Positions 1 through 64,000 of a stretch of 64,000 nucleotides of DNA are shown here, in pieces. The DNA is from Candidatus Thorarchaeota archaeon. Its GTDB lineage: Archaea > Asgardarchaeota > Thorarchaeia > Thorarchaeales > Thorarchaeaceae. Made by a program: the position numbers and the translations under genes. Under the pieces are notes generated by a model. The model did not search any database. It was not told the DNA's origin and worked only from the letters and a program-made list of their open reading frames with translations. Every line of letters begins with the position of its first letter. The stretch's first letter is position 1. Location of the stretch: NCBI GenBank assembly GCA_021498125.1, contig JAIZWL010000001.1, positions 62,001-126,000 on the forward strand. The letters run 5' to 3'.

Positions 1-2
1 CA

Positions 3-284
3 ATGAAGATGAGCAGTACGGTCAACAAATACTGTCCGAAGTGCAGGGGATATACCGTTCACACGGTAAGTGTATACAAGAAGGGAAAGGACCGCTCAAT
101 GGCTCAGGGTGCACGACGGATGGCACGTAAGACTCGTGGATACGGATCATTCCCGAAGCCTATCCAGAAACGATTTGCAAAGACCACAAAGAAGACGGTA
201 CTGAAGTACAAGTGTAAAGAATGCGGTTACACAATTCAGGGCAAAGGCCTGCGACTGAAGAAGGTCGAGGTTCAGAAGGGATAA
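3..284 (+). CDS. rpl44e: 50S ribosomal protein L44e
   Basis: Zinc-binding protein of the large ribosomal subunit, present in archaea and eukaryotes and located near the E site. The 93-residue product has the family's length, two CxxC pairs (Cys11/Cys14 and Cys71/Cys74) and a very basic middle. The family normally begins a few residues before the first CxxC, so the ATG at 3 or the one at 9 fits. The sequence before position 3 is outside the window, so an upstream promoter or operon partner cannot be judged. S27e, a frequent neighbour in archaea, does not follow; a 224-bp gap does. Confidence 0.95.
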   Translation: MKMSSTVNKYCPKCRGYTVHTVSVYKKGKDRSMAQGARRMARKTRGYGSFPKPIQKRFAKTTKKTVLKYKCKECGYTIQGKGLRLKKVEVQKG

Positions 285-323
285 TTCATTCGGTGCATCT
301 ATCTTTGTAGTACCGCAAGAGTG

Positions 324-347
324 CAGCATTTGAACGATAGAATGCTG
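324..347 (+). terminator. Possible terminator hairpin after rpl44e
   Basis: CAGCATT at 324-330 pairs with AATGCTG at 341-347 around a 10-nt loop and is followed by a short T run. It lies 40 bp past the L44e stop. The rest of the 285-508 gap shows only a small CCCAGT/ACTGGG hairpin just before the glyA start. Confidence 0.35.
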
Positions 348-508
348 TTTGCTGTAGCAATGTGGCATGTCCTATTTGTTCGCTGTCGTATGATATTTTC
401 CAGTCCATGGTCTGTTTGCAACTCTCCATCGACTGATGCAGTGATGACATAACTCATATAACGAAGATGGACATAGCGGAGGTCGTGTCGATAGCCCAGT
501 AACTGGGA

Positions 509-1840
509 GTGTCAAATGTGAGCGACCATAAAGAATTGTATGATAAAGTGTTTGGGCTTCTTGAGCAACATGATGAATGGATGCAAAAGACGATCAATCT
601 CATTGCATCTGAGAACATCTCATCTCCCGCCGTCCGATCTGCCATTGTCTCTGATTTTCGTGATCGGTATGCAGAAGGCTGGCCTGGTGAACGTGTCTAT
701 GCAGGGTGCACGTACATTGATGAGGTAGAGTTCATCACCATGGACCTTGCGAAGAAGCTCTTCAGGGCTGAGTTTGCAGATGTACGACCTGTATCGGGTG
801 TTGTTGCCAACTTGATCATGTACACTGCTTTCATGAAACCCACTGATCGAATGATGGCACTGTCCATTGCTCATGGTGGTCATATCTCTCACGCACGAGG
901 GAATCTTGGAGGGACCGCAGGAGCAGTCCGAGGTCACAAGGTTCAGAACTACGTGTTTGATGAGGAGACCTTCAACATCGATATTGATGCAAGTATCAAG
1001 AAGATTCGTTCTCTGTTCGATGATGGGAAAGAAGTAAAGTTTCTGCTCTTCGGTGGCAGTGTATTTCTATTCCCCCATCCGGTAAAAGAGTTCCGTGAGA
1101 TCGCCGACGAATACGGAATGCATATTGGCTATGATTCAGCCCATGTTTCAGGACTCATTGCTGCTAACAAGTTTCAGGATCCTTTGAGAGAGGGCGCAGA
1201 GGTCATGACTGCAAGCACGCACAAGACCATGCCCGGCCCACAACATGGTATTGTCCTCTCAAAAGAGGAGTTCGCGCCTGCAATTAAGAAGGCCGCCTTC
1301 CCCGGTCTCTTGAGTAACCATCACCTTCACAATGTGGCAGGTCTGGCTGTTGCACTTGCAGAGATGATAGAGTTCGGTGAAGATTATACCGAACAGATTC
1401 TCAAGAATGCCCGAGCACTAGGCCAGGCATTGCATGAACGTGGTTGGCATGTCATTGCAGCCGATAAGGGATTCACTCGCTCGCACCAGATCCTTGTTGA
1501 TGTTTCCGAGTCCCCCATGAAAGATGGGCGCAGAGTTGAAGAAGAGCTCGAAAAAGCCAACATTATCATCAACAGGAATCTGCTTCCTTGGGACAAGAAG
1601 AGAGGTCGTAATTATCTTGCACCTGGTGGGATTCGCCTTGGTGTTAGTGAGATGACCCGTCTTGGAATGAACGAGTCTGAGATGGATACAATTGCTGAGT
1701 TCATGACCAGGGTTGTCATGAAAGAGGAAGATGTGAAAAAGGTCGCTGCGGATGTTGCTGAATTCCGGAAGGACTATCAGCATGTTCACTACGCCTATGA
1801 CACTGAGACCCCCGCTTACAAGCATCTCAGATTTCTATGA
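509..1840 (+). CDS. glyA: Serine hydroxymethyltransferase
   Basis: PLP enzyme that interconverts serine and glycine while loading a one-carbon unit on a pterin carrier. The 443 residues match the archaeal SHMT length. Visible marks are the N-terminal LIASENISSP segment (about 31-40), the YAEGWPGERVYAG region, Asp209 and His212 in the DSAHVSG motif, and the PLP-binding Lys239 in STHKTMPGPQHG. Start is GTG at 509 with GGGAG just upstream. The carrier (tetrahydrofolate or a methanopterin-type pterin) cannot be told from sequence. A stable hairpin follows the stop, and a MazG-like gene is next on the same strand. Confidence 0.96.
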   Translation: MSNVSDHKELYDKVFGLLEQHDEWMQKTINLIASENISSPAVRSAIVSDFRDRYAEGWPGERVYAGCTYIDEVEFITMDLAKKLFRAEFADVRPVSGVVANLIMYTAFMKPTDRMMALSIAHGGHISHARGNLGGTAGAVRGHKVQNYVFDEETFNIDIDASIKKIRSLFDDGKEVKFLLFGGSVFLFPHPVKEFREIADEYGMHIGYDSAHVSGLIAANKFQDPLREGAEVMTASTHKTMPGPQHGIVLSKEEFAPAIKKAAFPGLLSNHHLHNVAGLAVALAEMIEFGEDYTEQILKNARALGQALHERGWHVIAADKGFTRSHQILVDVSESPMKDGRRVEEELEKANIIINRNLLPWDKKRGRNYLAPGGIRLGVSEMTRLGMNESEMDTIAEFMTRVVMKEEDVKKVAADVAEFRKDYQHVHYAYDTETPAYKHLRFL

Positions 1841-1847
1841 TTTTGAT

Positions 1848-1871
1848 AGGGGGCATTTGACTTTGCCCCCT
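1848..1871 (+). terminator. Hairpin between glyA and the MazG-like gene
   Basis: AGGGGGCA at 1848-1855 pairs with TGCCCCCT at 1864-1871 around an 8-nt loop. It starts 8 bp after the glyA stop and 44 bp before the next start. It could terminate glyA or cap the 3' end of its transcript; there is no strong T run after it. Confidence 0.4.
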
Positions 1872-1891
1872 ACTCCCATGGAGGCTAATTT

Positions 1892-2188
1892 ATGGAGATC
1901 AAAGACGCTCAGGATATGATGAGGCGAATCTACTTTGAGCGTGATAAGGCGCGTGGGATTGACCGCACGATCCTTCGTACCTTTCAAGAGCTGGCCGAGC
2001 TGAGCGATGCTATCATGTCTAAGGCCTCTCGGACCGAACTTGTCGGTGAGGCTGCTGATGTCTTTGCGTGGCTCTGTTCACTTGCCAATTTGCTTGACAT
2101 TGACCTTGGTTCTGCTCTACTGTCTAAATACAACAATGTCTGTTCTCGATGTGGAAAGTCCCCCTGTGTCTGTGTTGATGAACCGTAG
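1892..2188 (+). CDS. MazG-like nucleotide pyrophosphohydrolase with C-terminal Cys cluster
   Basis: Small all-alpha NTP pyrophosphatase-type protein of 98 residues. The fold signature is the pair of acidic helices: an EL.ELSDAI segment near 34-42, then the GEAADVFAWL stretch near 52-61, which supply Mg-binding acidic residues in the MazG superfamily. The tail holds CSRCGKSPCVC (about 84-94), a likely metal site that is not universal in the family. GGAGG lies just before the ATG. A house-cleaning role on non-canonical NTPs is inferred from the family; the substrate is unknown. Confidence 0.8.
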   Translation: MEIKDAQDMMRRIYFERDKARGIDRTILRTFQELAELSDAIMSKASRTELVGEAADVFAWLCSLANLLDIDLGSALLSKYNNVCSRCGKSPCVCVDEP

Positions 2189-2282
2189 AGTATCTGTGTT
2201 CCTATTGGCAGACGAATGACTGATTATGACTATGTTCTTTTCTTCCTGATGTTCATTTTGAGACTTAAAAGGAGTACCAACG

Positions 2283-3335
2283 TTGGACTTGGAAAGGTTA
2301 CCGGCGCGTCTTCGGGATCGTGATGTCTTTCAGGACAACATGAAGAGAATCTTTGTTACAGTTGGACATATTCAGCCATTTCAACGAGTTATATCTTATC
2401 TGAAATACGTGCCAGATCCAAACGGGAACTGGGTGTCAGGTGGCCAACGATATCGGCGTGTATTCACTGGTGGTGTGGCATCTGTATTGACCGGAATTGC
2501 CGAGCTTCCTGAGCATTATCTGGTGCATGATCCACATCTCGGGACTGTGCTTCCTGAGGTTCCAATGAATGAGATTGCGTACTATTTCTCACCAGAAGAC
2601 CGGTTACGGGAGATTATGGAGTATGGCCCCTCGGACTCATTGGAAGGGACTGTCAAGTTAGTGGCTGAGGCAATACATGATCATCTTGGAATAGACATTG
2701 CCGATCTTGGAGTAACCGGAAGTATATCTTGGCGTGCGCACTCGCCCAGATTGTCAGATGTGAACATCAACGTGTATGGCCTGCGAAATGCATGGCGTCT
2801 TCAAAACGAATTTGAAACACTTACAGATCATCCTGATTTTCGGTTATGCACTGCTTCTGACTGGGCTCTCTCCTCCGAGCGATTGCATGAACGAATTCCC
2901 TCACTTGAGGTATCCGATATCAGTCGTATGTTTCAACGACGCCGAACCATCTGCTACGACCGTTTTCGAATCACACCTATGCCAATCCTGCGACCAGATG
3001 AGACCCCTATTCCGTATGGTTCTGAATCTTACCGTACAGTCGTTTCTCATCCCATAACTACACGAATGCAGGTGGACGATAACACGTTTGGCCTGTTTCT
3101 CCCATCAATCATATCTGGCGAGTCTGAGCCAGTTCCCGAGATCAATGGGCGTCGTGTGACACGTGTAATGATCTATAATGGGGCATTTCGGGGGGTGGTT
3201 CGTACAGGTGATCAGGTCAGTATCACCGGGAGTCTTCAACAAATCTCCAAAACAGACGATCTTGATCTCTGTGAGTATCAACTTATGATTGGTACCAAAA
3301 ACGGAGTTGGCCAGGAATTTTTACACTTGACATAG
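2283..3335 (+). CDS. Predicted nucleotidyltransferase (COG1665-like)
   Basis: 350-residue archaeal protein. The central GS (146-147), followed 11 residues later by SDVNINVYG (Asp159), resembles the GS...DxD-like core of DNA polymerase beta-type nucleotidyltransferases. The first 110 residues include a VPDPNGNW segment typical of an archaeal family annotated as predicted nucleotidyltransferase. The C-terminal third looks beta-rich. Start is TTG at 2283 with AAAGGAG about 10 nt upstream. The substrate is not known for this family; neighbours (MazG-like, Trm5) suggest nucleotide or RNA work but do not prove it. Confidence 0.65.
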   Translation: MDLERLPARLRDRDVFQDNMKRIFVTVGHIQPFQRVISYLKYVPDPNGNWVSGGQRYRRVFTGGVASVLTGIAELPEHYLVHDPHLGTVLPEVPMNEIAYYFSPEDRLREIMEYGPSDSLEGTVKLVAEAIHDHLGIDIADLGVTGSISWRAHSPRLSDVNINVYGLRNAWRLQNEFETLTDHPDFRLCTASDWALSSERLHERIPSLEVSDISRMFQRRRTICYDRFRITPMPILRPDETPIPYGSESYRTVVSHPITTRMQVDDNTFGLFLPSIISGESEPVPEINGRRVTRVMIYNGAFRGVVRTGDQVSITGSLQQISKTDDLDLCEYQLMIGTKNGVGQEFLHLT

Positions 3336-3386
3336 TATATACCGAATCGCAACAGTCATAGAGTATCCCACTACTCTCTCGTATTG

Positions 3387-4445
3387 ATGTCATTCACGAG
3401 ACCCTATGTATGTATCCCAATTCCGCTTGGCGAAAAGGTTCGAAAACGGCTTCTTGCAGCAGGACTGCTTGATGTGGATTTCAAGATTCGAAATGAGAAT
3501 GGATTACTCTTTCTCCCTCTTAGTCATGAGGTCGCCGCTGAGGAATTACAAGCACTTCTTGAAATCGAGGTGGAAACTGGTCTTTGTGAGTTTGCTCCTA
3601 TTCATTCAGGTCCTAGGACTTTAGCTGAAGCATTAGATGGTATTCTTGCTCCCGAACAAATCGAACTTATTCCACGAGCCTATGATCTGATTGGTGACAT
3701 TGCAGTATTGGAAATCCCCGAGGAACTTGACTCATTCAAATCTGAGATTGGTCGTGCATTTCATCAAGTCCATCCTAACTTCGCAACCGTTCTAGCAAAG
3801 CGTGGGGCCATTACAGGTCTGATACGCACACGCGAGTATGATGTTCTCTCAGGGGAGCCCAAGACTCATACGATCCATACAGAATATGGTTGTCGGATAG
3901 TCGTTGATTTGGCCCGCGCATACTTTAGTCCTCGGTTACTAGAGGAACATCACCGTATTGCAACACAGGTCAAAGACAATGAGACCGTCCTAGATATGTT
4001 CACAGGAGTTGGTCCGTTTGCTCTACATATTGCGCGTATTAAACCCGCTCATGTGATTGCAGTCGATATCAACCCTGACGCTATTGCTCTACTACGTAAG
4101 AGTATGGCCCTCAACCAGCTCGTTGGGACCATCGAACCTGTAGTCGGGGATGCAATGGAATATGTTCAAGAAAATCTCCACTACAATGTAGACCGTGTGA
4201 TCATGAACCACCCTTCTGGAGCGGCTAATTTTGTTTCAGCAGCATGTCGCGCAGTAAAATCGGGCGGTGTGATACACTATTACGATTTTATTGGGGGGGA
4301 AGACCCCGAACGGACCATTCGTGAAAAAATAGAGGGCCTTGTTTCCAGGTCGGGTCGAGAGATACGGGATGTTCCTGCTATACGGCGAGTGCGTGATAGT
4401 GCCCCGTACGAATATCAGATGGTCATTGACATCATTATTGAGTAA
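3387..4445 (+). CDS. trm5: tRNA (guanine37-N1)-methyltransferase Trm5
   Basis: SAM-dependent class I methyltransferase that makes m1G37 in tRNA, the first step toward wyosine in archaeal tRNA-Phe. Motif I is DMFTGVGPF (about 203-211), the acidic post-I motif is AVDINPDA, and NHPSGA (about 274-279) takes the place of the NLP motif. The N-terminal 90 residues form the D1-type domain of the longer Trm5 forms, and YFSPRL is the usual substrate-contacting segment. TTG at 3384 is in frame directly before the ATG at 3387. The 3' end overlaps the convergent DUF371 gene by 11 bp. Taw1, the next wyosine enzyme, is encoded at 7032-7985. Confidence 0.9.
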   Translation: MSFTRPYVCIPIPLGEKVRKRLLAAGLLDVDFKIRNENGLLFLPLSHEVAAEELQALLEIEVETGLCEFAPIHSGPRTLAEALDGILAPEQIELIPRAYDLIGDIAVLEIPEELDSFKSEIGRAFHQVHPNFATVLAKRGAITGLIRTREYDVLSGEPKTHTIHTEYGCRIVVDLARAYFSPRLLEEHHRIATQVKDNETVLDMFTGVGPFALHIARIKPAHVIAVDINPDAIALLRKSMALNQLVGTIEPVVGDAMEYVQENLHYNVDRVIMNHPSGAANFVSAACRAVKSGGVIHYYDFIGGEDPERTIREKIEGLVSRSGREIRDVPAIRRVRDSAPYEYQMVIDIIIE

Positions 4446-4857
4446 ATATGATCTTACACTGAATGATGATATTTGGGTCTCTTAGAGTCTCGATAAATTC
4501 TCTATCGAGATCAATTGCCGCTCGATCCGCATTGATCATCAGAGTTCTCCCACATACATAGCTACTTTTGCGTGCTACCATGCAAATTGGATTGGTATAA
4601 ACTAGTCCCTTACCACCTTGCCCTTCTATAGTTTCTTTCAGTCCGTTGACATCAAGCTCGAGTCTAATGATTGTGCTGGGTTCGCTTGCAATAGTTGTGA
4701 TTGTTCTAGGTATATCCCTTAGTGCAAGTGTGGCTCCAACTCCTATGATGCAGTCGCCTTGTGGTGTTAGTGAGGTTTCTCGTGTGATCTCAATTGTTGT
4801 CTTATGAGTCCCCCGAATATTCCTATGGCCTCTGGCTTGGAATTCTATTTGTTCCAT
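4435..4857 (-). CDS. DUF371 family protein (COG2090)
   Basis: 140-residue protein of unknown function found mainly in archaea. The recognisable family features are the N-terminal GHRNIRGTHKTTIEIT segment and the following LTPQGDCIIGVGA stretch. It looks like a small soluble beta-rich domain with no membrane segment. It is divergent from Pcm and convergent with Trm5. No function is assigned here; the conserved Asp-Cys near residue 35 could be functional but that is only a guess. Confidence 0.75.
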   Translation of the reverse strand: MEQIEFQARGHRNIRGTHKTTIEITRETSLTPQGDCIIGVGATLALRDIPRTITTIASEPSTIIRLELDVNGLKETIEGQGGKGLVYTNPICMVARKSSYVCGRTLMINADRAAIDLDREFIETLRDPNIIIQCKIIFTQ

Positions 4858-4908
4858 GTCCTTAACGTGGCACTCAACGCTTTTATCAATCCTCCTCCAA
4901 TTGCTTCA

Positions 4909-5601
4909 ATGATACGCATGAACGACCACGCACTTGACGAAGAAAAGGAACGGCTGATCCACCATCTCAAAAGCATGGGATATATTCGGAGTTCTTCTGT
5001 AGAACGTGCGTTTCGGATGGTTCCACGTGAAGAGTTTGTGCGCCCTGATCTTCGGCGTTCCGCATATCGTGATACACCCCTTCCGATATTGAATGGGCAG
5101 ACGATTTCAGCCCCTCACATGTGTGCAATCATGTGTGAACAGCTGAAATTGGCTGAAGGTCATCGTATTCTTGAGGTGGGTGCTGGTTCTGGTTATCACG
5201 CAGCATTATGTGCGGAAATCATTGCGCCTACAGGTTCTCAGGCACCTGGTCATGTCTATACACTTGAGATTGTTGAATCGCTCGTCGATTTTGCTCGAAG
5301 CAACCTTGAGCGCGCAGGATATCTTGATCGTGTCACATTGCTTCATGGTGATGGTGGACTCGGCCTACCTGCAGAGTCGCCCTTTGATAGAATCCTTGTG
5401 ACTGCGGCAGCGCCAAAGACTCCACCACCATTAATTGAACAGCTTACACCGGGTGGTATCATGCTTATCCCTGAGGGGTTTCCGGGTTTCTATCAAGAAC
5501 TCATGATTCTTGAGAAAGATTTGGACTCAAATATACATCGCCATCGTTGGGGTGGTGTTGCCTTTGTACCACTGACTGGCAAGTTTGGAGACTATCTTTG
5601 A
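4909..5601 (+). CDS. pcm: Protein-L-isoaspartate O-methyltransferase
   Basis: Repairs isoaspartyl residues by SAM-dependent methylation. Seen in the product are the FVRPDLRRSAYRDTPLPI segment, the NGQTISAPHM substrate motif, the SAM motif EVGAGSGYHAA, LHGDGGLG, and the C-terminal LIPEG stretch. The open frame extends back to 4804, but that part lies antisense over the DUF371 start and adds residues unlike the family. The ATG at 4909 (or 4918) gives about 230 residues, the normal Pcm size. It faces away from DUF371 across a short intergenic gap. Confidence 0.92.
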   Translation: MIRMNDHALDEEKERLIHHLKSMGYIRSSSVERAFRMVPREEFVRPDLRRSAYRDTPLPILNGQTISAPHMCAIMCEQLKLAEGHRILEVGAGSGYHAALCAEIIAPTGSQAPGHVYTLEIVESLVDFARSNLERAGYLDRVTLLHGDGGLGLPAESPFDRILVTAAAPKTPPPLIEQLTPGGIMLIPEGFPGFYQELMILEKDLDSNIHRHRWGGVAFVPLTGKFGDYL

Positions 5602-5701
5602 GTACTATTGTCACTCAGCATAAATCATCTATTTTCCGCGATTGGAACTGTTTCGGTATTTGTTGTTGACACCGCATATTCCAGAGTTTTGTCGATTGTG
5701 T

Positions 5702-6391
5702 TTATGCGCGATGAAGTGGAATTACAGTCAAGGTCACTTCAGAGCCATCTGACAGACCATAGTCTTCACGTAGATTGACCGGGGCAATTATCTCAAGAAT
5801 GTCTGGTGTGTGATGAGTTCTCTGAGCTACAACTACGGCGGCATCGACCTGATCATTTACTTTAACTCTGTAACAGGTGACATCCCCAAAGGTTCTCCCC
5901 TCAAATTGAAATCCTGTGACTACCAGTGGTGGGCTTCTACGCATTGCATTAACGGCCTTTCGGGACTCGTCATCAATGACCTTTACATTTAGAGTTCCGG
6001 GATATGGTTTGAAGCCCAGAGCCTCTTCGAATCTCTCGGCGTAGATATCCACATAATATGCCCCCTCACCAATTCCTGTTGTCACAATTCCCTCGATGAT
6101 TACCAAATCTTCAGTATGCAAGGTGAATGCTGTCTCAAGATCATCGTATACACTTTTGAGTTCTTTTCGACCAAGTTCTGTGAGGCGCAGGATCATTCCA
6201 TTGGCCGCGTGAATCCTGCTTATATAACCAGAGTTTACACAATCGGAAATTCTTCTGGAAGCGGTTTGTTGACTGACCCCTAAGATCTCTCCCAGCTCAC
6301 GAGTGGTCATTATCTTACTTCTATGAAGGGCTCCTTTTCTTGCTATTGCAAATAATGTGAACCACATCTCAGGTGAAACCATCATATTCAC
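5702..6391 (-). CDS. ribK: CTP-dependent riboflavin kinase with N-terminal winged helix
   Basis: Archaeal RibK makes FMN from riboflavin using CTP. Residues 1-90 form a winged-helix domain (LGEILGVSQQTASRRISDCVNSGYI) and about 95-229 the DUF120 kinase domain with GIGEGAYYVDIY, PYPGTLNVKV and NLREDYGLSDG. The HTH-kinase fusion is common in archaea and suggests self-regulation. The start overlaps the end of the translin gene by 4 bp, so the two are translationally coupled. It is last in a minus-strand run beginning at 9303. Confidence 0.92.
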   Translation of the reverse strand: MNMMVSPEMWFTLFAIARKGALHRSKIMTTRELGEILGVSQQTASRRISDCVNSGYISRIHAANGMILRLTELGRKELKSVYDDLETAFTLHTEDLVIIEGIVTTGIGEGAYYVDIYAERFEEALGFKPYPGTLNVKVIDDESRKAVNAMRRSPPLVVTGFQFEGRTFGDVTCYRVKVNDQVDAAVVVAQRTHHTPDILEIIAPVNLREDYGLSDGSEVTLTVIPLHRA

Positions 6392-7017
6392 TCCGTCAGT
6401 CTCTCATCGAATCGTTGAAGTTGTTTAGCAAGCTTTGTCTGGTGTAGTGCCATTGTCAGATCCCCTCTTGTCCTCTCAATTAATCCTCTGCCAACATCAC
6501 ACTTCCTACGCAGGTCTGGGATTAATGCATTAGGAAAGTCAAAACCATGTAGTTCATCAAAGATATCTTCCATGTACGTGAGCAAATTTTCAGCACTATC
6601 AAGATCGTCAGAACGAATACGATTCAGAATCGCCCGTCGCAATTCCCCAATTGTATCCGCCAATCCTGTCAGATATGACCGTGAAGGAATTGCATAGATT
6701 TGAGGCTCAGTAAATTTGCCATCGCGAAGCAATGAGAGAACGTTTGCAGCCTCTGCAAGTTCCTGATACGCAGTATCAAAGACCCTTGATTTAGAAAGAT
6801 AGTCGCTTCCTTCAAGTTGAGTAATTGCCTCACTGATAATCGAATGTGCCTCTTTTAGTAATTGTTCCGCACGTTCGAAATTCCCTCGATGAGACTCCTT
6901 GATAGAGGATCCGCATTTCCTTACAGCCTCTCGGGCCCTTGGAAGAACAGCCTCTCTGATCGCATCATCTGTTTCTATCTCTTTACGTACTTCTTCTAAT
7001 ATTTCACCCAGTCCCAT
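6388..7017 (-). CDS. Translin family protein
   Basis: 209-residue, all-helical protein of the translin/TRAX superfamily. Support comes from its length, the lack of membrane segments and the conserved pieces YQELAEAANVLSLLRDGKF, YLTGLADTIGELRR and the C-terminal LRRKCDVGRGLIERTRGDL, close to the archaeal translin consensus. Eukaryotic translin-TRAX (C3PO) is a nuclease on RNA, including pre-tRNA fragments; the archaeal protein is thought to bind nucleic acid. It sits between Taw1 and RibK with only 14 bp to Taw1. The operon is rich in RNA-modification genes, which fits an RNA role. Confidence 0.85.
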   Translation of the reverse strand: MGLGEILEEVRKEIETDDAIREAVLPRAREAVRKCGSSIKESHRGNFERAEQLLKEAHSIISEAITQLEGSDYLSKSRVFDTAYQELAEAANVLSLLRDGKFTEPQIYAIPSRSYLTGLADTIGELRRAILNRIRSDDLDSAENLLTYMEDIFDELHGFDFPNALIPDLRRKCDVGRGLIERTRGDLTMALHQTKLAKQLQRFDERLTE

Positions 7018-7031
7018 TCTAATCGCCTGTT

Positions 7032-7985
7032 TTATTTTATCATCTCTACATGTTTGCTTCGCGACAATAATACTACTCGGCTCTCAATCTGTTCGTCTTT
7101 AATATAGTAGCCTGTGAGTGCTGCTATTTTTTCAGCGAATCCTCTTACCTCTCTATGAGACGGTGCATTCTCTTGACTAAGACGCCTTCTTGAGGAGCCT
7201 ATATGCATATACCCTTTTACCTCAATAAAATCGGGTTCACCTGTGAGAATGATCTTGGCATATTCCCGTGCATGATGCATATTATATCCCTGAACCATTG
7301 TGAGGCGGTTTGCGGTTCTACATGACAGTGACCTGAGCAATTCCTCCGATTGCATGAGCTGTTGCCATTGCCCCTTTCGCATAGGATGACAAAGTCTTCG
7401 ATAGATGTCCTCTGTTGGAGCTGCAAGTGTTATGTACAACTGTGTTGGTGGTGTCAAATCTTTCAAGACCTGTGGTTGGGTGCCATTCGTCACAAGAAAT
7501 GATGTCATCCCTCTGCTGTGTATTTCCTCGATGAACTCACTTAGCATGGGGTAGAGGGTTGGTTCACCTGCCAGTGATATTGCTACATGTTTTGGATCAC
7601 GGGCCTCATCATACTTTTGTTTTGATACCTCTGGTCGTATCTGTGGATTGTATCCCCCAAGCGACCTTAGATTGGCCATTAATGTTGCATCAAGTAGATC
7701 TGCTGGTTCCATGACCTCCTCTCTGGTGACAGTTAGCTGGTCCCATCTAATCCCAATGTCTGCCGGAGTGACACGCCAGCAAAATCTACATTGCTGCGTA
7801 CACTTATCGACTACAGGGGTCATCTGGAGGCATCGATGTGACTCTATGCCATAGAACCGTTGTTTGTAGCATACTTTGCCCTCAAGCAAGCTCTTGTGTT
7901 GCCATTGGCATGCCTTGAATGCGCCTCTCTCCCCTAACAAATGATAGCCCTGTCGCTCGAGCTTGCTTCTGAGTTTAATCGGCAT
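7032..7985 (-). CDS. taw1: 4-demethylwyosine synthase (Taw1/TYW1)
   Basis: Radical SAM enzyme that builds the tricyclic base of wyosine at m1G37 of tRNA-Phe using pyruvate. The CTQQCRFCWR motif gives the CxxxCxxC cluster, and a further Cys-rich N-terminal part (KACQWQHKSL, CYKQRFYG) fits the second cluster of this family. ISLAGEPTLYP, FLVTNGTQP and the IEVKGYMHIG segment are typical. The open frame continues to 8075, overlapping the upstream gene. The ATG at 7985, or a TTG at 7997 preceded by GAGGTAA, gives the usual N-terminus (KLERQGYHL). Works after Trm5, encoded at 3387-4445. Confidence 0.93.
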   Translation of the reverse strand: MPIKLRSKLERQGYHLLGERGAFKACQWQHKSLLEGKVCYKQRFYGIESHRCLQMTPVVDKCTQQCRFCWRVTPADIGIRWDQLTVTREEVMEPADLLDATLMANLRSLGGYNPQIRPEVSKQKYDEARDPKHVAISLAGEPTLYPMLSEFIEEIHSRGMTSFLVTNGTQPQVLKDLTPPTQLYITLAAPTEDIYRRLCHPMRKGQWQQLMQSEELLRSLSCRTANRLTMVQGYNMHHAREYAKIILTGEPDFIEVKGYMHIGSSRRRLSQENAPSHREVRGFAEKIAALTGYYIKDEQIESRVVLLSRSKHVEMIK

Positions 7986-8031
7986 TGTGCGTGTCAAGGT
8001 TACCTCATTTAGTCCATTGTGTTGCGTCTTA

Positions 8032-9303
8032 TCAGCGTTTAGACATGTCCTCTTTACTTGCAAGTTCTTTTCCAAGTAGTTCTTGGTGACTCCACGATCC
8101 TGTCAATAAATGGCGTCTTGCTAAATCACCTAATTGCCGTCTGGTTTCCTGATCAAGAATGCCTGGTTTCTCATTTTCAAAAACGCTTCCGGGAAGCGGC
8201 ATGAAGACATGCGCATGGATTTTTGCCCCCATATCTATCAGCTGATAACAGAGCTTCAGGCTGGCCTGTCTATCAGCAATTGTTTCTCCGGGAAGTCCAA
8301 AGATCATGTCAACATGCGGTGTAAATCCATTGGCAAGTGCTATGTTTGCAGCATTAAGGCCATCTTCAACAGAATGATGCCGGTTACTGATCTCTAAAAC
8401 TCGGTCGCTCCCAGATTGAATTCCAATCTGAAGTGTGTGATTTGCAACGTATTCTCTCATCATACGAAGTATATTGTTACTGACAAACTCGGGTCTGACC
8501 TCTGACGGAAATGCCCCAAAAAATACTTCTTCAAGGCCCTCTATTGCTGTCGTTCTCTGAAGTAATTTTTCCAGTCTCTCAGGTTCTGCTCTTCCACCCC
8601 TCCCACCATAACTCAGAGCATTTGGTGAGAGAAACCATGTACGTTTGAAGCCTCTCTCGTTCACCGCACGGTTTAACCAATGCACGATGTTCTCTATAGA
8701 TCGATGGCGTACTATTCCTCCTGAGAGAAATGGCGTACTGCAAAATTTGCATCTAAATGGGCAGCCTCTTGTGACCTCTATAGGTCCTAGAAGGTTGTGT
8801 TTCAGTGCAAAAGGTGGGAATTCGTCAAGAATAATCCTCTCTCTCTCACTTGGACTGGGAATGTTGGTCGTTGTTTCGGTGACCAGCCCGTCTATTCCTG
8901 ATGGGTCTTTTCCATTCATAAGACGGTAGAGCAGCTCGGGGAATGTTCTCTCTCCCTCACCAATTACTACATAGTCAAATCCTATTTTCAGAAGTTCTCT
9001 TGGTCTTGCACTTGCGTGTGGCCCACCAGCTACGAGAAGAACTCTCTTTCCAAAGATATCTCGAATATGTTTGCACTCATCTATAACTCGTTTAAGCTGA
9101 GTACTCATCACCGAGTGTGCAATTATTACATCTCCCTTCTCAAGTGAGTCTGCAATTAATGTATCAGAGAGTTCAAGAGGGGCATGGATTTCTAATTCCT
9201 CGAGCCTTTGATCTATTTCGATTGCACCTGTGAGAGCCGCTATGCTGTATCGAGACTGCTGGTGGAATCTGAAGAGTAATGTTCTGACTTCCACTTCACG
9301 CAC
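8032..9303 (-). CDS. B12-binding/radical SAM protein (MJ1487-like)
   Basis: 423-residue protein. Residues about 1-140 form a cobalamin-binding-like Rossmann domain (LLVAGGPHASARP, VVIGEGERTFPELL). This is followed by a radical SAM core with CPFRCKFCSTP near 190, then HTLQIGIQSGSDRVL and DMIFGLPGET. It resembles the archaeal B12-binding domain/radical SAM family typified by MJ_1487, whose reaction is not known to me. The gene overlaps or abuts Taw1 downstream, so it may act in RNA modification, but this is context only. Confidence 0.82.
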   Translation of the reverse strand: MREVEVRTLLFRFHQQSRYSIAALTGAIEIDQRLEELEIHAPLELSDTLIADSLEKGDVIIAHSVMSTQLKRVIDECKHIRDIFGKRVLLVAGGPHASARPRELLKIGFDYVVIGEGERTFPELLYRLMNGKDPSGIDGLVTETTTNIPSPSERERIILDEFPPFALKHNLLGPIEVTRGCPFRCKFCSTPFLSGGIVRHRSIENIVHWLNRAVNERGFKRTWFLSPNALSYGGRGGRAEPERLEKLLQRTTAIEGLEEVFFGAFPSEVRPEFVSNNILRMMREYVANHTLQIGIQSGSDRVLEISNRHHSVEDGLNAANIALANGFTPHVDMIFGLPGETIADRQASLKLCYQLIDMGAKIHAHVFMPLPGSVFENEKPGILDQETRRQLGDLARRHLLTGSWSHQELLGKELASKEDMSKR

Positions 9304-9313
9304 TCGCTTTCAT

Positions 9314-9919
9314 CTAATTGATCGTCTTTTCGGTGACACCATCAGCTGTGACGATCATAAGGTGGATCTTTCCACCGGACTGTGCATCTCTGGCGATTCC
9401 TGCCTGTACTGCTGCTATCGCAATCTTTTCAGCTGCAGCAACAGTGAGACCCTCTTTGTACTCTCTCTCTAATACACCATAAGCAGTCTGAACTCCGGTT
9501 CCTGTCGCAGTATAATTGTCTGGAATCAATGATCCTCCCATATCAAGTGTGTATAGGCCTGACCCCTGTTCATCTACGCCCACAATCACAGTCTGAACGT
9601 AGAGTGGTGCCATTCTTTGAGCATACAATGTATTAGCAACCATCTTTGAGAGCGTCTTTACACTGATCGGTTTCTTTTCATGAAGTTCATACAATTTGAT
9701 CTGTGCTCGGAGTCTATTGACAAGCATCTGATAGTCCGACGACAATCCTGCGGAGGCAAGAACAATTCGATCCGTGAGTTTGAAGGCCTTTACTCCTTCT
9801 TCGCTGAGAATGAATGTTCCCCAACTGATGAGTGAGTCTGTAGCGACTATTGCTCCATCTTTACATTTGATTCCGACAACTGTTGCTCCTGTAGGAAATG
9901 ACATGAGTTCGGCCTCCAT
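9314..9919 (-). CDS. psmB: Proteasome beta-type subunit with Ala in place of catalytic Thr1
   Basis: 201-residue 20S proteasome beta-family protein. Aligned by eye to Thermoplasma beta (propeptide end TG, then TTTVGI), this protein reads TG then ATVVGI, so the mature N-terminal Thr is Ala (codon GCA, residue 12). The other active-site residues are kept: the equivalents of Asp17 (ATDS), Lys33 (GVKAF), Asp166 and Ser169 (RDAQSGG). The pre-sequence is only 6-11 residues. By family logic it is a structural, non-cleaving beta subunit, so an active beta would be needed elsewhere. A shifted processing site is the alternative. It lies 10 bp upstream of the radical SAM gene. Confidence 0.88.
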   Translation of the reverse strand: MEAELMSFPTGATVVGIKCKDGAIVATDSLISWGTFILSEEGVKAFKLTDRIVLASAGLSSDYQMLVNRLRAQIKLYELHEKKPISVKTLSKMVANTLYAQRMAPLYVQTVIVGVDEQGSGLYTLDMGGSLIPDNYTATGTGVQTAYGVLEREYKEGLTVAAAEKIAIAAVQAGIARDAQSGGKIHLMIVTADGVTEKTIN

Positions 9920-10024
9920 TTTAATAAGGTTCTCAGAATAAGGTCATTCCGTCCTTTTTAAAAACTTTACATAGCACTACAAGATGGCTCATAATCGTAT
10001 TATTCAAATGAGGCTTGGTAAAAA

Positions 10025-11083
10025 ATGCGCTGGCTCAATCCATTTGCAAATCTACCGACAATAATGCGGGCAGAGGAAATTATTGAATATGCCCACTCAC
10101 GTTCGAAACGGTTGAGCATGAAGAGCTCGCGCATGATCCCTAAACTTGAGCGGGTCCGTATTCGAGAGATTGCACGGCTACAAGAATTTACTCGCCAAGT
10201 CAAGATTAAGATTAAAGAGGCAGTGGAGGAATTTCCATCTCTTGATCATGTTCATCCGTTCTACTTTGAACTTACTCGGCTCCTTATTGGTATCGACAAG
10301 CTGAAGCAGGCATTGGGTGCAGTCTATAATTGTATCGGGCCAATTGACAGTATCACGAATAATCACATTGAGGCAATGAAACTATCTGAAGACTACCGCC
10401 AGATCAAGCGGTCTCGAAGTGCAGCCAAGGGCCGTATTGCATCACTCTTACGCGCGACGGCCAAGAACTTTGATACAATTATAGAGGCCAAGATGACTCT
10501 CTCCAAATTGCCTGGAATTAGCCCTAATACCCCCACAATTGTCTGCGCTGGTTTTCCAAATGTTGGGAAATCCACCTTTGTGCGAGCGGTTTCCACCGCC
10601 GAACCGGAGATTGCATATTATCCATTTACAACCAAGAATGTGATTGTGGGTCACCTCTTTGTGGGCGACAAACGTGTTCAGGTAGTAGATACGCCTGGTA
10701 TTCTTGATCGCCCGATGAGTGAGCGTAATGATATCGAACGCGCAGCCATTGCAGCTCTCAAGTATCTTGCTCATGTTATTATCTTCATGTTTGACCCCTC
10801 TGAGGCCTGTGGTTGGAGTATGGATGAGCAGATCAATCTGTATCATGAAGTTCAGCGGATGTTCCCGCTTAATCCGCTCTTTCCAGTCTTCAACAAAGTG
10901 GATATCACGCCACCAGAACGGCTGGATGAGGCCCGTGTGAAAGTTCCCGATGCAGTAGAGGTCATTGCATTAGACGGAAAGGGTGTTGAGAATCTGATCC
11001 ACTTGGCTCTGGATGAGATCGACTTTGATGACTCCGAAGAAGGCGAAGAACCGGTGGCCTCTGTTTCATCGGATACTCCCTGA
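10025..11083 (+). CDS. nog1: NOG1-family GTPase
   Basis: Obg-superfamily GTPase linked to 60S/50S ribosome assembly. An N-terminal helical domain (about 1-165) precedes the G domain with G1 GFPNVGKST (176-184), G2 in the YPFTTK stretch, G3 DTPGILDRP and G4 NKVD. This order and the RSRSAAKGRIASLLRATAKNFD-like linker are characteristic of NOG1. At 352 residues it lacks the long C-terminal extension of eukaryotic NOG1 and ends in an acidic tail. Its 3' end overlaps the convergent rtcA gene by 18 bp. A TATA-like TTTTTAAAAA lies about 65 bp upstream. Confidence 0.92.
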   Translation: MRWLNPFANLPTIMRAEEIIEYAHSRSKRLSMKSSRMIPKLERVRIREIARLQEFTRQVKIKIKEAVEEFPSLDHVHPFYFELTRLLIGIDKLKQALGAVYNCIGPIDSITNNHIEAMKLSEDYRQIKRSRSAAKGRIASLLRATAKNFDTIIEAKMTLSKLPGISPNTPTIVCAGFPNVGKSTFVRAVSTAEPEIAYYPFTTKNVIVGHLFVGDKRVQVVDTPGILDRPMSERNDIERAAIAALKYLAHVIIFMFDPSEACGWSMDEQINLYHEVQRMFPLNPLFPVFNKVDITPPERLDEARVKVPDAVEVIALDGKGVENLIHLALDEIDFDDSEEGEEPVASVSSDTP

Positions 11084-12133
11084 TGCCTGATTACTAATGA
11101 CAAGAGTGCCTGAGCCATCATTGTTCCTTGTAAGGCGTGTCTTTATTCTCAAGAACCTCTCGGTGACCCAAATATTAGTTTCAAGATGCGATGTTATCTC
11201 GGTCACACCAATTTTGCTCTCTCCTGGTGCCAGTGCCAAATATGGTACTAGCATGTCTGCTAGATGTGCGTCCACTGGCATACCTGTCTTAATCTGTTGT
11301 GATAGATTGTTTGCCGCCTCTTTCCCAACTGATTCTGCACTCTTTCCTCGCGTACCAAGAGCATCCGCGCCTATCCGATTTCCTCTATCTGATTCGGCCC
11401 ACAGGACAATACCACTTCCAGGTCCACGGTGAGGATCATTCTCTTTGGGATAATGCTCAACTTCAATTTTGATCGGCTCAAACCCTCTTGCTCTAAGAGT
11501 GCTCTCAGCTGCTTTGGCCTGTCGTTCTGCAACATGTGCGGGAAGTCTTACGCAATGAGAGATGCCCCTTACATATTCTATCTCTCCAAAGGTATTCTCT
11601 TTGAATGGCGTTATCCTGTCTACAGGATTCACTTCACAGGTGACTTCCCCTCCGCCTCTTGGATAATGCCCTCGTCTAAGTTGTTTGATCGTCACCTGTG
11701 CTCCTAGGCGAGTGATTGCCGGGATAAACACCTCTCTCATATAATCGATTGGCGGGCTCCATGACACATCAGTCCCTCCCTTAATTTGAAGAGTGATCTT
11801 ATCAGGGGCCAAAATTGCCGCAGGAAGGACCGCTTGAAGCACTAACGAGATGGCCCCGGCTGTTCTTATGTCGTATTTGAATAGTCCACCCCTTCGTTCA
11901 CGTGGCTGAAATATGACCTCGGTGCTTCCTTCGTGAAGGCCGGATATTTCCGCATTGACAAGATGTCCGGTAAGTTCGATTCCCGCTATATGTTGCCGTT
12001 TGAGGCCCGGTTTCGGGCGGCCTGATCGAATATTATAGATTCTGACTGTTTTAAGAGTAAATGCTGACAACGATACCGCTGTGCGTAAAATCTGGCCGCC
12101 GCCTTCTCCATATGAGCCATCAATCTCAATCAT
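11066..12133 (-). CDS. rtcA: RNA 3'-terminal phosphate cyclase
   Basis: Converts RNA 3'-phosphate ends to 2',3'-cyclic phosphates with ATP via an enzyme-AMP intermediate. At 355 residues it matches RtcA length. The start has IDGSYGEGGGQILRTAV, followed by RPKPGLKRQH, YPRGGGEV and the HRGPGSGIVLWAE signature region. The C-terminal His in VDAHLADMLVPYLALA is the expected nucleotidylated His. It is divergent from nadM across a 127-bp gap holding a 10-bp inverted repeat. Confidence 0.95.
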   Translation of the reverse strand: MIEIDGSYGEGGGQILRTAVSLSAFTLKTVRIYNIRSGRPKPGLKRQHIAGIELTGHLVNAEISGLHEGSTEVIFQPRERRGGLFKYDIRTAGAISLVLQAVLPAAILAPDKITLQIKGGTDVSWSPPIDYMREVFIPAITRLGAQVTIKQLRRGHYPRGGGEVTCEVNPVDRITPFKENTFGEIEYVRGISHCVRLPAHVAERQAKAAESTLRARGFEPIKIEVEHYPKENDPHRGPGSGIVLWAESDRGNRIGADALGTRGKSAESVGKEAANNLSQQIKTGMPVDAHLADMLVPYLALAPGESKIGVTEITSHLETNIWVTERFLRIKTRLTRNNDGSGTLVISNQASGSIR

Positions 12134-12157
12134 AGTAGACTACCGCCGAGCACTGCT

Positions 12158-12191
12158 TCTTGACTGAGGTTCTTATTATCTTCAGTCAAGA
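12158..12191. promoter_or_regulatory. 10-bp inverted repeat between rtcA and nadM
   Basis: TCTTGACTGA at 12158-12167 and TCAGTCAAGA at 12182-12191 are perfect complements around a 14-nt spacer. The position between two divergent starts suits an operator; as RNA it would be a hairpin in either leader. No TATA box could be placed with confidence relative to it. Confidence 0.35.
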
Positions 12192-12260
12192 TAATCCCGT
12201 TGCTTAACGATATTTGAGAAGCCTTATCAAGCATTCTCGCTGTATACATATCGAGCAGAA

Positions 12261-12782
12261 ATGCGTGCAGTATTTGTTGGTCGATTTCAGCCAATTCACA
12301 ATGGCCATCTCTCTACAATCAAGCAGATTATAGATTCAGGTGAAGAACTTGTGATTGCAGTTGGGAGTGCTCAATACTCACACACACCTGATAATCCATT
12401 TAGTGGTGGTGAACGGATCATGCTCATCAAGAGGGCATTACTCGATGAGGGTCTTCCTCTCGATCGAATTGATATAGTACCCGTTCCGGATATCCACATC
12501 CACCCACTCTGGGTTGCACATCTCAAAAGTTTTGTTCCCTATTTTGAGAAGGCCTATACCCATAATCCTCTTGTGCGCAAGCTTTTCATCGATGCTGGTT
12601 TTGAAGTGGGTGAGACCCACCTATTGAGTCGTGACACCCACTCGGGCAAACATGTGCGTGATCTTATTCGAGAAGGTGGCGAATGGCAGCCTCTGGTTCC
12701 TCCGGGAGTAGTTGAATTGATAAAGCGCTATGGCTTGGATGAGAGGATGCGGGCTATTGGCAAGGTCACACTCAAACGCTGA
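12261..12782 (+). CDS. nadM: Nicotinamide-nucleotide adenylyltransferase (archaeal NadM type)
   Basis: Makes NAD from NMN and ATP. The 173-residue product opens with GRFQPIHNGHL, the GxFxPxHxGH nucleotidyltransferase motif (about 7-17). It has the VGSAQYSHTPDNPFSGGER segment and ends its core with HSGKHVRDLI, equivalent to the ISSTxxR-type motif. Length and motifs match the archaeal NMNAT family. The gene stands alone on the plus strand, divergent from rtcA. NadC, another NAD-synthesis gene, is at 20972-21838. Confidence 0.95.
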   Translation: MRAVFVGRFQPIHNGHLSTIKQIIDSGEELVIAVGSAQYSHTPDNPFSGGERIMLIKRALLDEGLPLDRIDIVPVPDIHIHPLWVAHLKSFVPYFEKAYTHNPLVRKLFIDAGFEVGETHLLSRDTHSGKHVRDLIREGGEWQPLVPPGVVELIKRYGLDERMRAIGKVTLKR

Positions 12783-12833
12783 GCCCGTATCTGTCCGCAG
12801 ATGGCGGTGTTTAGTTTCCTAACGCTACGGTAG

Positions 12834-12843
12834 GATTTAAATA
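12834..12843 (+). promoter_or_regulatory. TATA-like box of the proS transcript
   Basis: GATTTAAATA is an archaeal TATA match in an otherwise non-coding stretch. Transcription would begin roughly 25 nt downstream, near 12865, giving a leader of about 105 nt before proS. Confidence 0.45.
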
Positions 12844-12870
12844 AGCAACTCCTGAAAAAACGTGTGGTGA

Positions 12871-12909
12871 ATGCTTATGCTAGGTGAATGCGTTCCATTT
12901 TACGAGTAG
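12871..12909 (+). CDS. Possible 12-codon upstream ORF in the proS leader
   Basis: An ATG at 12871, immediately after GGTGA, opens a 12-residue frame (MLMLGECVPFYE) ending with TAG at 12907-12909. It contains one proline codon, CCA at 12895-12897. The stop codon falls within GTAGAC, one arm of a predicted pairing with GTCTAC just before the proS ribosome binding site. A leader peptide is plausible but unproven; short frames arise by chance. Confidence 0.3.
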   Translation: MLMLGECVPFYE

Positions 12910-12945
12910 ACTTCTAGCGAGGGTCCTAGCCAGTTCACCGTCTAC
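12879..12945 (+). promoter_or_regulatory. proS leader with mutually exclusive pairings
   Basis: GCTAGG (12879-12884) can pair with CCTAGC (12925-12930), while the overlapping GGTGAA (12883-12888) can pair with TTCACC (12934-12939). GTAGAC (12906-12911) can pair with GTCTAC (12940-12945). The first two are exclusive because they share the GG at 12883-12884, and the second and third interleave. Alternative structures of this kind are typical of regulatory leaders. Direct control of proS is an inference. Confidence 0.35.
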
Positions 12946-12971
12946 TAATTGTTTTGGAGGTTTTAACTAGA

Positions 12972-14453
12972 ATGACCAGTGATAAACAGAAAGACAGCAA
13001 GAAGGCCATCTTTGACATTAGCAAGGAACAGAATTTTCCCGAGTGGTTCGGAGAAATCTGTAAAGTGGCTGAACTGGCGGACATCCGATACGGAGTCAAG
13101 GGCTTCACTCCTTTTCTCCCTTGGAGTGTGATGACCATGAACATCATGTTCGATCTCTATGAAGAGGCTCTCCAGCGAAAGGGTCACCTCCCAATGTTGT
13201 TTCCTACAGTCATTCCTGAGAGCAACTTGACAAAAGAGGCCGAACATGTTGAAGGGTTTACTCCCCAAGTATTCTGGATCAGTGAAATCGGTTCTGGTGA
13301 AGAACTCGAAGAAAAATTGGCATTGAGACCCACAAGTGAGACCGCAATCTATCCAATGTACTCACTCTGGGTTCGAAGTTGGCGTGATTTGCCACTGAAG
13401 CGATATCAACGATGCTCGGTCTTCAGATCTGAAGTGAAGAGCACCCGCCCCTTCTTGAGAGGGCGTGAGTTTCTCTGGATTGAGAGCCATAATGTCTTTG
13501 CTACGCACGAAGACGGATTGGCTCAGGTCAAAGAAGATCTTGAGACCACAAAGGAAGTGGTGACCGACAAGTTTGGGATTCCTGTCATGGTATTTCAGCG
13601 GACACAGTGGGACAAGTTTCCTGGTGGTGTGAATACCTATGCGGCTGATACTCTAATGCCTGATGGGAAGGTCATCCAGCTTCCGTCCACTCATGATCTC
13701 GGGGATCATTTTGCAAAGGCCTTTGACATCAAATACGTCGATGAGAATAACGAGATGGTGTATGCTTACCAGACCTGTTATGGGCCTGCGGTCTCACGAA
13801 TATATGGTGCCCTAATATCGGTTCATGGTGATGACAAGGGTCTCAGGTTGCCCTTCGCCCTTGCGCCCTATCAAGTCGTTATTGTCCCCATCTTCAAGGG
13901 CGATAATGAGCAGGTAGTCCTTGAGTACTGCAAGAATGTGGAACAGACGCTTCGTGATGCCGGGCTACGTGTACATTTTGATGCTACAGATGCAACTCCG
14001 GGTTGGAAGTTTAACTTCTGGGAGATGAAGGGTGTTCCCATTCGAGTGGAGATTGGTGGGCGTGAAGTGAGCAAGAAGACAGTAGTTCTGTTCAGGCGTG
14101 ACACATTGAAGAAGCAGAATGTTTCACTTGACTCGATAGTGACAAGCATCAAAGATCTTGGGGCTGATATCGACAAGACCTTGCGTGAACAGGCCGAGGC
14201 CAAGTTTGAGGGGCTTGTTGTTGATGCAAACAGTATCGGCGAGATTCGAGACGCTATGGATCGAGGGAAGATCGCACGTGTCCCCTTCTGCACAACAGAG
14301 ATGGAGGGACTCGGCTGTGCGGATGAATTGAAGGCGCAGACAGGTGGCGATGTCCGTGGTACTCGTATTGATGTTGAGGAGACCCCCGAAGGCGTCTGTG
14401 TTGTCTGTGGGAAAAAGGCTCAGAATATTGTCTACGTTGCAAGATCCTACTAG
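12972..14453 (+). CDS. proS: Prolyl-tRNA synthetase (archaeal/eukaryotic type)
   Basis: Class II synthetase that charges tRNA-Pro. The 493-residue product shows motif 2 (RCSVFRSEVKSTRPFLRGREFLW), the catalytic LRPTSET segment and motif 3 (GLRLPFALAPYQVV). The anticodon-binding domain follows, then the C-terminal zinc-binding domain of the archaeal/eukaryotic form (Cys in PFCTTEM and CVVCGKKAQN) ending in a terminal Tyr (ARSY). A TTG frame opens at 12954, but GGAGG at 12957-12961 places the true start at the ATG 12972. A GC-rich hairpin follows the stop. Confidence 0.96.
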   Translation: MTSDKQKDSKKAIFDISKEQNFPEWFGEICKVAELADIRYGVKGFTPFLPWSVMTMNIMFDLYEEALQRKGHLPMLFPTVIPESNLTKEAEHVEGFTPQVFWISEIGSGEELEEKLALRPTSETAIYPMYSLWVRSWRDLPLKRYQRCSVFRSEVKSTRPFLRGREFLWIESHNVFATHEDGLAQVKEDLETTKEVVTDKFGIPVMVFQRTQWDKFPGGVNTYAADTLMPDGKVIQLPSTHDLGDHFAKAFDIKYVDENNEMVYAYQTCYGPAVSRIYGALISVHGDDKGLRLPFALAPYQVVIVPIFKGDNEQVVLEYCKNVEQTLRDAGLRVHFDATDATPGWKFNFWEMKGVPIRVEIGGREVSKKTVVLFRRDTLKKQNVSLDSIVTSIKDLGADIDKTLREQAEAKFEGLVVDANSIGEIRDAMDRGKIARVPFCTTEMEGLGCADELKAQTGGDVRGTRIDVEETPEGVCVVCGKKAQNIVYVARSY

Positions 14454-14462
14454 TTTCAGAGA

Positions 14463-14483
14463 GGGGCGGCGAACAGTCGCCCC
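14463..14483 (+). terminator. Terminator hairpin after proS
   Basis: GGGGCG at 14463-14468 pairs with CGCCCC at 14478-14483 (9-nt loop), followed by a pyrimidine-rich ACTTCTTTTCC stretch. It begins 10 bp after the proS stop. Confidence 0.5.
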
Positions 14484-14542
14484 GACCACAACTTCTTTTC
14501 CGGACTGTTGGTTAAATATCGAGTAGTATCTTGGTGAGACTC

Positions 14543-15529
14543 ATGCGGCCGAAAGTCCTTGTTCCTTACAAGTCTGATGTAGTTGATGCAATACAAGAGA
14601 TATTAGGTGATGAAGCAATCGCAGTACAGACAGATCGAGATGTAGAATCCTTGCTCAAGCATCCCGATGCAGTGGCTATACTCTCGGGGAGTGTTCCCCG
14701 CGAATACATCCTAAAGGCACATGGTCTTCGGATGATTCAGACCTTTGGAGCTGGTGTAGACAAGATAGACCGTGATGCAGTACTACAACGAGGAGATATC
14801 ATTGTCTGTAATGCGCACCTGAATGCAGAAGAGGTTGCTGAATATACGATCACGTTACTTTTTGCACTTGCGAAGAATATTGTTGTAAATGATCGGACCT
14901 TTCGTACCGGCGATTGGACTTATCGATATGGCGGCCCGAGACCAAATATTGAGATACGCGGCAAAAAGTGTCTGATTATAGGTCTTGGCAACATTGGGAT
15001 GCAGGTCGCTCGGCGCCTTCAAGCATTTGATGTTAAGATCATAGCCGCGACCCGAAGCGGTACTACTAAATTTCCTGGGATCGCGTCTGATGTTGTCAAG
15101 TTCATTGAAATAGAGCCACTTGTTCGAGAGGCGGATTTCATTATTCTGACGTTGCCCCTCACTAATGAGAGTAGGGGCCTTGTCAGTGCGGAGTTTCTCT
15201 CATGGATGAAGCCCACTGCATTATTAGTCAATGTGTCCCGTGGAGAGATTGTCAACGAAGAGGCTTTGTTTACTGCATTGAAAGAGAAACAGATTGCAGG
15301 TGCTGCTCTTGATGTCTGGTGGATCTATCCACAGAGCCGTGATGACAACCGTTGTTGGCCGTCTCGCTTTCCTTTCCATGAACTCAATAATGTGATCATC
15401 TCCCCGCATAGAGCTGCATACTCGGAGTCTATCGTCAATGATCAGATAGTCTTCGTGGCAAAGAATGTCTTGCGGTTTATTCATGGAGAGACTCCTGAGA
15501 ATATTGTTGATTTGCGCCGTGGCTACTAA
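14543..15529 (+). CDS. D-2-hydroxyacid dehydrogenase family protein
   Basis: NAD(P)-dependent oxidoreductase of the D-isomer 2-hydroxyacid dehydrogenase superfamily. Seen are the IIGLGNIGMQVARRL dinucleotide-binding turn (GxGxxG, about 150-160), NVSRGEIVNEEAL with the catalytic Arg, and SPHRAAY with the catalytic His. The LDVWWIYPQ segment before it lacks the usual LDVFExEP acid, typical of a divergent subgroup that contains PSRFPFHELNNV-like stretches. The substrate cannot be read from sequence. TTG 14531 is in frame, but GGTGA before the ATG at 14543 favours the latter. Confidence 0.82.
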   Translation: MRPKVLVPYKSDVVDAIQEILGDEAIAVQTDRDVESLLKHPDAVAILSGSVPREYILKAHGLRMIQTFGAGVDKIDRDAVLQRGDIIVCNAHLNAEEVAEYTITLLFALAKNIVVNDRTFRTGDWTYRYGGPRPNIEIRGKKCLIIGLGNIGMQVARRLQAFDVKIIAATRSGTTKFPGIASDVVKFIEIEPLVREADFIILTLPLTNESRGLVSAEFLSWMKPTALLVNVSRGEIVNEEALFTALKEKQIAGAALDVWWIYPQSRDDNRCWPSRFPFHELNNVIISPHRAAYSESIVNDQIVFVAKNVLRFIHGETPENIVDLRRGY

Positions 15530-15618
15530 CCGACTTTTAGCTCGGTGTGACCAAGAGTCAACGTTTTTAGGGTTTCGTCTGTGAGGAGAGACCACTGAGA
15601 TGAAAGGGGAACCTTGGA

Positions 15619-17805
15619 TTGAGCATAACATGTCTCTCTGACATTCCGGGTGTTGGTGATAAGGTACGAAAAGCGCTCATTGATCACTTCGGTAACGAGG
15701 CGGTTGCGCTCAAGGTGATCTTGGACTCACGAGTAGACCTTGTTTCAGCAGTACCCGGTCTTGGAAACAAACAGGCTGTGAATATTGTCAAGGGCGCCTT
15801 TGAGGCCCAATTTGGTGCCAGTGCGAATATGCTTCTTCGAAGCCAAGATGCTCGCAAGATATACGAGTCAGTTCTCGACATAATGCGAGAATATGCCAAT
15901 ACCAGCTATACCCGGGACAAGCTGGTGCTATACTTTCCACTTCCTCCGGAGAAGCTTGATGTGATTCTTGAGAGGCAGCGCTATTTTGCAGACGCTGCCG
16001 AAATGGCGCGAAACTTGACTGAGGATCAACGAGCTGCACTGCGAAAGCATCTCTCTCACGTTCGAGGACTCTATAGAAAAGCACAGCCTCGCCGAATAGA
16101 CGGCCGAGTCATTATCACTAACGACGAAAAGGTCTTTGACAAGCTTATTTCGAGTGGAGTGGATCGTTGGTGCCCTGTATATGTTCTCTCCGAAGGCGAG
16201 AGTGGGGTTGATTATGCTAAGGGATTTGACTTGGTCCTGTACATATCCCCTCTAGGGGTCTATGACGAATCGCTTGAAATGTTTGACAATGTAGAGATAC
16301 TTGGGAAGGATTGGAGCATTGATGATATACTTCCTGAGAGAACAGTTGGTTTCTATTCTCGTAACTATCGTGTTATCGATGCTGCTTGCAAGCTTGCGGA
16401 GGTCTTCCAATCGCTCCCCCTAAATGGTTCTGTTAGCAAGTTCGTTGAGAAGATTGATCTCGAACATCTAACTCGTGTGAGCGAGGCCTTGAAGAACCTC
16501 GACGAATCGGGTAATATTGCGGCAGGTATCGACTCCGAGATTGATCGACTACGGGCAGCCGTCAAGATCTTTCCAACTGCTGTTGCAGAGGTAGAGTCGT
16601 GGCTAAATAATGAGATCACGGCTCGTATTGCAAAGAGCGAGGTAAAACTTGGTGGCCAGCAAATTATCACAATCCTTCAGTCCGCTGATATTGATGGATC
16701 CGAGAGCGATGCATTACGTAACATGCTCCCAGCAGAAATCGTTGAGACCTTCTCCACCACAGTCCAAGAGGCCGAGGATAAGCTGGTCAAGATGCTCGGA
16801 TTGACTCTGCGGGAGGCGGATTGGGCCACAGGTATCATCAGTGAAGAGATTGCTCTCCCTGTGAAGATGATTCCCACGCAAATTAACGCCCTCGAAGATC
16901 GTCTTCGTCGTATGTTTGCTGAGAAACAGTTTCGTCTGATGAAAAAGACGGCTCGCGAACTTGATGCTTTGAAAAATACAGTTTCTCAAGCTGTTCAGAC
17001 CCTTCTTGAGTTTGATCTCTTTCTGACTGTTGGTCTTTTTGCTCAGGCATACGATCTGCATACGCCGGACATCTCGCTGGATTATTCTGGCATAGGGATT
17101 GTTGGAGCTCGGAATGTCTTTCTTGTTCATAGTATGCTCAAAGGGAAACATGGTCAGGTGCAGCCCATCAATTATTGTATAGGTGCTACACCTTTCAAAC
17201 CCGATGGGACCAACAATGAGAACTGTGCAATCCTCTCAGGCGCAAATAGTGGTGGTAAGACTACTACAATTCAGACGATTGCTCAAATAGTGACATTGGC
17301 CCAGGCTGGTTTTCCAGTTCCTGCTCAGAAGGCGTACTTGCGACCTTTTGAAGAGATTTACTTTTTCTACAAGAGTCGAGGTATGGTGAGTGCTGGTGCC
17401 TTTGAGACAACACTGCGTCAATTTGCCGATATTGCGGTTTCTGCTAAATCTAAACTTGCACTCTTTGATGAAATCGAGGCCATCACGGAGCCTGGAAGTG
17501 CAGCAAATGTAATTGCTGGCCTACTGGAGATGCTTCATAAGGACGAACGCAGTGTCACGGTCATATGCAGTCATCTTGCACGTGAAATTGCCGAAGTCAC
17601 AAAAGTTCCAGTTCGCATCGATGGAATTGAGGCAAGGGGTCTCAATGAGGATTTGGAACTAATAGTTGATCGTACTCCAAGGTTTGGATATTTGGCTCGA
17701 AGCACACCCGAGCTAATTGTTGAGCGGTTGTCCAAGCTTGCTAAAGGGCCAAAGAAAGAGGTCTATCTGAAAATTCTTGAAAACCTGTCCACTATGCGAA
17801 AGTGA
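15619..17805 (+). CDS. MutS-like ATPase with N-terminal helix-hairpin-helix
   Basis: 728-residue protein. Residues 1-65 contain two helix-hairpin-helix elements (DIPGVGDKVRKAL and VPGLGNKQAVNI), a DNA-binding feature. The middle is helical and lever-like. The C-terminal ATPase has SGANSGGKTTT (about 537-547, MutS-type Walker A), LALFDEIEAITEPG (Walker B, about 613-626) and VICSHLA. This resembles the archaeal HhH/MutS-related family near MutS2, and lacks the MutS mismatch-recognition domain. A recombination or repair role is inferred. Start is TTG with GGGGA upstream. A phosphoesterase gene follows after 7 bp. Confidence 0.78.
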   Translation: MSITCLSDIPGVGDKVRKALIDHFGNEAVALKVILDSRVDLVSAVPGLGNKQAVNIVKGAFEAQFGASANMLLRSQDARKIYESVLDIMREYANTSYTRDKLVLYFPLPPEKLDVILERQRYFADAAEMARNLTEDQRAALRKHLSHVRGLYRKAQPRRIDGRVIITNDEKVFDKLISSGVDRWCPVYVLSEGESGVDYAKGFDLVLYISPLGVYDESLEMFDNVEILGKDWSIDDILPERTVGFYSRNYRVIDAACKLAEVFQSLPLNGSVSKFVEKIDLEHLTRVSEALKNLDESGNIAAGIDSEIDRLRAAVKIFPTAVAEVESWLNNEITARIAKSEVKLGGQQIITILQSADIDGSESDALRNMLPAEIVETFSTTVQEAEDKLVKMLGLTLREADWATGIISEEIALPVKMIPTQINALEDRLRRMFAEKQFRLMKKTARELDALKNTVSQAVQTLLEFDLFLTVGLFAQAYDLHTPDISLDYSGIGIVGARNVFLVHSMLKGKHGQVQPINYCIGATPFKPDGTNNENCAILSGANSGGKTTTIQTIAQIVTLAQAGFPVPAQKAYLRPFEEIYFFYKSRGMVSAGAFETTLRQFADIAVSAKSKLALFDEIEAITEPGSAANVIAGLLEMLHKDERSVTVICSHLAREIAEVTKVPVRIDGIEARGLNEDLELIVDRTPRFGYLARSTPELIVERLSKLAKGPKKEVYLKILENLSTMRK

Positions 17806-17812
17806 TTGGTGA

Positions 17813-18397
17813 ATGAGAATGCAGCGGATCTTGGTGTTTGGAGACCTTCATGTCCCAACTCGCAGGGATTCTATACCTGATACGTTCGCTCGTCGGATAG
17901 CCGCGACCACCTACGATCTTGCTCTTGTCACAGGAGACCTTGTTGAAGAGTCCGAGATGCGCGAAATTATGCCTCCTCTTCCACAGTGTTACATAGTTCA
18001 GGGGAATATGGATTTTGGCTCTCATTACGAATTTCATCATGAGGTGCGTATCGAGGACCTAAACTTTCTGCTTCTGCATGGGACGCAACTACGTCCACGT
18101 GGGAACCTCGATCAGTTATGGGAGATACTTCTCAACATTGATGTTGATGTGGCAGTACATGGCCACACACATGTTCCCTCTATCGATCTACATCGCGATA
18201 GGCTCTTCATCAATCCTGGGACTATTACCGGCGCAACTGGTGGACGGGGCGGTCGGAAAGCCGCCAGCTTTATCGAGCTTGAGGTTTCTGGAACACAGAT
18301 TGATGTGACCCTATACATCACTGATTGGCATGTCGTTAAAGAAACAACATTGTCTTTTCAGAGGCTGGGCGATAAAATGATTCGTGTGAATCGCTGA
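17813..18397 (+). CDS. YfcE/MJ0936-type metallophosphoesterase
   Basis: 194-residue calcineurin-like phosphoesterase. Metal ligands are visible in order: GDLHVP (residues about 10-15), TGDLVEE, QGNMDFG (GNxD), the HGTQ segment, and VHGHTHVPS (GHTH). INPGTITGATGGRGG is the usual C-terminal motif of the YfcE/MJ0936 family, members of which hydrolyse phosphodiesters in vitro. It is translationally close (7 bp) to the MutS-like gene, so a nucleic-acid-linked role is possible. ATG at 17813 or 17819. Confidence 0.85.
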   Translation: MRMQRILVFGDLHVPTRRDSIPDTFARRIAATTYDLALVTGDLVEESEMREIMPPLPQCYIVQGNMDFGSHYEFHHEVRIEDLNFLLLHGTQLRPRGNLDQLWEILLNIDVDVAVHGHTHVPSIDLHRDRLFINPGTITGATGGRGGRKAASFIELEVSGTQIDVTLYITDWHVVKETTLSFQRLGDKMIRVNR

Positions 18398-18401
18398 TGC
18401 T

Positions 18402-19034
18402 TTATGAATGCAGATTGTTCCCCCAAGGGTCAGGACTGAGTAGCTTGATGTAGATTCGTTTCATCACATTCGAACTATCTACTAGCGCCTTTTCAATAAG
18501 TTCTTCCCCTGAGAGAGGTTGACTCTCTTTATGTTGCGACTGAAATAATGCAAGTATCTTGCTGAGAATCCCTGATATTGGATTAGACCCCTTGTTAGTC
18601 ATCATATCCGCTTGTACAGCCTTCTCCATTTCTTCGTATGGGGATATATCTCGTGTAAATCGTAGTTCTTCGAAGAATCTTTTGAGTATGCGTTTAATAT
18701 GTGGGTTGCTTTTATCATCAGGGAGGGTCTTAACTATTTTGAGAGCCGTTTTTCGGAGACGGCTCGATAAAATTGACTGAAAGGTCTCTGCAAGCTGCCT
18801 ATCATCAGCGCATGCTACTCCAATATTGATCATCAACATTCGTATTCTGTCAAGAAGGACTCCTAAATCGGTACCAATGAAGGGTTTGCCTCTCATAGAC
18901 GCCAACCAGTCATCGTACGCTTGGCTGATCCTTCCAAGATGCCTCTCATATTGCTTCAAACGATCGTACTCGTCTAGTGGGATCAGTGGACACCAGACGG
19001 ATATCGGAATCTTTTCATGATCGTACGGCGACAT
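18402..19034 (-). CDS. Hypothetical protein, helical
   Basis: Not recognised. The 210 residues are predicted by eye to be mostly helical and soluble, with basic stretches (SSRLRKTALKIVK, IKRILKRFFEELR). The N-terminus carries an IPISVWCPLIPLDEYDRLKQYERHL segment that could precede a coiled coil. There is no signal peptide or zinc motif. It converges on the phosphoesterase gene with 4 bp between stops and stands alone on its strand upstream of the tRNA-Asn gene. Confidence 0.6.
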   Translation of the reverse strand: MSPYDHEKIPISVWCPLIPLDEYDRLKQYERHLGRISQAYDDWLASMRGKPFIGTDLGVLLDRIRMLMINIGVACADDRQLAETFQSILSSRLRKTALKIVKTLPDDKSNPHIKRILKRFFEELRFTRDISPYEEMEKAVQADMMTNKGSNPISGILSKILALFQSQHKESQPLSGEELIEKALVDSSNVMKRIYIKLLSPDPWGNNLHS

Positions 19035-19133
19035 GAAGCATTTTGTGTATTATCGCCTTTTCAGCCTTATCGGTCTGTACATATACTTGAAATAATCAAG
19101 GCAGAATAAGAATAAAATGGCGCCGCCGGGAGG

Positions 19134-19170
19134 GTCTTCGTGTGCAATCGAAGTTATCGCACATCTCGAA
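19134..19170 (-). other. T-loop intron of tRNA-Asn (about 30 nt, within this span)
   Basis: The span opens with TTCGA of the T loop and ends in C60. Between them TGTGCGA pairs with TTGCACA (one G-T). A mature loop of TTCGAAC or TTCGAGC results depending on the cut sites, placing the intron near position 58-60. Confidence 0.7.
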
Positions 19171-19175
19171 CCTCC

Positions 19176-19210
19176 GACCAGTCGCCATGCATCGCGTAAA
19201 GCAATGCATT
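19176..19210 (-). other. Variable-region intron of tRNA-Asn (about 30 nt, within this span)
   Basis: The span includes a 9-bp hairpin, ATGCATTGC against GCGATGCAT (one T-G pair) around TTTAC. Five of the 35 nt belong to the mature variable loop. Exact splice sites in a bulge-helix-bulge could not be fixed by eye. Confidence 0.7.
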
Positions 19211-19278
19211 ACAACTTAACAGGCTGTCGCTCTACCGACTGAGCCACGGCGGCCCATCAGGTGTGTTTTTTGAATGCA

Positions 19279-19293
19279 ATATTAACGTTGCGC
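19279..19293 (-). promoter_or_regulatory. BRE/TATA element of tRNA-Asn
   Basis: Minus strand GCGCAACGTTAATAT. The TATA centre is about 29 nt from the tRNA 5' end, so transcription would start close to the mature end. Shared with the other two tRNA genes nearby. Confidence 0.6.
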
Positions 19294-19323
19294 TGCGCTA
19301 GACTTCTTTTGACGTGGTTGGCT

Positions 19324-20121
19324 CTAACCGAAAAGGTTGTCTAAAATCATCATGACCAAAAAACCGATCATAAGACCCATAGTCGCATATCGCTCAAAGC
19401 CACCACTATGGCTCTCTGGAATCATCTCGTCACTGACAACAAAGATCATTGCGCCTGCTGCAAATGCCAGACCATAGGGAAGAAGGAATTGAGCGATTGT
19501 GACCACTGAAACACCAACGGCTCCACCTATCGGTTCGACCAGTCCCGTTAGTAGTCCTATTCCTGCTGCTTTTTTTCGTGAGTAGCCTTGTCTGACGAGA
19601 GGAGCCGCTACTGCCAGTCCCTCTGGAATGTTTTGCAAACCAATCGCAATAGCAATTGCCATACCTGTTCCAATGGTCTCAGATCCAAATGCAACACCGA
19701 CCGCAAGGCCCTCCGGAAAATTATGGATGGTGATGGCTATTACCAGTAGCCATGTTCTTGACATTGTAGAACTTGGGCCCTCCGGGCCTTTCATTAGATG
19801 TTCATGAGGGACGTATCTGTCTATAAGATGGACAAAGAGTCCGCCGCAGATGAAACCAATGGCCACTACCCAGACGCCACCGAGTGGATGTGATAGTGCT
19901 GGTACAAGAAGGCTGAATGCCGAAGCGGCAAGCATGACACCTCCTGCAAATCCGAGCATGACATCAAGATCCTTTCTTGAAAAATCGCGATTAAACAAGA
20001 CCGGGATTGTTCCTAAGCCCGTGGCGCTACCTGCTAATAGACTGGCCCAGAGCCCCAGAGTTATTGTTTCGCTCAGAATCTGCAAGACACTCGCCTTCCC
20101 TCCGAGTTCGACCTCACGCAT
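19324..20121 (-). CDS. ZIP family metal transporter
   Basis: Divalent metal permease, probably for zinc or other transition metals. The 265-residue product has about eight hydrophobic segments. The ZIP signature lies in helices 4 and 5: HNFPEGLAVGVAFGS (His, Asn, Pro-Glu-Gly) and then GLQNIPEGLAVAAPL, the transport metal site. A His-containing loop (HLIDRYVPHEHLMKG) precedes helix 4. The open frame runs back to 20199, but that part overlaps the tRNA gene at 20154-20256, so the ATG at 20121 is taken as start. Confidence 0.9.
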   Translation of the reverse strand: MREVELGGKASVLQILSETITLGLWASLLAGSATGLGTIPVLFNRDFSRKDLDVMLGFAGGVMLAASAFSLLVPALSHPLGGVWVVAIGFICGGLFVHLIDRYVPHEHLMKGPEGPSSTMSRTWLLVIAITIHNFPEGLAVGVAFGSETIGTGMAIAIAIGLQNIPEGLAVAAPLVRQGYSRKKAAGIGLLTGLVEPIGGAVGVSVVTIAQFLLPYGLAFAAGAMIFVVSDEMIPESHSGGFERYATMGLMIGFLVMMILDNLFG

Positions 20122-20153
20122 AAGACCTTTCTGATTCGACTTTTGAGAAAGAG

Positions 20154-20256
20154 TGGGCCCGAGGGGACTTGAACCCCTGGCCGTTTCCCTGCCCGCCATA
20201 ATGGCAAGGCAAACAGGTTATGAGCCTGCCGCTCTACCAAGCTGAGCTACGGGCCC
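20154..20256 (-). tRNA. tRNA with CAT anticodon (Met elongator or Ile2), variable-region intron
   Basis: Minus strand from 20256. Acceptor GGGCCCG pairs with CGGGCCC (20155-20161), discriminator A, no encoded CCA. The anticodon arm GCAGG-CTCATAA-CCTGT is intact, anticodon CAT. The T arm is AGGGG-TTCAAGT-CCCCT (20162-20178). The variable region spans 34 nt (20179-20212) and contains a GC-rich hairpin, so an intron of about 29-30 nt lies there. The GGGCCC acceptor resembles archaeal tRNA-Ile as much as tRNA-Met; agmatidine-modified Ile2 cannot be excluded. Confidence 0.82.
20179..20212 (-). other. Variable-region intron of tRNA-CAT (about 29 nt, within this span)
   Basis: The minus strand holds TGCCTTGCC against GGCGGGCA around ATTAT (one bulge and one T-G pair). 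Only about five of these 34 nt belong to the mature tRNA. Confidence 0.65.
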
Positions 20257-20318
20257 TGTGAATCGTACAGTAGACTGTAAGATACTTGCTCGCTCGTGCC
20301 TTACTGATTGTGAGTGTG

Positions 20319-20333
20319 ATATTAACCTTGCGA
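20319..20333 (-). promoter_or_regulatory. BRE/TATA element of tRNA-CAT
   Basis: Minus strand TCGCAAGGTTAATAT, matching the element before the other tRNAs at all but two positions. It lies about 66 nt from the tRNA 5' end, implying a precursor leader of 35-40 nt. Confidence 0.55.
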
Positions 20334-20450
20334 AGACTGCGTTACTTTTGTGATACATTTGGTAGATTTCAGTATGATTTGGTATTTACATTATTGGTCT
20401 TTAAATTGAGGCGCCACGACTAAGTAAAAACTGATACGGAGCAATGCCCT

Positions 20451-20792
20451 CTGATACTACTATTCACCTCGGACCACTGTACATGGTGTAATACAGTCAA
20501 GGTCATGATCGAAGAGGAATCCAAGAGATTTTTGCATCCACCAGTTGTCTGTGAGATTAATATTGATTATTATACTAATTTTGCTGAAGTGTTTGGCATT
20601 GTGATGATTCCCACTCTTGTCTACAAGAATCATGAACTGAATGGACTCCCTGACCGGAGTGATCTTCGTTCGTTTCTTCTTCAAGCAATAGCTGAAGGTT
20701 GTTCTGTTAGCAATGCCCACCAATCCCTCCGTTCTTCACAATCTACTGATACGAAGGAGGACCACGATGAGGCTCTTGAACTTGTTCTCTAA
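20451..20792 (+). CDS. Thioredoxin/glutaredoxin-fold protein with CxxC; start unclear
   Basis: The frame reads LLFTSDHCTWCNTV, then a helix, then EINIDYYTNFAEVFGIVMIPTLV with the conserved cis-Pro after Ile, which is a thioredoxin fold with a CTWC redox site. No ATG, GTG or TTG lies in frame before the CxxC: the first in-frame ATG (20505) is beyond it, and the frame is closed by TAA at 20421. A CTG at 20451 has GGAG 9 nt upstream. An ATG at 20444 is in another frame and stops after 16 codons. Either a CTG start, a frameshift, or a sequence error explains this. A TTTAAAT box sits near 20400. Confidence 0.65.
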   Translation: MILLFTSDHCTWCNTVKVMIEEESKRFLHPPVVCEINIDYYTNFAEVFGIVMIPTLVYKNHELNGLPDRSDLRSFLLQAIAEGCSVSNAHQSLRSSQSTDTKEDHDEALELVL

Positions 20793-20804
20793 ACATGGCC
20801 CCCT

Positions 20805-20819
20805 GCGCAATGTTAATAA
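20805..20819 (+). promoter_or_regulatory. BRE/TATA element of tRNA-Glu
   Basis: GCGCAATGTTAATAA, the same module as before the Asn and CAT tRNAs. The TATA centre is about 59 nt upstream of the tRNA 5' end. Confidence 0.55.
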
Positions 20820-20873
20820 CCCGTCACATTTGTGCCTTTCAAGTGGTTCTCTATTGAAGAACATACTTTGACA

Positions 20874-20951
20874 GCCCCGGTAGTGTAGTCCGGCCCAGCA
20901 TCTAGGACTTTCGATCCTATGACCCGGGTTCAAATCCCGGCCGGGGCACCA
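20874..20951 (+). tRNA. tRNA-Glu (TTC)
   Basis: Acceptor GCCCCGG (20874-20880) pairs with CCGGGGC (20941-20947), discriminator A, encoded CCA at 20949-20951. The anticodon arm TAGGA-CTTTCGA-TCCTA gives anticodon TTC, and the T arm is CCGGG-TTCAAAT-CCCGG. There is no intron. The D arm (GTGTAGTCCGG) is typical of tRNA-Glu. Confidence 0.95.
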
Positions 20952-20971
20952 CAACTCATTCTCGTGTTTAA

Positions 20972-21838
20972 TTATATTAAAGACAGTCGCATCTTAAAAT
21001 CCGATGACTCGTAAGAGTGGGTCAGAGCTCCCGAGGAGATCACGTCAACTCCACTCTGAGCATATTGGAGGATATTGTCTTCATCAATTCCCCCCGAGGC
21101 TTCAAGAATGACCTTGTTACGTAGTCCCTTTTCAATAAGGCTCTGAACAACTTCTGCCAACTCTTCTGGTGTGAAGTTGTCAAGAAGTATGATGTCAGCT
21201 CCCGCCTCGATTGCCTCAATTGCCTCTTCGAGCGATCTTACTTCGCAAGAAACTTTCTTTGAGAACGAGACCTGTTCCTTTGCAGCACGGACCGCCTGCG
21301 CTACACTTCCGACCGCCGCGATATGATTGTTCTTGATGAGAACCATGTCATCGAGTGCATAACGGTGGCGATCTCCGCCTCCCACTTGCACGGCTCGTTT
21401 CTCAAAGAATCTGAAGCCCGGCGTGGTCTTTCTTGTGGCTGCAACTCTGACTTTTGGATTGGCACGATGTGCAGTGGCCAACATCTTGTAGGTCTTGGTT
21501 GCAATGCCGCTCATACGCATCATTATGTTGAGAATGACTCGTTCTATCACCAGAAGCGTTCTTGCAGGTCCAGTGATACGAAGTACGGCCTCTCCCGGAG
21601 AAACCCAATTCCCCTCAAATAGTAGCTGTTCATATGTGAGGCCATACAATTTTGCTATAGCAATGGCCTCTTCCACACCTGCAAGAATAGTCTGCGATCC
21701 CACAAAAATAGTCGCAATTGCTTCAGCATTAAGTGGTCCTAATACTGAGGTGGTAATGTCCCCTGATCGTACATCCTCACTGATGTATGCTTTGAGTGCG
21801 TCGATTGCTTCTGGTGGTAGCATCTTTTTCCTCTCCAA
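20972..21838 (-). CDS. nadC: Nicotinate-nucleotide pyrophosphorylase (quinolinate phosphoribosyltransferase)
   Basis: Makes nicotinate mononucleotide from quinolinate and PRPP in de novo NAD synthesis. The 288 residues show RTLLVIERVILNIMMRMSGIAT, AATRKTTPGFRFFEKRAV (Lys/Arg quinolinate pocket), GGGDRHRYALDDMVLIKNNH and ILEASGGIDEDNI. Length and motifs match NadC. It follows AMMECR1 by 1 bp on the same strand, likely in a pyrC-AMMECR1-nadC unit. NadA and NadB are not in the window. Confidence 0.96.
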   Translation of the reverse strand: MERKKMLPPEAIDALKAYISEDVRSGDITTSVLGPLNAEAIATIFVGSQTILAGVEEAIAIAKLYGLTYEQLLFEGNWVSPGEAVLRITGPARTLLVIERVILNIMMRMSGIATKTYKMLATAHRANPKVRVAATRKTTPGFRFFEKRAVQVGGGDRHRYALDDMVLIKNNHIAAVGSVAQAVRAAKEQVSFSKKVSCEVRSLEEAIEAIEAGADIILLDNFTPEELAEVVQSLIEKGLRNKVILEASGGIDEDNILQYAQSGVDVISSGALTHSYESSDFKMRLSLI

Positions 21839-21839
21839 A

Positions 21840-22472
21840 TTATACTACTCGTTGATGTGTTGGATTTCTGATGACCTCTCCATGTGGTTCGGTCTCACCA
21901 AATATCTCCGCCTGAAATGCCATAAACTCTGTGTCTGGATCCTTCCACGCATTCGCTGGCAGTCCGGCTTTATTGCAGGTATGCTCTAAGAATTCCTTGG
22001 TGTCCCATCCCCATTCTACAGGGACCTGAGGTAGTAATAGCCCACGCCATAGCCCTTTTGATACAATGAGACCATCTCTCCCAATCTCTACCAGTTCCAA
22101 GAGTTCCTCTGGTCGTTCATAGTTCAGCTTCTCAGGTGGGGTTAATACACTCAATTCCACAACAATAGAATCAAGCTCATTTGGTCTTACTGGGCTAAAT
22201 CTTGGGTCGTGGACGGCAGCATCAATGGCGGAATCCCTTGTGGCCTCCGCAAGCGGTTGTGTCGGATATGGTCTTCCTATGCAGCCTCTCAAATCCACAT
22301 GATTGTTGACTAAAATATTAAGGGTCACAAAGACTCCCGACATTTTCATCAAATGAGATGGCATATCGGCAGGAATCTCTACCTTGATCTGTTTGGTGAC
22401 AAAAGCATCAACAGTTCTTCTTGCCAGCTTTACAAGCAAAATTCCGTCTTTATCTGAATATACGAATCCCAT
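21840..22472 (-). CDS. AMMECR1 domain protein
   Basis: Member of a conserved family of unknown biochemical function, named after a human disease-region gene. The signature LRGCIGRPYPTQPL (motif LRGCIG) lies at about 63-76, followed by AVHDPRFSPVRPNELDSI and the C-terminal LPQVPVEWGWDTKEFLEHTCNKAG stretch, all typical. The 210-residue length is normal. It overlaps neither neighbour but is 1 bp from nadC and 39 bp from the dihydroorotase gene. Confidence 0.93.
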   Translation of the reverse strand: MGFVYSDKDGILLVKLARRTVDAFVTKQIKVEIPADMPSHLMKMSGVFVTLNILVNNHVDLRGCIGRPYPTQPLAEATRDSAIDAAVHDPRFSPVRPNELDSIVVELSVLTPPEKLNYERPEELLELVEIGRDGLIVSKGLWRGLLLPQVPVEWGWDTKEFLEHTCNKAGLPANAWKDPDTEFMAFQAEIFGETEPHGEVIRNPTHQRVV

Positions 22473-22511
22473 GACCTAGTCAACCTCACTCAATTATTGA
22501 CCTCAAACGAG

Positions 22512-23822
22512 TTAATGGTTTCGTACTGGAACAGTACCCACCGTTCCCGGGTCTACGGAGATATCTCCATCTCTATAGACAATAGTCCCCTCTGTAATCG
22601 TTATGACTGGTCGTGCTCTCACAAGGGTACCCTCAAACGGAGTGACCTTTGCCTTTGAGAAGAATCTACTTCCCTCTATCTTGTATTCTTCTTGCGCGAC
22701 AACAACAATATCTGCGTCAAATCCCGGTTTCAGTTGGCCTTTCCCCTGTATTCCAACTATCTCTGTGGGTCGCTGGCAGCATGCTCTCAGATACGTTTCC
22801 CAAGGTAATTTTCCTTCAAAGACTGCTGTAAGTAGCAAGGGTACCGAGGTCTCAAGTCCCGGTATTCCTGAAGATGCTTTCAAAAATGCCTCTTTTTTCT
22901 CACTCATTGTATGTGGTGCATGATCCGAGCCAATCGTATCTATTCCATTGTCTTGAAGTAAAAAGGTCCATAGCCTCTTTGTATTCGTTGGGTCTCTGAG
23001 AGGTGGAAGCATCTTTGCAGTTCCGTCAGAAAAATCAAACATCTCCTTGTTGAGAAAGAGATGATGTGGAGTGACCTCTCCTGTTATGGGAATCTGTGTT
23101 TTCTCCTTGCTCACAATCTCCGCTGCTGTGGCACAGCTTATGTGGCATACATGAAGTGTTCCCCCGACCTGGTGAATGGCATCTACAACGCGTTGAACCG
23201 CAAGAGCCTCCTTGGTGCAATTATGTAGTTTCATAAACTCCTCTATTGTCTTAGGTTCTGTCGAGTCGTTTGGTACGTCGGGGTGCACTAATAATGGGAT
23301 ACTAAATCTGTGAGATATCTCCAAGCACTCTTTGATTCGGCTTGAATTATATATGGTGTTCGTGAGCGGCGCGTGAGGATAGACCTTAACACCCAAAATA
23401 TCTGAGACCATTTCCGAATCGAATGATGTGGCGTCTTCCGGAACTCCTGCATAAAATCCTATGTTGACTATGTTCATGCTTCTTGCTCGTTCGATCTTTT
23501 CTTGCAGCACATCTCTGTCTAGTACTGGTGGTCTTGAGTTCGGCATATCCACGACTGTGGTGACTCCTCCTGCAGCTGCAGCACGAGACCCGCTCTCGTA
23601 GTCCTCCTTGGCGGTCTGATTTAGATCCCTCATATGAACATGAATGTCTATCATGCCTGGCAATATGTATTGGCCCTTACAGTCTATACTCTCTTGTGCC
23701 GTTGGTTCTAGACCGCTCTGATAGATTCCCTGTATTTTTCTGCCAGTAATTCCTACGGATCGGATGACAGGTGTTCCCTGCTGAATCACTAATCCATTTT
23801 TTAATAAAAGATCAACACCCAA
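22512..23822 (-). CDS. pyrC: Dihydroorotase
   Basis: Zinc amidohydrolase that forms dihydroorotate in pyrimidine synthesis. The 436-residue product has DIHVHMRD (metal His and carbamoyl-aspartate binding Arg), GVTTVVDMPNSRPP, VCHISCATAAEIV, GEVTPHHLFL and TIGSDHAPHT. This order matches class I dihydroorotases. The position expected for the carboxylated Lys reads VKVYPHAP, so Lys is kept. PyrI, the ATCase regulatory chain, is at 59825-60310, so pyrimidine genes are scattered. Confidence 0.94.
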   Translation of the reverse strand: MGVDLLLKNGLVIQQGTPVIRSVGITGRKIQGIYQSGLEPTAQESIDCKGQYILPGMIDIHVHMRDLNQTAKEDYESGSRAAAAGGVTTVVDMPNSRPPVLDRDVLQEKIERARSMNIVNIGFYAGVPEDATSFDSEMVSDILGVKVYPHAPLTNTIYNSSRIKECLEISHRFSIPLLVHPDVPNDSTEPKTIEEFMKLHNCTKEALAVQRVVDAIHQVGGTLHVCHISCATAAEIVSKEKTQIPITGEVTPHHLFLNKEMFDFSDGTAKMLPPLRDPTNTKRLWTFLLQDNGIDTIGSDHAPHTMSEKKEAFLKASSGIPGLETSVPLLLTAVFEGKLPWETYLRACCQRPTEIVGIQGKGQLKPGFDADIVVVAQEEYKIEGSRFFSKAKVTPFEGTLVRARPVITITEGTIVYRDGDISVDPGTVGTVPVRNH

Positions 23823-23867
23823 TTCGAATCACGGCCAAGAGTATGAAGAGGAGTATTCTCTTCCTCC

Positions 23868-24683
23868 TCATTCATTGTTTGGCAATCTAAACTTGTTGGC
23901 AACAAACTTTGCGATGTCCGTTGTACTGATGATTCCGACCAGCTTGTTTCCTTCTTCAACCACTGGGACTGTATTGACGGTTGTGTCAAGCATTATTTGA
24001 GCAGCATCAGCAATTGTGGCATCAGCTGGAATAAGTGGTGGTTGTTGCAACATGGCATCTACTACTCTCAGTTGTCGTATCTGGTTGGCCCGATGCTTAT
24101 CCGGCACCTCGACACTGAACTTGGCCATCGCTGTAGCAATCATCTTCTCAGTAAGAAGACCTAGCACTCGTTGCCCATCCACAACTGGCATGCCTGAAAA
24201 TCCTGATGTCAATAAATCTGATCTTGCTTTAATGAGGCGTTCTACGGGGTTGACAATGAGAATATTCTCTGAGGTCATCAAGTCTTTTACTCCAATGTCC
24301 TTAAACTTGGTCATGAGTGGGAGTAATTCTCTTTTAGTCACTACTCCTACTAGGCCCTTCTCATCATCTACTACAGGGCAGCCGCTCATTCCTCTCTCGA
24401 CCATTAAATTGGCAACTTCATCGACCTCGTCGTCAGGGGTGACTGTGATCACCATATCTGACATAGCAGATGAAACATGTAATCTTCCGATGGAAACCGC
24501 TACTACTTTACTGACCCCGAGGCGATCTGCAATATCCGCATAGGTCAAAATTCCTCTTACTTCGTCATTCTCGGTCACTATTAATCTATCAACACGTTTT
24601 CTGTCCAGTAATTCCATTGCATAAGATAGACGTTGGTCTTTATCTATTGTAACTGGTTCTACCATAATCTGACTGACTTTCAA
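23868..24683 (-). CDS. Four-CBS-domain protein
   Basis: 271 residues made almost entirely of four CBS repeats, each with the GI/GVVTxxDI-type end: RGILTYADIADRL, GVVTKRELL, LGLLTEKMI and VGIISTTDIAKFV. CBS pairs bind adenine nucleotides and usually gate a partner protein. No catalytic or DNA-binding domain is fused, so it probably regulates in trans. Start is TTG at 24683 with GGAGG upstream. A two-CBS protein with a zinc ribbon is encoded just upstream. Confidence 0.9.
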   Translation of the reverse strand: MKVSQIMVEPVTIDKDQRLSYAMELLDRKRVDRLIVTENDEVRGILTYADIADRLGVSKVVAVSIGRLHVSSAMSDMVITVTPDDEVDEVANLMVERGMSGCPVVDDEKGLVGVVTKRELLPLMTKFKDIGVKDLMTSENILIVNPVERLIKARSDLLTSGFSGMPVVDGQRVLGLLTEKMIATAMAKFSVEVPDKHRANQIRQLRVVDAMLQQPPLIPADATIADAAQIMLDTTVNTVPVVEEGNKLVGIISTTDIAKFVANKFRLPNNE

Positions 24684-24735
24684 CTTGGTACCTCCTATTG
24701 GTTGTTAACTGTATTTTCTCTACTTCTTGTCCGCT

Positions 24736-25308
24736 CTACTGGCGGCAGGCCTCGCAGACATATTTACCATTCTCCAAGACTAGATCTGTGGAGTATTCAC
24801 CACAGATATCACAAATTCCCCCATATGCCACAAGCTCATCTTCTTCTTCCTCTGAGAGTGGTCTTGGTGTGGGTTCGCCTTTCAATCGAAGTGATTCGGA
24901 AAGAACATCGATTAGTTCAGGGGACCATTTCAAAATATCTCTTGATGTGATTATTCCTGCGAGTGAGTCGTTTTTGAGAACAATAACCCGTCGTATGCCA
25001 CTTCTTGCCATTACTCTCATTGTATCTGTTAATGCTGTGTCTGGAGTGACATGTATCAATGGGGACGACATGATCTCTCTGGCTTGGGTTGTTTTTGGGT
25101 CTGCTTCCTTTGCAATCACACGTCTTACAATGTCTGCTTCGGTGATAATTCCTACAGCACGTTGTTTATCGACGATTATGACCGACCCGATATCCATCTT
25201 TGCCATCACTTTTGCGGCATCTAGTGCAGTGGCATCCGGTGTAATGGTGATTACATTTACAGCCATTATGTCCCTGACAGACATATTGTGAGAAGGATTC
25301 GACATCAT
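24736..25308 (-). CDS. Two-CBS-domain protein with C-terminal zinc ribbon
   Basis: 190 residues: CBS 1 (about 8-65, ending VGIITEADIVRRV), CBS 2 (about 74-130, ending AGIITSRDILKWS), then an acidic linker and a rubredoxin-like zinc site CDIC...CEAC at the C-terminus. This architecture is common in archaea, and the ligand and partner are usually unknown. It is in the same direction as the four-CBS gene 52 bp downstream, and the pair may be one transcript. Confidence 0.88.
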   Translation of the reverse strand: MMSNPSHNMSVRDIMAVNVITITPDATALDAAKVMAKMDIGSVIIVDKQRAVGIITEADIVRRVIAKEADPKTTQAREIMSSPLIHVTPDTALTDTMRVMARSGIRRVIVLKNDSLAGIITSRDILKWSPELIDVLSESLRLKGEPTPRPLSEEEEDELVAYGGICDICGEYSTDLVLENGKYVCEACRQ

Positions 25309-25428
25309 ATAGACCTCTATCGATTAGAGATTGCATGGGGCCCCAAGACATTGAAGGGGTTTCCCCTAATATTAAAACTCCGTTGTGTGATTAAAAACCT
25401 TGTCGAGTTGTCATAAAGAGGCGCACTT

Positions 25429-27444
25429 CTATTCATGACTGATGATTTTTCCATCTCCTGACGGGAGCACACGCATCATATCCTCTTGTGGTATTTCCAA
25501 GATATTCGGTCGTACTGTTTCAGGGGCTTTTCTGACCAGAGCGGTGATGATTTCTTTTACAAGCTTCCCCTTCTTGATGTTTCCCGGGGCCACCTGTACT
25601 AAATAATCAGTATGGGCTGATATTGCTGAAGGCGGGCCCGCCATTGGCATTGTCTCCCCCTCTTCAATAATGATCCCTACCGCTAGTTCAACAGGCACAG
25701 ACTTGACATAGTTCTTTGTGCCATAGATCATGACTGCACCAGTCGGAAGATATTCTCCTGATGGTGGTGTAAAGCTGACTTGTTCGGGATTGACCCAATA
25801 CGCATCACCTGCTGAGAGGCCATCTTGCCATGCACGTGAGTACGTCACCGCAAATTGAGCTGCCTCTTTTATGGTCTGTTCTCCAGGTGGTTCTTCTGGA
25901 ACCTTGATGACTGTGTAGGGGGCGCCGTGTAATGCCGCATGCAGAAAGATGTCATTTGGGCCTAGGTGACGTTTTGCCAGCTGTTCGTTGGTCTTTGCAT
26001 CACGCCCTCCCAAGATCAAAAACCCCTCTGAAGAACGGAACCATCTGAACTTCTCAAACCATTTTCTCTTTCTTCGTTTAACTGGCCTTGTGATAGTCTG
26101 TTTGATCTCGACGGAATCAAGCTTCTCCAGCTTCGCTTTAGTCTTCTCGATTTGTTTCATGGCGCCCTTGACTTTCTTCTCTGCTTTCTTTGCTAATTCA
26201 TACAGTCTTGAGCCATTATCTTGAGCACTAAGTCGTATATCTAATCTTACCTCAACTCCGCGCAAATCCACTACTATTTGAGCTTGAGATGGAATTATCT
26301 TTTTGATAATCTGTGCAGTTGTATTACCTGATTTTTTCCCCTCTTCAATTCGTGAGATGATCTCGTCCCATGACAGTCCGCTGGTTCTGGCTTGTGTAAT
26401 GGTCTGTAAAACCTCCTGAACTATCTGAAAATTGGCATAGATGGTCTCGCCAATTATTCTTGACTCCTCAGCTTTCCGTTCAAGGGACGAAATTCCTTCC
26501 TGTTGTTTTTCTATGATTCTGAGAAGTTTTCTCCGTTCTTTGGCCAACAAATCCTCCTTTTCATCCGGCTCTAGTTCGGCCTCACTCACCCCATAATATT
26601 CGTCAATGGTCTGGCTAAATGTTTCATATATCTGTGCAGGGTAGTCTTTGAACATCTCAAAATCAAATGGGACAAATGCAAGATTATCGGGTTCCTCATC
26701 TTCTGACTCTTCTTCAAATACGATACGTGGTTTCTCAACTCCTCCTTGAAGACGTGTGCTGAATTTTCTAACGCCTTCAACAAGATCCACAAATGAACTA
26801 GAATCAAGTTCAGACACTTTTGCTGTGGGTGCAACCTCTGCAAGAGCACAGATCTCTTCACAACTGAGTGCATCTAGATTGAGCCTGCTGGCGAGCGTCC
26901 TGACAACATTTGAATGCGAATCCGCAATAATCTCAGGTAGTTTATCTGCATCGATGTCAAAGATATCCACGCCTCGTGGCGGCGGAAACTGATAGATTGC
27001 CTTTGGGACTATATCTCGATCTCTCATTTTTTTGTAACGCTGGGCAACAAATATTCTATCTTCAGTGTCTAAAAGTAGAATATTTCCGGCGCCAAAAAGT
27101 TCTGTGACGACCTTGTACCTATCGTCGCCATCTTCTATCTCAAGAGTGATGATCCTGTCAAGATCATGCTGCTTGATTTTTACAATCTTTTTCTCACGAA
27201 GGTATTTTCTCAACACAGAAATGAACTTTGGCGGATTCCGTGGAGCAGCCCTTCGGTATTCGGTTAGATGAATTCTCCGTCCTGGTTCGATTAATAATTG
27301 GGTGGTGCCGCCTCCCGGCTTGTATATTTTGAGCACAAATACTGGACCATACTGGTATACATTCTTGATAAACGCACCCTGTGCCGTCTCTTTGATCTCG
27401 GGAAGAATCATTCGGATGTCGATATTGCTCATCGTATCTTTCAT
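25429..27444 (-). CDS. rqcH: RqcH/NEMF (Rqc2) homolog, NFACT family
   Basis: Ribosome quality-control factor that binds 50S/60S-peptidyl-tRNA after stalling and recruits Ala-tRNA (and Thr-tRNA in yeast) to tail the nascent chain. The order is NFACT-N (IDIRMILPEIKE onward), with the Asp-Arg pair in DLDRIITLEI matching the tail-synthesis motif. A central coiled coil follows (about 330-480), then the NFACT-R domain with KWFEKFRWFRSSEGFLILGGRDAKTN-type sequence. Near 670 residues. The frame opens at 27510, but ATG 27444 or 27432 begins the conserved N-terminus. Confidence 0.92.
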   Translation of the reverse strand: MKDTMSNIDIRMILPEIKETAQGAFIKNVYQYGPVFVLKIYKPGGGTTQLLIEPGRRIHLTEYRRAAPRNPPKFISVLRKYLREKKIVKIKQHDLDRIITLEIEDGDDRYKVVTELFGAGNILLLDTEDRIFVAQRYKKMRDRDIVPKAIYQFPPPRGVDIFDIDADKLPEIIADSHSNVVRTLASRLNLDALSCEEICALAEVAPTAKVSELDSSSFVDLVEGVRKFSTRLQGGVEKPRIVFEEESEDEEPDNLAFVPFDFEMFKDYPAQIYETFSQTIDEYYGVSEAELEPDEKEDLLAKERRKLLRIIEKQQEGISSLERKAEESRIIGETIYANFQIVQEVLQTITQARTSGLSWDEIISRIEEGKKSGNTTAQIIKKIIPSQAQIVVDLRGVEVRLDIRLSAQDNGSRLYELAKKAEKKVKGAMKQIEKTKAKLEKLDSVEIKQTITRPVKRRKRKWFEKFRWFRSSEGFLILGGRDAKTNEQLAKRHLGPNDIFLHAALHGAPYTVIKVPEEPPGEQTIKEAAQFAVTYSRAWQDGLSAGDAYWVNPEQVSFTPPSGEYLPTGAVMIYGTKNYVKSVPVELAVGIIIEEGETMPMAGPPSAISAHTDYLVQVAPGNIKKGKLVKEIITALVRKAPETVRPNILEIPQEDMMRVLPSGDGKIISHE

Positions 27445-27522
27445 TGTCACTTTTTTGATGACCGAGTCTTTTATAACGTAAGCGATTGACGACCATAATG
27501 AACTGTTCACTGGTGAAGAAAT

Positions 27523-27873
27523 ATGGGGCCACTTAAGAGCTTCTTCAAGACGCTATTCAAGAGATGGCAAGATAAGCCAAAAGATCAGTCATTCTATGTC
27601 AAGATGTTCTTTGCGTTAATCAGCTCGATTGTCTGTGGTCTCTATGGTACTGCATTTGCTGGCATTCGTGGTGTGATGTTCGGTTTTCTGGTGTATGTAC
27701 TATCACTCTATGTTATTGTCTATCTTCTAGAAATCGATCCTGCTGATCTTGGAGGCCGTACAAATCTGATCAAGGATGGGATATTCTCATACCTTCTCTT
27801 GTGGTTGCTACTCTGGACCCTCATCTATGGCTTTGTTGCACCACTCTCAATATACACTCCACTACCATTGTAA
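27523..27873 (+). CDS. Small three-helix membrane protein, EMC6/Rab5ip-like
   Basis: 116 residues with a short basic cytosolic N-terminus (FKTLFKRWQDKPKD), then three hydrophobic segments at about 27-47, 50-70 and 86-108. The first two are a tight Gly-rich hairpin (SSIVCGLYGTAFAGIRG), and the third reads GIFSYLLLWLLLWTLIYGFV. Eukaryotic EMC6 has the same plan and a very similar last helix (Gly-x-Phe-x-Tyr then Phe-Trp...Leu-Tyr-Gly). EMC6 works with EMC3 in the ER membrane insertase. The similarity was judged by eye. It is divergent from rqcH by 78 bp. Confidence 0.55.
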   Translation: MGPLKSFFKTLFKRWQDKPKDQSFYVKMFFALISSIVCGLYGTAFAGIRGVMFGFLVYVLSLYVIVYLLEIDPADLGGRTNLIKDGIFSYLLLWLLLWTLIYGFVAPLSIYTPLPL

Positions 27874-27995
27874 GGCCTCTGAGAGCATTGTGAACATCAC
27901 AACCTCGCTCGTGCAACCGTTGCGAATCACGCAACTCTTAATAGGTTTCGAATACTCAGGCTGCATACTACTTTCTCGACAAGGATGTCCCTGAT

Positions 27996-28484
27996 ATGGA
28001 TGAGCTCGATAAAAAAATAATCCGTATTTTACAGCGTGACGCTCGTCTTCCATTTACTAAGATTGCAAAAGAACTTGATCAACCTGATACAACAGTGCAT
28101 TTTCGTACTCGTCGACTTCTCAAGGCCGGAGTAATCACAAGGTTTAGTGCTCTTGTGAATCCACCTGCGCTTGGTTTCACCGTTTCAGCTCTTCTGAAAA
28201 TTCAGATTGGAGGTCACATACTGCCTGAGATCAGTCTGGAACGTACGCAAAGCTTTGCGGAAGAACTTGGTATGCGCTCTGACTTTTGTTGGGTCGCGAT
28301 AAGTGAAGAGCCCATGACAATCTATGCTCTTATGTTGGCAGAGGACGATTCATCTTTACAGCAGCAGGTCGAGGAGTTACGTAAACGTCCTGATGTTTCG
28401 AATGTTGGAACGACTCTTATTCATACTATCACCAAGGGTGGGGAATTGACTGGTGGAGAGATATTGGGTGGTGATGACCAATGA
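27996..28484 (+). CDS. Lrp/AsnC family transcription regulator
   Basis: 162 residues: an N-terminal helix-turn-helix of Lrp type (LDKKIIRILQRDARLPFTKIAKELDQPDTTVHFRTRRLLKAGVI, described by motif order) and a C-terminal RAM-like domain. The HTH identifies the family confidently, while the effector domain is divergent. Its stop overlaps the next gene's start by 4 bp, so it may control or pair with the KaiC-like ATPase. Confidence 0.85.
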   Translation: MDELDKKIIRILQRDARLPFTKIAKELDQPDTTVHFRTRRLLKAGVITRFSALVNPPALGFTVSALLKIQIGGHILPEISLERTQSFAEELGMRSDFCWVAISEEPMTIYALMLAEDDSSLQQQVEELRKRPDVSNVGTTLIHTITKGGELTGGEILGGDDQ

Positions 28485-29200
28485 GTCGAGTCAGAACGGG
28501 CATTCCTGGATTCGATAATCTCGTTGATGGTGGTTTAGTTCCCGGCAGTGTGACTATGATAGTTGGGCCTCATGGTTCTGGAAAGTCCATTTTTGGTCTC
28601 CAATATCTCTATGCTGGAGCCATTCAATTTGAAGAGCCCGGAATTCTGGTGACTCTCGAGACTCGTCCTGCTGATATTCGACGCGCAGCTGTAAGTTTCG
28701 GATGGGATATCGAATTGGCTGAAGCGAGCAAGGGACTTGTGATAATTGACGCCGCGTCAAACAAGGCGGGATTACCCACCTCTGAAAGTCATGCTCTTCG
28801 GCGAGGTTTTGATATGGCAAATTTGGCCGAAGAGATCTATATCACAACAAAAGAGATCAACGCCAAACGTTTGGTCATCGATAGCTTGTATGGTCTTGGC
28901 CTGCGTTTTACTGATCCACTTGAAGTCAGAACTGAAGTCTTTCGACTAAGTGCATTATTGAATGAACTGGGTCTGACATCTCTTCTCCTCTCCGAGTCGG
29001 GAATGTCTGATCCTACGAATCGTATTCCTGAGGGGCAATTTGTTCCGCAGGGCCTTATTCTGTTTCGTATTAATGAAACCCGTGGTTCATTTCATAGAAG
29101 TCTTCTAGTATGGAAGTTGCAATATTCGTCGCATTCGATGAACTGGCACCAGTTTTTCATAGAGGCCGATGGATTTCATGTAGGCGCAGTTGAAAAATGA
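28481..29200 (+). CDS. KaiC-like RecA-superfamily ATPase
   Basis: 239 residues with a single RecA/KaiC domain. GIPGFDNLVDGGLVPGS is the typical entry, GPHGSGKS (about 29-36) the Walker A, and RLVIDSLYGLG the Walker B. Archaea carry many such single-domain proteins acting in signalling or DNA transactions; this one lacks a second domain and an evident autophosphorylation Ser/Thr pair. Translational coupling with the Lrp-type gene suggests joint function. Confidence 0.85.
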   Translation: MSRVRTGIPGFDNLVDGGLVPGSVTMIVGPHGSGKSIFGLQYLYAGAIQFEEPGILVTLETRPADIRRAAVSFGWDIELAEASKGLVIIDAASNKAGLPTSESHALRRGFDMANLAEEIYITTKEINAKRLVIDSLYGLGLRFTDPLEVRTEVFRLSALLNELGLTSLLLSESGMSDPTNRIPEGQFVPQGLILFRINETRGSFHRSLLVWKLQYSSHSMNWHQFFIEADGFHVGAVEK

Positions 29201-29252
29201 CCAGTCTGAAACCGAAAAGGCAAACTACTTCTCCGATCAATTGATAGGGTCT

Positions 29253-29741
29253 CTAGAGCAGTAGTGATAGCATCTGGATGCAAAGATATGCTATGAGCAT
29301 AAATGGAACTAATGGCGTCCGATCATGTTGTGTTGATCTCTTTGTCCGGGAATATGTTGATGCGAGAATCAGTATCAGAACGACCATCATTCCTGTTCCC
29401 ACTAATCCTTCTATTATGAAGTCGTCCCATACCACAAATACGAGCCCCGGACTGGTGATGCTTACGAATAGTAGGATCTTGACATCAGCTCCTCCTAAAG
29501 ATCCTATTCTATATAGCACTAGGACAAACCACAACATTAGAACGATTGCAAAGAGATGAATCCACAGTTCTATGAAAATTTGTCCCGTCAAGGTAATGAG
29601 CATACAACCGACCACTATACTGGCCATGGTATATCTGTTTGACACACGCCTGTATCTTAGGTCAAGAATACTAAATGGAATAAGAGCAATGACGACGGTC
29701 AAAAATGACAGTATATGTGGCAGCGACATCTCGATCGGCAA
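29253..29741 (-). CDS. Prepilin/pre-archaellin peptidase (A24 family)
   Basis: Membrane aspartyl protease of 162 residues with about six hydrophobic segments. The two catalytic Asp motifs are present: ILDLRYRRVSN near residue 26 and GSLGGADVKIL near residue 86 (GxGD-like, here GGAD). FlaK/PibD-type enzymes cut class III signal peptides of archaellins and pilins. No pilin or archaellin gene is in the window, so the substrate is unknown. It stands alone, divergent from the fumarase genes. Confidence 0.85.
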   Translation of the reverse strand: MPIEMSLPHILSFLTVVIALIPFSILDLRYRRVSNRYTMASIVVGCMLITLTGQIFIELWIHLFAIVLMLWFVLVLYRIGSLGGADVKILLFVSITSPGLVFVVWDDFIIEGLVGTGMMVVLILILASTYSRTKRSTQHDRTPLVPFMLIAYLCIQMLSLLL

Positions 29742-29871
29742 ATTATATGGCCTCGCTTAGTATTCACGGATAGTTCTACTATTTCTATTCGCCTGCTACC
29801 TTATAGTCATCTTCATGTTTGGAGTCAAACAGCAAGACAGATTAAGCTCTCTTGTTGGTGTCTTTACTGTG

Positions 29872-29892
29872 AGCGGGGTGATGTGCCCCGCT
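29872..29892 (+). promoter_or_regulatory. GC-rich hairpin in the fumarase leader
   Basis: AGCGGGG (29872-29878) pairs with CCCCGCT (29886-29892) around TGATGTG. It sits 20 nt before the fumarase alpha start. The upstream gene runs the other way, so it cannot be that gene's terminator; it is a leader structure or a DNA site. Confidence 0.4.
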
Positions 29893-29912
29893 AATGTTTG
29901 CAGAGGCTAATC

Positions 29913-30803
29913 ATGATGAAAGACCCTGCTCAAGTCATACAGGACACTACAGTTCGTTTGCTTCGTAAATCGTCGACTGTTTTGCCTTCAGATGTAGAGA
30001 AGGCCCTACGTGAAGCATACGAACGTGAAACAAATGCAACCGCCAAGACACAGTTCGAGGCCATTCTAAAGAACATCGAGATCGCCCGTAGTGGTATCCC
30101 GATGTGTCAGGACACTGGAATCATGATTTTTTATGTGACGGCCGGTGAAAATTTCCCCTATTTGGGTGAGATTCGTGATGCTCTGACCAAGGCTGTAGTC
30201 AAGGCAACAGCAGAAATCCCCCTTAGGCCCAATGCTGTGAATCCCATTGTCGGAGGGAACTCTGGCAATAACGTCGGTAAAAAAATACCCTGGATCAACT
30301 GGGATATTGTGCCAGGTGACTCTCTTGAGATCACAGCCTTCCCAAAGGGTGGTGGCAGTGAGAATGCTTCTATTGTGGGAATGCTAAAGCCCGGTGTCGG
30401 ATTGACTGGCGTTAAGAAGATGGTCGTTGATAATGCATTGAGTTACATGGGTAAGGCGTGTGCTCCCAACATAATTGGGGTTGGTATCGGAGGCGGGGCT
30501 GATATTGCTATCAAGATTGCAAAGCAGCAGTTGATGCGCCCACTGGATGATCATCACCCTGAGCCGGAAGTGGCAGAGATTGAGAGGGAGATTAAGGAGG
30601 CAATCAACGCGGCAGGAATCGGTCCGATGGGACTTGGTGGGGACACAACAGTGTTGGCCGTAAAGGTCGATTATGCCATGAGGCATCCAGCTAGTCTGCC
30701 TGTTGGAGTGGCGGTACAATGCTGGGCGGCACGACGCAGTACAGCCATCATCTCGAAGGATCTAGATGTGCAATATTTGACACACCCACTGGAGGATGAG
30801 TAA
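29913..30803 (+). CDS. fumA: Class I fumarate hydratase, alpha (N-terminal) subunit
   Basis: Iron-sulfur fumarase subunit that interconverts malate and fumarate. Recognised by SGIPMCQDTGIMIFY (first cluster Cys), GGGSENASIVGMLKPG, GKACAPNIIGVGIGGGADIA (Cys) and GPMGLGGDTTVLAVKVD. At 297 residues it matches the split archaeal form. The frame starts at TTG 29898, but AGAGG before ATG 29913/29916 indicates the real start. The beta subunit follows after one base. The next genes form a fumarate reductase, so malate to succinate is encoded in order. Confidence 0.95.
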   Translation: MMKDPAQVIQDTTVRLLRKSSTVLPSDVEKALREAYERETNATAKTQFEAILKNIEIARSGIPMCQDTGIMIFYVTAGENFPYLGEIRDALTKAVVKATAEIPLRPNAVNPIVGGNSGNNVGKKIPWINWDIVPGDSLEITAFPKGGGSENASIVGMLKPGVGLTGVKKMVVDNALSYMGKACAPNIIGVGIGGGADIAIKIAKQQLMRPLDDHHPEPEVAEIEREIKEAINAAGIGPMGLGGDTTVLAVKVDYAMRHPASLPVGVAVQCWAARRSTAIISKDLDVQYLTHPLEDE

Positions 30804-30804
30804 A

Positions 30805-31413
30805 ATGGCGGAGTATCATTTCACGACCCCTATCTCCGAAGAGGATGCTCGCAAACTCAAAGTTGGCGATATCGTCTATGTTTCCGGAGAGCATGTATAT
30901 ACCGCTCGTGATGAGGCTCATCAACGGGCCTTAGAACTCTTTGACGAAGGTAAACAACCGCCTGTCGATTTTGAGGGTAGTGTTGTCTATCATGTTGGGC
31001 CTGTTGCATGGCAAAAGAATGGCAAGTGGGAGATCGTTTCTGCTGGTCCTACCACAAGCATTCGTATGGAACTCTTTGAGGACGAGTTTCTTAGGAAGTA
31101 TAAGGCACGCATTATCATTGGTAAAGGTGGCATGGGGCCAAAGACCCTTGCAGCCCTCAAGGAAGTTGGGGCTGTCTACTGTAGCTTTACTGGCGGATGT
31201 GGTGCACTTGCAGCTAAAGGTCTCAAAGAAGTACGTGCATATGAGTGGCAAGATCTCGGGATGCCTGAGGCGCTCTGGGTAATTACTGCTGAAGAGTTCG
31301 GGCCTCTACTTGTGACTATGGACTCTCACGGGAATAGTCTACATGACGAGATGGACAAGAAGGTTGCAGCCAAGAAAGATGAAGTATATGCTAAGATTGG
31401 CATACACTCCTAA
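30805..31413 (+). CDS. fumB: Class I fumarate hydratase, beta (C-terminal) subunit
   Basis: Partner of the alpha subunit. Signature stretches are PISEEDARKLKVGDIVYVSG, VYHVGPVA, SAGPTTSIRMELFE, IIIGKGGMG and YCSFTGGCGALAAKG. Length about 202 residues is typical. GGAGG at 30791-30795 favours ATG 30805 over the in-frame ATG 30796, which is only one base past it. A strong hairpin at 31440-31462 follows the stop. Confidence 0.95.
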   Translation: MAEYHFTTPISEEDARKLKVGDIVYVSGEHVYTARDEAHQRALELFDEGKQPPVDFEGSVVYHVGPVAWQKNGKWEIVSAGPTTSIRMELFEDEFLRKYKARIIIGKGGMGPKTLAALKEVGAVYCSFTGGCGALAAKGLKEVRAYEWQDLGMPEALWVITAEEFGPLLVTMDSHGNSLHDEMDKKVAAKKDEVYAKIGIHS

Positions 31414-31439
31414 TTGTCACTACTCACTCCAATTGTGGT

Positions 31440-31462
31440 CTGGCAGGTGTGGAACCTGCCAG
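31440..31462 (+). terminator. Terminator hairpin after the fumarase genes
   Basis: CTGGCAGGT (31440-31448) and ACCTGCCAG (31454-31462) form a perfect 9-bp stem with a 5-nt loop, followed by TGCCTCTTCTTTT. It lies 27 bp after the fumB stop. Confidence 0.6.
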
Positions 31463-31473
31463 TGCCTCTTCTT

Positions 31474-31605
31474 TTAGGATCCTAATGCAGTTGGTGCCTG
31501 AATTGAGATACCAACTAGCAACACCAGTATTAATATAATAATGGCAAATCCGAGCAAGATGTCCCCGATCTTCAGACCTAACCCCTCGGTGGTGGTTTTG
31601 TTCAT
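31474..31605 (-). CDS. Small single-pass membrane protein (43 residues)
   Basis: A short frame read on the minus strand in an otherwise gene-free stretch. ATG at 31605, stop at 31474-31476. The product has a polar start (MNKTTTEGLGLKIGD), one strongly hydrophobic helix at about 16-33 (LLGFAIIILILVLLVG), and a short tail. No RBS is visible, but a TATA-like CAATATATTG about 27 nt before the ATG would fit a leaderless transcript. The family is not recognised; it might be a small subunit or anchor for a neighbouring complex. Confidence 0.45.
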   Translation of the reverse strand: MNKTTTEGLGLKIGDILLGFAIIILILVLLVGISIQAPTALGS

Positions 31606-31667
31606 GTTAGTATTCTAACAGGATTTCAATATATTGATTGACGCGACGAATACAATTCGTGGTTGGT

Positions 31668-31683
31668 TTGGCGCCAATTGGCG
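31668..31683. promoter_or_regulatory. Overlapping palindromes upstream of the fumarate reductase genes
   Basis: TTGGCGCCAA (31668-31677) and CGCCAATTGGCG (31672-31683) are both perfect palindromes and overlap by six bases. They lie between the small membrane ORF and tfrA. A TTTAAA box near 31752 could serve tfrA. This may be an operator read in both directions. Confidence 0.4.
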
Positions 31684-31818
31684 AATTTGATGATGAACGT
31701 CTGTTTAGGCCCGCATTTCAATTACGGTTGTGCTAATTCCCTGAACAGTAACAACTTTAAACCCGATGAAGTTGCGGGTGGCAACGATTGAGGAACATAT
31801 TCAATCGGAGGACTGCAG

Positions 31819-33507
31819 TTGGATTACAAGACCATCGTCTGCGACGTCCTCGTTGTTGGTGCGGGCGGTGCTGGCTGCCGTGCTGCAATCGAGGCGGCAA
31901 AGCATAATACTGACGTTATAGTAATTAGTAAAGAGCTCCTCGGCAAGGCTCATACGTCTATGGCCGAGGGTGGATATAATGTTGCTATTGGGAATGTGGA
32001 TCCCGATGACAACCCTGATGTTCACTTCAAGGACACAATCGTGGGTGGCAACTATCTCAATAATCAAGAACTTGTTGAGATTCTTGTGACTGATGCACCG
32101 ACACGTGTATACGACCTTGAAGAAATGGGAGCAGTCTTTGATCGGACCCCCGAAGGAAAGATTGCCCAGCGCCCATTCGGTAAACAGACCTATCGTCGTA
32201 CAGCCTACGCTTCTGACAGAACAGGATCTGAAATTATGGTCACATTGGTCGAGGCTATTCGTAGCAGTTCTGTTCGCGTCTATGATGAGGTCTTTGCCAC
32301 ACGCTTCCTCGTTCATGATGGCCGTATTGCGGGTGTCACGGCCATCGACATGAAACATGGTGACTACCTTGTCTTTAGAGCGAAATCCGTCGTCATGGCA
32401 ACTGGCGGTGCTGGCCGAATATACGAAGTCACTAGTAATGCTCAGCTTGATGTTGGTGATGGGTATGCCATGGCCTATGAGGCGGGCTGCGATCTCATTG
32501 ATATGGAAATGGTTCAGTTCCATCCCACTGGAATGGTGAAACCCGAGTCTGCAAGAGGCCGACTTGTGACTGAGGCGGTACGTGGTGAGGGAGGTATCCT
32601 CCTGAACAATCGTGGTGAACGCTTCATGAACAAGTACTATCCACAAGTGATGGAGCTGGCGGGTCGTGATCAAGTGGCTCGTTCAATCATGACCGAGGTT
32701 GTTGAAGGTCGTGGTACTCCTGATGGTGGTGTCTATCTCAGTATCGCCCATCTCCCCCGTTCAATCATCGAATTTCGACTTGAGAGCATGATTGAACAAT
32801 TTGGTGATGCTGGAGTTGATATCCGCGAGGAACCAATGCAAGTTTCACCTACTGCGCATCACTTTATGGGTGGGGTGAAAATAGATACTAACGCTCAATC
32901 AACCATTCCTGGTCTGTTCGCAGCGGGTGAGTGCACTGGCGGGGTTCATGGCGGAAACCGTCTTGGTGGAAATGCTCTTGCTGACACTCAAGTGTTTGGA
33001 GCACTTGCTGGTGGAAATGCAGCCAAATATGCATTAGAACATGAACTGCCTGGTTTTGACAGGGATGAGGTCAACCGCGAGTTCGAACGTCTTCAGGGAA
33101 TGCTTGAGCGAAAGGATGGTATTCCTCCCTCCGTCGCTCGTGAAGAACTCAAATCCTTGATGTGGAAACGTGTCCAGATATTCAGAAATGATAAAGACAT
33201 CGAGTACGCTGTCAAAGAGCTTCGGCGCATTGAGAAAGAAGTTGTCCCCAAAATCAAGGTTGATATACCGATTCGTAGATTCAATCCCGGCTGGCATCAA
33301 GCAATTGAATTTGCACATATGGTGATTACTGCACGTATGGTGGCCGAAGCCGCTTTCATACGCAAAGGGAGCCGTGGTGCGCACTTTCGTACGGATGCTG
33401 ACCCTAATGATGATGGTAATTACAATATTGTCATCAGAAAGGGGAAGAACGGGGAAATGGAACTAAGAAAGCAGGACTTGGTGATAACGCGAATACCCCC
33501 ACCGTAG
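31819..33507 (+). CDS. tfrA: Fumarate reductase/succinate dehydrogenase flavoprotein subunit (TfrA/SdhA type)
   Basis: 562-residue FAD subunit. VVGAGGAGCRAAIEA is the Rossmann turn. GKAHTSMAEGGYN holds the His expected to carry FAD covalently. QFHPTGMVKP, RGEGGILLNNRGERFM and PTAHHFMGGV are active-site blocks, and AAGECTGGVHGGNRLGGNAL is the second FAD region. Start is TTG at 31819 with GGAGG 8 nt upstream. The next gene is the iron-sulfur/CCG subunit after 16 bp. Direction (reduction or oxidation) is not set by sequence, but the adjacent fumarase suggests the reductive branch. Confidence 0.9.
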   Translation: MDYKTIVCDVLVVGAGGAGCRAAIEAAKHNTDVIVISKELLGKAHTSMAEGGYNVAIGNVDPDDNPDVHFKDTIVGGNYLNNQELVEILVTDAPTRVYDLEEMGAVFDRTPEGKIAQRPFGKQTYRRTAYASDRTGSEIMVTLVEAIRSSSVRVYDEVFATRFLVHDGRIAGVTAIDMKHGDYLVFRAKSVVMATGGAGRIYEVTSNAQLDVGDGYAMAYEAGCDLIDMEMVQFHPTGMVKPESARGRLVTEAVRGEGGILLNNRGERFMNKYYPQVMELAGRDQVARSIMTEVVEGRGTPDGGVYLSIAHLPRSIIEFRLESMIEQFGDAGVDIREEPMQVSPTAHHFMGGVKIDTNAQSTIPGLFAAGECTGGVHGGNRLGGNALADTQVFGALAGGNAAKYALEHELPGFDRDEVNREFERLQGMLERKDGIPPSVAREELKSLMWKRVQIFRNDKDIEYAVKELRRIEKEVVPKIKVDIPIRRFNPGWHQAIEFAHMVITARMVAEAAFIRKGSRGAHFRTDADPNDDGNYNIVIRKGKNGEMELRKQDLVITRIPPP

Positions 33508-33523
33508 ATGGAGATGATGTTAC

Positions 33524-35092
33524 ATGGCAAAGAAAACATTCACGGCTCGTATTGAGCGATATAACCCTGATATTGATGACGCACCGTATTTTCAAGAATT
33601 CGAGGTCGAGTACGAGCCTGGTATGACTGTTCTTGATACTCTCCTTTACATTCAAGACAAATATGACTCGAGCCTTGCCTTCCGTTGGGAATGCCGAGGT
33701 GGGCAATGTGGTGCATGTGCAGTTCGAGTAAATCTGACCGCTCGACTTGCCTGTCGAACTAAGGTCAATCCAGATGAGGTTCTTGTGCTTCAACCCATGG
33801 AGAAGATGCCTGTCATTAAGGATCTTGTAACTGACATGACCCGCACACTAGACCGATTAAAACGTATTCGACCTTATGTGGAACGCGATAAACCCGCGGA
33901 ACGACCCGAAATAATACATCAACCTGACATTGAGATACTACGTGAGCTTCGCAAGTGTATAGAGTGTAGCGCGTGTCTCTCTAATTGTCCTATTGTACAG
34001 GAGACTTGGGACTACGCAGGCCCCATGATCATCCGGCAGCTCGCACGACTTGAGTTGGACCCGCGTGACGTAGAAGATCGTGTCACTATGGCCCTCGAGG
34101 AATCTGTGTATTACTGTACTACCTGTAAGATGTGTGAGGATATCTGTCCAAAGCAGATTAAGATTCCAAGTCTTGCAGTAGAGCTTCTCAGAGCAAAGGC
34201 GGTCGAAGCAGGATACGAGCTTTCTTCGGGGCAGCAGGGTTTTGTTGATGCGATTAAGAAAACAGGGCGTTCAGTTGCCGAAAAGAGCGTGCCATTACTG
34301 AAGAGCATTGAGAGTGAGGAATTTCTTGTAGAGAATCCACGTGGTCGTGTTGCGTTCTTTACTGGTTGCCTGATCGACTTTCGAATGCAGGAGACAGGAC
34401 GTTCACTGATTGAGGTTCTGAACCGTAACGGGGTTGATGTGATCGTTCCTAAGGAACAGTGGTGCTGTGCCAGTCCAGCATTTCGTACTGGTGCTCTTGA
34501 TGTTGCACTTGACGCGGCCCGAAGAGTCACAAAGATCTTCGAAGACACTATGGAGAAATACAATCTTGATACGGTTGTTGTGGCATGTGCTGGTTGCGGA
34601 AAGACACTCCGTGAAGACCATCCCCCAATGATCTATGACGATCGCGGTGAGGCTCCTAAATTCAAGGTCTATGATCTTGCAGAGTATCTTGTTGATGTAA
34701 TTGGTCTTGACAATATTGTCAAACCCAAAGGCAAAATCGATCTCAAAATCACGTACCACGAACCATGTCACCTTGGCCGGGGCCAGGGTGTTATCGAGCA
34801 GCCACTAGAGCTATTGCAGATGATACCCGGTGTAGAGTACATTGATGACCCCTACAAAAATCGGTGCTGCGGCGCTGGTGGTGGCCTTCGTGCCGGATAC
34901 CGTGATCTCTCCATGAAAGTTGCCGATTCCAAGAGGAAATACATCGAGGCTACAGGAGCAGACATGGTCACTACTGAGTGTCCCTTCTGTACGATACAGA
35001 TCAAAGATGCTCTGAAGGAGACCGATATTGAGACCCGCTATCTGCCTGATCTCTTGGCCGAGTCCTACCGAAAAGGTGACTCCGAGTCGTAG
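33524..35092 (+). CDS. tfrB: Fumarate reductase iron-sulfur/CCG-domain subunit (TfrB type)
   Basis: 522-residue fusion. The 2Fe-2S plant-type domain (CRGGQCGACAV near 64-74, final Cys in LACRT) is followed by two 4Fe-4S motifs (CIECSACLSNCP near 146-157 and CTTCKMCEDICP near 205-216). Two CCG domains complete it (CCASPAFRTG with CAGCGK; CHLGRG with CCGAGGG and CPFC). This is the SdhB plus HdrB/SdhE-like layout of thiol:fumarate reductase TfrB, which needs no membrane anchor and, in methanogens, uses CoM and CoB thiols. The electron donor here is not evident. Confidence 0.88.
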   Translation: MAKKTFTARIERYNPDIDDAPYFQEFEVEYEPGMTVLDTLLYIQDKYDSSLAFRWECRGGQCGACAVRVNLTARLACRTKVNPDEVLVLQPMEKMPVIKDLVTDMTRTLDRLKRIRPYVERDKPAERPEIIHQPDIEILRELRKCIECSACLSNCPIVQETWDYAGPMIIRQLARLELDPRDVEDRVTMALEESVYYCTTCKMCEDICPKQIKIPSLAVELLRAKAVEAGYELSSGQQGFVDAIKKTGRSVAEKSVPLLKSIESEEFLVENPRGRVAFFTGCLIDFRMQETGRSLIEVLNRNGVDVIVPKEQWCCASPAFRTGALDVALDAARRVTKIFEDTMEKYNLDTVVVACAGCGKTLREDHPPMIYDDRGEAPKFKVYDLAEYLVDVIGLDNIVKPKGKIDLKITYHEPCHLGRGQGVIEQPLELLQMIPGVEYIDDPYKNRCCGAGGGLRAGYRDLSMKVADSKRKYIEATGADMVTTECPFCTIQIKDALKETDIETRYLPDLLAESYRKGDSES

Positions 35093-35106
35093 CTGGTTTT
35101 TGGAGC

Positions 35107-35128
35107 ACGGCCTTGATCTCAAGGCCGT
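35107..35128 (+). terminator. Terminator hairpin after tfrB
   Basis: ACGGCCTTGA (35107-35116) and TCAAGGCCGT (35119-35128) are perfect complements, followed by TTCCCCCTCTTTTTCTT. It begins 15 bp past the stop and looks like an intrinsic terminator. Confidence 0.7.
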
Positions 35129-35254
35129 TTCCCCCTCTTTTTCTTAACTTATGGACCGTAATCTTGGTCTCATGATTTTTACATGATTCCTTTATGTTCT
35201 CATCAAAATCATCATAACTACAATTTCATCGTCTTTTATTGGAGCGAGTTTACT

Positions 35255-35644
35255 ATGCATGAATTCTCCGCAGCGATGTCGATTGTTGAAACAGCTCTGC
35301 AAGCAGCAGAAGAACATAATGCTACACGAGTAATGCGGGTAAACGTTGATGTTGGAGAGTTCACGTTTCTTGTGTTCGAACAGTTAATATTTAATTTCGA
35401 GATCGCCTCTAAGAATACTATTCTCGAAGGTGCTGAACTGAAACTCCATACGATTCGGGGGCGTCTCAGATGCAGTGAGTGCGGTTTTGAGGGCGAGACT
35501 CAACCCGATCCCACGCTTCCACCAGAGATTGCAATCTTTGCTCCAATGAAATGTCCAAAGTGTGGAAGTGCAGCCACAGAGATTACTGGAGGTAAAGAGT
35601 TCGTTATTACAGATATAGAGGCCGAAATTGCCGACTCTGACTGA
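35255..35644 (+). CDS. hypA: Hydrogenase nickel incorporation protein HypA
   Basis: Nickel chaperone for [NiFe]-hydrogenase maturation. The conserved start Met-His-Glu (MHEFSAAMSIVETAL), whose N-terminal amine and His2 bind nickel, fixes the start at 35255; the open frame goes back to 35183 without family similarity. Zinc ligands are CSECG near 72-76 and CPKCG near 99-103, the two CxxC pairs of HypA. Length 129. HypE is encoded at 36195, with ribosomal protein S8e between them on the other strand. Confidence 0.93.
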   Translation: MHEFSAAMSIVETALQAAEEHNATRVMRVNVDVGEFTFLVFEQLIFNFEIASKNTILEGAELKLHTIRGRLRCSECGFEGETQPDPTLPPEIAIFAPMKCPKCGSAATEITGGKEFVITDIEAEIADSD

Positions 35645-35666
35645 GTACGGCAATCTATAGGCAAAA

Positions 35667-36044
35667 TTAGATGAGCACGGCGTTAAGTACGCCATCTTGA
35701 CCTGGTCTACTCGTTACACGGGCTCGACCCTTTGATGTCTTGATGATTGTGCCTCGTGTGATGACCTTCCGTCGTTGATAGTCCATATTTGCGGGATTCT
35801 TTTCCACATCCAAGACCTCTGCCCGAAACGCCTGATTCTTTTTCAGATCTGTGACATTGACATATTTGATTCTGAGGGCTGGCGTCTTCTTTTTAGCACC
35901 CTTGCTGTCTATCCGGAGGAGCTTGTATTTTCCAATGAGTGTTTCTGTAGGAGTTCTTCCCATTTCGTACTTTCTCTTGCTTCTGAATTTTTTAAGTCGC
36001 GCTCCGGTAAACACACGTTTTGATTTTCTGTGCCAGACACCCAT
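35667..36044 (-). CDS. rps8e: 30S ribosomal protein S8e
   Basis: 125-residue archaeal/eukaryotic small-subunit protein. Recognised by the basic start WHRKSKRVFTGARLKKFRSKRKYEMG, then RTPTETLIGKYKLLRI, VLDVEKNPANMDYQRRKVITRGTIIKTSKGRARVTSRPGQDG (read as motif order). Lengths agree with archaeal S8e. It is transcribed alone, convergent with hypA, and its promoter region also faces hypE. Confidence 0.96.
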   Translation of the reverse strand: MGVWHRKSKRVFTGARLKKFRSKRKYEMGRTPTETLIGKYKLLRIDSKGAKKKTPALRIKYVNVTDLKKNQAFRAEVLDVEKNPANMDYQRRKVITRGTIIKTSKGRARVTSRPGQDGVLNAVLI

Positions 36045-36162
36045 ATTTGACTACCTCTTGATTGGATTGGGTCACTGTGGCTCTTGGCAGAGTCGTTTTA
36101 AATGTTGCTTAGCGACCGTTTTGTGATTTGCTTCCACAAACGACTCGTTCAAATAGTCCATG

Positions 36163-36174
36163 GAGATGCATCTC
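36163..36174. promoter_or_regulatory. 12-bp palindrome before hypE
   Basis: GAGATGCATCTC is a perfect palindrome 20 bp upstream of the hypE start and within the hypE leader or promoter region. A metal or redox regulator site is possible, but such a palindrome can also occur by chance. Confidence 0.3.
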
Positions 36175-36194
36175 ATCTATCAAGGTGAATTTCC

Positions 36195-37205
36195 ATGGCC
36201 CGGATTGAGACCGCTCATGGCGCAGGCGGTAAGATTATGCAGCGCTTGATTGAGGAGATTATCATTCCCTCTTTTGGACTTACAAAGACTGGTCCTGTAG
36301 GTCTTGAGGCGATGGATGATGGTGCGAGTCTTGACCCTGATGGCAGATTCATAGTATGTACTGATGCACATACTGTGCAGCCTCTCTTTTTCCCCGGTGG
36401 TGACATCGGCAAACTTACAGCCTGTGGTACGATAAATGACTTGGCGGCAATGGGCGCTCAACCGATTGCGATGACTAATACTGTGATTGTAGAGGAGGGC
36501 TTTGAGATCGAAGATCTACAGACCATTCTTCATTCTCTCAATAGTGTCATCGAGCCTCTTGGAGTTGCCATGATTGCAGGTGATACCAAGGTGATGCCTC
36601 GTGGGACTATTGATGGTCTAGTGATGTCTACTACAGGTATTGGCCGTGTATATCTTGACAAGCCCATAACCGATTCGGGTGCACAGCCCGGTGACGACAT
36701 CATTGTTACGGGTCCTATTGGTGATCATGGAGTCACATTATTGGCTCACCGGGAAGGTCTAAAGTTTGAGACCTCTCTTACAAGTGATGTTGCACCTTTA
36801 TGGGAGCCAATTCGTTCAGCTCTCGATGTTGGAGGAGTTCACGCGATGAAGGATCCGACACGTGGCGGTACAGCAGTTGCGTTGAATGAGATTGCCTCAA
36901 AGTCGCAGGTCGAGTTTGAACTTGTTGAGTCACAAATCCCTCTTCGACCCGCAGTTCAATCGCTCTGCGAAATTCTTGGCCTGAATCCTCTACATATGAG
37001 CAGTGAGGGACGCGTTGTCATGGTCGTTGACTCTACCATGACCGATGATATCATTGAGGCTTTGCAGCAACACAAGTCTACGCATGATGCAACTGTAATT
37101 GGTACGGTCACATCCGGTGATCCCCGTGTAGTATTACGTACGGCTGTTGGGGGTCGAAAGCTTGTGCAGGTCCCCCTTGGTGAACCTGTACCACGAGTCT
37201 GCTAG
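36195..37205 (+). CDS. hypE: Hydrogenase maturation protein HypE
   Basis: Dehydrates a carbamoyl group on its C-terminal Cys to supply cyanide ligands for the [NiFe] site. The 336-residue product has HGAGGKIMQRLIEE at the start, DDGASL, the VVTDAHTVQPLFFPGGDIGKLA-like ATP site, HAMKDPTRGG and the obligatory C-terminal PRVC. GGTGA precedes the ATG. The hydrogenase structural genes and the other Hyp proteins are not in the window. Its stop overlaps the convergent scpB gene by 4 bp. Confidence 0.95.
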   Translation: MARIETAHGAGGKIMQRLIEEIIIPSFGLTKTGPVGLEAMDDGASLDPDGRFIVCTDAHTVQPLFFPGGDIGKLTACGTINDLAAMGAQPIAMTNTVIVEEGFEIEDLQTILHSLNSVIEPLGVAMIAGDTKVMPRGTIDGLVMSTTGIGRVYLDKPITDSGAQPGDDIIVTGPIGDHGVTLLAHREGLKFETSLTSDVAPLWEPIRSALDVGGVHAMKDPTRGGTAVALNEIASKSQVEFELVESQIPLRPAVQSLCEILGLNPLHMSSEGRVVMVVDSTMTDDIIEALQQHKSTHDATVIGTVTSGDPRVVLRTAVGGRKLVQVPLGEPVPRVC

Positions 37206-37762
37206 TATTGGCTTTGGCTTCTCTCTTCAGCTTCTTTCTGCTGTTGTAGAATTTGTTTCACCTTGTGTTTCAGTTGCGCCTTTAATCGGATTGTATCATG
37301 ATCGAGGCCAAAATAGTCTGCGAATAGTGTTGTAGTGCGAAGTAATTTTGAACGCCCCTCCGGTGTGGACTCGATGAACTTTTTCTCAGAGAGTTCTTTG
37401 ACATGTTCGTACACGTGAGTGCCTCTCTGTGTCACGAGTTCTGATTGGAGAATTGGTTGTTTTAGTGCGATGAATACCAATGTCTGGAGTGTTGCAAAGG
37501 AGAGCAATCCTCCCGGAATCAATTTGCCCACACGCGGTGTCAGTTCGGGTCTTAACTGGAGAACGTATCGACTTCTTGGAAGTTCTACAACCTCTAATGC
37601 GCCCTCCCTCTTATGATATTCAAACTCAAGATCCTTCAGAAGCTTCTGAGTTGTTGAGACCGCCTTGCCTATAATCTCGGCAAGTTCCTCAATTGTCAAT
37701 GGTCTCCCGGCCACGTATAGGGCGGCTTCTAACGTTAGCATGTCCTCCTCCACTTGCATCAC
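37202..37762 (-). CDS. scpB: Segregation and condensation protein B
   Basis: 186-residue kleisin-interacting protein with two winged-helix units: LTIEELAEIIGKAVSTTQKLLKDLEFEYHKREGALEVVE (about 18-55) and LATLQTLVFIALKQPILQSELVTQRGTHVYEHVKEL (about 90-125), typical of ScpB. It binds ScpA and SMC in the condensin complex. Start overlaps the scpA stop by 4 bp; third gene of the smc-scpA-scpB unit. Confidence 0.92.
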   Translation of the reverse strand: MMQVEEDMLTLEAALYVAGRPLTIEELAEIIGKAVSTTQKLLKDLEFEYHKREGALEVVELPRSRYVLQLRPELTPRVGKLIPGGLLSFATLQTLVFIALKQPILQSELVTQRGTHVYEHVKELSEKKFIESTPEGRSKLLRTTTLFADYFGLDHDTIRLKAQLKHKVKQILQQQKEAEERSQSQY

Positions 37763-38478
37763 CCACTTGTGGTAACTTCTACTGTCGTTTCCTCTTCCTC
37801 ATCGTCTTGCGGAGGTTCAAGTAGTTTTATCCAAATCACGTTATCATCATCCATCCAGAGATCCACATAAGCTCTGGCGAAGAGATGCAGTAGAGCAAAT
37901 AGAATTCTGACGACCTCACGGCGTGACGGTTCAACAAGAATGTCTGTGAATTTTACGACCTGTCCAATCTTCAGGATGTCCGTGAGATCCTGGTACACCT
38001 CAGTAATTGTTTCTTCAACATCAGCCCTAGTGGCGTCCATCTTGAATGATACTGGATCTACCGATGACCTTGTGCGTCGTTTCACAGGAACTGGTCGTCG
38101 TCTCACTCCTTTAGTCAAGACTTTGTCCATTGCAACAAGAAGTTCTTGAAGTGTAACACGTCTGTTAGCAAGTCGGAACGGGGGTCGTATGAGCGGTATC
38201 TCGAAGTCTTCTTCCTCGTCGTCGTCCTCATCTGGTGGTAAAATCCCCAGCTCAACCAAGTCACGAGTCTTTTTCATGAATATGACTGAGGCCGAATAGA
38301 GCGCGTTGCCCGAAATCCGGAAATCGATATCGCCCATCTGCCGCATCTCTTGAAGGAATCCTGATACTAGTTTACCCACATCAACATTCCATGGTTCGAT
38401 CTTATCGAGCTGAAGCACATCAGTGAGGAGAATATACGGTGGTTCTATCCAGAATGGATGCTGTTCGTCATCGTTCAT
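37759..38478 (-). CDS. scpA: Segregation and condensation protein A (kleisin)
   Basis: 239-residue kleisin linking the two SMC heads. The N-terminal helical part (LLTDVLQLDKIEPWNVDVGKLV, MGDIDFRISGNALYSASVIFMKKT) and the C-terminal winged helix (VVRILFALLHLFARAYVDLWMDDDNVIWIKLL) are both recognisable, separated by an acidic linker (DEDDDEEEDFE-like) and a basic patch. Overlaps smc by 4 bp and scpB by 4 bp. Confidence 0.92.
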   Translation of the reverse strand: MNDDEQHPFWIEPPYILLTDVLQLDKIEPWNVDVGKLVSGFLQEMRQMGDIDFRISGNALYSASVIFMKKTRDLVELGILPPDEDDDEEEDFEIPLIRPPFRLANRRVTLQELLVAMDKVLTKGVRRRPVPVKRRTRSSVDPVSFKMDATRADVEETITEVYQDLTDILKIGQVVKFTDILVEPSRREVVRILFALLHLFARAYVDLWMDDDNVIWIKLLEPPQDDEEEETTVEVTTSG

Positions 38479-41400
38479 GCAGCCCCCGCCACCTCCTCTA
38501 AATCTACAGCAACAATCCGTGAGATCCCGTCTTGATTTGTCACACCCACCAAGCGATCCGCCTTTCTCACGGTGACATCTCGAAGTGACACAACAATGAA
38601 CTGCGATGACTTTGACATTTCAGAAATAAGTAGAGCAACATTATGAGCATTTACATCATCAAGTGCCGCATCAATCTCATCAAAGACATAGAAGCTAGCA
38701 GGGCTGTGTAATTGAATTGCAAAGATGAGGGCCAGCCCTGTTAAGGTCTTCTCCCCACCACTCATTGCATCAAGGGAGACGATGTCCTTCCCACGTGGTT
38801 TTGATCGTACGGTGATTCCCCCCATAAGTGGATGCTCGGGGTTTTCCAACATCAGGCTTGCCTCTCCACCCGGGGAGAGTTTGGCGAAGACCTTTGAGAA
38901 ATTATCTGCTATCTCATTATAGACCTGAAGGAACTTCTGAGTCTTCTCTCTCTCAAGTTCTTCCATGAACTTGAGTATCTCTTTATGTTCCTCCTCCAGT
39001 TTTGTCTTCTTTTCAACAATTTCTTCATATCGTTCTTTTTCCGCGTCATAGTCTGTAAGTGCTTTCAGGTTGACAGGACCCATTGCCTCTAATTCACGGT
39101 TTAACGCTCTGAGTTTTTCTTCGAGGTCTTCTATCTCTTTGTATGTCAATTCTCTCATCTTGTCGCGTTTGGCAAGTTCATCATCAGCATCGGCCATCTG
39201 TTTTAATTCAGCAAGCGATGCTATGATCTCGTTCTGTAATCTTGACTGTTCTGACTGTAGTCTATATACTGCCTTTTCATTTGAAGTCTGGGCATCTCGG
39301 ATCTCCTCGTGACGGAATCGTATATTGCGTGCCTCCTCCTTCAAATGTATCTGGCGGACACGGTGATCTTTCACAGTTTCCTCTATTTTCTCTCTCCGTT
39401 CACGGAGAACTTCGGCCTCTTGTTCCTTACTGGCAAGATGTGTTTCTAGCTGTCTGACCTCCGCCTCAAGACTGGGGATAACTGCTGAGAGTGCTTGGAT
39501 ACGTAGTTCAATCTCATCGGCCTTTGGCTTTAGTCTCTCATCTAAGGCGACTCTCAGAGCAGAAATCTCTTTTTGAATATCATCCCTCTTTTTCTTTAGA
39601 TGTTCTGCTACGCCAGTAAGGTTGCGAATATCTTGCGAAATCTGAGATGCTTTAGATGTGGCTAATTGCTCATTGCACTCATCTCTCTCAGCACGAATTC
39701 TCTCTCTCTTTTCGGTAAACTCCTCATCTCTCTTGCGTAGATCCGTGATCTGGCTCTCAAGTGCCTTAATCTGGATCGTTGCAGACTCAACCTTTCTTTG
39801 GAGTTGCTTCTCTTTCATCTCCAAGTTTTTCAGGGTTTCTTCGTGATTCTCGAGCTGAATTCCTGATCGGTAGTTTACCTTTGATAAATCTTGGATCTCT
39901 CGTTCCAACTGTTTTTTGGATTTTAGAAGTTCTTGGCGTTTTGCGATCAGGCTCTCGAGAATCTCCTCAAGCCCTTGTAGCTTTTCTCTTATCTCGGGGC
40001 TCTTGTCTTCAATTTTTAGAGAGAGGCCCGCCGATCCTCGTTGGTAATGCCCTCCACTAATCAGTCCGGATCTCTCAACAAGGTCGCCTTCAAGAGACAC
40101 CGCACGCCATCCCTTAAAGCCCATTTTCTTGGCGGTGCTAAAGTCTTCAGTCACGATAGTATTAGAAAATACAAATTCGAAAGCGGCCTGAACTTTTGGA
40201 TTGAATGTTACAAGATCCATTGCATAGCCTATAACTCTCTCATCATCAGGGATGTGTCCAGGTGATCTCGTCTTGATCCGATTTAGTGGTATGAATGTCG
40301 CTCGTCCTGCATGGTCGCGTTTCAGTATCTCAATACAGCGAGTAGCGACATCTTCGTCCTCAACAACAATATGAGTAAGTCGATTACCGCCAGCAATCTC
40401 AAGTGCTACAGCATATTCAGGGTCGATTGTACCAAGTTCCGCAACAGTTCCATAGATGCCCTCGACCTCTCCTGTGTCCCTCATTTTAAGGACTCTCGCC
40501 ACCGCCCTCTTTCGTCGGAGAAATGCCTCTTCAGCCTCCTTTAGGGCGTCTCGTCTGGCTTGCATCTTGATGAGTTCATCTCTTGTTGCCCTGACGATTC
40601 CCTCAGACTCGCTGATCTCTTCTTGTAAAGTTGACAATTGCCTGTCTATATCCTCAACCTCCAGGCGTTTGGATGCCTCAAGTTCTCTATTCTGCTGTAA
40701 CTTCTCTCGTTCTCTGGGAACATCTATTCTGAGTTTTTCGAGTTGCTCCCTTGTCTTCACGAGACTCTCTTCGGCATCGCTCATTTCTTCATAGGCGATT
40801 CCGAGTTCTCTCTCATCACTCTTAATTGAGGAACGTATCTCCGAAACGCTCTCATCAAGAGAGATCATCTCACTGTTGAGGGTCTGCAATCTTCTCTGCA
40901 GTTCATAGTAATTGTCTTGTTCTTTGTCTAGGCTCTCCTGAAGCATTGTAATCTGTTGTTCTACCTTTTGTAATTCTGTCTCTGTCTCTTCTAAACGAGC
41001 AGTATGTTCTTGGATGGACTCATTGTTCCTCTTGATTTGGTCTTTTACCGACTTCTGCGCTTCAACGAGTTCATCCAATTCTCGAATCTTCGCTTCGTGA
41101 TCCTCTCTCGCACGTTCGAGATCACTTTGCACATGGCCTACCGCTGCAGAGACCACCCCTAATTGTTCGGAGATTCTACTAGAGTCGCCACCAGTAATAC
41201 GATCAATCTCTTGGTCGATTGACTCTATCTCCTCCTCAACATCCTTGCTCTTCTCTTCGAGTTCGTCAAGTTCACGTCTTAATCTCTCGGCTTCTTCAGC
41301 ACGTTCGGTCAGGGTCTCACTAATCGTTTCAATTCGATTCTGTGATTTGATTATCTTCCATGCAATGATGTCGATTTTGATGGTCTTCATCTGATTTTGG

Positions 41401-42065
41401 ATGTTTGTATATCGCATTGCATCTTCTCTTTCTTCTTCAAGCTTCTCTAGATGCCGTCGTCTCTCTTGGAGTTGAGTATCTACTTTGGAGAGATTAGCCT
41501 CGCTCTCTGAGAGTTTCTTCAGGGCTCGTTCTTTCTGTTCATCGTATGCTGAGATTCCTGCGATCTCCTCGATTAGTTTGCGTCTATCATTTGGACTGAC
41601 TTTGACCATCTGGGCGATCTCGCCTTGTAATACAAGGTTGTAGCCGTTAGGATCCACCCCAATACTCCCAAGTAGATCTAGGACTGCCGATCTTGTCACG
41701 ACCCGTCCATTTACTCGACAGACTGACTTGCCTGTTTCATCAAGTTCTCTCTCAATGACTACCTTATCCGCATCAACAGCCAATTTTCTATCTTTGTTGT
41801 TGAAGTGGAGTTGAACGACTGCCGATTTTGCCTTCGGAGGCATTCCTGGTTTAGGCGGAGAATAGAGCAGGTCTGAAAAGACACTGGCTCGGAGGGTCTT
41901 TGCACTAAGCTGCCCCAATACAAAGAGTAGTGCATCGATGACATTTGATTTGCCTGAGCCATTGGGACCGACTATGCATGTAAATCCAGGATCGAGCTTG
42001 ATAGTAACAGTATCTCGCCCGAATGATTTGAATCCTTTACAGACGAGTTTGTCTATGTATACCAC
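38475..42065 (-). CDS. smc: Chromosome segregation protein SMC
   Basis: 1196-residue SMC ATPase of prokaryotic length. Walker A GPNGSGKSN near 33-41; long coiled coils on both sides of a hinge (about 520-680, including GLISGGHYQRG); C-loop DAMSGGEKTL; Walker B FYVFDEIDAALDD near 1120. Forms condensin with ScpA and ScpB, all three encoded in overlapping order, which argues for one transcript starting upstream of 42065. A 13-bp interrupted palindrome is found in its upstream region. Confidence 0.97.
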   Translation of the reverse strand: MVYIDKLVCKGFKSFGRDTVTIKLDPGFTCIVGPNGSGKSNVIDALLFVLGQLSAKTLRASVFSDLLYSPPKPGMPPKAKSAVVQLHFNNKDRKLAVDADKVVIERELDETGKSVCRVNGRVVTRSAVLDLLGSIGVDPNGYNLVLQGEIAQMVKVSPNDRRKLIEEIAGISAYDEQKERALKKLSESEANLSKVDTQLQERRRHLEKLEEEREDAMRYTNIQNQMKTIKIDIIAWKIIKSQNRIETISETLTERAEEAERLRRELDELEEKSKDVEEEIESIDQEIDRITGGDSSRISEQLGVVSAAVGHVQSDLERAREDHEAKIRELDELVEAQKSVKDQIKRNNESIQEHTARLEETETELQKVEQQITMLQESLDKEQDNYYELQRRLQTLNSEMISLDESVSEIRSSIKSDERELGIAYEEMSDAEESLVKTREQLEKLRIDVPREREKLQQNRELEASKRLEVEDIDRQLSTLQEEISESEGIVRATRDELIKMQARRDALKEAEEAFLRRKRAVARVLKMRDTGEVEGIYGTVAELGTIDPEYAVALEIAGGNRLTHIVVEDEDVATRCIEILKRDHAGRATFIPLNRIKTRSPGHIPDDERVIGYAMDLVTFNPKVQAAFEFVFSNTIVTEDFSTAKKMGFKGWRAVSLEGDLVERSGLISGGHYQRGSAGLSLKIEDKSPEIREKLQGLEEILESLIAKRQELLKSKKQLEREIQDLSKVNYRSGIQLENHEETLKNLEMKEKQLQRKVESATIQIKALESQITDLRKRDEEFTEKRERIRAERDECNEQLATSKASQISQDIRNLTGVAEHLKKKRDDIQKEISALRVALDERLKPKADEIELRIQALSAVIPSLEAEVRQLETHLASKEQEAEVLRERREKIEETVKDHRVRQIHLKEEARNIRFRHEEIRDAQTSNEKAVYRLQSEQSRLQNEIIASLAELKQMADADDELAKRDKMRELTYKEIEDLEEKLRALNRELEAMGPVNLKALTDYDAEKERYEEIVEKKTKLEEEHKEILKFMEELEREKTQKFLQVYNEIADNFSKVFAKLSPGGEASLMLENPEHPLMGGITVRSKPRGKDIVSLDAMSGGEKTLTGLALIFAIQLHSPASFYVFDEIDAALDDVNAHNVALLISEMSKSSQFIVVSLRDVTVRKADRLVGVTNQDGISRIVAVDLEEVAGAA

Positions 42066-42146
42066 GTCACGGTCCCGCCCGAAATCGATGTTTCACTTGT
42101 TCTATGTTTGCGTCTATATGTGGGTGATACTGCCCACTAAATACAC

Positions 42147-42159
42147 TTGGTAATACCAA
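42147..42159. promoter_or_regulatory. Inverted repeat upstream of smc
   Basis: TTGGTAATACCAA: two 6-bp arms around one central base, 82 bp before the smc start, with a TATA-like GTATATTAC nearby on the minus strand. It is a possible operator for the smc-scpA-scpB unit. Confidence 0.35.
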
Positions 42160-42238
42160 TGTAATATACAGACAATATTGACATATCACATTTTGTGAAT
42201 GACGCGGTACTGTAGAAAAAGGTCTCTCTCACATATAC

Positions 42239-42607
42239 CTAGTCGCCTACCATATTAAGCAATGCTCTTCTCAGAGCTATTCTGATAAGACCCATAGCTT
42301 CTCTTGCAGTTTCTCCTGCAATGCCTGCAAGAACCATTTCTACATCCCCAAGAATCACAACTAGGCCTTTTTCTGAAGCGATTGTGACCTCCTTGAGTCC
42401 TCCTTGTTCTAGACCTGAAACGAGCTGTGCGGAGTTTCCGGCGATCTTGACTGCAAGCTTTGCCACTTCCGTCTGATTCACATCTTCAGTCACAGTATGT
42501 CCAAAAATTACCTTCCCTTTTGCATCACATACGACGATTCCCTGAATATCTGCGTTTGCCGCCATTACTTCGGCCACAATATTTTCAATTTTTGCTTTAT
42601 CAACCAT
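42239..42607 (-). CDS. Roadblock/LC7 domain protein (1 of 4)
   Basis: 122 residues, one Roadblock/LC7 domain: an N-terminal helix (KIENIVAEVMA), the IQGIVVCDAKGKVIFGHTV hairpin, a central helix with LAVKIAGNSAQLVSGLEQGGLKEVTIASEKGLVVIL-type order, and a final helix. Such proteins dimerise and act as scaffolds or GTPase regulators (MglB, Ragulator, dynein LC7). GGAGG precedes the ATG. It is divergent from the Sec23/24-like gene by 178 bp that contains TATA-like boxes (TTATATATATG near 42664), suggesting shared control. Confidence 0.88.
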   Translation of the reverse strand: MVDKAKIENIVAEVMAANADIQGIVVCDAKGKVIFGHTVTEDVNQTEVAKLAVKIAGNSAQLVSGLEQGGLKEVTIASEKGLVVILGDVEMVLAGIAGETAREAMGLIRIALRRALLNMVGD

Positions 42608-42785
42608 TTCGCCAGTCCTCCGGGCTTCCGCAATAAACGATGTTATTATTCAAACGACTATCCTGTTATATATATGTCACCGTTTACCGTTATGACACGA
42701 TAATACTCTATGTGTAGTGATTCTCTATTTTGTCTTCTGCACGATTCATTTAATAGTGTTGGCTGAAAATACCCTCTGATTACGC

Positions 42786-44420
42786 ATGCCGCTTTTTAAA
42801 CCGTCATCAAAGAGATTTCCCAAGTCCTCATCAATGGCAAAAGACATTCCCTACGTTCTTCGAGTTGAGTTTCGTGACTTAGAACGTGGCGCTTCAACTA
42901 TTGTTGGGAAACCTATTGCATGTTTCAAATGTAATGCATATCTGACAGACCCCTCTCAGATCATAGATGATGAGGCAACTGGGAAGCATTTCATCTGCCC
43001 CTTCTGTGGGACTTTGAATATTATTGAGGGCGAAGTTCTTCTTGCGGGAGATGATGCAGATATTGTTCTTAGTTCTCCACCGGATACGTCCACTGACACA
43101 TCAGTTCATCCATACACAGGAAATTCTTTCTTGGCCGTTCTCGATCTGTCCGGTTCTATGAGTGGGGCTTCGCTTGCCGCCGTTAAGCGTAGTCTTACAT
43201 CATCAGTAGATAGTCTGGTTGCCAACTCTCCAGATACCGTGTTTGGCCTGATCGAGTTCGAGTCTTCAGTCAGATATCGTAATATCGGCAGTGGCACTAT
43301 ACTTGAACTTCCGTCCGATTCTTTCTTTAATTTTAACACAATAGTTTCGAATGCAGAGCAACTTGTGGATGCCATCAAACTCATGGCTGTTGGACCCAAT
43401 GCTCCCTCTATCAAGAGATATATCAAATCGCTCTCTGCACGAGGTATCACAGCTCTTGGCCCTGCTATGGTCTTTGCATACGTTATAGCCAAACATCACC
43501 ATGTAAGTCGTATCGTCTTATTGACTGATGGATTGGCAAATCTTGGCATCGGCTCATTTGAAGGATTCCAAGCAATCCCTCCAAAGGAGTTTTACTTGAG
43601 TATAGCTAAGCAGTTTTTCGAAGTTGGTACGACTGTGGATGTTGTTGGAATCGCTTCATCATCTGGGCTTGAGATGAAGACACTTGGAATTCTCCCAGAT
43701 ACAACTAATGGGCAGATGTATTATGTCACTCCGAATGAGCTAGATTTGAGTATGTCCGAATTAGCTGGTACCGAACTACTTGGTCATGATGTAGAAATCA
43801 GAATAATTACTCCCTCTGGTGTGACCATCCGCGATGCCTCTGGTCTCTCGCGCGTAGCCTCTGACCTCTTGAAAAAGAAGCAAGCCACAAAGATTGGGTC
43901 TGTTAGCAGTGATCACGAGATCTGTATTGAGGTCGCCCCTGAAGGGACGCTTGAGGCCGATGAGGTTCCTATCCAAGTACAGGTCGAATATACTGATGCT
44001 GATGGAGCAAGGCGTGTTAGGGCAATGACAACAACTTTACCAGTAGCGCATGACGAGTCTGAGTTGATATCGGAAATGGATCCTACTGTCAGTGCCACTT
44101 TTGTAACCCAAAAAGCAGGAGAGGCATCTTTTGATGGTTCAAGCAAAGAGGGCCGAGATATCATTACGACATTTCGAGCGGCACTGAAAAAGCGCGCCAA
44201 ATCTGCACCCGAGGCAGTTCGTCGAGATCTGGAAGAAGTTGACTTGGTTCTCTCCGAAGAAGAAGCGGAGATGGGTAAAATCGAGGAAGAACTGGAAATG
44301 GCACCTCCTGCGGCTCAAGCCCGTGTTGCAGATGCTGCATTCACTGCGCGATATAAACAGAAACGGCGTACTTCTAAGGAGCTCTTCAAGAAAAGTAAGA
44401 AGAAGAGCAAATCCAAATAG
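42786..44420 (+). CDS. Sec23/24-like protein: CxxC zinc finger plus vWA domain
   Basis: 544 residues. The zinc finger CFKC...CPFC (Cys46, 49, 71, 74) has Sec23-like surroundings (CxxCxAYL, then CPFCGTLN). The vWA trunk begins about 112 with an intact MIDAS DLSGSMSG (Asp120-Ser124), then LLTDGLANLG. A beta-sandwich-like region (about 385-425) and helical segment (about 425-510) follow, ending in a Lys-rich tail. This order recalls the COPII coat proteins Sec23/Sec24, minus the gelsolin domain. Sec23/24-like proteins have been reported from Thorarchaeota. Neighbours are Roadblock and MglA-like genes. A coat function is inference; a generic zinc-finger vWA protein is the alternative. Confidence 0.75.
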   Translation: MPLFKPSSKRFPKSSSMAKDIPYVLRVEFRDLERGASTIVGKPIACFKCNAYLTDPSQIIDDEATGKHFICPFCGTLNIIEGEVLLAGDDADIVLSSPPDTSTDTSVHPYTGNSFLAVLDLSGSMSGASLAAVKRSLTSSVDSLVANSPDTVFGLIEFESSVRYRNIGSGTILELPSDSFFNFNTIVSNAEQLVDAIKLMAVGPNAPSIKRYIKSLSARGITALGPAMVFAYVIAKHHHVSRIVLLTDGLANLGIGSFEGFQAIPPKEFYLSIAKQFFEVGTTVDVVGIASSSGLEMKTLGILPDTTNGQMYYVTPNELDLSMSELAGTELLGHDVEIRIITPSGVTIRDASGLSRVASDLLKKKQATKIGSVSSDHEICIEVAPEGTLEADEVPIQVQVEYTDADGARRVRAMTTTLPVAHDESELISEMDPTVSATFVTQKAGEASFDGSSKEGRDIITTFRAALKKRAKSAPEAVRRDLEEVDLVLSEEEAEMGKIEEELEMAPPAAQARVADAAFTARYKQKRRTSKELFKKSKKKSKSK

Positions 44421-44549
44421 ATCTCTCCTTCCCCGTAGAGCTCAAAATGCGCAAAATATGTACCTTTTATTGTGGACATTGCCACAAGTCTAAAATAGCC
44501 CTGCGTGGGGGAGAAAATACTGACATAAACTATAGCAGGGGATCAACGA

Positions 44550-44849
44550 TTGGTAAGCCAAGAGAAGCTTCAAACGATTTTATCACGGCTCAAATCACAA
44601 GAGGGAGTACGTGGTATTGTTGTTACTAATATGGAAGGACTTCCCTTGAGTAGCGACCTTGATCCCGAGACTACTGAGATAGTTGCTGCTATTGTCACCT
44701 CTCTCGTTGGAAAGGCCCTAGAGGCAGTACGCGAACTTCGAGAGGGGTCGTTGTCATTCCTAACTCTTGACACCACTAAGGGTCAAATCAATATCGCACC
44801 TGACGTGAAAGAGGGCCTAATCTTAGTAGTCCTCAAGAGTACAACTTGA
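44550..44849 (+). CDS. Roadblock/LC7 domain protein (2 of 4)
   Basis: 99 residues, a minimal Roadblock domain: LQTILSRLKSQEGVRGIVVTNMEGLPLSS, helix VAAIVTSLVGKALEAVRELREG, then LSFLTLDTTKGQINIAPD and a short last strand. Start is TTG at 44550 with GGGGAT upstream. It follows the Sec23/24-like gene by 129 bp and is 13 bp from the next Roadblock gene, so these two are probably co-transcribed. Confidence 0.88.
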   Translation: MVSQEKLQTILSRLKSQEGVRGIVVTNMEGLPLSSDLDPETTEIVAAIVTSLVGKALEAVRELREGSLSFLTLDTTKGQINIAPDVKEGLILVVLKSTT

Positions 44850-44862
44850 AGGGGTATGTTTC

Positions 44863-45330
44863 ATGAGCGATCCTAAGGTTTTCGACAAGATCCTCACCGA
44901 TATCATCAGACAAGATCGAGGCATTCGACGTGTGATTCTCGTCGATAAGACGGGTCTTACAATTGCACATGTATCGCGTCTTGCATACTTTGCAGTTGAT
45001 GTGGATAGCATTGGCGCAATTGCAAGTGCAGTATTCTGTGCAAGCGAGGAACAAGGAAAGAATCTACAAATCGGTGATCTTGAGATTGTCACCTCTGAAT
45101 TCTCAGAGGGTAAGATTTTTGCTTCTGCTTGCGGCAAGGGTGTTTTATGCGTCGTATCAGAGGCTCAAGTTAACATAGGTCTGATCCGGCTTGTCATGAA
45201 GAAACAGGGTTCACAGATAGCCGAGGAATTAGACAAGTTCCTGGCAGTAGAACCAATGGCGCCTTCAAAGGACAAGGAATTGGATGAAGAGGATCTCAAG
45301 TCTGCACTTGCTGAGCTGGAGCGTGTGTGA
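44863..45330 (+). CDS. Roadblock/LC7 domain protein (3 of 4) with acidic tail
   Basis: 155 residues. The first 120 form a Roadblock domain (VFDKILTDIIRQDRGIRRVILVDKTGLTIAHVS and the IGAIASAVFCASEEQGKNLQIGDLEIV helix-strand unit). The last 35 are charged and helical (KDKELDEEDLKSALAELERV), which could be an interaction arm. ATG follows a GGGG-rich RBS. It is tandem with Roadblock 2; the size difference suggests they could form a heterodimer. Confidence 0.87.
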   Translation: MSDPKVFDKILTDIIRQDRGIRRVILVDKTGLTIAHVSRLAYFAVDVDSIGAIASAVFCASEEQGKNLQIGDLEIVTSEFSEGKIFASACGKGVLCVVSEAQVNIGLIRLVMKKQGSQIAEELDKFLAVEPMAPSKDKELDEEDLKSALAELERV

Positions 45331-45446
45331 GAGTACGCACTCGATCATACAGTTCTAGATGTTCATCGTGTATTATGATGGGACTTTGGACAACGGACAA
45401 AGGCTTTTATGAGACTACCCTTCTAACAGAGTCAACATGTGAGACT

Positions 45447-45468
45447 CAAGTCTTATAGCATAGACTTG
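45447..45468 (+). promoter_or_regulatory. Hairpin in the leader of the MglA-like gene
   Basis: CAAGTCT (45447-45453) pairs with AGACTTG (45462-45468). Outer ACATG and CATGT segments extend the pairing imperfectly to about 19 nt per arm. It lies in the 266-bp gap before the GTPase gene, which otherwise shows nothing. Confidence 0.3.
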
Positions 45469-45596
45469 TGTTGAGCATGTGATGACTGGCGCATCTACAT
45501 GTGTGAGGCCACGAGATGGGTCTGCTTCAAGAACTGACCAGAGTAAATTGCCAAAACAATGCGATTTTGGCCAAGATGTTCCAATGAGGTGTTAGC

Positions 45597-46160
45597 GTGA
45601 GAAAAGACGATAAGGGTCGTATCCATCTTAAGTTGGTCTTTTACGGGCCAAGTCTGGGTGGAAAGACTACAGCATTGCGATGGCTCTATGGTAAAGTGGA
45701 AGGTCTTCAAAAAGGTGAGTTCACTGCAATTGAGGACGAAACCAATCGGACACTGTTCTTTGACTATGTTCCTATGAGCGCTGGTGGTCGAGTTCTTTTT
45801 GATGTCTTTACAGTGGCTGGTCAGAAGCGTCATCGTCATCAACGAAAAGTGGTTTTGCAGGGCGCGGATGGTATTCTGTTCGTGGCCGATTCTTCACCCG
45901 ATCAACGAGAAGAAAATGTTGAGAGCTTTGAAGAATTGAAGATGTTTCTTGGAGATGCATTAGGTCGAGAAATACCGATTGTTGTCATGCTTAACAAACG
46001 TGATCTACCTAATAGGATGTCACGTGATGAAATGTTGGATTTATTAGGGCTTGGCGGTAATGTTCCTATCTACGAAACAATTGCAGTTCAAGGCGTAGGA
46101 GTTAAGAGAGCATTCCAAGCTATAGCAAGAGAGGTAATCTTGAAGCGACTGTACAAGTAG
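45597..46160 (+). CDS. MglA-like small GTPase
   Basis: 187-residue Ras-superfamily GTPase. G1 YGPSLGGKTT (16-25); the DETNRTLFFDYVP stretch (48-59) closely matches the MglA switch region, whose Arg is an intrinsic arginine finger in bacterial MglA; G3 FTVAGQ (71-76, MglA usually TVPGQ); G4 NKRD (133-136). There is no C-terminal prenylation Cys. MglA works with a Roadblock GAP, MglB, to set cell polarity. Roadblock genes on both sides fit this pairing. GTG start. Arf or Rag-type assignments are less likely given the LFFD segment. Confidence 0.88.
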   Translation: MRKDDKGRIHLKLVFYGPSLGGKTTALRWLYGKVEGLQKGEFTAIEDETNRTLFFDYVPMSAGGRVLFDVFTVAGQKRHRHQRKVVLQGADGILFVADSSPDQREENVESFEELKMFLGDALGREIPIVVMLNKRDLPNRMSRDEMLDLLGLGGNVPIYETIAVQGVGVKRAFQAIAREVILKRLYK

Positions 46161-46176
46161 CAATTGGGTGAGCATT

Positions 46177-46548
46177 ATGAGTGAAACTCGTGGAGAAACA
46201 CTTGAAAGCGTGTTAAACGAATTACAGGGTAACATACCTGAGATTGAAGCGGCAGCAATTGTGAGTGTGGAAGGTCTTCCTATTGTGTCTGCACTGCCCG
46301 CTGACGTTGATGAGGCAAAGCTCGCCGCAATAACCGCTGCTATGTTGACTCTTGGTGAAAAGGCATCAGTCGAACTCGGGAAAGGCGAATTAGAACAGGT
46401 TAACGTAAAGGGTGTAGATGGTTGGGTACTGGTCGTACAGGCTGGGCTGAATGCATGTCTTACCGTTTCTACAACTGCCTCTGCAAAAATTGGTCTAGTG
46501 TTCCTTGACATGAAGCGTGCTGCTGAAAAGGTTGCATCAATGATCTAA
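46177..46548 (+). CDS. Roadblock/LC7 domain protein (4 of 4)
   Basis: About 123 residues with a full Roadblock domain: LESVLNELQGNIPEIEAAAIVSVEGLPIVSALP, helix LAAITAAMLTLGEKASVELGKGELEQV and LVVQAGLNACLTVSTTASAKIGLVFLDMKRAAEKV. GGTGA 5 nt before ATG 46177 favours it over the GTG at 46168. It follows the GTPase stop by 16 bp, the classic arrangement of a GTPase and its MglB-like regulator. Confidence 0.9.
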   Translation: MSETRGETLESVLNELQGNIPEIEAAAIVSVEGLPIVSALPADVDEAKLAAITAAMLTLGEKASVELGKGELEQVNVKGVDGWVLVVQAGLNACLTVSTTASAKIGLVFLDMKRAAEKVASMI

Positions 46549-46614
46549 TCTGGCCTCTCTCGTTTGCCATGACCAAAGTCTAATAGGTAAAATGGTAGAT
46601 AGGCCTCACTGGGT

Positions 46615-47391
46615 GTGGCAAATTTGAATATCACGGGCCCCATGTATCGTCTATACGAATATGTTCTCTATAGGCAATTGAACAAAGAGCGAGCGCCACG
46701 TCATGTGGGAATTATCCTTGATGGGAATCGGAGATATGCCCGTGAGCACGGTCTTGATGTACCTTGGTATGGACATCGGCTAGGTGCGCAAAAGGTCATG
46801 GAAGTCCTCCGAATTCTCTGGGAGGCTGGAGTGAAAGTCTGTACACTCTATGCATTTTCAATGGAGAATTTTCAACGCAGTCGAGATGAAGTTTCAGAGA
46901 TCATGGCCATCGCAAAAGACAAGTTTGCAGATGTGATTGAAAATCCCGATGTGCACAAGCACCGTGTCAAGGTGCAGGCTATAGGCCGTGTTGATCTACT
47001 TCCGGCTGAGGTTCGTGATGCGATTCGATTGGCAGAAGAGGCAACGGCACACTACAATGATCATATCCTTAACGTGGCAATTGGATATTCTGGGCGAACC
47101 GAACTTGTTGATGCTGTACGTGCTATCGCTGAAAAGGCTCGTACAGGGGAAGTAAATCCCTCTGATATCAATGAGACCCTTATCGAAAAGCATCTCTATA
47201 CACACGGTCTCCCCGATCCCGATCTTATCATTCGTACCTCTGGTGAGGAGCGTCTCTCCGGATTCCTTCTATGGCAATCCGCATATTCTGAGCTCTATTT
47301 TGCTCAGATTTACTGGCCAGCTGTGCGACGAATAGATATTTGGCGCGCTTTACGATCATATGAACGGCGATCACGTCGTTTTGGTTCATAG
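46615..47391 (+). CDS. uppS: Cis-prenyltransferase (UppS/DHDDS family)
   Basis: Adds isopentenyl units in cis to form the polyprenyl carrier used for glycan assembly, in archaea a dolichyl-type lipid. Seen: HVGIILDGNRRYAREHG (catalytic Asp), GHRLGAQKVMEVL, TLYAFSMENFQRS, LNVAIGYSGRTELVDAV, PDPDLIIRTSGEERLSGFLLWQSAYSELYF. 258 residues, normal. GTG start. It directly follows the Roadblock/GTPase genes by 66 bp, so lipid-carrier synthesis may be co-expressed with that module. Confidence 0.95.
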   Translation: MANLNITGPMYRLYEYVLYRQLNKERAPRHVGIILDGNRRYAREHGLDVPWYGHRLGAQKVMEVLRILWEAGVKVCTLYAFSMENFQRSRDEVSEIMAIAKDKFADVIENPDVHKHRVKVQAIGRVDLLPAEVRDAIRLAEEATAHYNDHILNVAIGYSGRTELVDAVRAIAEKARTGEVNPSDINETLIEKHLYTHGLPDPDLIIRTSGEERLSGFLLWQSAYSELYFAQIYWPAVRRIDIWRALRSYERRSRRFGS

Positions 47392-47496
47392 TCCTCTTCT
47401 CATGTGACACTTTGGTTTTTAAGTTCAAATTGAGGGCTCAATCTGGCGGTTAATTCCCTGTAAGATGATTGTCTACTAATTGGGAGATTGTACGAC

Positions 47497-48684
47497 TTGG
47501 CACGAACACCACTTGATGTCTATAAGGGTCTGGCGAATGTGCGTCTACCTAAAGATGTGGTTAAACAGATAACTAGGACGGCCAGTAAATTCTCCGATTT
47601 TCATTTTGCCGGGCAGAACATGTCCATGCACTTGTCACGTTTCTTGGCATTGATGTGTAGATTGATTGCATTTTTGGAAGGGCGTCGAGACGTTGAGATC
47701 TCGGATTTACCCGCAGCTATTGATCTACTAGATTATTTTACATCTACCAACAAATGGTGGCAGATGACACGTGACCAACCGGGATTCATCATTAGACCTG
47801 CATCACGAGATCCGCGTGACTTCATCAAGTCTTTAGCACAGATTCGACTGGGCGGTGCCACATTGGGCCGTATTAATTCGGCGACTGAGCGATTTGATTC
47901 TTTTCTTTCCGAACACGAAGTCGGCGGAGCTGAAGAGCGTACCATTCTTCGAGATGCAATGACCTCAAGCTGGGTCCTATTATGTGCAAGCTCCTGTAAG
48001 AACCAAGGACAGACAACAACGACTGAATCCGATTTTGAAATCGCATACGACATTCTACGAATCGTTCTCTTCTATACTCCGCCAATCGACTTCCGTGCGC
48101 TCGAGGCTGTTCGTAGAATAGCTCGTAATCCTCTCTTAGGACGGATTGCATCAGTTGTACTCTCGCCCGGTTTTGAAAAGCAGTTGGAGTCGTCTCCCGC
48201 AGCGCTTTTAGAATTCGAGCACACTCCAGTTGTACGTGGGCGATGCGCAAACTCCTATAGGTTGATCCTTACCAACTCCCTACGTTTTTTGGTGCAGCTC
48301 CGTGCGGCTCTAGACAAGATCGATCGAGTGGAGGCTCAAGAGTATGCCATTATGATTCTTCGGTCTTTGGATCTTCTTGCACCAGTTAATGTTGCACCAA
48401 GCTTCTTTCACGATAACAAGTATGTCACTGCATTGCTAGAGCGTCTCCCCTCTCATCAAGATTTTATTGAGCGTCTTGACCTCATAATGCAACGGATTGA
48501 AACCCTCATTGCCGACGCTCAAAAGAAGGATTTCCTTCTTGCCTACTCTAAATTAGTACCGCGTCTAACCTCTCTGTTGCTATTCCTCTCATTAGCGGCT
48601 TCTAATACGGATGATGAGCTTGATGATCACGACTTGAAGAAAGGCCTAGTACTACTCGGCCGTCTCTTGTCGCAACGTGCCTGA
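47497..48684 (+). CDS. Unrecognised helical protein with internal duplication
   Basis: About 395 residues, soluble and helical, no family recognised. An internal repeat is visible: TPLDVYKGLANVRLP near the start aligns with RDPRDFIKSLAQIRLG about 100 residues later, each followed by an AT(A/S)xFxxF segment and a long helical bundle that resembles the lid region of AAA+ proteins. No Walker motif is present. GGGAG at 47482-47486 sits about 10 nt before TTG 47497, which is preferred over the TTG at 47488. It ends the Sec23/Roadblock/GTPase block and may belong to it. Confidence 0.6.
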   Translation: MARTPLDVYKGLANVRLPKDVVKQITRTASKFSDFHFAGQNMSMHLSRFLALMCRLIAFLEGRRDVEISDLPAAIDLLDYFTSTNKWWQMTRDQPGFIIRPASRDPRDFIKSLAQIRLGGATLGRINSATERFDSFLSEHEVGGAEERTILRDAMTSSWVLLCASSCKNQGQTTTTESDFEIAYDILRIVLFYTPPIDFRALEAVRRIARNPLLGRIASVVLSPGFEKQLESSPAALLEFEHTPVVRGRCANSYRLILTNSLRFLVQLRAALDKIDRVEAQEYAIMILRSLDLLAPVNVAPSFFHDNKYVTALLERLPSHQDFIERLDLIMQRIETLIADAQKKDFLLAYSKLVPRLTSLLLFLSLAASNTDDELDDHDLKKGLVLLGRLLSQRA

Positions 48685-48691
48685 TCTCTAT

Positions 48692-49411
48692 CTACTCGTC
48701 AATTAGGATACGTGCATCCACCACAAGGGCACCCTTCCCTTTTTCGTATACAAACGTCGGGTTACAGTCCAACTCACGAATCTCAGGATTCTCATCAATC
48801 ATCTTCGAAACGCCCATGATGACGTCAACAAGCGCATCCACATCGCGTGGTGGTTGCCCACGTACACCCTCAAGGATCTTTGCAGCCTTGATCTCGCCTA
48901 TCATTTCTCTGGCATCATTCTCGGTGAGCGGAATGAGTCTAAAGGTGACATCCTTGAGAACCTCAACAAAGATTCCACCAAGACCGAACATTAATGCATG
49001 CCCAAATTGTGGGTCTCGTGTCACACCAACAATAATCTCTGTACCCATTTCTGCAAAGTTTGAGATGAACACACCTCTGCTCAAGTCCACCTCGATATTC
49101 TCTCTCGCACCGTATTTTCTTGCATTTTCCATTATCTCGTTAAAAGCCTCTCTTATAGATTGCTCGTCTTTAAGATTAATCTTGACTCCGCCTGCATCAG
49201 ACTTGTGAAGGATGTCTTTAGACAGGATCTTCAGCACGACTGGGAACCCTATCTTCTTTGCTTTTTCTACGGCCTCGTCTGCAGTAGTCGCAGTATCATA
49301 AGGTGGGATTGGAATTCCATATTCCTTCATGATATCCTTGGCCTCATTCTCTAACACAAACGTTCGACCTTCATTCCGAGCCGTTTCGAATATCTTCTTT
49401 GCAACTTTCAT
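48692..49411 (-). CDS. acdB: Acetyl-CoA synthetase (ADP-forming), beta subunit
   Basis: ATP-grasp subunit of the enzyme that makes acetate and ATP from acetyl-CoA, ADP and phosphate, the main substrate-level phosphorylation step in acetate-forming archaea. 239 residues with LENEAKDIMKEYGIPIPPYDTA-type start, GFPVVLKILSKDILHKSDAGGVKINL (with conserved His), FGHALMFGLGGIFVEVLKDV and ELDCNPTFVYEKG. Downstream of the alpha subunit on the same strand. Confidence 0.94.
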   Translation of the reverse strand: MKVAKKIFETARNEGRTFVLENEAKDIMKEYGIPIPPYDTATTADEAVEKAKKIGFPVVLKILSKDILHKSDAGGVKINLKDEQSIREAFNEIMENARKYGARENIEVDLSRGVFISNFAEMGTEIIVGVTRDPQFGHALMFGLGGIFVEVLKDVTFRLIPLTENDAREMIGEIKAAKILEGVRGQPPRDVDALVDVIMGVSKMIDENPEIRELDCNPTFVYEKGKGALVVDARILIDE

Positions 49412-49454
49412 CTTTTCAGGCCTCTCTCACTTCGTTCAGAAACATCAATCCTAT

Positions 49455-50936
49455 TTATGGCTTGTCAGCAATTGTCTTTGTGAATTTACTCCCGTATTTT
49501 ATTTCTCCATATCGGGCAAGCGCCTTCGCAGCTACTGCTGCCTTCTCTCCTGTAGCATAGGTGGGAACTCCCATCAGTTCCATGATCTCACCCGCTTTGG
49601 TTGTAAATGCTCCGCCCATTGCCACGGTGATGAATGGAATGTTTGATTGACGCTGATAGTTTGCTATGACATTGGTGATGTCCATGCCTAATGTTGGTGT
49701 CTGCAGGAGCATTCCAACAAGGACAATATCGTACTCACCGCTCTTTAGCGCTTCATCAAAGACAATATCATAACGACTGGCATCAGAGTCACCCACAACA
49801 TCTACCGGGTTGCCAATAGCACAATAACCGGGCAATCGTGTCTTGAGCGTTTCCTTTAGCTCCTGTGAAGGATGTGGTATGGCCAATTCAACCGACTCGA
49901 GCGCGTCAGTTGTCATAACTCCAAGTCCCCCACCATTAGTCACAACTAGGACTCGATCTCCCTTTGCTGGGGGTTGCATTGCTAGGGCTTTTGCCATATC
50001 AAACATATGTTCAAAGTTATCTGCTCTGATGACTCCGGCTTGTCTATATGCGGCATCAACTACCTGATCCGAGCCCGCAAGAGATCCGGTGTGTGAGCTG
50101 GCCGCCTCCTTTGCTCGTTTTCCGCGTCCCGACTTGACGACAATAACGGGCTTATGCGGTGTGACCTCTTTGGCAGTATTAAAGAATACACGGCCCTTGC
50201 CAGGATCGTAGCCCTCTGTATAGAAACATATGACTTGTGTAGATTCATCATTTGCGAGATACCGCAGCAGATCATCATCGTCAACGTCGCATTTGTTGCC
50301 GAGACTGATTATCTTACTAATTCCCATACCGAGTTCTGATGTCCAGTCAGAGATTGCTGCTGCAAAGGCTCCCGATTGAGACACGAGCGAAATGTTTGCA
50401 ACATTGCTGGCCTTTGGGCGTCCACATCTATATTCCGGAAGAAAGAATGTGTCGATATTGCTGTGGGTGTCTATCACTCCGACACAATTTGGTCCGATGA
50501 TACGAATTCCATTTTTCTGTCCTATATCGACAATCAAGTCTTCAAGTTCGGCGCCACGTGGCCCAGTTTCGGAAAAGCCTCCTGAAATGACAATGGCAGC
50601 TTTTACGCCCTTGGCTGCAATATCTTCAAAGACTCTTGGTGTTATTCTTGCAGGAACTGCGACAACAACCATATCCACCTCGTCAGGAATATCTTGAAGT
50701 GATGGATAACAGGGAACACCAAGTACCTGAGAATATTTTGGGTTGACAGCAAAGACTTTTCCTGTGTATTGTGGTTTGATAAAATTCTGAAGTATTGCCT
50801 GCCCTACACTATTTTGTGTAGCAGATGCGCCATAAATCGCAATGCTTCTTGCGTTGAAGAACACATCAATTTCTTTTTGGCTCGGTTCAGTTGGCAACGT
50901 ATCACCTTCAGGTTGTATGCATGCGACTGAGTTCAT
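49455..50936 (-). CDS. acdA: Acetyl-CoA synthetase (ADP-forming), alpha subunit
   Basis: 493-residue CoA-binding/ligase subunit. N-terminal CoA-binding fold (FFNARSIAIYGASATQNSVG), then GPNCVGVID, VSQSGAFAAAI, and the phosphohistidine region SSHTGSLAGSDQV near residue 290. The beta subunit lies 43 bp downstream. Together they suggest peptide or sugar fermentation with acetate (or branched acid) output; the acyl-CoA preference is not visible. Confidence 0.94.
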   Translation of the reverse strand: MNSVACIQPEGDTLPTEPSQKEIDVFFNARSIAIYGASATQNSVGQAILQNFIKPQYTGKVFAVNPKYSQVLGVPCYPSLQDIPDEVDMVVVAVPARITPRVFEDIAAKGVKAAIVISGGFSETGPRGAELEDLIVDIGQKNGIRIIGPNCVGVIDTHSNIDTFFLPEYRCGRPKASNVANISLVSQSGAFAAAISDWTSELGMGISKIISLGNKCDVDDDDLLRYLANDESTQVICFYTEGYDPGKGRVFFNTAKEVTPHKPVIVVKSGRGKRAKEAASSHTGSLAGSDQVVDAAYRQAGVIRADNFEHMFDMAKALAMQPPAKGDRVLVVTNGGGLGVMTTDALESVELAIPHPSQELKETLKTRLPGYCAIGNPVDVVGDSDASRYDIVFDEALKSGEYDIVLVGMLLQTPTLGMDITNVIANYQRQSNIPFITVAMGGAFTTKAGEIMELMGVPTYATGEKAAVAAKALARYGEIKYGSKFTKTIADKP

Positions 50937-51023
50937 CGGACTTTACCCCGTTATGTAGCTTCTCATGTGGCAACATCATAATTATAATATGATGAACCCC
51001 TCCCCGCTATGTGAGGTCGTACA

Positions 51024-52040
51024 TTGACATTTGACATTCTCTCAGATGGGATGCATCTACTTGAAATTCCAGCAACCGAATTGGACGAATTCTTGCGGAA
51101 GGGGTTCAGCGTCCGCAAGCATAACTTTGGTCGCAATTTTTACTGTTACGGCCCAACCTCCTATCCTCACAATATTCCCTCACATAAGCAAAGCAATACT
51201 GAAAACTTCATCTCTCTAAGCGTGACCGGTACCTCTTGTTCTCTCATGTGTGAGCATTGTAAGAGTCGGCTTCTTGTGGGAATGGAATCTACCACAAGTC
51301 CTGAGCAAATGATACGGCGGCTCGAACGTGCAAAGGCGGCTGGTGGGGACGGAGTTCTGATTAGTGGTGGTTCTGACGCAGCCGGGCATGTTCCTCTATT
51401 ACGTTTTGGTGAGGCAATAAAATATGCAAAGCAGAAGCTCGGATTAGAGGTGGTAGTACATACTGGTCTTGTGAGACAAGAAACTGCGGAGATGCTGGCG
51501 CAGGCCGAAGTTGATGCAGCAATGTTGGATGTGATCGGAGATGAGGTTGTGTCACGAGAAATATATCATATTGAAGATGGCCCACATAAGATGAGGGTCT
51601 CGCTATCTCTCCTGAAAGAATCTGGGGTTCCTATAGTTCCTCACATAATGGTCGGGCTCTATTATGGTCAAGTCCGAGGTGAGATTGAGGCTCTTCAGAT
51701 GGTCTCGGAATTCTCTCCTGAAGCTGTAGTGATTATCGCATTAAGCCCTCTTCGGCATACCCCCATGGAGAATTTGCCACCGCCTTCGCCCGAATCAATA
51801 GGACGCGTTCTTCTTGCGGCCCGTTTGGGCCTTCCTGATATTCCGTTGCTTCTTGGTTGTGCACGTCCTCTTGGGCAACATAAAATCGACACGGATCTCT
51901 ATGCTGTACGCGCAGGAGTCAATGGCATTGCCTACATCAGTGAACAGGGCGTCCAAGAGGCTAAGCACCACGATCTGAATCCAGCCTTTCTTGATGTGTG
52001 TTGTAGTCTTGCCTATCGTCATGTTCGAGAACAAATGTGA
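51024..52040 (+). CDS. Radical SAM protein, biotin-synthase-like (COG1856 type)
   Basis: 338 residues. The radical SAM cluster is CSLMCEHC near 72-79, the core continues with GDGVLISGGSDAAGHVPL and VVVHTGLVRQETAEML, and there is LDVIGDE plus LLLGCARPLGQHKIDTDLYAVRAGVNGIAYI at the end. This matches archaeal proteins annotated as biotin synthase homologues. Some of these take part in lipoate synthesis in Thermococcales, so a sulfur-insertion role is possible but not shown. TTG start with GAGGT upstream. The 3' end overlaps the convergent membrane gene by 80 bp. Confidence 0.75.
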   Translation: MTFDILSDGMHLLEIPATELDEFLRKGFSVRKHNFGRNFYCYGPTSYPHNIPSHKQSNTENFISLSVTGTSCSLMCEHCKSRLLVGMESTTSPEQMIRRLERAKAAGGDGVLISGGSDAAGHVPLLRFGEAIKYAKQKLGLEVVVHTGLVRQETAEMLAQAEVDAAMLDVIGDEVVSREIYHIEDGPHKMRVSLSLLKESGVPIVPHIMVGLYYGQVRGEIEALQMVSEFSPEAVVIIALSPLRHTPMENLPPPSPESIGRVLLAARLGLPDIPLLLGCARPLGQHKIDTDLYAVRAGVNGIAYISEQGVQEAKHHDLNPAFLDVCCSLAYRHVREQM

Positions 52041-52575
52041 CCGCCTTTCTTGTCAACTCATATCCTATATCGAACAGCCAGAGTCCAATCGCTGTGGGAA
52101 TGAATTCGCGCCAGAACATTCCCAGTACAAGTGCTGACAATTTGAGGGTAAATCTGTACTCAAAGAACGTATTCATCATGCCTTTCGAGAATCGTTCGGT
52201 TCTGTCATTTCCCCATTCATCTAGAGCTGCACCAACCATCAGCGTCACAAGGATCGTGACCCACACGAACCAGTTAGTGATCTGTGGGATTCCCACATAC
52301 CATAAGATCCCTCCAATCATGACGAACCCGATGAAAAATTGAGGCCTATTTACTTTCCCTGATGCTATTACAGCTAAAATGATTGCCGTCATTAGCACGA
52401 GGTCCCATTCAGTCTGCGTCATTAAAATCCCGAAAGAAACCCCTGCAAGTAAGAGTGGGATCCATGCCAATCTTGGTCTATTCAACTCATCAAGTAGATC
52501 ATCTCCAAGTTTGAGAGTCACACCTGCTGCTAGATATACCACGTAATAGAAGAACCAGTTGAGCACCGAGGTCAC
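51961..52575 (-). CDS. Hypothetical membrane protein with two Asp-rich loops
   Basis: 204 residues with five or six hydrophobic segments. Loop motifs LGDDLLDELNRP (about 22-33) and LDEWGNDRTERF (about 118-129) recall the paired Asp-rich motifs of UbiA-type prenyltransferases, though the protein is shorter than that family. Its last 27 codons overlap the end of the convergent radical SAM gene. Function unknown; the UbiA comparison is a suggestion. Confidence 0.55.
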   Translation of the reverse strand: MTSVLNWFFYYVVYLAAGVTLKLGDDLLDELNRPRLAWIPLLLAGVSFGILMTQTEWDLVLMTAIILAVIASGKVNRPQFFIGFVMIGGILWYVGIPQITNWFVWVTILVTLMVGAALDEWGNDRTERFSKGMMNTFFEYRFTLKLSALVLGMFWREFIPTAIGLWLFDIGYELTRKAVTFVLEHDDRQDYNTHQERLDSDRGA

Positions 52576-52727
52576 GTTCCTAGTGGGACCTTAATAAGTT
52601 GGCCCCTCAGTTTAACTATGAATCGTCGTTGGGCGAGTACACCCTCGGATAGCCATTCGCATCATCGGAGCCATATAACTCTAAGAATTATTGTTGATAA
52701 AAGTTGACACTGAGGCTCGAAGTTGAT

Positions 52728-53012
52728 CTATTCAATGACCACTGGAGTGCCAATGGCTTGACCCGGAAGATTGGTGCGGAATTTAGCACGTACTGCGCCA
52801 CTATTTCCATGAAGGCCTAATACCTTACCAAGGAACTCCCGACCTGTTTCAGATACCCATTTGACCTTACGACCAATGAGTGTAGCAGCCTGTTTTCGAG
52901 TTTCAATTCCATCGATGACCAATATGACTTGGTTTGTGTGTATCAGATGTTTTCCTCTACGGTAGCTTGAAACTACGCCTCGTCGTCCTTTTATCACATC
53001 GCTTGTGGACAT
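52728..53012 (-). CDS. rpl35ae: 50S ribosomal protein L35Ae
   Basis: Large-subunit protein shared by eukaryotes and some archaea. The 94 residues show KGRRGVVSSYRRGKHLIHTNQVILVIDG, AATLIGRKVKW, GKVLGLHGNSGAVRAKFRTNLPGQAIGTPV (family hallmarks in order). The frame extends to 53045, but GAGG 8 nt before ATG 53012 marks the start. It is transcribed alone. Confidence 0.93.
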   Translation of the reverse strand: MSTSDVIKGRRGVVSSYRRGKHLIHTNQVILVIDGIETRKQAATLIGRKVKWVSETGREFLGKVLGLHGNSGAVRAKFRTNLPGQAIGTPVVIE

Positions 53013-53096
53013 TCGGGATTCCTCGCAGTTTGAGTTCTCGTTCACGCCTTCGAGACTCCATTTAAGACTTGCTACATGAACGTAATTGATGATACT

Positions 53097-53726
53097 CTAC
53101 TCAATTGATGGGCCTGTCTGATTATCTGATGTGCCTATGGGGCCTTCTCCGGCTTTATCAGTGGTATGAAACGTGTCCCGTTTTTCAAGAAGCACATCTC
53201 GAATGGCCCATCCTACACTATTCTGAACCTGTGCCACTCGAAATAGTGCTAACCAGACACTGACTTTGGTGAATTCTCCGGCTCTTATGTATCGTTCCAC
53301 AATTGATCTTGCTTCTGCAATTTTATCCGCGGATTGTTCTATGTTTTGAATGGTTGTTTTCTCAATACGATACATTTTACGTGATCTCTGAATGATTTGA
53401 ACTAAGGTTATTATTGAAAATCCCACCATCACCAAGATTAGCCATGAAATCTCGCGGAACGCATAGAAACCAAGAGTCAAAATCCCGAAGTATATGACTG
53501 CTCCCAGTGATATTCCATTCACTAGTAGGGCCTCTACAATTGTCACAATCTGCGAAGACATTCTCCAATGGTAATAACGTGAAAATTTTGTTGACGGATA
53601 CCTAAAATGGTAGAGGTCCCTTACATATGCGGCTTGACCACGTCTGATTATAAATGTCCAAATGACTTGAGCTCCAAATGCAACGGCTATTACGATTGAA
53701 CTGGTGAAATCCATTCCAACTTGCAT
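53097..53726 (-). CDS. Hypothetical membrane protein
   Basis: Not recognised. 209 residues: one hydrophobic segment at about 9-28, then a basic, aromatic stretch (RDLYHFRYPSTKFSRYYHWRM), two more segments at about 62-84 and 90-112, and a charged C-terminal helix-rich tail ending in a Gly/Thr-rich, disordered-looking stretch. It lies between L35Ae and the deoxyhypusine synthase gene, in the L35Ae direction with 84 bp between. Confidence 0.6.
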   Translation of the reverse strand: MQVGMDFTSSIVIAVAFGAQVIWTFIIRRGQAAYVRDLYHFRYPSTKFSRYYHWRMSSQIVTIVEALLVNGISLGAVIYFGILTLGFYAFREISWLILVMVGFSIITLVQIIQRSRKMYRIEKTTIQNIEQSADKIAEARSIVERYIRAGEFTKVSVWLALFRVAQVQNSVGWAIRDVLLEKRDTFHTTDKAGEGPIGTSDNQTGPSIE

Positions 53727-54004
53727 GTGTTTTCAGATGCTGTTGTCTTTATTCATCTTGTGCTCACTCCGGCTTAATTACTTTCGGTGATCCCTCCATA
53801 TGCTAATAGTTCTCTCAAAACAACACCCATGCATAGGAATACTGAATCGATTAGTGTTATCATTCCATCATACGTGTTCTATTCTAGCTAGCGCGGGACA
53901 CGGTCATGCCCTCCCGGAAACGACCTGGGCTCGCGCACCTTCTCTTATTCTCCATTATAGAATCGTTTATCACACTACGTTCTTGGCCTATTTTGGTGAT
54001 ACTC

Positions 54005-54940
54005 TTGCATCGAGTGGAACATATTGATCCTGCGAAAGTGAACGATCTATCTGACCTTCTACGTGCTATGAGTGATGTTGGTGTGCTCGGTGCAGGACGA
54101 CTTGGACGTGCGGCGACAATAGTTTCTCGGATGTTTGACGATCCTACTTGCATGACCTATCTATCCATGTCGGGTCCACTTGTGCCTGGGGGAATCAGAA
54201 AAATAGTCAGTCAACTTGTGGAGAAGGAACTTATTGATGTCATTGTGACAAGTGGTGCGAATATTGTGCACGACCTACTGGAGGCCTACGGCGGCAGACA
54301 CTATCAGCTTCCACCCGGGACAAGTGATCAGACGCTCAGACATCAGGGAATGGGACGAATAGCCGATATCTTTACACGAGAAGAGGACTTTGAGGTCTTT
54401 GAGAAAAAGATCTACGACTTTCTTGATGGTCTAGCGGTACAAGATCGAACGCAACTCGGTCCAAGTGAATTTCTTCAGAGACTCGGAGCCACATTAGATG
54501 ATCATGAATCGTTCATCTATCAGGCCGCGCATCATGGGGTTCCCATCTTCTCTCCTGGCCTCATGGATTCAATGTTGGGATTCCATCTGTTCACTTACAG
54601 CACGGTCACTAATGTCACCCTTGATTTTGTCAAGGACCTTAGGATATTATCAGGTATTGTGAACGAGGCGAAAAAGACTGGTGCTATTATGCTAGGTGGA
54701 GGTCTCACAAAGCATTTCACCATGGGCAGTACGATTCTACGTGGTGGTCTGGATTATGCAGTACAGATCACTCTTGATCGACCAGAGGGCGGCAGTCTTA
54801 GTGGAGCTCCTCTTGTTGAAGGGGTTTCGTGGCAAAAAATGCAGGAGGAGGCAAAGTTCGCTACAGTGATTGGTGATGTGACTATTATTTTCCCATTGCT
54901 TGTGTTAGGTGCCCTTCAGATGCGTGCATCACCAACTTGA
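54005..54940 (+). CDS. dys: Deoxyhypusine synthase
   Basis: Transfers aminobutyl from spermidine to a lysine of aIF5A. Blocks seen: MTYLSMSGPLVPGG, VIVTSGANIVHDL, GVPIFSPGLMDSMLG, MLGGGLTKHF and EGVSWQKM, where the Lys aligns with the catalytic Lys329 of the human enzyme (SWGK there). The frame opens at 53906, but family similarity begins near RVEHIDP. TTG 54005 after GGTGA, or GTG 54014, fits; length about 310. Close to rpl10e, consistent with a translation role. Confidence 0.92.
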   Translation: MHRVEHIDPAKVNDLSDLLRAMSDVGVLGAGRLGRAATIVSRMFDDPTCMTYLSMSGPLVPGGIRKIVSQLVEKELIDVIVTSGANIVHDLLEAYGGRHYQLPPGTSDQTLRHQGMGRIADIFTREEDFEVFEKKIYDFLDGLAVQDRTQLGPSEFLQRLGATLDDHESFIYQAAHHGVPIFSPGLMDSMLGFHLFTYSTVTNVTLDFVKDLRILSGIVNEAKKTGAIMLGGGLTKHFTMGSTILRGGLDYAVQITLDRPEGGSLSGAPLVEGVSWQKMQEEAKFATVIGDVTIIFPLLVLGALQMRASPT

Positions 54941-55035
54941 TAGCCACGCCATAATGCTTTTATTAGAAGCCCAAAGCATGACCCTGAATTCAGCCGCTCT
55001 TGGACTGAGACCAATCTAGAGAATGGTGAATAAAA

Positions 55036-55578
55036 ATGGGAAAACGACCAGGACACTGTTATCGATTCTGTGACAGACCTCCATTCGTTCGTAAAAAGTA
55101 TATTCACAGGCAGCCTGCCAGTCGAATTGTTAGCTTTGATATGGGGAACACACGTGGTGATTTCGAAATCGAACTGTCTTTGATTGGTCTCGAGAGATGT
55201 CAGATTAGGCATCAGGCTCTAGAAGCGGCGCGTATTGCTTCTAACCGTCATATGACCAAGAAAGTGACACGAAAGAATTACCATCTACGGATCCGTGTCA
55301 AGCCATATCACTACCTTCGAGAAAACAAGATGATTTCCGGTGCTGGTGCAGACCGTGTTCAAGATGGTATGCGTAAGGCATGGGGAAAGGTCATTGGTTC
55401 AGCCGCACGAGTCCGGCCTGGCCAGCCTCTTATCACGATCCGTGTCAATAGGGAGCACATTGGAGCTGCACGCGAGGCGCTAAAGAAGGCTGCACCCAAA
55501 TTCCCAACACCCTGCAAGATCGTCTTCGACAAGATAGACCCCGAGCTTAGGCGTCGTCTTGGTTATGGTGTTGCCTGA
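55036..55578 (+). CDS. rpl10e: 50S ribosomal protein L10e (uL16)
   Basis: 180 residues with GKRPGHCYRFCDRPPFVRKKYI at the start, and MTKKVTRKNYHLRIRVKPYHYLRENKMISGAGADRVQDGMR in the middle, the classic uL16 core near the peptidyl transferase centre. GGTGA 6 nt before the ATG. A TATA-like CTTTTATTAG is about 80 bp upstream. The 3' end overlaps the convergent TrmJ-like gene by 16 bp. Confidence 0.96.
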   Translation: MGKRPGHCYRFCDRPPFVRKKYIHRQPASRIVSFDMGNTRGDFEIELSLIGLERCQIRHQALEAARIASNRHMTKKVTRKNYHLRIRVKPYHYLRENKMISGAGADRVQDGMRKAWGKVIGSAARVRPGQPLITIRVNREHIGAAREALKKAAPKFPTPCKIVFDKIDPELRRRLGYGVA

Positions 55579-56312
55579 TACTTTCCTGCGCAGCCTTTGA
55601 TACAGTTGCGTATTTTACGGGTGGTGCCTGTCATTGTAGCGACCTCTCTACCCGTCATATACGCTCTTCCCATTATATTGCGGAAGACCTGTTTTGCAAT
55701 CGGTCTTCGAAAGTCTTTCAGAGGGAGTTCATCAACTATCTCATCAAAGAACTTGCATACTTGCTCTCGTTCCTCTTTAGTTGATGGAACCTGTATTGGG
55801 CGAGGAGTACTGCTATCTGCAACATTGTATCTCTCAAAAAGACTATACAATGTGACTGCCACAGCGTGACTGAGATTCATACTACTATATTGTTCAGACA
55901 CAGGGATTGTGAATGATAGGTCACACTGAGCAATCTCCTCATTAGTGAGACCTGCACTTTCGCGCCCAAAGACAAGAGCAACCCTTCCATACAAGGTCGG
56001 ATTCGGAAGTTCAGGTAGAGGCACAAGTGCCCTTGACACACTATTATAACCACCATATCGAGCTGTTGCAGCCCACGCACTATCTGTATCCTTGATGGCG
56101 GATTCCAATGATGTGTGAATCTCTGAAGACTCAAGAATAGTCTTTGCATGAACGGCGAACATGATCGCATAATCTTCATCACGAACATCCGGACCTACTA
56201 TTCGTAATTCGGACACCCCAAAATTTGCAAGAACACGTGCCACGAATCCAACATTCCCGGGGCTCTCGGGCTCTACTAGTACAACAACAAGCCTAGGAAT
56301 TCCCCTTGGCAC
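55563..56312 (-). CDS. trmJ: TrmJ-like SPOUT methyltransferase
   Basis: 249-residue SpoU-type RNA 2'-O-methyltransferase. Motif 1 VEPESPGNVGFVARVLANFG, motif 2 VALVFGRESAGLTNEE and motif 3 IPVSEQYSSMNLSHAVAVTLYSL are all present. A C-terminal helical tail completes the TrmJ form, which methylates position 32 of tRNAs (C32 in archaea). It lies 11 bp after a DRG-like GTPase gene. Confidence 0.9.
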   Translation of the reverse strand: MPRGIPRLVVVLVEPESPGNVGFVARVLANFGVSELRIVGPDVRDEDYAIMFAVHAKTILESSEIHTSLESAIKDTDSAWAATARYGGYNSVSRALVPLPELPNPTLYGRVALVFGRESAGLTNEEIAQCDLSFTIPVSEQYSSMNLSHAVAVTLYSLFERYNVADSSTPRPIQVPSTKEEREQVCKFFDEIVDELPLKDFRRPIAKQVFRNIMGRAYMTGREVATMTGTTRKIRNCIKGCAGKYQATP

Positions 56313-56323
56313 ATCTTTCGCCT

Positions 56324-57505
56324 CTATGAATGCATCAGTTGGAGAACATCCCCATCCCGTAATGGGTAGTTGAGACCTACTTGTCGGCGTTTTATTTTAT
56401 CTGTTTCGCGGTAGATGACAGCGGCTCTGAATCGTTTTATGAAAAGCTCACGATGAACCTTTGCGGCTGCATCTTCTACAATTGCGCCTTCGGGAAGGAC
56501 TATTGGTTTCTTCTCCGCCTTTCGACCCGGGATTTTCGTGTAGATTCGTAGAATATCTAAATGTTTGAAGAGCGAATGCTTCATCTCATCGATATTCTCG
56601 CCCTTTAATGCACTGATCGGAATGATGTCAAATCTATCTCCATATTTACTCTTTAATTCCTCAAACCGCTCTTTTGATCCGGGCACATCTCCCTTTGTAG
56701 CAATTACCATGGCGCGAACAAATGCAACACTTGCATCCAGCGCGTCGATGAGTTGTTGGAACGTAGCTGGTTTCTGAAATCGGACGATAATATTAGTAAT
56801 CTTACGTCGCTGAAGGAATTCTATGACTTCTTCACGTGTGCCCTCAAAATTTTGAACTCCATAAATCATCAGGCCTCCCAATCCTGTTCTTTCAACACGG
56901 ACCGCACTCTTCTCCCTATTCAATCGAATTCTTGCTCTGTCCAATTCTCCTAATATTGTCTTCATCTGAAATTCAATATCTTGGGAGAGATCGATTATGA
57001 TTGCTATAAGATCAGTATTTCGTGCAACTGCAAGAGATTGTCGTCCTATACCTGAGTCATAACTCCCCTCAAATAGGCCTGGCAGTTCTACGAGCTGAAT
57101 ATTGATGTCCTCGTATGTGAGCATGGCTGGAGTCGGGACTGGTGTGGTGAACGGGTAATCCCCAATGGTGACATCCGCATTTGTGACAGTATCGATGATG
57201 GTCGATTTTCCAGAGTTGGTCACACCGATTAGGCAGACCTGTCCAGCCCCTTCTTTGCGGACCACTCCCTCATCCGAGCTGCTACTCTTACGAGCTCTCT
57301 CCTGTTCCCTTCTCTTCTCCAATTCGGCACGAAGTTTGGCGAGCTTCTTTCGGTAATCGCCAATCATACGTTCGGCTCCCTTATGATTAGGAGCAAGCGC
57401 CAAAAGTTTCTGAAGTTCTACTATCCTCTGTTCGAGGTCTTCTGTATCCTCGTATATCTGTCGCTGCTTGTCAAACTCAGGAGTTACGTTTGTTGGCAAG
57501 AGCAT
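56324..57505 (-). CDS. DRG/Obg-family GTPase with TGS domain
   Basis: 393 residues: an N-terminal helical segment (about 20-85, coiled coil), then a G domain with G1 IGVTNSGKST near 93, YPFTTPVPTPAM (G2), ELPGLFEGSYDSGIG (G3 with Pro-Gly) and ATKGD (G4 variant of NKxD). A C-terminal TGS domain follows (GAIVEDAAAKVH, YPLRDGDVLQL). Eukaryotic DRGs bind ribosomes and relieve stalling. The altered NKxD (TKGD) keeps Asp. Same strand and 11 bp from trmJ. Confidence 0.9.
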   Translation of the reverse strand: MLLPTNVTPEFDKQRQIYEDTEDLEQRIVELQKLLALAPNHKGAERMIGDYRKKLAKLRAELEKRREQERARKSSSSDEGVVRKEGAGQVCLIGVTNSGKSTIIDTVTNADVTIGDYPFTTPVPTPAMLTYEDINIQLVELPGLFEGSYDSGIGRQSLAVARNTDLIAIIIDLSQDIEFQMKTILGELDRARIRLNREKSAVRVERTGLGGLMIYGVQNFEGTREEVIEFLQRRKITNIIVRFQKPATFQQLIDALDASVAFVRAMVIATKGDVPGSKERFEELKSKYGDRFDIIPISALKGENIDEMKHSLFKHLDILRIYTKIPGRKAEKKPIVLPEGAIVEDAAAKVHRELFIKRFRAAVIYRETDKIKRRQVGLNYPLRDGDVLQLMHS

Positions 57506-57560
57506 TCACACTCGGGGCCGCATTAAGTTATTCTAGACTGCTATTATTATCAAGGTTTCC

Positions 57561-58145
57561 TCAGTGACATACTATCAGATCGGAAACTCGATTTACTTCA
57601 ATGATAAACCGTTCAGGATTATGGTATCTATAAAGCCTCTTTGCATCAGGCCAACGTTCTATATCTAGTACTTCGTCAATATCATACAGAAAAATGCCTT
57701 CGGCGTTTCTGAGCATTATAGGTGTGGTCTGGTCCCGTGGGTATGCAATGTGTAGGGTTTCTTTTCTCCATCTGTCAGCCAGCACATCTAAATTCGTCTT
57801 CTTGACTACGATCCCATTATCCATGATTCGTTGTTCTCCAACCTGCAACTCATCGAGAATCGTGATCGCTTTTAACAAGAAGAATGAGATTGAGCGTTCG
57901 TCGGGAGATACTCTACGAATCTTGTCCCCGCGAAAGGCTATCACGTTCAGGTCGTCTGCCGTTCCGGATACAATGTCTATCTCTGCGTCGTGTCTTAGAT
58001 TCCCTGAAAGGAAAAGAGCCACATTGATGCTCCTGCAAATACTTACGACCTGAGGTGGATTTGTTCCATTTTTTACAGACTGCCGTGTGATGGTGATCTC
58101 CCGAAGCGTCACAACAAATTTTCTAGTTATTCCCATGTGATCCAC
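57561..58145 (-). CDS. trmY: tRNA (pseudouridine54-N1)-methyltransferase TrmY
   Basis: SPOUT enzyme making m1-pseudouridine at position 54 in archaeal tRNA. 194 residues. Matching blocks are SICRSINVALFLSGNLRHD and VIAFRGDKIRRVSPDERSISFFLLKAI, which align closely with haloarchaeal TrmY; the C-terminal half reads TTPIMLRNAEG and ERFIIEVNRVSDLIVCH. ATG at 58145 or 58136. It lies between srp54 and the DRG-like gene on the same strand. Confidence 0.85.
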   Translation of the reverse strand: MDHMGITRKFVVTLREITITRQSVKNGTNPPQVVSICRSINVALFLSGNLRHDAEIDIVSGTADDLNVIAFRGDKIRRVSPDERSISFFLLKAITILDELQVGEQRIMDNGIVVKKTNLDVLADRWRKETLHIAYPRDQTTPIMLRNAEGIFLYDIDEVLDIERWPDAKRLYRYHNPERFIIEVNRVSDLIVCH

Positions 58146-58173
58146 ATCAACATCATCAATGAATCATATTGGC

Positions 58174-59520
58174 TTACATTCCTGGAAGGCCTGGGACTGC
58201 TGGAAATCCTCCACCTCTCCTGCCTCTCCTCTGTTTCCCAAAGGACTTCATCATCTTCTTCATCTGTTCATACTGTTTGAGAAGTTCACGGACATCCTGT
58301 GTAGTAGTGCCGGATCCTTTTGCTATGCGTCTGAGTCTCGACGCTTTCAGGATTTTTGGGTTATCCAATTCTTCCTTGGTCATGGAATTCATTATGATTT
58401 CGAACTTGCGTAAGTTCTCTTCTTGAAGCTGGGCAACGTCTTCCGGAAGTTTATATTTGAGCCCTAACATCTCCATGACTTTTCCCATTGGCCCCATCTT
58501 TTTCAGTTGTCGTAGCTGCGCCATCATATCTGTCAGAGTAAATTGCCCCTTCATGAGTCGCTTTGCTGCGTCCTCGTCAAATTCTATCTGGGCCTCTTTC
58601 ACCTTTTCAATGAGACCCTTGATGTCGGACATACCCAGCAAGCGGCCTGCAAATTTCGTGGGATTGAATGGCTCAAAAGCGTCCATTCCTTCACCTACGC
58701 CGATGAATTTGATCGGCGCTCCCGTTGCTGCTACTGCGGATAGGGCACCGCCACCTTTTGCCCCGCCATCAAGTTTGGTCACTATTATTGATCCAACATT
58801 GGTGGCTTTCTTGAACGCTGCTGCCTGTGAGCCTGCCTGTTGCCCGAGTGTACCATCGATTACCAGAATAATCTCTTGAGGCTTGATTGCCTTTGCAATA
58901 TCCCGCATCTCTTTGATGAGACCTGTTTCCTCTCTATGGCGTCCAGAGGTATCTACTAAGATCAGTTCGATACCCTTCTTTTTCATCTCTGAAACGCCGC
59001 GTTTAGCAAGTTTGACTGCGTTTTTCTCCTTCTCATCACCATAGAACGGTATGTTCGATTTTTCGGCGAGCTGCTTGAGCTGATTATACGCCCCTGGGCG
59101 AAAGTTGTCCGCACAGATTACTCCCGTCTTGATACCTCTCTTCTGATAATATCTTGCAAGCTTTCCAATGGATGTTGTTTTACCCGAACCTTGAATTCCT
59201 ACTAACATAATGACATTGGGCTTGCCCGGGTGAATGGTCAATGGGACTGGTTTCTCTCCCAAAAAATATGCTAGTGAATCCCATACCACACGGATGATAT
59301 GTTCCCTTCTGGAAATCCCTCGCGGAAGATTCTCTGCAAGGGCTTGTTCTTGAACCCGCTTAGTAATTGCCATTACGAGATTGACATCAACATCTGCTTG
59401 GAGTAGAGCGCGCTGAATATCGCGTACGAGCTCTTTTACAAGATCCTCATCAATAACACTTGCACCAAACAATTTCTTGAGCGCAGAATTTAGCGCTTTT
59501 CCCAGACCTTCAAGGACCAA
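58174..59520 (-). CDS. srp54: Signal recognition particle protein SRP54
   Basis: 448-residue SRP GTPase. N domain 1-95; G domain with G1 GIQGSGKTTS near 106, DNFRPGAYNQL, DTSGRHREE (G3), TKLDGGAKGG (G4). The Met-rich M domain runs about 300-448 (LTDMMAQLRQLKKMGPMGKVMEMLG, RIAKGSGTTTQDVRELLKQYEQMKKMMK). It targets membrane and secreted proteins with 7S RNA. The MITE-like element lies just upstream, between this gene and pyrI. Confidence 0.97.
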   Translation of the reverse strand: MVLEGLGKALNSALKKLFGASVIDEDLVKELVRDIQRALLQADVDVNLVMAITKRVQEQALAENLPRGISRREHIIRVVWDSLAYFLGEKPVPLTIHPGKPNVIMLVGIQGSGKTTSIGKLARYYQKRGIKTGVICADNFRPGAYNQLKQLAEKSNIPFYGDEKEKNAVKLAKRGVSEMKKKGIELILVDTSGRHREETGLIKEMRDIAKAIKPQEIILVIDGTLGQQAGSQAAAFKKATNVGSIIVTKLDGGAKGGGALSAVAATGAPIKFIGVGEGMDAFEPFNPTKFAGRLLGMSDIKGLIEKVKEAQIEFDEDAAKRLMKGQFTLTDMMAQLRQLKKMGPMGKVMEMLGLKYKLPEDVAQLQEENLRKFEIIMNSMTKEELDNPKILKASRLRRIAKGSGTTTQDVRELLKQYEQMKKMMKSFGKQRRGRRGGGFPAVPGLPGM

Positions 59521-59574
59521 TGTTCTTCACCATGTCTTGTAGCAGAATCGTCATGTTACACATATCAACCTTCT

Positions 59575-59583
59575 CTTATGAGT
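59575..59583. repeat. Left 9-bp target-site duplication
   Basis: CTTATGAGT directly abuts the left end of the 131-bp element and is repeated exactly at its right end (59715-59723). Confidence 0.75.
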
Positions 59584-59714
59584 GGCTCTGTGTGAAAAGT
59601 CAGTGAAATAGTGATCATGAGATGTATGAACACCATTTTGCGATCGAATCCAAAACGTTTCGGGATCCATTCTGACTTGAACGATCTATGTCTGTGGACT
59701 TTTCACACAGCTCC
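59584..59714. mobile_element. 131-bp MITE-like element
   Basis: The ends are GGCTCTGTGTGAAAAGTC (59584-59601) and the complement of GGAGCTGTGTGAAAAGTC (59697-59714), identical at 16 of 18 positions, with 14 perfect in a row. A 9-bp direct repeat flanks both ends precisely. The interior has no meaningful reading frame and no transposase. This is the architecture of a miniature inverted-repeat element mobilised in trans. The parent insertion sequence is not in the window. A structured RNA is a less likely reading, since it does not explain the flanking direct repeat. Confidence 0.75.
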
Positions 59715-59723
59715 CTTATGAGT
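59715..59723. repeat. Right 9-bp target-site duplication
   Basis: CTTATGAGT, the exact copy of 59575-59583, abutting the right inverted repeat. Confidence 0.75.
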
Positions 59724-59824
59724 TATTGCGGAAGTGATAAATTGGACTATGGGGCCGCCAGCAGCAGAGCAAATTTGGTTCATATAATAGGCTCATTGAC
59801 TTTACATGATTGTGGTGCTGTAGC

Positions 59825-60310
59825 TTGACTGATGACAAGATTGGAAATATTCGGATTGTCAAAATCCATAATGGCACGGTCATCGATCATATTCGGGCGG
59901 GACATGCCCTTGAGGTTCTCAAGATCCTTGGCATAACCGGAAAAGAGGGCAGTGTCGTCACTCTCGCCATGAACATTTCTAGTTCACGGATTGGCAGTAA
60001 GGACATTGTTAAGATTGAAGACCGCTTTCTCGAAGACTCTGAAGTGGCACGTATTGCACTTGTTGCTCCTGATGCAACGATCAACAAGATTCGTGACTCA
60101 CAGGTCATTGACAAACGTCGTGTTGAGCTTCCTGATCAATTGACCAATATTGTGACATGTCCTAATCCCCGGTGCATCACAAATAAGGAACGTGAGCCTA
60201 TTCTGCCAAAGTATCAAGTGGTCTCTCGCAAACCTATGAAACTCAAGTGCTTGTATTGCTGGACTATGATAGACGAAGTTGAGATCATACGTCAATTCAT
60301 TGAACGATGA
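59825..60310 (+). CDS. pyrI: Aspartate carbamoyltransferase regulatory chain
   Basis: Zinc-containing regulatory subunit that binds nucleotides and tunes ATCase. About 161 residues: allosteric domain with IRIVKIHNGTVIDHIRAGHALEVLKILGI, then the zinc domain with CPNPRC and CLYC (C-x4-C and C-x2-C), typical spacing. The frame opens at TTG 59810, but family similarity begins after TTG 59825. PyrB is not adjacent, which is unusual because pyrBI are often paired; it must be elsewhere. The MITE-like element lies 100 bp upstream. Confidence 0.94.
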   Translation: MTDDKIGNIRIVKIHNGTVIDHIRAGHALEVLKILGITGKEGSVVTLAMNISSSRIGSKDIVKIEDRFLEDSEVARIALVAPDATINKIRDSQVIDKRRVELPDQLTNIVTCPNPRCITNKEREPILPKYQVVSRKPMKLKCLYCWTMIDEVEIIRQFIER

Positions 60311-60399
60311 GATGCTCATGCATTTAGACCAATTCCAAATGCTTTTTAGTCAAGCACCTGAGCAAGAGCCAGACTACAACTGCTGTGTGGACTCTCCCA

Positions 60400-60723
60400 A
60401 TGGTAAGTGACAAAATCGCGGTAATTGGTGACCGGGACACGGTTATTGGCTTTAGAATGGCTGGGGTGACTGAGAGTACAGTGCCTCAAAATCCCTCAGA
60501 GACCAGACAAGCCCTTCAGTCTTATTTCAGTGATCCCTCAATGGGTCTTATTCTTATCACCGAACCGCTGGCAAAGACCATTGAAGATACCATTCTCGAT
60601 TTCTCTGAGGCACCAATTCCTGTCATCATTCTTATTCCTGATCGAAGCGGATCTACTGGTGCTTATGAGACCATTCTCAAAGAACTTGTCCGTCGCGCAG
60701 TTGGAATTGAAATTAATATCTAA
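60400..60723 (+). CDS. atpF: A/V-type ATP synthase subunit F
   Basis: Central-stalk subunit of the A-type ATP synthase. The 107-residue product has KIAVIGDRDTVIGFRMAG, the SDPSMGLILITEPLA segment and PVIILIPDRSGSTG, matching NtpG/subunit F. ATG 60400 is preferred over GTG 60385, because the family begins just before KIAVIGD. Subunit A follows after 25 bp. Subunits H, I, K, E and C, normally upstream, are not here; pyrI is. Confidence 0.93.
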   Translation: MVSDKIAVIGDRDTVIGFRMAGVTESTVPQNPSETRQALQSYFSDPSMGLILITEPLAKTIEDTILDFSEAPIPVIILIPDRSGSTGAYETILKELVRRAVGIEINI

Positions 60724-60748
60724 TAGACCATCATTGGTGGATGAACAC

Positions 60749-62554
60749 ATGACCGAACATATTGGACGGATTGAGAGTATTGCCGGGCCTGTAGTCCGAT
60801 GTAGTGGGATTCCGGGTGTGCAAATGTATGAAGTTGTCCGAGTCGGTGACGAGAAACTCATCGGAGAAGTCATCGAAGTTTCGGAAGACGAGTTTACAGT
60901 TCAAGTATACGAGGAAACCTCCGGAGTTGCCCCGGGTGAGCCCGTTATTGCTACTGGCAGCCCTCTCTCTGTTGAGCTTGGTCCTGGCCTACTCGGGTCC
61001 ATTTATGATGGCATTCAGCGACCACTTCCAGAACTAAAAGAGTTGTCTGGAGATTTTATCACTCGTGGTCTTACAGTTGAGGGTCTTGATAAAGAAAAGA
61101 AATGGCTGTTTAAACCCACCAAAAAAGAGGGCGACACGGTCTTACCTGGTGACATCATCGGTGAGGTTCCCGAAACTGGTATTATCACTTCCAAGATTTT
61201 AATCCCTCACAATGTTGAAGGGGAGATAGTTGAAATAGTCCCCGAGGGGGAATATACTATTGTCGATACAATCTGTAAGGTCAAGGATGCTCGTGGTGAC
61301 ATTTATGATGTCATTATGCTGCAGAAGACCCCAGTTCGTATAGGCAGAACCTACAAAACACGAGCACCCATGGACACTCCTCTTATCACCGGGCAACGAG
61401 TTATTGATACGTTCATGCCTCAGGCAAAAGGGGGCACTGGTGCGATTCCTGGAGGATTCGGGACTGGGAAAACTGTTACCCTCCATCAATTTGCTAAATG
61501 GGCTGATGCTCAGGTTGTTGTATATGTGGGCTGCGGCGAACGAGGCAATGAGATGACCGAGGCACTTGAAGAGTGGCCGCACCTGAAAGATCCACGGACT
61601 GGACGTCCACTAATGGAACGTACCGTTCTTATCGCAAACACCTCGAATATGCCTGTTGCAGCACGAGAGGCCTCTATCTATGTTGCAGTGACCATTGCTG
61701 AATATTTCAGGGATCAGGGTTATGATGTGGCACTGATGGCCGATTCTACATCTAGATGGGCTGAGGCCTTGCGAGAGATCTCAGGTCGTCTTGGACAGTT
61801 ACCTTCGGAGGAGGGTTATCCGGCTTATCTTGGTTCACGCCTTGCTCAATTCTATGAACGCGGGGGGCGTATGGAAACACTAGGGTCTGACAAACGATTT
61901 GGGTCAATCACCATCTGTGGAGCGGTATCGCCTCCCGGTGGTGACTTTTCGGAGCCAGTTACTCAGGCAACTTTACGTATTGTCAAGGTCTTTTGGGCAT
62001 TAGACAAAGATTTGGCCGCTAGACGATTCTTCCCCGCAATTAATACACTGACAAGTTATTCACTCTATCATAGTACACTTGAAGAGTGGCATAAAGAGCA
62101 TCTTGGGCCCGACTGGCCTGAATTGGTAAAGGCCGCAATGGCAATTCTACAGAAGGATCAAGAACTTAGAGAGATCGTCCAGTTGGTTGGGCCTGACGCC
62201 CTACCCGAATCAGAACGGGCAACCTTGGAGGCAGCACGAATCATCAAGGAAGACTTCCTCACCCAGAGCGCCTTACACGAGATCGATACCTATTGTCCTA
62301 TTGGGAAGACATACCGAATGCTTCGAATTATTATCAACTTCGCACGCAAGATGTCTGAAATAGTTGATGTAGGTGCCAGTGTGCGGCGTATCCTTGAATT
62401 TAGCGTCTTGGATAATATTGCACGGATGAAGATTGCACCATGGGATAGCTATGACTCGACAATGGATGCCATCGAGGAGAAAATGGAGCATGAGTTTCAA
62501 GCTCTCTCAGAAGAACTGGCAGCGGCTGGCGTTGTTTCTCATGCTATGGAATAA
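60749..62554 (+). CDS. atpA: A/V-type ATP synthase subunit A (catalytic)
   Basis: Catalytic nucleotide-binding subunit, 601 residues. N-terminal beta barrel (GRIESIAGPVVRCSGIPGVQMYEVVRVG), non-homologous insert (KEGDTVLPGDIIGEV), P-loop GGFGTGKTV, GCGERGNEMTE, and ALMADSTSRWAEALREISGRLGQLPSEEGYP. These are classic archaeal/vacuolar A-subunit marks. The longer frame from 60530 overlaps subunit F; GGTGG 7 nt before ATG 60749 fixes the start. Downstream genes are not ATP synthase until subunit B at 63838. Confidence 0.97.
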   Translation: MTEHIGRIESIAGPVVRCSGIPGVQMYEVVRVGDEKLIGEVIEVSEDEFTVQVYEETSGVAPGEPVIATGSPLSVELGPGLLGSIYDGIQRPLPELKELSGDFITRGLTVEGLDKEKKWLFKPTKKEGDTVLPGDIIGEVPETGIITSKILIPHNVEGEIVEIVPEGEYTIVDTICKVKDARGDIYDVIMLQKTPVRIGRTYKTRAPMDTPLITGQRVIDTFMPQAKGGTGAIPGGFGTGKTVTLHQFAKWADAQVVVYVGCGERGNEMTEALEEWPHLKDPRTGRPLMERTVLIANTSNMPVAAREASIYVAVTIAEYFRDQGYDVALMADSTSRWAEALREISGRLGQLPSEEGYPAYLGSRLAQFYERGGRMETLGSDKRFGSITICGAVSPPGGDFSEPVTQATLRIVKVFWALDKDLAARRFFPAINTLTSYSLYHSTLEEWHKEHLGPDWPELVKAAMAILQKDQELREIVQLVGPDALPESERATLEAARIIKEDFLTQSALHEIDTYCPIGKTYRMLRIIINFARKMSEIVDVGASVRRILEFSVLDNIARMKIAPWDSYDSTMDAIEEKMEHEFQALSEELAAAGVVSHAME

Positions 62555-62619
62555 TTCCTTGAATGTCTGAGTAGGCCTCTGAGTTTATTACAAGCGGCTA
62601 TGACTCTCAGTTGATAATT

Positions 62620-63180
62620 ATGGTGATCTCACAGCTAGATGCCATTCGCTCCGAAATTGCGCAGTGCACCAACTGTCCACTGCACGAGACTCGTCTTCAT
62701 ACAGTGCCTGGAGAAGGATCCCCTACTGCTCGCCTGATGATAGTCGGCGAGGCTCCTGGAGCACGTGAAGACGAAACTGGTAGACCTTTTGTTGGCCGAT
62801 CCGGGGAGCTCTTGACCACACTTCTCTCAGAAATTGGGATTTCTCGTGATGAGATTTTTATCACTTCAGTCATGAAATGCAGGCCACCGAAAAATCGTAC
62901 TCCTCGACAAGGCGAGATTGCATCATGTATCCCCTATCTCTTTCGCCAGATCGAGGCGATTCGTCCTGCGATTGTTATGCTTGTTGGGGGCGTGGCAATC
63001 TCTGCTGTTATTGGTCCGTGGCGGCTCTCTGAGGCGCATGGACGCTTCTATGAGACAGAAGAGCAGAAATTCTTTATGACCTACCATCCAGCAGCGGCAT
63101 TACGTTTTCCAAAGACTGCCGATATCATACGTCAAGACCTTCAGATTATCAAGGCGGAGTTGGAATTGAGTGGTCATTAA
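62620..63180 (+). CDS. Uracil-DNA glycosylase, family 4
   Basis: 4Fe-4S uracil-DNA glycosylase of archaea and thermophilic bacteria. 186 residues: CTNCPLHETR (first two cluster Cys), VPGEGSPTARLMIVGEAPGAREDETGRPFVGRSGELL (active-site motif GEAPG), MKCRPPKNRTPRQGEIASC (last two Cys), and the C-terminal TYHPAAALR. TTG 62611 is in frame upstream. Its position between ATP synthase subunits A and B is unusual. Confidence 0.93.
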   Translation: MVISQLDAIRSEIAQCTNCPLHETRLHTVPGEGSPTARLMIVGEAPGAREDETGRPFVGRSGELLTTLLSEIGISRDEIFITSVMKCRPPKNRTPRQGEIASCIPYLFRQIEAIRPAIVMLVGGVAISAVIGPWRLSEAHGRFYETEEQKFFMTYHPAAALRFPKTADIIRQDLQIIKAELELSGH

Positions 63181-63213
63181 ATCCTCCTCTCAATACATAC
63201 CTTATGAATAGAG

Positions 63214-63738
63214 ATGGGGTTATCCGGTAATCAAGTACTACAACTTCTCCTACAACAGGTGACGAATCCTATTAGTGCTGGACCACTTCAAGGGCTTCTT
63301 GATAGTATGGGTGCGGCTCTTCATGTCTTGTACATATTCATTGTTCGCCTGTATTTTATCTTCATTGTACTTGGTTTCATTGTATATGCAACGACTCTTC
63401 ATGACTCGATGGCAAAGGTTCTAGTCAGCTTCGGAATCATTGCGTTTTTTGTTGGTCCCGTATTTGCAAGTCTTGCCACAGGATCTCCTATGGCAGCTGC
63501 CATTTTGGCTGATGGAGATGTCATGCTGATGGACTTGATCGGGATGAACGATGGCGACCTCATGTTCTTGTTACTGGCCTTTGCAGATCTGGTTGGAGCA
63601 ATCTGTATACTTGGTGGTGCGATTATGCGTTTCACTCAGCCCTCATCCGAAATGACTGAACGTGGTACTTCACTTATCGTGCGAGGTATCATTCTTCTAT
63701 GTGTTTGTGTCTTCATGTATACTCAACCATTTCTATAG
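63214..63738 (+). CDS. Hypothetical membrane protein, four or five helices
   Basis: 174 residues, very hydrophobic, with segments at about 32-58, 66-84, 92-100 (short), 115-140 and 152-172. No family recognised. There is a short acidic motif in MNDGDLMFLLLAFADLVGA. Placed 33 bp after the UDG gene and 99 bp before subunit B. A role with the ATP synthase is possible by location only. Confidence 0.6.
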   Translation: MGLSGNQVLQLLLQQVTNPISAGPLQGLLDSMGAALHVLYIFIVRLYFIFIVLGFIVYATTLHDSMAKVLVSFGIIAFFVGPVFASLATGSPMAAAILADGDVMLMDLIGMNDGDLMFLLLAFADLVGAICILGGAIMRFTQPSSEMTERGTSLIVRGIILLCVCVFMYTQPFL

Positions 63739-63837
63739 GTCTTCTCTTCGCCAATCATTTTGGCTCATAGGGGAATTCTTAAAACTGAAATGCCCGACCC
63801 ACTCCTGCGGCCGAACCCTGCCGTAGGCGGACTCGAT

Positions 63838-64000
63838 ATGAGCAAGGAAACATCAATCACTTATCGAACAGTTTCCGATGTAAGTGGCCCGCTCCTCGTA
63901 GTGGAAAACACACATAATGTCGCATATAATGAAGTGGTCAGAATCCGTACTCCCTCGGGTAAACTCCTTACAGGCACGGTTCTTGAGACTGGGCGTGGGA
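63838..64000 (+). CDS. atpB: A/V-type ATP synthase subunit B (5' part)
   Basis: Runs off the window after 54 codons. The product begins MSKETSITYRTVSDVSGPLL, followed by VVENTHNVAYNEVVRI and TGTVLETGRG, the start of the non-catalytic B subunit. An in-frame ATG at 63790 would add 16 residues unlike the family. A TATA-like TTCTTAAAAC at 63777-63786 is too close to 63790, and GGCGG about 7 nt before 63838 supports the later start. Confidence 0.9.
   Translation, partial: MSKETSITYRTVSDVSGPLLVVENTHNVAYNEVVRIRTPSGKLLTGTVLETGRG

Follow-up and report, generated by a model that had tools for sequence, protein, structure and literature searches.

Within the window, by which we mean the whole 64,000-nucleotide stretch of thorarchaeal DNA that was analyzed, a compact group of genes encodes four Roadblock/LC7 proteins, one small GTPase of the MglA family and a protein resembling Sec23/24, which is the gene content that the original prediction had placed here and at the same positions. 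The group begins with Rbl1 (42239..42607, minus strand; 122 aa) and continues on the plus strand with the Sec23/24-like protein (42786..44420; 544 aa), the short LC7-type Roadblock Rbl2 (44550..44849; 99 aa), the MglB/LAMTOR2-type Roadblock Rbl3 (44863..45330; 155 aa), the GTPase (45597..46160; 187 aa) and Rbl4 (46168..46548; 126 aa). All four predicted Roadblock proteins score above the Pfam cut-off (Robl_LC7 for Rbl1, Roadblock/LC7 for Rbl2, and both Robl_LC7 and MAPKK1_Int for Rbl3). Only 13 bp separate Rbl2 from Rbl3 and 7 bp the GTPase gene from Rbl4, and 66 bp beyond Rbl4 lies a plus-strand gene (46615..47391) named from sequence as an undecaprenyl-diphosphate-synthase-like cis-prenyltransferase (UPPS). 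On the other side, genes for SMC (38475..42065, minus strand; named from sequence) and ScpA (37759–38478; above the Pfam cut-off) are flanking context outside the claimed unit. There are 17 Roadblock domains in this 3.11 Mb genome, and random placement put four of 16 Roadblock genes within 4.3 kb in just 1 of 200,000 trials; because this is so rare, and because the arrangement is kept across families (see below), the grouping is not due to chance. The genome also has 30 matches to the Arf GTPase model, and WD40 proteins, of interest with respect to the Sec13/Sec31 outer coat of COPII, are present.

The four Roadblock proteins belong to old, distinct groups and are not recent duplicates; the tree rules out a recent tandem duplication. 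Rbl1 is divergent from the other three and forms its own orthologous group across Asgard families (clade support 100/99), with a profile match to PDB 9jq8 (1e-24). Rbl2 is short, of the LC7 type and without a C-terminal helix, as is the human dynein light chain roadblock (DYNLRB), with which it is a reciprocal best match among the Roadblock sequences fetched (DYNLRB1: phmmer 7e-15, profile 6e-23); its Odin ortholog is the protein in PDB 7f8f (94/94 identical). Weak Pfam matches were seen to LAMTOR5 for Rbl2 and to the LAMTOR3 model (MAPKK1_Int) for Rbl3, and a LAMTOR identity for Rbl2 was rejected, since DYNLRB is far closer. Rbl3 also forms a clade with 100/99 support, its fold matches LAMTOR2/MglB by Foldseek, its tail motif ELKxALxELEKx is conserved, and its AlphaFold model has an extra tethered C-terminal helix (residues 142–154). 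It scores 24.8 bits against the curated MglB model NF052242, a Thermus-type model with a cut-off of 200; in MglB itself the GAP residues are Asn37 and Arg98. Rbl4 does not fall into a single resolved clade, and no natural fusions of the cluster Roadblocks were found among the frames fetched.

The GTPase had been predicted to carry the TxRTLFFD switch of MglA, and the motif is indeed present as ETNRTLFFD, together with a GPSLGGKTT P-loop, a threonine in G3 and the glutamine of TVAGQ. According to two reports (PMC4316618, PMC3000849), the features of MglA are an intrinsic switch I arginine, a catalytic glutamine and a threonine replacing aspartate in G3; the corresponding residues here are R51, Q76 and T72 (numbering of alignment A7), although the GTPase of one other family (f27) has no switch I arginine. 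The four best matches among solved structures are all MglA (8e-39 to 4e-38, followed by the next at 6e-12), and in profile searches MglA (1e-46) is the only match under 1e-20. The Roadblock genes coupled to this GTPase are Rbl3 and Rbl4, which flank it. No neighboring Sar1-type GTPase was found at the locus, the clustered GTPase being of the MglA type.

The remaining protein is composed of a zinc finger, a von Willebrand A (vWA) trunk with an intact MIDAS, a beta-sandwich and a helical C-terminus. The prediction of a zinc-finger/vWA protein with a Sec23-style CxxC...CxxC is upheld in that the four cysteines (46,49 and 71,74) are invariant among 60 relatives, and the Sec23_trunk (5e-8) and Sec23_BS (8e-10) matches are both above the Pfam cut-off, while the zinc finger, at 21.9 bits, falls slightly short of the 25 bits that its model requires. 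At E<=0.01 the trunk is found in 60/60 relatives and the beta-sandwich in 58/60, and the DxSGS of the MIDAS is invariant. The AlphaFold model (pLDDT 89.3) gives Sec23/24 structures as its best 46 Foldseek matches in the PDB (1.9e-30, versus 1.6e-16 for the first match of another kind), and profile searches rank Sec24 (4e-18) and Sec23 (5e-7) above other vWA proteins (2e-4), placing the protein nearer to Sec23/24 than to generic vWA proteins. Helices are predicted at 424–543, with no Pfam helical-domain match. The Sec23 GAP arginine lies in the gelsolin-like domain, and no match to this domain was found, the chain ending after the helices at 544 aa; it is therefore filed as Sec23/24-like and not as Sec23. 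With this domain missing and the neighboring GTPase of the MglA type and not Sar1/Arf, the analogy with COPII is without its defining parts.

It is possible, if on balance doubtful, that this gene taken by itself encodes an ArnA/ArnB-like signaling protein that regulates through binding to proteins and does not coat membranes, and is a passenger beside the other genes, a reading compatible with the explanation that we prefer below. Among solved archaeal structures, ArnAB (8s05) matches best (Foldseek 2.7e-16; profile 1.4e-8), and ArnB likewise has a metal-binding MIDAS (PMC12852372), but the match to Sec23/24 is far better and all of the domains are in one chain in the Sec23/24 order.

Comparison of Asgard genomes shows how the genes travel. 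In Thorarchaeia the order SMC / Rbl1 / Sec23/24-like / Rbl2-Rbl3-GTPase-Rbl4-UPPS is kept almost everywhere. Rbl2-Rbl3-GTPase-Rbl4 is present without the Sec23/24-like gene in eight other Asgard families (f2, f3, f4, f12, f13, f14, f27 and f29, with Rbl4 inverted in f29), the order is partly kept in f5–f10, subsets occur in Odin, f28 and f15, and the trio most commonly retained is Rbl3-GTPase-Rbl4. (Clusters in genomes G161 and G167 were left out as independent families because their contigs look contaminant or misplaced.) At 17 loci compared from other families the Sec23/24-like gene is absent from all, while orthologs of Rbl1 (10/17) and Rbl4 (15/17) and a nearby UPPS (9/17), which often stays behind Rbl4, are recovered; the SMC/ScpA flank is kept in f12, f14, G161 and Odin. 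Rbl3 is found in 200/228 Asgard genomes and Rbl4 profile matches in 219/228. Among 45 high-quality genomes, profiles match Rbl3 in 45, Rbl4 in 45 and Rbl2 in 41, the GTPase is found in 45 at a loose cut-off, and the Sec23/24-like protein is found in 18 by a single-sequence search. Gene order had been expected to hold for the locus as a whole; that of the GTPase and Roadblock genes is widely kept, but linkage of the Sec23/24-like gene is confined to Thorarchaeia.

The original prediction was of a compact COPII-like module, with a Sec23/24-like coat recruited by the GTPase and the Roadblocks as regulators. Its GTPase and Roadblock components stand as a conserved unit, but beyond Thorarchaeia the putative coat component lies outside it, and we consider this reading quite improbable. 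The clear affinity of the fold to Sec23/24 speaks for it, as do the adjacency in nearly all thorarchaeal genomes, a Roadblock gene 213 bp upstream of the Sec23/24-like gene in f17 and a Ras-type GTPase about 0.75 kb upstream in four f20 loci. These last are lineage-level neighbors only, with no conserved partner common to other Asgards. Against it, first, eight families carry the unit alone, and homologs outside Thorarchaeia sit elsewhere, f12, f14 and f27 having both but unlinked. Second, two thorarchaeal genomes (G183 and G222) keep the unit with the Sec23/24-like gene missing at the locus (tblastn found no significant remnant in G222). Third, this protein evolves much faster than the core (median identity within Thorarchaeia of 54%, versus 97% for the GTPase, 87% for Rbl3, 84% for Rbl2 and 83% for Rbl4). 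Fourth, the gelsolin/GAP domain and a Sar1/Arf GTPase are missing. A coat module as one ancient unit is ruled out by the absence from the cluster in other families.

The absence in eight families, the lack of linkage in three and the two thorarchaeal genomes without the gene at the locus together indicate that the real unit is the GTPase/four-Roadblock cluster, into which the Sec23/24-like gene is a faster-evolving insertion specific to Thorarchaeia. We therefore think it probable that the conserved object is an ancient Asgard module of one MglA-family GTPase and four distinct Roadblocks, under Roadblock-platform control. Co-location is not obligatory, as Odin (G175) has the four Roadblocks clustered without the GTPase and the genes are dispersed in f11 and f15–f20. 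Both observations, and the 30 Arf-model matches, would suit an arrangement in which the Roadblocks serve several GTPases and the MglA-type enzyme is one client, which we regard as rather unlikely given the spacing of 7 and 13 bp, the close packing in other families too, the prevalence of the Rbl3-GTPase-Rbl4 trio and the GTPase being the most conserved member of the set.

For the preferred module of one GTPase and its Roadblocks, an MglB/Ragulator-like platform is the most likely mechanism, because the intrinsic arginine finger of MglA, its glutamine and its G3 threonine are all retained in the GTPase. As with MglA and MglB (PMC11016934), a Roadblock dimer would first order the switches of the GTPase, which would then hydrolyze GTP by means of this arginine and glutamine; Rbl3 may supply the switch-ordering contact. 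The C-terminal helix of Rbl3 could be either an MglB-type exchange helix or docked in the open groove of Rbl2 to give an Rbl2/Rbl3 assembly; LC7 grooves bind partner helices (PMC10933270). Rbl4 and Rbl1 would complete the platform positioning the GTPase, probably at the membrane, and the Sec23/24-like protein would be no more than an accessory or effector, and may simply be a neighbor. Speaking against this module, isolated Asgard Roadblocks crystallize as homodimers (PMC10933270; also the title of PDB 9jue), so obligate heterodimers are not favored. That four different Roadblocks form a single hetero-oligomeric platform scaffolding and switching one MglA-type GTPase, as a prokaryotic forerunner of Ragulator with Rbl2 leading to the dynein light chain roadblock, seems unlikely.

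Small GTPases and Roadblocks number in the dozens in Asgard genomes. A 2024 structural study (PMC10933270) concludes that genome layout makes their pairing difficult to tell, and a 2024 paper that GTPase genes of MK-D1 are generally outside operons with Roadblock genes. We found no published description of the present cluster, which names one GTPase and four likely Roadblock partners over much of the Asgard phylum and so makes the pairing directly testable. In these relatives of the eukaryotic ancestor, the Asgard protein that we found to be closest to a dynein light chain (Rbl2) is thereby assigned to a GTPase module, from which the Sec23/24-like protein of Asgards is set apart.

Among known systems, the bacterial MglA-MglB pair (Thermus, Myxococcus) shares the GTPase family, the intrinsic arginine finger and glutamine, the G3 threonine and a neighboring Roadblock regulator, but has one MglB homodimer in place of four different Roadblocks, and its RomR/Frz partners were not seen here. 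Actinobacterial conservons (CvnA-D) are likewise operons of an MglA-family GTPase and an MglB-type Roadblock, but with a histidine kinase, CvnC and a single Roadblock, the first two being absent from the Asgard cluster. Eukaryotic Ragulator-Rag (LAMTOR1-5) similarly surrounds a small GTPase with four Roadblock proteins belonging to the RB and LC7 types; however, Rag GTPases have a C-terminal Roadblock domain that the 187 aa MglA-type GTPase does not, Rbl2 is nearer to DYNLRB than to any LAMTOR, and we know of no counterpart in the cluster to LAMTOR1, on which the LAMTOR2/3 and LAMTOR4/5 heterodimers of Ragulator assemble. DYNLRB resembles Rbl2 in reciprocal matching, in length and in having no C-terminal helix, but Rbl2's neighbor is a GTPase, and to our knowledge there is no dynein in these archaea. 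COPII Sec23/Sec24 is the nearest fold to the Sec23/24-like protein, with zinc finger, vWA trunk, beta-sandwich and helical region in one chain, whereas the archaeal protein has a canonical MIDAS, lacks both the gelsolin domain and the region of the GAP arginine, and is encoded by a gene unlinked to the GTPase/Roadblock module outside Thorarchaeia. Sulfolobus ArnA-ArnB shares the vWA, beta-sandwich, helical bundle, MIDAS and zinc finger, but distributes them over two chains with an added FHA domain, and is a weaker fold match than Sec23/24.

All six genes that the original prediction placed in this locus, namely the Sec23/24-like gene (42786..44420, + strand), the MglA-family GTPase gene (45597..46160, + strand) and four Roadblock/LC7 genes (Rbl1 to Rbl4, with Rbl1 divergent from the rest), are present as described. 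The genome belongs to Thorarchaeia (3.11 Mb, 98% complete) and contains 17 Roadblock domains; four Roadblock genes fall within 4.3 kb in 1 of 200,000 random placements. The object of interest is the ancient GTPase/four-Roadblock cluster. The order ScpA-SMC / Rbl1 / Sec23/24-like gene / Rbl2-Rbl3-GTPase-Rbl4-UPPS, where UPPS is an undecaprenyl-diphosphate-synthase-like cis-prenyltransferase gene, is found in nearly every Thorarchaeia genome where the contig permits (loci L055, L073-L075 and L135 were also taken in). Asgard families are numbered here with f1 as the family of the window. The GTPase orthologs of other Asgard families are about 50–66% identical, and in eight families (f2, f3, f4, f12, f13, f14, f27 and f29) orthologous Roadblocks flank the GTPase in identical order without the Sec23/24-like gene, Rbl4 being inverted in f29; families f5-f10 have partial forms, also without it. 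Rbl1 is divergent and ahead of the cluster in f3, f4, f12, f14, f27 and f29, those where it was detected.

Among 17 loci from other families, Rbl1 is present in 10, Rbl2 in 16, Rbl3 in 12, the GTPase in 14 (biased upward, since most loci were picked by it), Rbl4 in 15 and UPPS in 9. Neither the Sec23/24-like gene nor the gene behind UPPS is in any of the 17, although these span only about 6 kb each side, so that distant genes could not score, and include genome G161, perhaps a misplaced contig. The G161 cluster (L110) resembles that of f14, and the G167 cluster (L115) that of f2, which suggests misassigned or contaminant contigs. The gene behind UPPS (47488-48684, + strand) encodes a 398-aa protein that matches no Pfam or NCBIfam family; it is kept in Thorarchaeia loci reaching that far and evolves fast (median identity 43%). 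Some Thorarchaeia genomes have 2–4 kb of unrelated genes between Rbl3 and the GTPase (L073 10741-13034, L135 7012-10930), where a shared transcript is therefore probably dispensable. The closed 1.42 Mb genome G175 (L146) has the four Roadblocks together without the GTPase. We take it to be Odinarchaeum LCB_4, because its Rbl2 is identical to PDB 7f8f at 94/94 residues and the study solving the Odin LC7-type Roadblock names LCB_4 (PMC10933270).

The vWA protein is closer to Sec23/24 than to generic vWA proteins, as predicted, in both structural and profile searches. Sec23_trunk and Sec23_BS score over Pfam cut-offs, with the zinc finger slightly under. With a profile built on 60 relatives from Asgard genomes, the match to Sec24 spans zinc finger to helical start at 4e-18, versus 5e-7 for Sec23 and 2e-4 for other vWA proteins. 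In a fold search with the AlphaFold model (pLDDT 89.3, pTM 0.89), 46 Sec23/24 chains rank ahead of every other protein, the next best scores, about 1e-16, going to a bacterial vWA protein and to ArnAB. It is a short form that retains a canonical MIDAS (DxSGS) and stops after the helical region; unlike Sec23/24 it has no gelsolin domain. The GAP arginine of Sec23 sits in that domain, and the GAP part is therefore missing. Sec23/24 families in Thorarchaeota have an earlier report, cited in PMC7997004.

This gene is an insertion specific to Thorarchaeia and under weak constraint, separating two ancient genes of divergent orientation, because it is unlinked elsewhere, missing at two intact Thorarchaeia clusters and poorly conserved. 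Homologs outside Thorarchaeia (f11, f12, f14, f17-f21 and f27) lie away from the cluster, and f12, f14 and f27 have both, unlinked. The intact clusters without it at the locus are in G183, of the window's genus, and G222. Median identity within Thorarchaeia is 54% for the Sec23/24-like protein, against 97% for the GTPase, 87% for Rbl3, 84% for Rbl2, 83% for Rbl4, 66% for Rbl1 and 63% for SMC. Its absence elsewhere rests partly on single-sequence search, which distant homologs may escape. The proposal of one coat-GTPase-Roadblock module thus stands for the GTPase/four-Roadblock unit, kept across families, and fails for the coat, missing from clusters outside Thorarchaeia; likewise the gene order checked in relatives is kept for Rbl2-Rbl3-GTPase-Rbl4, and the Sec23/24-like position only in Thorarchaeia.

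Sec23/24-like genes have other neighbors elsewhere. Four f20 loci (L060, L061, L063, L065) have a co-oriented Ras-family GTPase gene some 0.75 kb upstream, separated from the Sec23/24-like gene by a redoxin-like gene in three of the four. In f17, a second lineage in which such a gene adjoins a Roadblock, the Roadblock gene (L058 7580-8119) is 213 bp upstream, and in f11 (L046-L050, L057) a kept, uncharacterised gene of about 356 aa precedes it. Some Thorarchaeia genomes have a divergent paralog (38–41% identity) outside the cluster (L036 in G183, L133 in G221).

MglA structures are the only matches of the GTPase profile below 1e-20. Three residues are retained, namely the arginine of switch I, the glutamine of AGQ and, in G3, a Thr of MglA type; the f27 GTPase does not keep the arginine. 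A second Thorarchaeia MglA paralog (L144, G185:C1:2556151-2556690), 51–55% identical, has open frames of 275–391 aa with about 100 extra residues ahead of the GTPase domain.

In a tree of 81 Roadblock domains, Rbl1 and Rbl3 each form one clade (100/99), as does Rbl2 save one long-branch row (98/93); Rbl4 does not resolve as one. Profile matches occur in 200 of 228 Asgard genomes for Rbl3 (45/45 high-quality), 219 for Rbl4 (45/45, some being paralogs) and 193 for Rbl2 (41/45). A single Rbl2 sequence matches human DYNLRB1 at 7e-15, and the Rbl2 profile matches dynein roadblocks at 6e-23 versus 0.003 for LAMTOR2. In reverse, DYNLRB1 ranks Rbl2 top in the window's genome (4e-17; next 1e-6), and its 87 Asgard frames below 1e-5 are, in the loci fetched, all Rbl2 by profile. 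The Rbl3 model, of modest confidence (pLDDT 75), has the Roadblock fold with both of its helices, and a disordered linker carries a further helix (142-154). It is nearest to LAMTOR2, MK-D1 'Roadblock3' and MglB. The Rbl3 tail carries the motif ELKxALxELEKx in clustered lineages as well as in f15 and f17; SGLDLSDLDxLTPE takes its place in those f19 and f20 genomes that were examined.

In the MglA-MglB system an MglB dimer sits asymmetrically on a single GTPase and orders MglA's own arginine and glutamine; the C-terminal helix of one MglB promotes exchange (PMC11016934, PMC4316618). LC7-type Roadblocks, which have no such helix, bind one from a partner at that position (PMC10933270). By analogy, these asymmetric roles may be divided among different Roadblock genes in Asgards: Rbl3 would make the MglB-like contact to the GTPase, Rbl2 would be a helix-binding partner with the Rbl3 tail as candidate helix, and Rbl4 and Rbl1 might be additional platform subunits. 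We found no description of the GTPase/four-Roadblock cluster in the open-access literature searched. The statement, published in 2024, that MK-D1 GTPase genes are generally not in operons with Roadblock genes may fit families with dispersed genes and not much of the remaining phylum. Bacterial GTPase-Roadblock operons are already known, in mglBA and the conservons, and some have two MglB genes per MglA (PMC4316618, PMC13343842).
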